From NCBI GenBank assembly GCA_002169365.1, contig NHLE01000039.1:1-7035 (forward strand): DNA of 7,035 nucleotides, read 5' to 3'. This stretch comes from Pelagibacteraceae bacterium TMED259 (GTDB taxonomy: Bacteria; Pseudomonadota; Alphaproteobacteria; HIMB59). The position numbers were made by a program, and so were the translations under genes. Below are positions 1-7,035 of the stretch, in pieces (positions within the stretch are counted from its first letter, which is position 1; every line of letters starts with the position of its first letter). Under the pieces are notes generated by a model. It had not been told where the DNA came from and did no database searches. It was given only the letters and a program-made list of their open reading frames with translations.

Positions 1-2
1 CT

Positions 3-320
3 ATTTTATTTTTAAAAAATACGGCTTTACAAGAGAATACTATTGGGCAGGATTTTGAGTTAAAACAAGAACAACGTTTTTTAGTTATATCGGGGCCTAA
101 TGCTGGTGGAAAATCGATAACTCTTAAGACAATAGGATTACTTCAATTGATGTTTCAAAGTGGTTTAATGGTTTCGGTTAATGATGTAAGTGAGTTTTGT
201 TGGTTCGATACGATTCTTTCTGATATTGGTGATAATCAGTCCATTGAAAATCAATTGAGTACCTACAGTTATAGATTAGCTAGGATGGAGTTGTTTTTAA
301 ATAAGGTTAATGGAACCAAT
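3..320 (+). CDS. mutS2: MutS2-type ATPase, internal fragment (broken at both ends)
   Basis: The frame is open from the left edge. It encodes the ATPase core of MutS2, a MutS-superfamily protein that in various bacteria suppresses recombination or acts on stalled ribosomes. The P-loop GPNAGGKS lies at 93-116 and is followed by TLKTIGLLQLM. Next come DIGDNQSIENQLSTYS and YRLARM, the MutS2 signature; MutS1 has GPNMAGKST and a different sensor region. The IENQLSTYSYRL form matches my recollection of Bacteroidetes/Flavobacteriia proteins, and MutS2 is uncommon in Alphaproteobacteria. The N-terminal part is off the window. The match stops just before the Walker B strand (expected LFLIDEFGTGSDP), where the frame becomes CrcB-like. 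The lost Walker B and Smr regions mean it cannot be a working ATPase as written. The right boundary is approximate (about 312-333). The family call is firm; the donor taxon is inferred. Confidence 0.85.
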
Positions 321-506
321 TATATTTTTTTATACATTGGCTTGCTTGGCAGTTTTACTACTTTATCATCATTTAATATTGATATGTTCAATCTTCTAAG
401 CGATAGGCTATTCATAAAAGCTTTTATTTTCTTCTTACTTAATATCGTATTATCTTTCATTTTCTTTTATTTATTCTATCTGATAAGTATAAAGCTTGAA
501 AATTAA
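321..506 (+). CDS. crcB: CrcB/Fluc fluoride channel, C-terminal half only
   Basis: About 61 residues read in frame from the MutS2 fragment and look like the second half of CrcB (Fluc), the small inner-membrane fluoride exporter that works as a dual-topology dimer. The segment GLLGSFTTLSSF (about 339-374) matches the conserved CrcB motif usually written GxxGGFTTFSTF, which carries fluoride-coordinating residues. A second hydrophobic helix (KAFIFFLLNIVLSFIFFYLF) follows, with a short polar tail. A full CrcB is about 125 residues with four helices; the first two helices and the start codon are missing here. No credible internal start precedes the motif. The gene ends at 504-506, overlapping the next gene by 11 bases. 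I recall crcB next to an rluC-like gene in Alphaproteobacteria, which supports this half being native to the rest of the window and the MutS2 part being foreign. Confidence 0.75.
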   Translation, partial: YIFLYIGLLGSFTTLSSFNIDMFNLLSDRLFIKAFIFFLLNIVLSFIFFYLFYLISIKLEN

Positions 507-1308
507 AATCGACAAAGACTACAATAGATTAGATAAATTTATATATCAGTACTTAGAGAATGTTCCTCTATCTTTAATTCAAAGATTAATCAGAAAATAT
601 AAGATTAAGATCAATAATAAGAAATCCAAAGCCAATTCACCTTTAATAAATGGTGACTTAATTTATATATATTATGATTTTGATAATAGGACTGATAAGT
701 CTTTTAATATCAATTTATCAAATGAAGATAGAAAAAAATTTGATAGTCATATTATTTTTCAAAATAGTGACTTTTTAATTATCAATAAGATTAGAGGATT
801 TGCTGTACAAAGGGGATCCAAGGTAAAAATTTCATTGAAAGATTTTTACGAGTCTTTAATGAAACAAAGTTTATATATTGTGCATAGGCTTGATAAAGAT
901 ACATCTGGATTGATGATATTTGCTAAAAATAGACTTGCCGCATCTAATATTTCTAAGTTATTTCAAGATAATCAAATTCATAAATATTATATTGCAATTA
1001 CCAATAAAGCTTTTAAAAAACCTTCAGGCATATTATCTAATGAGAATAATGAAAAAAAGATCTTGAAGTCACAATATCGAAGAATACGTATAGCAAATTA
1101 TGAATTTGCATATTTAGTAAAATTAATAACAGGTCGAAAGCATCAAATAAGACTTCAATTTTATTTAAATAATAATCCTATTCTAGGTGATAAAAAATTT
1201 TCTGAACAAAATGATGGTAATTTAATGTTGAAATCAACATCTTTGTCATTTTTTTATCAAGATAAATTTTATAAATTTAAATTAGATTTAAATCAAATTT
1301 TTGAATAA
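496..1308 (+). CDS. rluC: RluA-family 23S rRNA pseudouridine synthase (RluC/RluD-like)
   Basis: This enzyme converts specific uridines in RNA to pseudouridine; the RluC/RluD branch acts on large-subunit rRNA in the cytoplasm. The 270 residues begin with an S4-type RNA-binding region (about 11-60, including SLIQRLIRKYKIKINNKKSKA). The catalytic core follows: HRLDKDTSG at 130-138 with the expected nucleophile Asp133, and GRKHQIRLQ at 213-221. It is shorter than the usual 300-330 residues, mainly through a trimmed C-terminus and linkers. A stop at 490-492 lies in frame upstream, so the TTG at 496 is the first usable start and places the S4 domain correctly. No clear Shine-Dalgarno sequence is seen. 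It overlaps the crcB remnant by 11 bases and converges on lipB with a 32-base overlap. The RluC subfamily rather than RluD is suggested mainly by the crcB neighbour, so the exact target uridines are uncertain. Confidence 0.88.
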   Translation: MKIKIDKDYNRLDKFIYQYLENVPLSLIQRLIRKYKIKINNKKSKANSPLINGDLIYIYYDFDNRTDKSFNINLSNEDRKKFDSHIIFQNSDFLIINKIRGFAVQRGSKVKISLKDFYESLMKQSLYIVHRLDKDTSGLMIFAKNRLAASNISKLFQDNQIHKYYIAITNKAFKKPSGILSNENNEKKILKSQYRRIRIANYEFAYLVKLITGRKHQIRLQFYLNNNPILGDKKFSEQNDGNLMLKSTSLSFFYQDKFYKFKLDLNQIFE

Positions 1309-1915
1309 ATCTTTCTTTTAATTCTTTTATGATTTTATCTTTATCATAATTAATTCCTAATTCTTCCAGACTACTTATTTCTCTTCCATCAAGCCCACAA
1401 GGGTTTATTTTTCTAAATTTTTCTAAATCATTATGAAAGTTAATTGAAAGTCCATGATAGATCACTCCTCTTGAATATCTTAAACCTATAAATATTATTT
1501 TTCGTGAACCTTTTGCACCCTTAACCCATAGTCCTCTATTTTTCTCTTTTTTTCTTATTAGTTCAATTTGATTATTATTGAATACGCCGATACATATATC
1601 TTCAATAACATTTATGTAATCAATGATATTCATATTTCGAGCCTTAATGTTAATTAATGGATAAATTATTAATTGTCCTGGTCCATGATAGGTAATTTTT
1701 CCACCTCTATTAACTTTATGAACTTCTATATTATTTATTTTTTCTTCATTGAATTCTTTAGGTGTTGAGCTGCCAGCAGTAAAAACCTCTTTATGTTCTA
1801 AAAACCAAATTTCTTCGTATTTAATATTTTCAGATACTTTTTTGACTGTTTTTTCCATCTTATCTAATATTTCAGAATAGTTTACATAACCTTTTAATTG
1901 TTTTATTTTTGACAT
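1277..1915 (-). CDS. lipB: Octanoyl-ACP:protein N-octanoyltransferase LipB
   Basis: LipB moves the octanoyl group from octanoyl-acyl carrier protein to lipoyl domains of 2-oxoacid dehydrogenases and the glycine cleavage H protein. LipA then inserts sulfur. The 212 residues carry the family motifs in order: RGGKITYHGPGQ at 70-81, GSRKIIFIGLRYSRG at 136-150 with the putative catalytic Lys139, YHGLSINF at 153-160, and INPCGLDGREISSL at 170-183 with the catalytic Cys173. Length is normal for LipB. The start is ATG at 1915-1913, giving a short N-terminus (MSKIKQLKGYVNYSEIL) that fits the family. It is transcribed away from tRNA-Leu, leaving 28 bases between them. Its 3' end overlaps the rluC-like gene antisense by 32 bases. 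lipA is not in the window. Confidence 0.95.
   Translation of the reverse strand: MSKIKQLKGYVNYSEILDKMEKTVKKVSENIKYEEIWFLEHKEVFTAGSSTPKEFNEEKINNIEVHKVNRGGKITYHGPGQLIIYPLINIKARNMNIIDYINVIEDICIGVFNNNQIELIRKKEKNRGLWVKGAKGSRKIIFIGLRYSRGVIYHGLSINFHNDLEKFRKINPCGLDGREISSLEELGINYDKDKIIKELKERFIQKFDLNLI
1284..1320 (+). terminator. Weak hairpin plus T-rich tract at the rluC-like/lipB convergence
   Basis: AGATTTA (1284-1290) can pair with TAAATCT (1306-1312), with an inner TCAA/TTGA pairing, and the T-rich TTCTTTTA follows. It spans the rluC-like stop codon and lies in the 32-base overlap with lipB. The stem is A-T rich and therefore weak, so it is a candidate terminator only. Confidence 0.3.
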
Positions 1916-1943
1916 CAGCTATTAATTATTAACCTTATTATTT

Positions 1944-2031
1944 GCGGACGTGGCGGAACTGGTAGACGCGCAGCGTTGAGGTCGCTGTGGGATATAATCC
2001 TGTGGAAGTTCGAGTCTTCTCGTCCGCACCA
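1944..2031 (+). tRNA. tRNA-Leu (anticodon GAG), CCA encoded
   Basis: All arms can be folded by eye. The 7-bp acceptor is GCGGACG with CGTCCGC, followed by discriminator A and an encoded CCA (2029-2031). The D arm has a GCG/CGC stem around GAACTGGTAGA. The anticodon stem CAGCG/CGCTG encloses the loop TTGAGGT, placing anticodon GAG at 1978-1980. A long variable arm (TGGGATATAATCCTGT) marks a type II tRNA. The T arm GGAAG/CTTCT encloses TTCGAGT. The total of 88 nt is normal for tRNA-Leu. GAG reads the leucine codons CUC and CUU. The gene lies head to head with lipB (28 bases apart), and mgtE starts only 8 bases after the CCA, so one primary transcript probably covers both. Confidence 0.97.
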
Positions 2032-2039
2032 GATTTAAA

Positions 2040-3338
2040 ATGACAAAACTAAATAAAAAAATATTCATTGAATCTATCAAAGGTTTTCATCCAGCTGATC
2101 AAGCCGATAAGTTAGAGAGTTTACCTACAAATGATCAATCCTCAATACTTAAAACTCATACAAAATACTTTCATCCACATTTTATAGCTTATCTAAGAGA
2201 GGAAACTAGAGATCTAACACTTGAAATGATACCTAATAAGCATCTCGTAAGGTTAATACAGTATTTAGATTTAGATGATGCCGTTGAAATTTTAAGTGAT
2301 TTTGAGACGCACGAATTAGTAAAAATTTTATCAAAACTAGGTTCACAGCAACGTGAAAGAATTGAAGAAAGTTTAAAATATGATGAAAATTCTGCTGGTA
2401 GATTAATGAATCGAGATTATCTTGCTGTTAAATCTGATATCACTGTAGGTGGTCTAATTGATAATTTAAGAAAATCTAGAAGGGGGCCTAAGGACTTTTA
2501 CAATGTATTTATTGTCGATAATAACAATACCCCAATTGGTTTTATCCCCTCTGGAAGAATATTGAGATCAAATAGATCTAGAAAGTTAAAAGACTTAATC
2601 TTTAAAAATATTCATCTTATAAGGCATGACAATACTATTGAAGATATTGCCTATGCCTTTAGACAATATGGTCTTGTTTCTGCTCCTGTTGTTAACAATG
2701 AGAATAAAATGATTGGTATAATGACTGTAGATGATGTTGTTGAGATTGACCACGAGGAATCCGAAGACGATATGAGAAAACTTGGTGGTTTATTTGTTAA
2801 TGATTTTTATAAAGGCGCTATAAATTCCGCCTACTCAAGATTCATTTGGCTGGGTTTAAATTTACTAACTGCTATTTTAGCTTCTTATGTAATTGATATT
2901 TACGCAGATAAACTTCAGCAAATGATAGCAATTGCTGTACTGATGCCTATCGTAGCTTCAATGGGAGGTAATGCTGGTACTCAAGCAATGACTATATATG
3001 TTAGGGCTATTGCTACTAAAGATATTAATAAATCAAATTATATGAGTCTTGTTATGAAAGAGTTTCTCATAGGATCATTAAATGGAATGGCTCTTTCATT
3101 AATCATGGGTTTGATTACATATTTTTGGTTTGATAACATAAATCTTGCTATAGCTATATCTGTTGCGATATTAGTGAACCTTGGTTTTGCTTGTTTAGTA
3201 GGTATTATCATTCCAGTTACTATTAATAAATTAAAAATAGATCCCGCTTTAGCTTCAGGTATTGTCTTAACAACATTTACCGATGTATTTGGCTTCTTAT
3301 CTTTTCTTTCAATTGCTACATATATATTAAACCTATGA
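2040..3338 (+). CDS. mgtE: MgtE-family magnesium transporter/channel
   Basis: MgtE is a homodimeric inner-membrane Mg2+ channel gated by its cytoplasmic magnesium-sensing domains. The 432 residues show the full layout. An N-domain (about 14-115, beginning FHPADQADKLESL) is followed by the ENSAGRLMNRDYLAV junction (116-130) and two CBS repeats (about 125-235). An acidic plug-helix region, DHEESEDDMRKLGG, spans 237-250, and five membrane helices occupy about 265-430. Pore signatures are GGNAGTQ at 309-315 and TTFTDVFGF at 411-419, where Asp415 matches the ion-binding aspartate of the family. The ATG is 8 bases after the tRNA CCA with no Shine-Dalgarno sequence; RNA 3' processing of the tRNA would leave an almost leaderless message. 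Its stop overlaps the next gene's start in ATGA, suggesting translational coupling. The protein looks complete and functional. Confidence 0.95.
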   Translation: MTKLNKKIFIESIKGFHPADQADKLESLPTNDQSSILKTHTKYFHPHFIAYLREETRDLTLEMIPNKHLVRLIQYLDLDDAVEILSDFETHELVKILSKLGSQQRERIEESLKYDENSAGRLMNRDYLAVKSDITVGGLIDNLRKSRRGPKDFYNVFIVDNNNTPIGFIPSGRILRSNRSRKLKDLIFKNIHLIRHDNTIEDIAYAFRQYGLVSAPVVNNENKMIGIMTVDDVVEIDHEESEDDMRKLGGLFVNDFYKGAINSAYSRFIWLGLNLLTAILASYVIDIYADKLQQMIAIAVLMPIVASMGGNAGTQAMTIYVRAIATKDINKSNYMSLVMKEFLIGSLNGMALSLIMGLITYFWFDNINLAIAISVAILVNLGFACLVGIIIPVTINKLKIDPALASGIVLTTFTDVFGFLSFLSIATYILNL

Positions 3339-4726
3339 TTAATCCTGAAATTTTAAGAGAGTACGACATTAGGGGTATTTATGAAAAATCTTTAACCCTT
3401 AACGATGTTACTAAGATAGCTTTAAGTATCACAAAAATATTAATAAATAATAAATCACCAAATATAATTATAGGGCATGATGGAAGGGTATCCTCTTTAA
3501 AGATAAAAAATACATTAATTGAAAATTTTACTACATATGGCATAGAAGTAATTGATATTTCATTAATACCAACACCATTAAGTTATTTTTCAAGTAAATG
3601 TTATAAAATCCCTAACTTAATTATGATTACGGGATCTCATAATCCAAAAGAATATAATGGATTAAAAATGATTATTGATAATAAGCCCTTTTTTGGAAAA
3701 TCTATTAAATCCTTAAATGAAGTAGATGTATCTTCTTTGATTAAAAAGAACGGATCAGTAAAATTTCAAAATCCATTAATTCGTTATCAAAATGAAATTC
3801 TTAATAGGTTTAGCAACATTAATAAATTAAAGATTGTTTGGGATCCCGGTAATGGCGCTATTGGTGCTATTATTAATAAAATTACTAATACGATAGGAGG
3901 GACCAATATCATACTAAATCAATCTATAGATGGGACATTTCCTAATCATCATCCTGATCCAACTGTAAAATCTAATATTATTGAAATATCTGATTTTATA
4001 AAAAAAAATTCTTTTGATCTTGGTGTTGCTTTTGATGGAGATGGAGATCGCGTTGGAATAATTGATAACAAGGGAAATCTCGTATATTCAGATATGATTT
4101 TTTTACTACTCGCTTTAGACTTACAAAAAGAAAAAAAAGACATAACCGCAGTTGCAGATGTAAAATGTAGTAAGATTTTATTTGATGTCCTCAAAGAAAA
4201 TGGAATTAGAATATTAATGTCTAAAACAGGTCACTCTTTAATTAAACAGATGATAGTTGCTGAAAACGCAGATATAGCAGGTGAAATGAGTGGACATATT
4301 TTTTATAATCATGGTTACTATGGCTATGATGATGCAATTTATGCTTCATTAAAATTTATAAATATTTTAAATAGCTCAAATAATTCGCTGAGTGACATAC
4401 TAGAGCCTTATATGCAATCGTCATCTAGCCCAGAGATAAAGCTATATTGCAAGGAGTCTGAGAAATTTGACCTCCTGTCTAATATTATATCCGATTTAAA
4501 AGTCATCTATAATGATGCTTATTTAAATGAAATTGATGGAATTAGAGTTGAATCATCTAATTTTTGGTTTTTAATAAGAGCATCAAATACTCAAAATTGT
4601 TTAGTTTTTAGATTAGAACATTTCCAAAATGAATTATTCAAACCTGAAATTCAAAAAATAATCACTATTTTTAAAAAATTTAACTTAGACTTAAAAGAGC
4701 TAGATAGTTTTTACAAGGCAATCTAG
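3335..4726 (+). CDS. manB: Phosphomannomutase/phosphoglucomutase (alpha-D-phosphohexomutase family)
   Basis: The enzyme interconverts hexose-6-phosphates and hexose-1-phosphates (mannose and/or glucose), supplying sugar nucleotides for LPS, capsule or glycan synthesis in the cytoplasm. All four active-site loops are present in 463 residues. DIRG lies at 11-14 and TGSHNP at 99-104, with Ser101 as the phosphoserine. The metal loop DGDGDR is at 234-239 and the sugar-specificity loop GEMSGH at 316-321. The phosphate-binding loop RASNT is at 415-419. GEMSGH is typical of the dual-specificity PMM/PGM (AlgC, ManB/CpsG) group rather than GlmM. The ATG overlaps the mgtE stop by 4 bases. Its stop codon lies inside a hairpin followed by a T-tract, and its last 27 bases are antisense to the end of the carboxypeptidase gene. 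Substrate preference cannot be read from sequence, so the gene symbol is tentative. Confidence 0.92.
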   Translation: MINPEILREYDIRGIYEKSLTLNDVTKIALSITKILINNKSPNIIIGHDGRVSSLKIKNTLIENFTTYGIEVIDISLIPTPLSYFSSKCYKIPNLIMITGSHNPKEYNGLKMIIDNKPFFGKSIKSLNEVDVSSLIKKNGSVKFQNPLIRYQNEILNRFSNINKLKIVWDPGNGAIGAIINKITNTIGGTNIILNQSIDGTFPNHHPDPTVKSNIIEISDFIKKNSFDLGVAFDGDGDRVGIIDNKGNLVYSDMIFLLLALDLQKEKKDITAVADVKCSKILFDVLKENGIRILMSKTGHSLIKQMIVAENADIAGEMSGHIFYNHGYYGYDDAIYASLKFINILNSSNNSLSDILEPYMQSSSSPEIKLYCKESEKFDLLSNIISDLKVIYNDAYLNEIDGIRVESSNFWFLIRASNTQNCLVFRLEHFQNELFKPEIQKIITIFKKFNLDLKELDSFYKAI

Positions 4727-4738
4727 CTTATTTTTTTT
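4697..4738 (+). terminator. Intrinsic terminator-like hairpin carrying both convergent stop codons
   Basis: The arms GAGCTAGAT (4697-4705) and ATCTAGCTT (4721-4729) pair over 9 bp, including one G-T pair, around a 15-nt loop. They are followed by A and eight T residues (4731-4738). This is the arrangement of a Rho-independent terminator for the plus-strand mgtE-phosphohexomutase transcript, although the loop is long and the stem only moderately G+C rich. The phosphohexomutase stop TAG (4724-4726) lies in the right arm, and the carboxypeptidase stop (4702-4700, minus strand) in the left arm. The minus-strand side is followed by TCTTTTAAG, a weaker T-tract, so minus-strand termination is possible but less convincing. 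Confidence 0.55.
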
Positions 4739-5785
4739 AATTTCATCGCAAATGAAATTAGCAACTCTCACATCATCAAATTTTATATAGGTAGTAAAAT
4801 ATTTACCTTTTTTCGTAATATCATGATCATATTCTTGTAAAAAATTTAATTTATTCTTTAATAAAGAAATATGTTTTTTAGATAAACTTATTTTCTTAAA
4901 AGAAGAGGTTTGAACTAAATATACTTTTTTTAAATCTGTTTTTTTGGATGACTCTATGATTACTTTTGTTTCAGGTTTAGTAAAATATTTATCCATAAGA
5001 TAATTGATTTTATTATTTCTTTCATTTGCCGAGTTACCTCCAAAATAAATACCCAGTAGATATTGATCATTGCTCTCTCTTAATAATGAAATTTGAAAAC
5101 CTGACTTTCTTATATAGCCAGTCTTTAATCCAATATAATGATCATATTTTTTTAATAACTTATTGTGGGTCTTATATGTTTTGTTTTTAATCTTAGTTCT
5201 AGTTTTTTTAAATCTATGTAAGTATTGAGGGTAGTCATTTATTATTTTAGAACTTAATATAAACATATCTAAGGCGCTTGATAGATTTGCTTTATTGGGC
5301 AAACCATGAGGATTAGCAAAATTTGTATTTTTTAATCCCATAATCGATGAATATTTGTTCATTTTTTTAATAAATTTTTTCTCTGATCCTTCAATTTTTT
5401 CAGCAACAGCTACAGCTATATCATTCGCAGATTTTACTATTAAAGCATCTATTGCTTTATCAACTGTTATTTTACTCCCTACGCCTAATCCTAATTTTGA
5501 TGGTTGTTGATTGTTTGCATATTTTGATATGGTAATCTCATCATCTAAGTTTAGGTTGCCTATTCTTATTTCTTCAAAAATTATATACAACGTCATTATT
5601 TTAGTAAGTGAGGCAGGATAATTCTTAGTATCTTGATTGATCTGAAAATAAATTTCACCTGAAACTGGATCTCCTATTACACTAGCAATCTTTGCATGCA
5701 GTGGATGTGCTAAATTGGCTATAATGATTGTAAATATTAATATTACAATATGCGTAGTTTTCTTATAATATTTGGTAAATGTCAC
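4700..5785 (-). CDS. dacC: D-alanyl-D-alanine carboxypeptidase (PBP5/6, S11 family) with SPOR-like C-terminal domain
   Basis: This periplasmic penicillin-binding protein trims the terminal D-Ala from peptidoglycan pentapeptides. The 361 residues start with a basic stretch and a hydrophobic signal segment (about 12-31, likely cut after LHA). The serine-peptidase core has SLTK at 59-62 (Ser59 nucleophile, Lys62), SAND at 119-122 and KTG at 221-223. Instead of the usual PBP5 C-terminal beta domain and amphipathic anchor, residues about 285-361 (from KKVYLVQTSSFKK to LDCLVKTI) resemble a SPOR domain, which binds denuded septal glycan. That architecture is known in Alphaproteobacteria. The SPOR call is weaker than the enzyme call. 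Start: GTG at 5785-5783, since a stop follows 9 bases upstream and no other ATG or GTG precedes the signal segment. It overlaps the NDUFA12 start head to head by 7 bases and the phosphohexomutase 3' end by 27. Confidence 0.9.
   Translation of the reverse strand: MTFTKYYKKTTHIVILIFTIIIANLAHPLHAKIASVIGDPVSGEIYFQINQDTKNYPASLTKIMTLYIIFEEIRIGNLNLDDEITISKYANNQQPSKLGLGVGSKITVDKAIDALIVKSANDIAVAVAEKIEGSEKKFIKKMNKYSSIMGLKNTNFANPHGLPNKANLSSALDMFILSSKIINDYPQYLHRFKKTRTKIKNKTYKTHNKLLKKYDHYIGLKTGYIRKSGFQISLLRESNDQYLLGIYFGGNSANERNNKINYLMDKYFTKPETKVIIESSKKTDLKKVYLVQTSSFKKISLSKKHISLLKNKLNFLQEYDHDITKKGKYFTTYIKFDDVRVANFICDEIKKNKLDCLVKTI
5742..5769 (+). promoter_or_regulatory. Possible sigma-70 promoter for the NDUFA12-MCE run
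   Basis: A perfect TATAAT lies at 5764-5769, with ATTACA (4 of 6 matches to TTGACA) at 5742-5747 and a 16-base spacer. Transcription would begin near 5776, about three bases before the NDUFA12 ATG, giving a nearly leaderless message. The site lies inside the signal-peptide codons of the divergent carboxypeptidase gene, and no intergenic space exists for a promoter elsewhere. TATAAT arises easily by chance in such AT-rich DNA, so this is only a candidate. Confidence 0.3.
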
Positions 5786-6087
5786 TTGGTTTTAAAATAT
5801 ATTCTTTCCTTAATGGTAAACTTGTTCATCAAGATTCGCTAGGTAATAAGTTTTATCATGATAAATCAAATTTAAATAAAAGGTGGGTTGTATATGCATC
5901 AAACTTAGGGCCCGAGTCTTTGCCAACTGATTATCATAATTGGTTACATGGAACGTCAGATATAATGTTAAATACAAAGATATCCCATGATGATTTATTA
6001 AATAATATAAAACAAAGAACACAAAAACATATAACTAGTCATAAAAAAAAATTAGACAAAGGTTACCAAAGTTGGCAGCCAAAATAA
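5779..6087 (+). CDS. NADH:ubiquinone oxidoreductase NDUFA12-family subunit (B17.2-like)
   Basis: NDUFA12 is an accessory subunit of respiratory complex I, shared by mitochondria and Alphaproteobacteria, at the junction of the peripheral arm. The 102 residues show the family pattern. An N-terminal FLNGKLVHQDSLGNKFY segment (10-26) is followed by RWVVY at 35-39, a SLPTDYHNWLHGTSD region (48-61) and a C-terminal YQSWQPK (96-102). The length is typical of bacterial versions (about 100-140). The ATG fits the family's short N-terminus (MSLG...) and is preferred even though it overlaps the divergent carboxypeptidase start by 7 bases. Its 3' end overlaps the next gene by 16 bases. The family is a strong marker for an alphaproteobacterial host. 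The nuo genes themselves are not in the window. Confidence 0.9.
   Translation: MSLGFKIYSFLNGKLVHQDSLGNKFYHDKSNLNKRWVVYASNLGPESLPTDYHNWLHGTSDIMLNTKISHDDLLNNIKQRTQKHITSHKKKLDKGYQSWQPK
6058..6062 (+). promoter_or_regulatory. Shine-Dalgarno-like AAAGG supporting a TTG start
   Basis: AAAGG ends 9 bases before the TTG at 6072 and lies inside the NDUFA12 coding sequence. Most starts in this window lack any such motif, so its presence here supports TTG as the start of the first MCE gene. Confidence 0.45.
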
Positions 6088-6533
6088 TATTTGAGATTGA
6101 CTCGTACCCTCAGTCTTTACATTTTAAAAATGGCCTTTTTTTTATTTTAATTCTATTTATTATAATACTCTCTTATCAATCTTCTGGAAATTTCAATAAA
6201 AAAGTTTTTTTCGAATCAATTTTTACTTATGCTGAGGGCTTATCTATTGGTTCTGATGTAGAGATGTCAGGTTTGAAAATAGGAGAGGTCGATAATATTA
6301 CTTTAAATCAAAATAATGATGTTTATGTGAGTGGTTTTGTTAACTCTGATATAGATATTCCCGATGATAGTATTTTATTAATTAGATCTAATGGAATATT
6401 TGGAAAGAAATCTTTATTGATAGAACCTGGTTTTGGGGACACTCTAAATAAAGATAATTATTTTTTTACACAAACCAAAGATTCTTATTCTATAGATATG
6501 CTATTAAGATACCTTGGTGCTTTAAATGACTAA
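6072..6533 (+). CDS. MCE/MlaD-like membrane-anchored lipid-binding protein, first of a tandem pair
   Basis: MlaD-type proteins form hexameric rings in the periplasm that, anchored beside an MlaFE ABC transporter, carry phospholipids between the inner and outer membranes. The 153 residues have a short cytoplasmic N-terminus, one membrane helix (about 21-37, GLFFILILFIIILSY) and one MCE domain (about 46-120). Recognisable MCE elements are EGLSIGSDVEMSGLKIGEV, IPDDSILLIRSNGIFG and SLLIEPG. The C-terminal tail (YSIDMLLRYLGAL) may pack in the ring. TTG at 6072 is the start chosen because of the AAAGG before it and because it leaves a short leader before the helix. It overlaps NDUFA12 by 16 bases and the next MCE gene by 8, so translation is probably coupled. 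It lacks the usual N-x-x-E-x-x-x-G opening seen in its downstream partner. Confidence 0.82.
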   Translation: MAAKIIFEIDSYPQSLHFKNGLFFILILFIIILSYQSSGNFNKKVFFESIFTYAEGLSIGSDVEMSGLKIGEVDNITLNQNNDVYVSGFVNSDIDIPDDSILLIRSNGIFGKKSLLIEPGFGDTLNKDNYFFTQTKDSYSIDMLLRYLGALND

Positions 6534-6969
6534 AAATTTTAATTTTGAATATATTTTAGGCCTTATAATTTTATTTTTAAGCATTTTTTCTTTAATATAC
6601 GTTTTATCAAAAGTTGATTTATTTCAACATTCTAAGAATAATTTAACCCTAGAATCCAGTTTTTTTGACATTGGTGCTTTAAGTGTCGGCGCAGATGTAA
6701 AAGTTCGTGGTGTTAAAGTAGGGGAGATTGTAAGTATATCGCTTGATAGTAATACTTATTTAGCTTTAGTTACCACATCCTATGAGAATAATATCTTAAT
6801 TCCTAAAGACTCTATTTTTAAAATAGCTGAGAGTGGCTTTACGGCTCCCCCTTATATTGAAATAGAATTAGGAGCTAGCAAAGAATTTTTTATAGATAAG
6901 GATAGTACAAAGAATAATGTTGATGCGATTTCTCTTGAAGAAATTATTAATAATTTTATTTTTAATTAA
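6526..6969 (+). CDS. mlaD: MCE/MlaD-like lipid-transport protein, second of the tandem pair
   Basis: This is a second short MlaD-like protein of 147 residues. An N-terminal NFEYILGLIILFL opening agrees with the NxxExxxG start common in MlaD and leads into a membrane helix at about 9-28. One MCE domain follows (about 41-116: FDIGALSVGADVKVRGVKVGEI, IPKDSIFKIAESGF, YIEIELG). The tail ISLEEIINNFIF resembles the acidic-hydrophobic C-terminus of alphaproteobacterial MlaD. It looks more canonical than its upstream neighbour, except that the turn usually written GLLGxxY reads GFTAPPY (104-110). The ATG overlaps the previous gene by 8 bases with no clear Shine-Dalgarno sequence. Its 3' end is overlapped by 47 bases by the next gene. 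mlaE, mlaF and mlaC are not in the window. Confidence 0.85.
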   Translation: MTKNFNFEYILGLIILFLSIFSLIYVLSKVDLFQHSKNNLTLESSFFDIGALSVGADVKVRGVKVGEIVSISLDSNTYLALVTTSYENNILIPKDSIFKIAESGFTAPPYIEIELGASKEFFIDKDSTKNNVDAISLEEIINNFIFN

Positions 6970-7035
6970 TTCTATTTTTTTTTCTTCTCTTCAAGCACAA
7001 GATAAGAATGTTTCATTGTTGATATTGGATAAATC
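6923..7035 (+). CDS. Start of a secreted protein, probably DUF2155 family (cut by window end)
   Basis: An open frame runs from ATG at 6923 to the window edge (37 full codons). It opens with a textbook signal peptide: MRFLLKK, a hydrophobic core LLIILFLINSIFF, then SSLQA before a likely signal peptidase I cut and QDKN. The mature start VSLLILDK resembles the early AVLxALDK segment of DUF2155 proteins, small periplasmic proteins of unknown function found next to NDUFA12, mlaD and aat in many Alphaproteobacteria. A TTG at 6935 is an alternative start and still gives a full signal peptide. The frame overlaps the second MCE gene by 47 bases (35 if TTG is used). The signal peptide is clear from the sequence; the family name rests on only a few mature residues and on gene order. 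Confidence 0.68.
   Translation, partial: MRFLLKKLLIILFLINSIFFSSLQAQDKNVSLLILDK

What the first reader, a model, noticed from the sequence alone, without database searches (positions are those of the whole stretch)
3..506. In-frame chimera: Bacteroidetes-type MutS2 core joined to the C-terminal half of CrcB
One open frame reads as MutS2 (P-loop GPNAGGKS, then IENQLSTYSYRL) up to about residue GTN at 312-320, and from about 330 as CrcB (GLLGSFTTLSSF plus a final helix). The switch falls just where MutS2 should read LFLIDEFG, so the break may sit in a short shared T-rich stretch encoding Phe-Leu. Both proteins are truncated at the joint and neither would work. The downstream genes look alphaproteobacterial while the MutS2 piece looks flavobacterial. 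A metagenome misassembly or amplification chimera is the simplest reading; a real recombination scar or fused pseudogene is the alternative. An annotation of this frame as a normal small membrane protein starting at 147 would be wrong.
Basis: partly seen in the sequence, partly recalled or inferred. Interest (0 to 1): 0.7.

Follow-up and report, generated by a model that had tools for sequence, protein, structure and literature searches.

The report
Artefactual MutS2–CrcB join at contig end
A short piece of a flavobacterium-like DNA-repair gene has been glued in frame onto the back half of an alphaproteobacterium's fluoride-exporter gene, almost certainly by an amplification, library or assembly error, so the apparent fusion protein is not a real gene.

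Summary
ORF 3–506 joins two unrelated proteins: MutS2 (TIGR01069 positions 315–408) and the C-terminal part of CrcB.

In 21 of 21 relatives' loci examined, crcB is complete and sits between rplQ and rluC–lipB, with no mutS2 piece in the fetched stretch. In the host's order 0 of 162 genomes reach the MutS2 cut-off. The MutS2 piece is 62–68% identical to the 20 best MutS2 genes of a flavobacterial order. Of the 120 hits listed (294 found), only the window's own protein spans both parts, while four intact CrcB clusters stand for 133 sequences. The foreign piece is about 290 bases and seems to reach the contig's end (inference).

Best reading: an artefact (amplification or library chimera, or contig-end misassembly). 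A real recombination scar is not excluded without reads, but unlikely. The rest of the window is ordinary.

The parts
3..290 (+). Fragment of a Bacteroidota (Flavobacteriales-like) mutS2 gene, from before the P-loop GPNAGGKS to YRLARM(E); foreign to the rest of the window
   Evidence: TIGR01069 positions 315-408; 62-68% identity in the 20 best matches to MutS2 genes in the order of G002, a genome reached through a locus titled Flavobacteriaceae; no MutS2 over the cut-off in 162 genomes of the host's order
288..314 (+). Interval that contains the joint; bases 291-305 (LFLNK) fit CrcB, and their F-L-x-K also fits MutS2
   Evidence: the exact overlap is not known because neither parent's own DNA was found
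291..506 (+). C-terminal part of crcB (fluoride channel), residues 48-118 plus stop; residues 1-47 missing
   Evidence: PF02537/TIGR00494; 83% protein identity to the crcB of L125; alignment A1
496..1308 (+). RluA/RluC-like pseudouridine synthase gene, host gene, TTG start overlapping the crcB stop
1277..1915 (-). lipB, host gene in conserved order
2040..6969 (.). mgtE, pgmG, D-Ala-D-Ala carboxypeptidase gene (-), NDUFA12 gene, two mlaD-like genes: same order as in relative L001

Best explanation
Not a gene but an artefactual junction. A contig from an AT-rich alphaproteobacterium, which by its relatives should read rplQ-crcB-rluC-lipB, has had everything upstream of crcB codon 48 replaced by about 290 bases of a flavobacterium-like mutS2. 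The likely mechanism (inferred) is a chimeric molecule formed during amplification or library preparation, or a false overlap at the contig's end, at a short sequence shared by the two genes (around 291-305, TTGTTTTTAAATAAG). The in-frame outcome would follow from both genes encoding F-L-x-K there in the same frame. Shown here: two origins, the place of the switch, the intact locus in relatives, and no MutS2 over the cut-off in the order. Inferred: that the contig ends at base 1, and that a laboratory or assembly step made the join.
For: Two unrelated family matches in one frame. CrcB homology starts abruptly at 291. In 21 of 21 loci (L001, L085-L104; 21 of the 34 genomes with a clear CrcB match) a full-length crcB lies between rplQ and rluC-lipB, and no mutS2 fragment is found in the fetched stretch. 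The order has 0 of 162 genomes over the MutS2 cut-off; 17 genomes have 19 weak matches, all within model positions 520-790, none in 315-408. None of the rows listed for 162 genomes spans both parts. The MutS2 part matches in 234 of 395 genomes of the order of G002 (its locus L076 is titled Flavobacteriaceae) at E <= 1e-20; in a phylum-wide draw of 395, 31 genomes match at E <= 1e-34, and 30 of these had already been drawn in that order. The fusion is a single-member cluster, the window's own P0001, while four clusters of intact CrcB stand for 111+3+18+1 sequences (120 of 294 hits seen). The nine host gene pieces tested from 291 to 6966 lie in L001 in the same order, and the mutS2 piece has no match there. 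P0001 starts at the ATT codon at base 3 and its contig has 9041 bases, which suggests that the contig ends there, so that the foreign part is about one read or insert long (inference). Amplification chimeras often join at short complementary stretches: up to 21 nt in PMC1855051 (passages read); overlap peak at 6 nt in PMC4595205 (outline and abstract read).
Against: No reads or coverage could be examined. The donor was not found (best identity 68%), and the same-species intact crcB DNA was not retrieved, so the shared stretch at the joint is not measured. That the contig ends at base 1 is an inference from one database row. Composition does not prove foreignness: third-position GC is 0.26 in the MutS2 part against a host mean of 0.185 (sd 0.038, maximum 0.284 in 255 overlapping windows), but the CrcB part itself is 0.28. 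In PMC1855051 most chimeras were inverted joins within one genome (406 of 475), and for segments over 10 kb apart complementary bases were seen in only 28-35% of cases (passages), so a microhomology join between two molecules is not that paper's commonest kind. Whether the sample was amplified is unknown.
Confidence: 0.94

Rival explanations
1. A real genomic event in one cell lineage: illegitimate, microhomology-mediated recombination put flavobacterial DNA into crcB, leaving a fused pseudogene.
For: The join is in frame and falls in a stretch that both families can encode, which illegitimate recombination also uses; no read data exclude it.
Against: Seen once among the 120 listed hits, against 133 sequences in four clusters of intact CrcB. 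The place upstream of crcB belongs to rplQ in 21 of 21 loci, next to rpoA and ribosomal protein genes in L001, an unlikely place to lose. No genome of 162 in the order reaches the MutS2 cut-off. The foreign piece seems to stop at the contig end (inference).
Confidence: 0.04
2. A functional fusion protein that combines a MutS2 P-loop with the membrane helices of CrcB.
For: The frame is open through both parts.
Against: The MutS2 part stops before the LFLIDEFG region present in relatives, and the CrcB part lacks the first 47 of 118 residues. No second example among the listed hits.
Confidence: 0.005
3. A normal crcB gene starting at TTG 147 (119 codons, nearly the length of a true CrcB, 118).
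For: Length coincidence only.
Against: Frame residues 49-96, the start of that sub-frame, are MutS2 sequence (QLSTYSYRL etc.), not the CrcB N-terminal part.
Confidence: 0.005

Closest known systems
CrcB/Fluc fluoride channel (PF02537, TIGR00494)
   Same: Frame residues 97-167 align with residues 48-118 of intact relatives; local identity 81-99% to the four closest clusters
   Different: First 47 residues absent; MutS2 sequence stands in their place
MutS2 (TIGR01069, PF00488)
   Same: P-loop region to the STYSYRL motif, 62-68% identical to the 20 best matches in flavobacterial genomes
   Different: Only about 95 of more than 700 residues; cut before LFLIDEFG; beside genes of another phylum
Amplification chimeras (multiple displacement amplification), PMC1855051 and PMC4595205
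   Same: Join of two unlinked sequences at what may be a short shared stretch
   Different: Chimeras of PMC1855051 join parts of one genome, mostly inverted (passages); whether this sample was amplified is unknown

Membership tests
MutS2 | P-loop ATPase core with Walker A | tested here: met
   TIGR01069 E 8.2e-38; GPNAGGKS present
MutS2 | Score over the curated cut-off; complete ATPase part including LFLIDEFG | tested here: not met
   130.3 bits against a cut-off of 400; sequence switches before LFLIDEFG
CrcB/Fluc | C-terminal part with G-x-x-GSFTTLSSF | tested here: met
CrcB/Fluc | Full-length small membrane protein including its N-terminal part | tested here: not met
   residues 1-47 missing; 35.4 bits against a cut-off of 80.45
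Artefactual chimera | Two sources that do not co-occur in related genomes | tested here: met
   0 of 162 genomes of the order over the MutS2 cut-off; 21 of 21 loci with intact crcB behind rplQ
Artefactual chimera | Coverage step or no spanning read pairs at the joint | not testable with these tools
   no reads held
Artefactual chimera | Not seen in independent data | tested here: met
   one cluster with one member among the 120 listed of 294 hits; no spanning row in 162 genomes of the order; metagenome contigs were not searched

The most novel reading that the evidence does not exclude
A genuine cross-phylum illegitimate recombination in a single alphaproteobacterial lineage: flavobacterial mutS2 DNA joined into crcB at a short shared sequence, caught before it was lost.
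Probability: 0.04. Interest if true: 0.35.

Novelty: not a real feature. Interest (0 to 1): 0.06.

Why it matters
Only as a warning. The frame already stands in the protein collection as a single-member protein with both Pfam labels (P0001), and its sub-frame from 147 has by chance almost the true length of CrcB. Such joins make false domain fusions and false signs of gene transfer.

Tried and rejected
Whole-genome route for the window itself: none held. Looking in viral contigs for relatives of the intact CrcB, for two strings at the joint and for relatives of the MutS2 piece gave nothing; the phage collection gave no match to window 1-1400. A donor search in the family of G192 covered only 3 genomes, of which only G192 itself matched at E <= 1e-36, at 62%. 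A compositional argument was tried and is weak: the third-position GC of the two parts is similar (0.26 and 0.28), both above the host mean of 0.185. The 80% DNA identity to G117 over window 291-2000 says nothing about where homology begins, because that query itself began at 291; the start is taken. A functional fusion and a normal crcB from 147 were considered and rejected on the alignments. One paper search on chimeric contigs gave a single, viral paper, of which only the listing was seen. The third protein search and structure prediction were not used, since they would not have changed the verdict.

The MutS2 part has Ala at frame residue 93, where 94 of 99 sequences have Lys; the 99 are those of the 239 held proteins other than P0001 (120 of them RluC relatives) that contain the motif sought. 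CrcB does not explain it either (7 of 15 bases in bin 276-290), so it is taken as a peculiarity of the donor.

Full report
What is in the sequence. The window opens inside a frame (3-506, 167 codons, no stop before it). Its first part is MutS2: TIGR01069 mutS2 matches residues 12-105 at E 8.2e-38 (model positions 315-408 of 790), and PF00488 matches residues 28-110. Its second part is CrcB: PF02537 matches residues 105-157 at E 3.9e-08 and TIGR00494 matches residues 103-161. No family listed covers both parts.

Where the switch is. The protein search found 294 proteins and listed 120. Besides the window's own P0001, they include four clusters of intact 118-residue CrcB close to the window (P0020, P0026, P0072, P0113, standing for 111, 3, 18 and 1 sequences). 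Aligned with the frame, they agree closely from frame residue 97, which is CrcB residue 48 (LFLNK...), to the stop; at frame residue 115 the window has Leu where all four have Phe. At the DNA level, the crcB of the closest relative found (L085) matches 12 of 15 bases in 291-305 and 6-15 of 15 in the later bins, but 1-7 of 15 in the five bins of 216-290. MutS2 relatives read mostly YRLK-x-M-x-x-F-L-(K/R)-K-C-N over the same residues. The joint therefore lies in about 288-314, and F-L-x-K of LFLNK fits both families.

What belongs there. A scan of genome contigs with an RluC alignment found one near relative by sequence (L001, titled uncultured Alphaproteobacteria bacterium isolate AG-916-M14, 61% in RluC; the other 79 kept loci are at 37% or less). 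Its frames read rpsM-rpsK-rpoA-rplQ-crcB-rluC-lipB(-)-mgtE-pgmG-carboxypeptidase(-)-NDUFA12-mlaD-mlaD (the names of the four genes before crcB are my reading of the translations). The nine window gene pieces from 291 on match it in the same order at 45-82% identity, and the mutS2 piece has no match there. A nearer relative, G117 (L085/L125), is 80% identical in DNA over window 291-2000 (the query began at 291, so this does not locate the start of homology) and also has rplQ-crcB-rluC-lipB. In 21 of 21 loci from distinct genomes (L001, L085-L104), a full-length crcB lies between rplQ and rluC-lipB, and no mutS2 fragment is present in the fetched stretch at E <= 1e-6. These are the loci handed out for the best CrcB matches, 21 of the 34 genomes with a clear one; L125-L130 repeat six of the same genomes and are not counted.

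Where the MutS2 part comes from. In 162 genomes of the host's order the MutS2 model gives no match over its cut-off. 17 genomes have 19 weak matches, all within model positions 520-790, never the ATPase part seen in the window. Of the 14 control genomes 12 ring, 7 of them over the cut-off. With the whole frame as query, 102 of 162 genomes match: 34 have a clear CrcB match (E below 1e-9) starting at frame residue 94-98; the other rows listed are weak CrcB matches or weak P-loop matches (31-36% identity) in frames of about 610 codons; no row spans both parts. In genomes of the order of G002 (reached through locus L076, titled Flavobacteriaceae) 234 of 395 match the MutS2 part at E <= 1e-20, the 20 best at 62-68% identity in open frames of 721-780 codons. 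In 395 genomes drawn from the phylum, 31 match at E <= 1e-34, 30 of which had already been drawn in the order search. The donor species was not found.

Interpretation. The frame is a chimera of sequences from two phyla. It is a single-member cluster (P0001), whose contig is given as 9041 bases. P0001 begins at the ATT codon at window base 3, which is best explained if the contig ends at window base 1 (inference). The foreign part is then only about 290 bases at a contig end, the size of a read or short insert. A join at a short shared stretch is known from amplification chimeras: PMC1855051 reports priming at complementary stretches of up to 21 nucleotides, though mostly in inverted joins within one genome and less often (28-35%) between segments more than 10 kb apart (passages read); PMC4595205 gives an overlap peak at 6 nucleotides (outline and abstract read). 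A false overlap in assembly would look alike. Which step made the join cannot be told without reads. A true recombination scar is possible, but nothing speaks for it beyond the join itself.

Annotation. Neither part should work as its family does (inference): the MutS2 part ends before LFLIDEFG, and the CrcB part lacks residues 1-47. The sub-frame from TTG 147 has 119 codons, by chance nearly the length of true CrcB (118), so an automatic call there would look credible and be wrong. The rest of the window is ordinary.

Noticed in passing
window 345-347: Leu (ctt) where all four intact CrcB relatives aligned have Phe in GLFGSF; perhaps a sequencing error or variant near the joint.
   Followed up: partly
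window 496-506; L001 6998-7008; L085 1498-1508 (-): rluC starts at TTG inside the end of crcB, an 11-base overlap kept in two relatives.
   Followed up: no
window 6072-6969; L001 12606-13500: Two short MlaD-like genes in tandem with overlapping ends, the first starting at TTG inside the end of the NDUFA12 gene; same arrangement in L001.
   Followed up: no
L001 and L085-L104: Conserved order rplQ-crcB-rluC-lipB, with a fluoride channel gene directly behind rplQ in 21 of 21 loci examined.
   Followed up: partly
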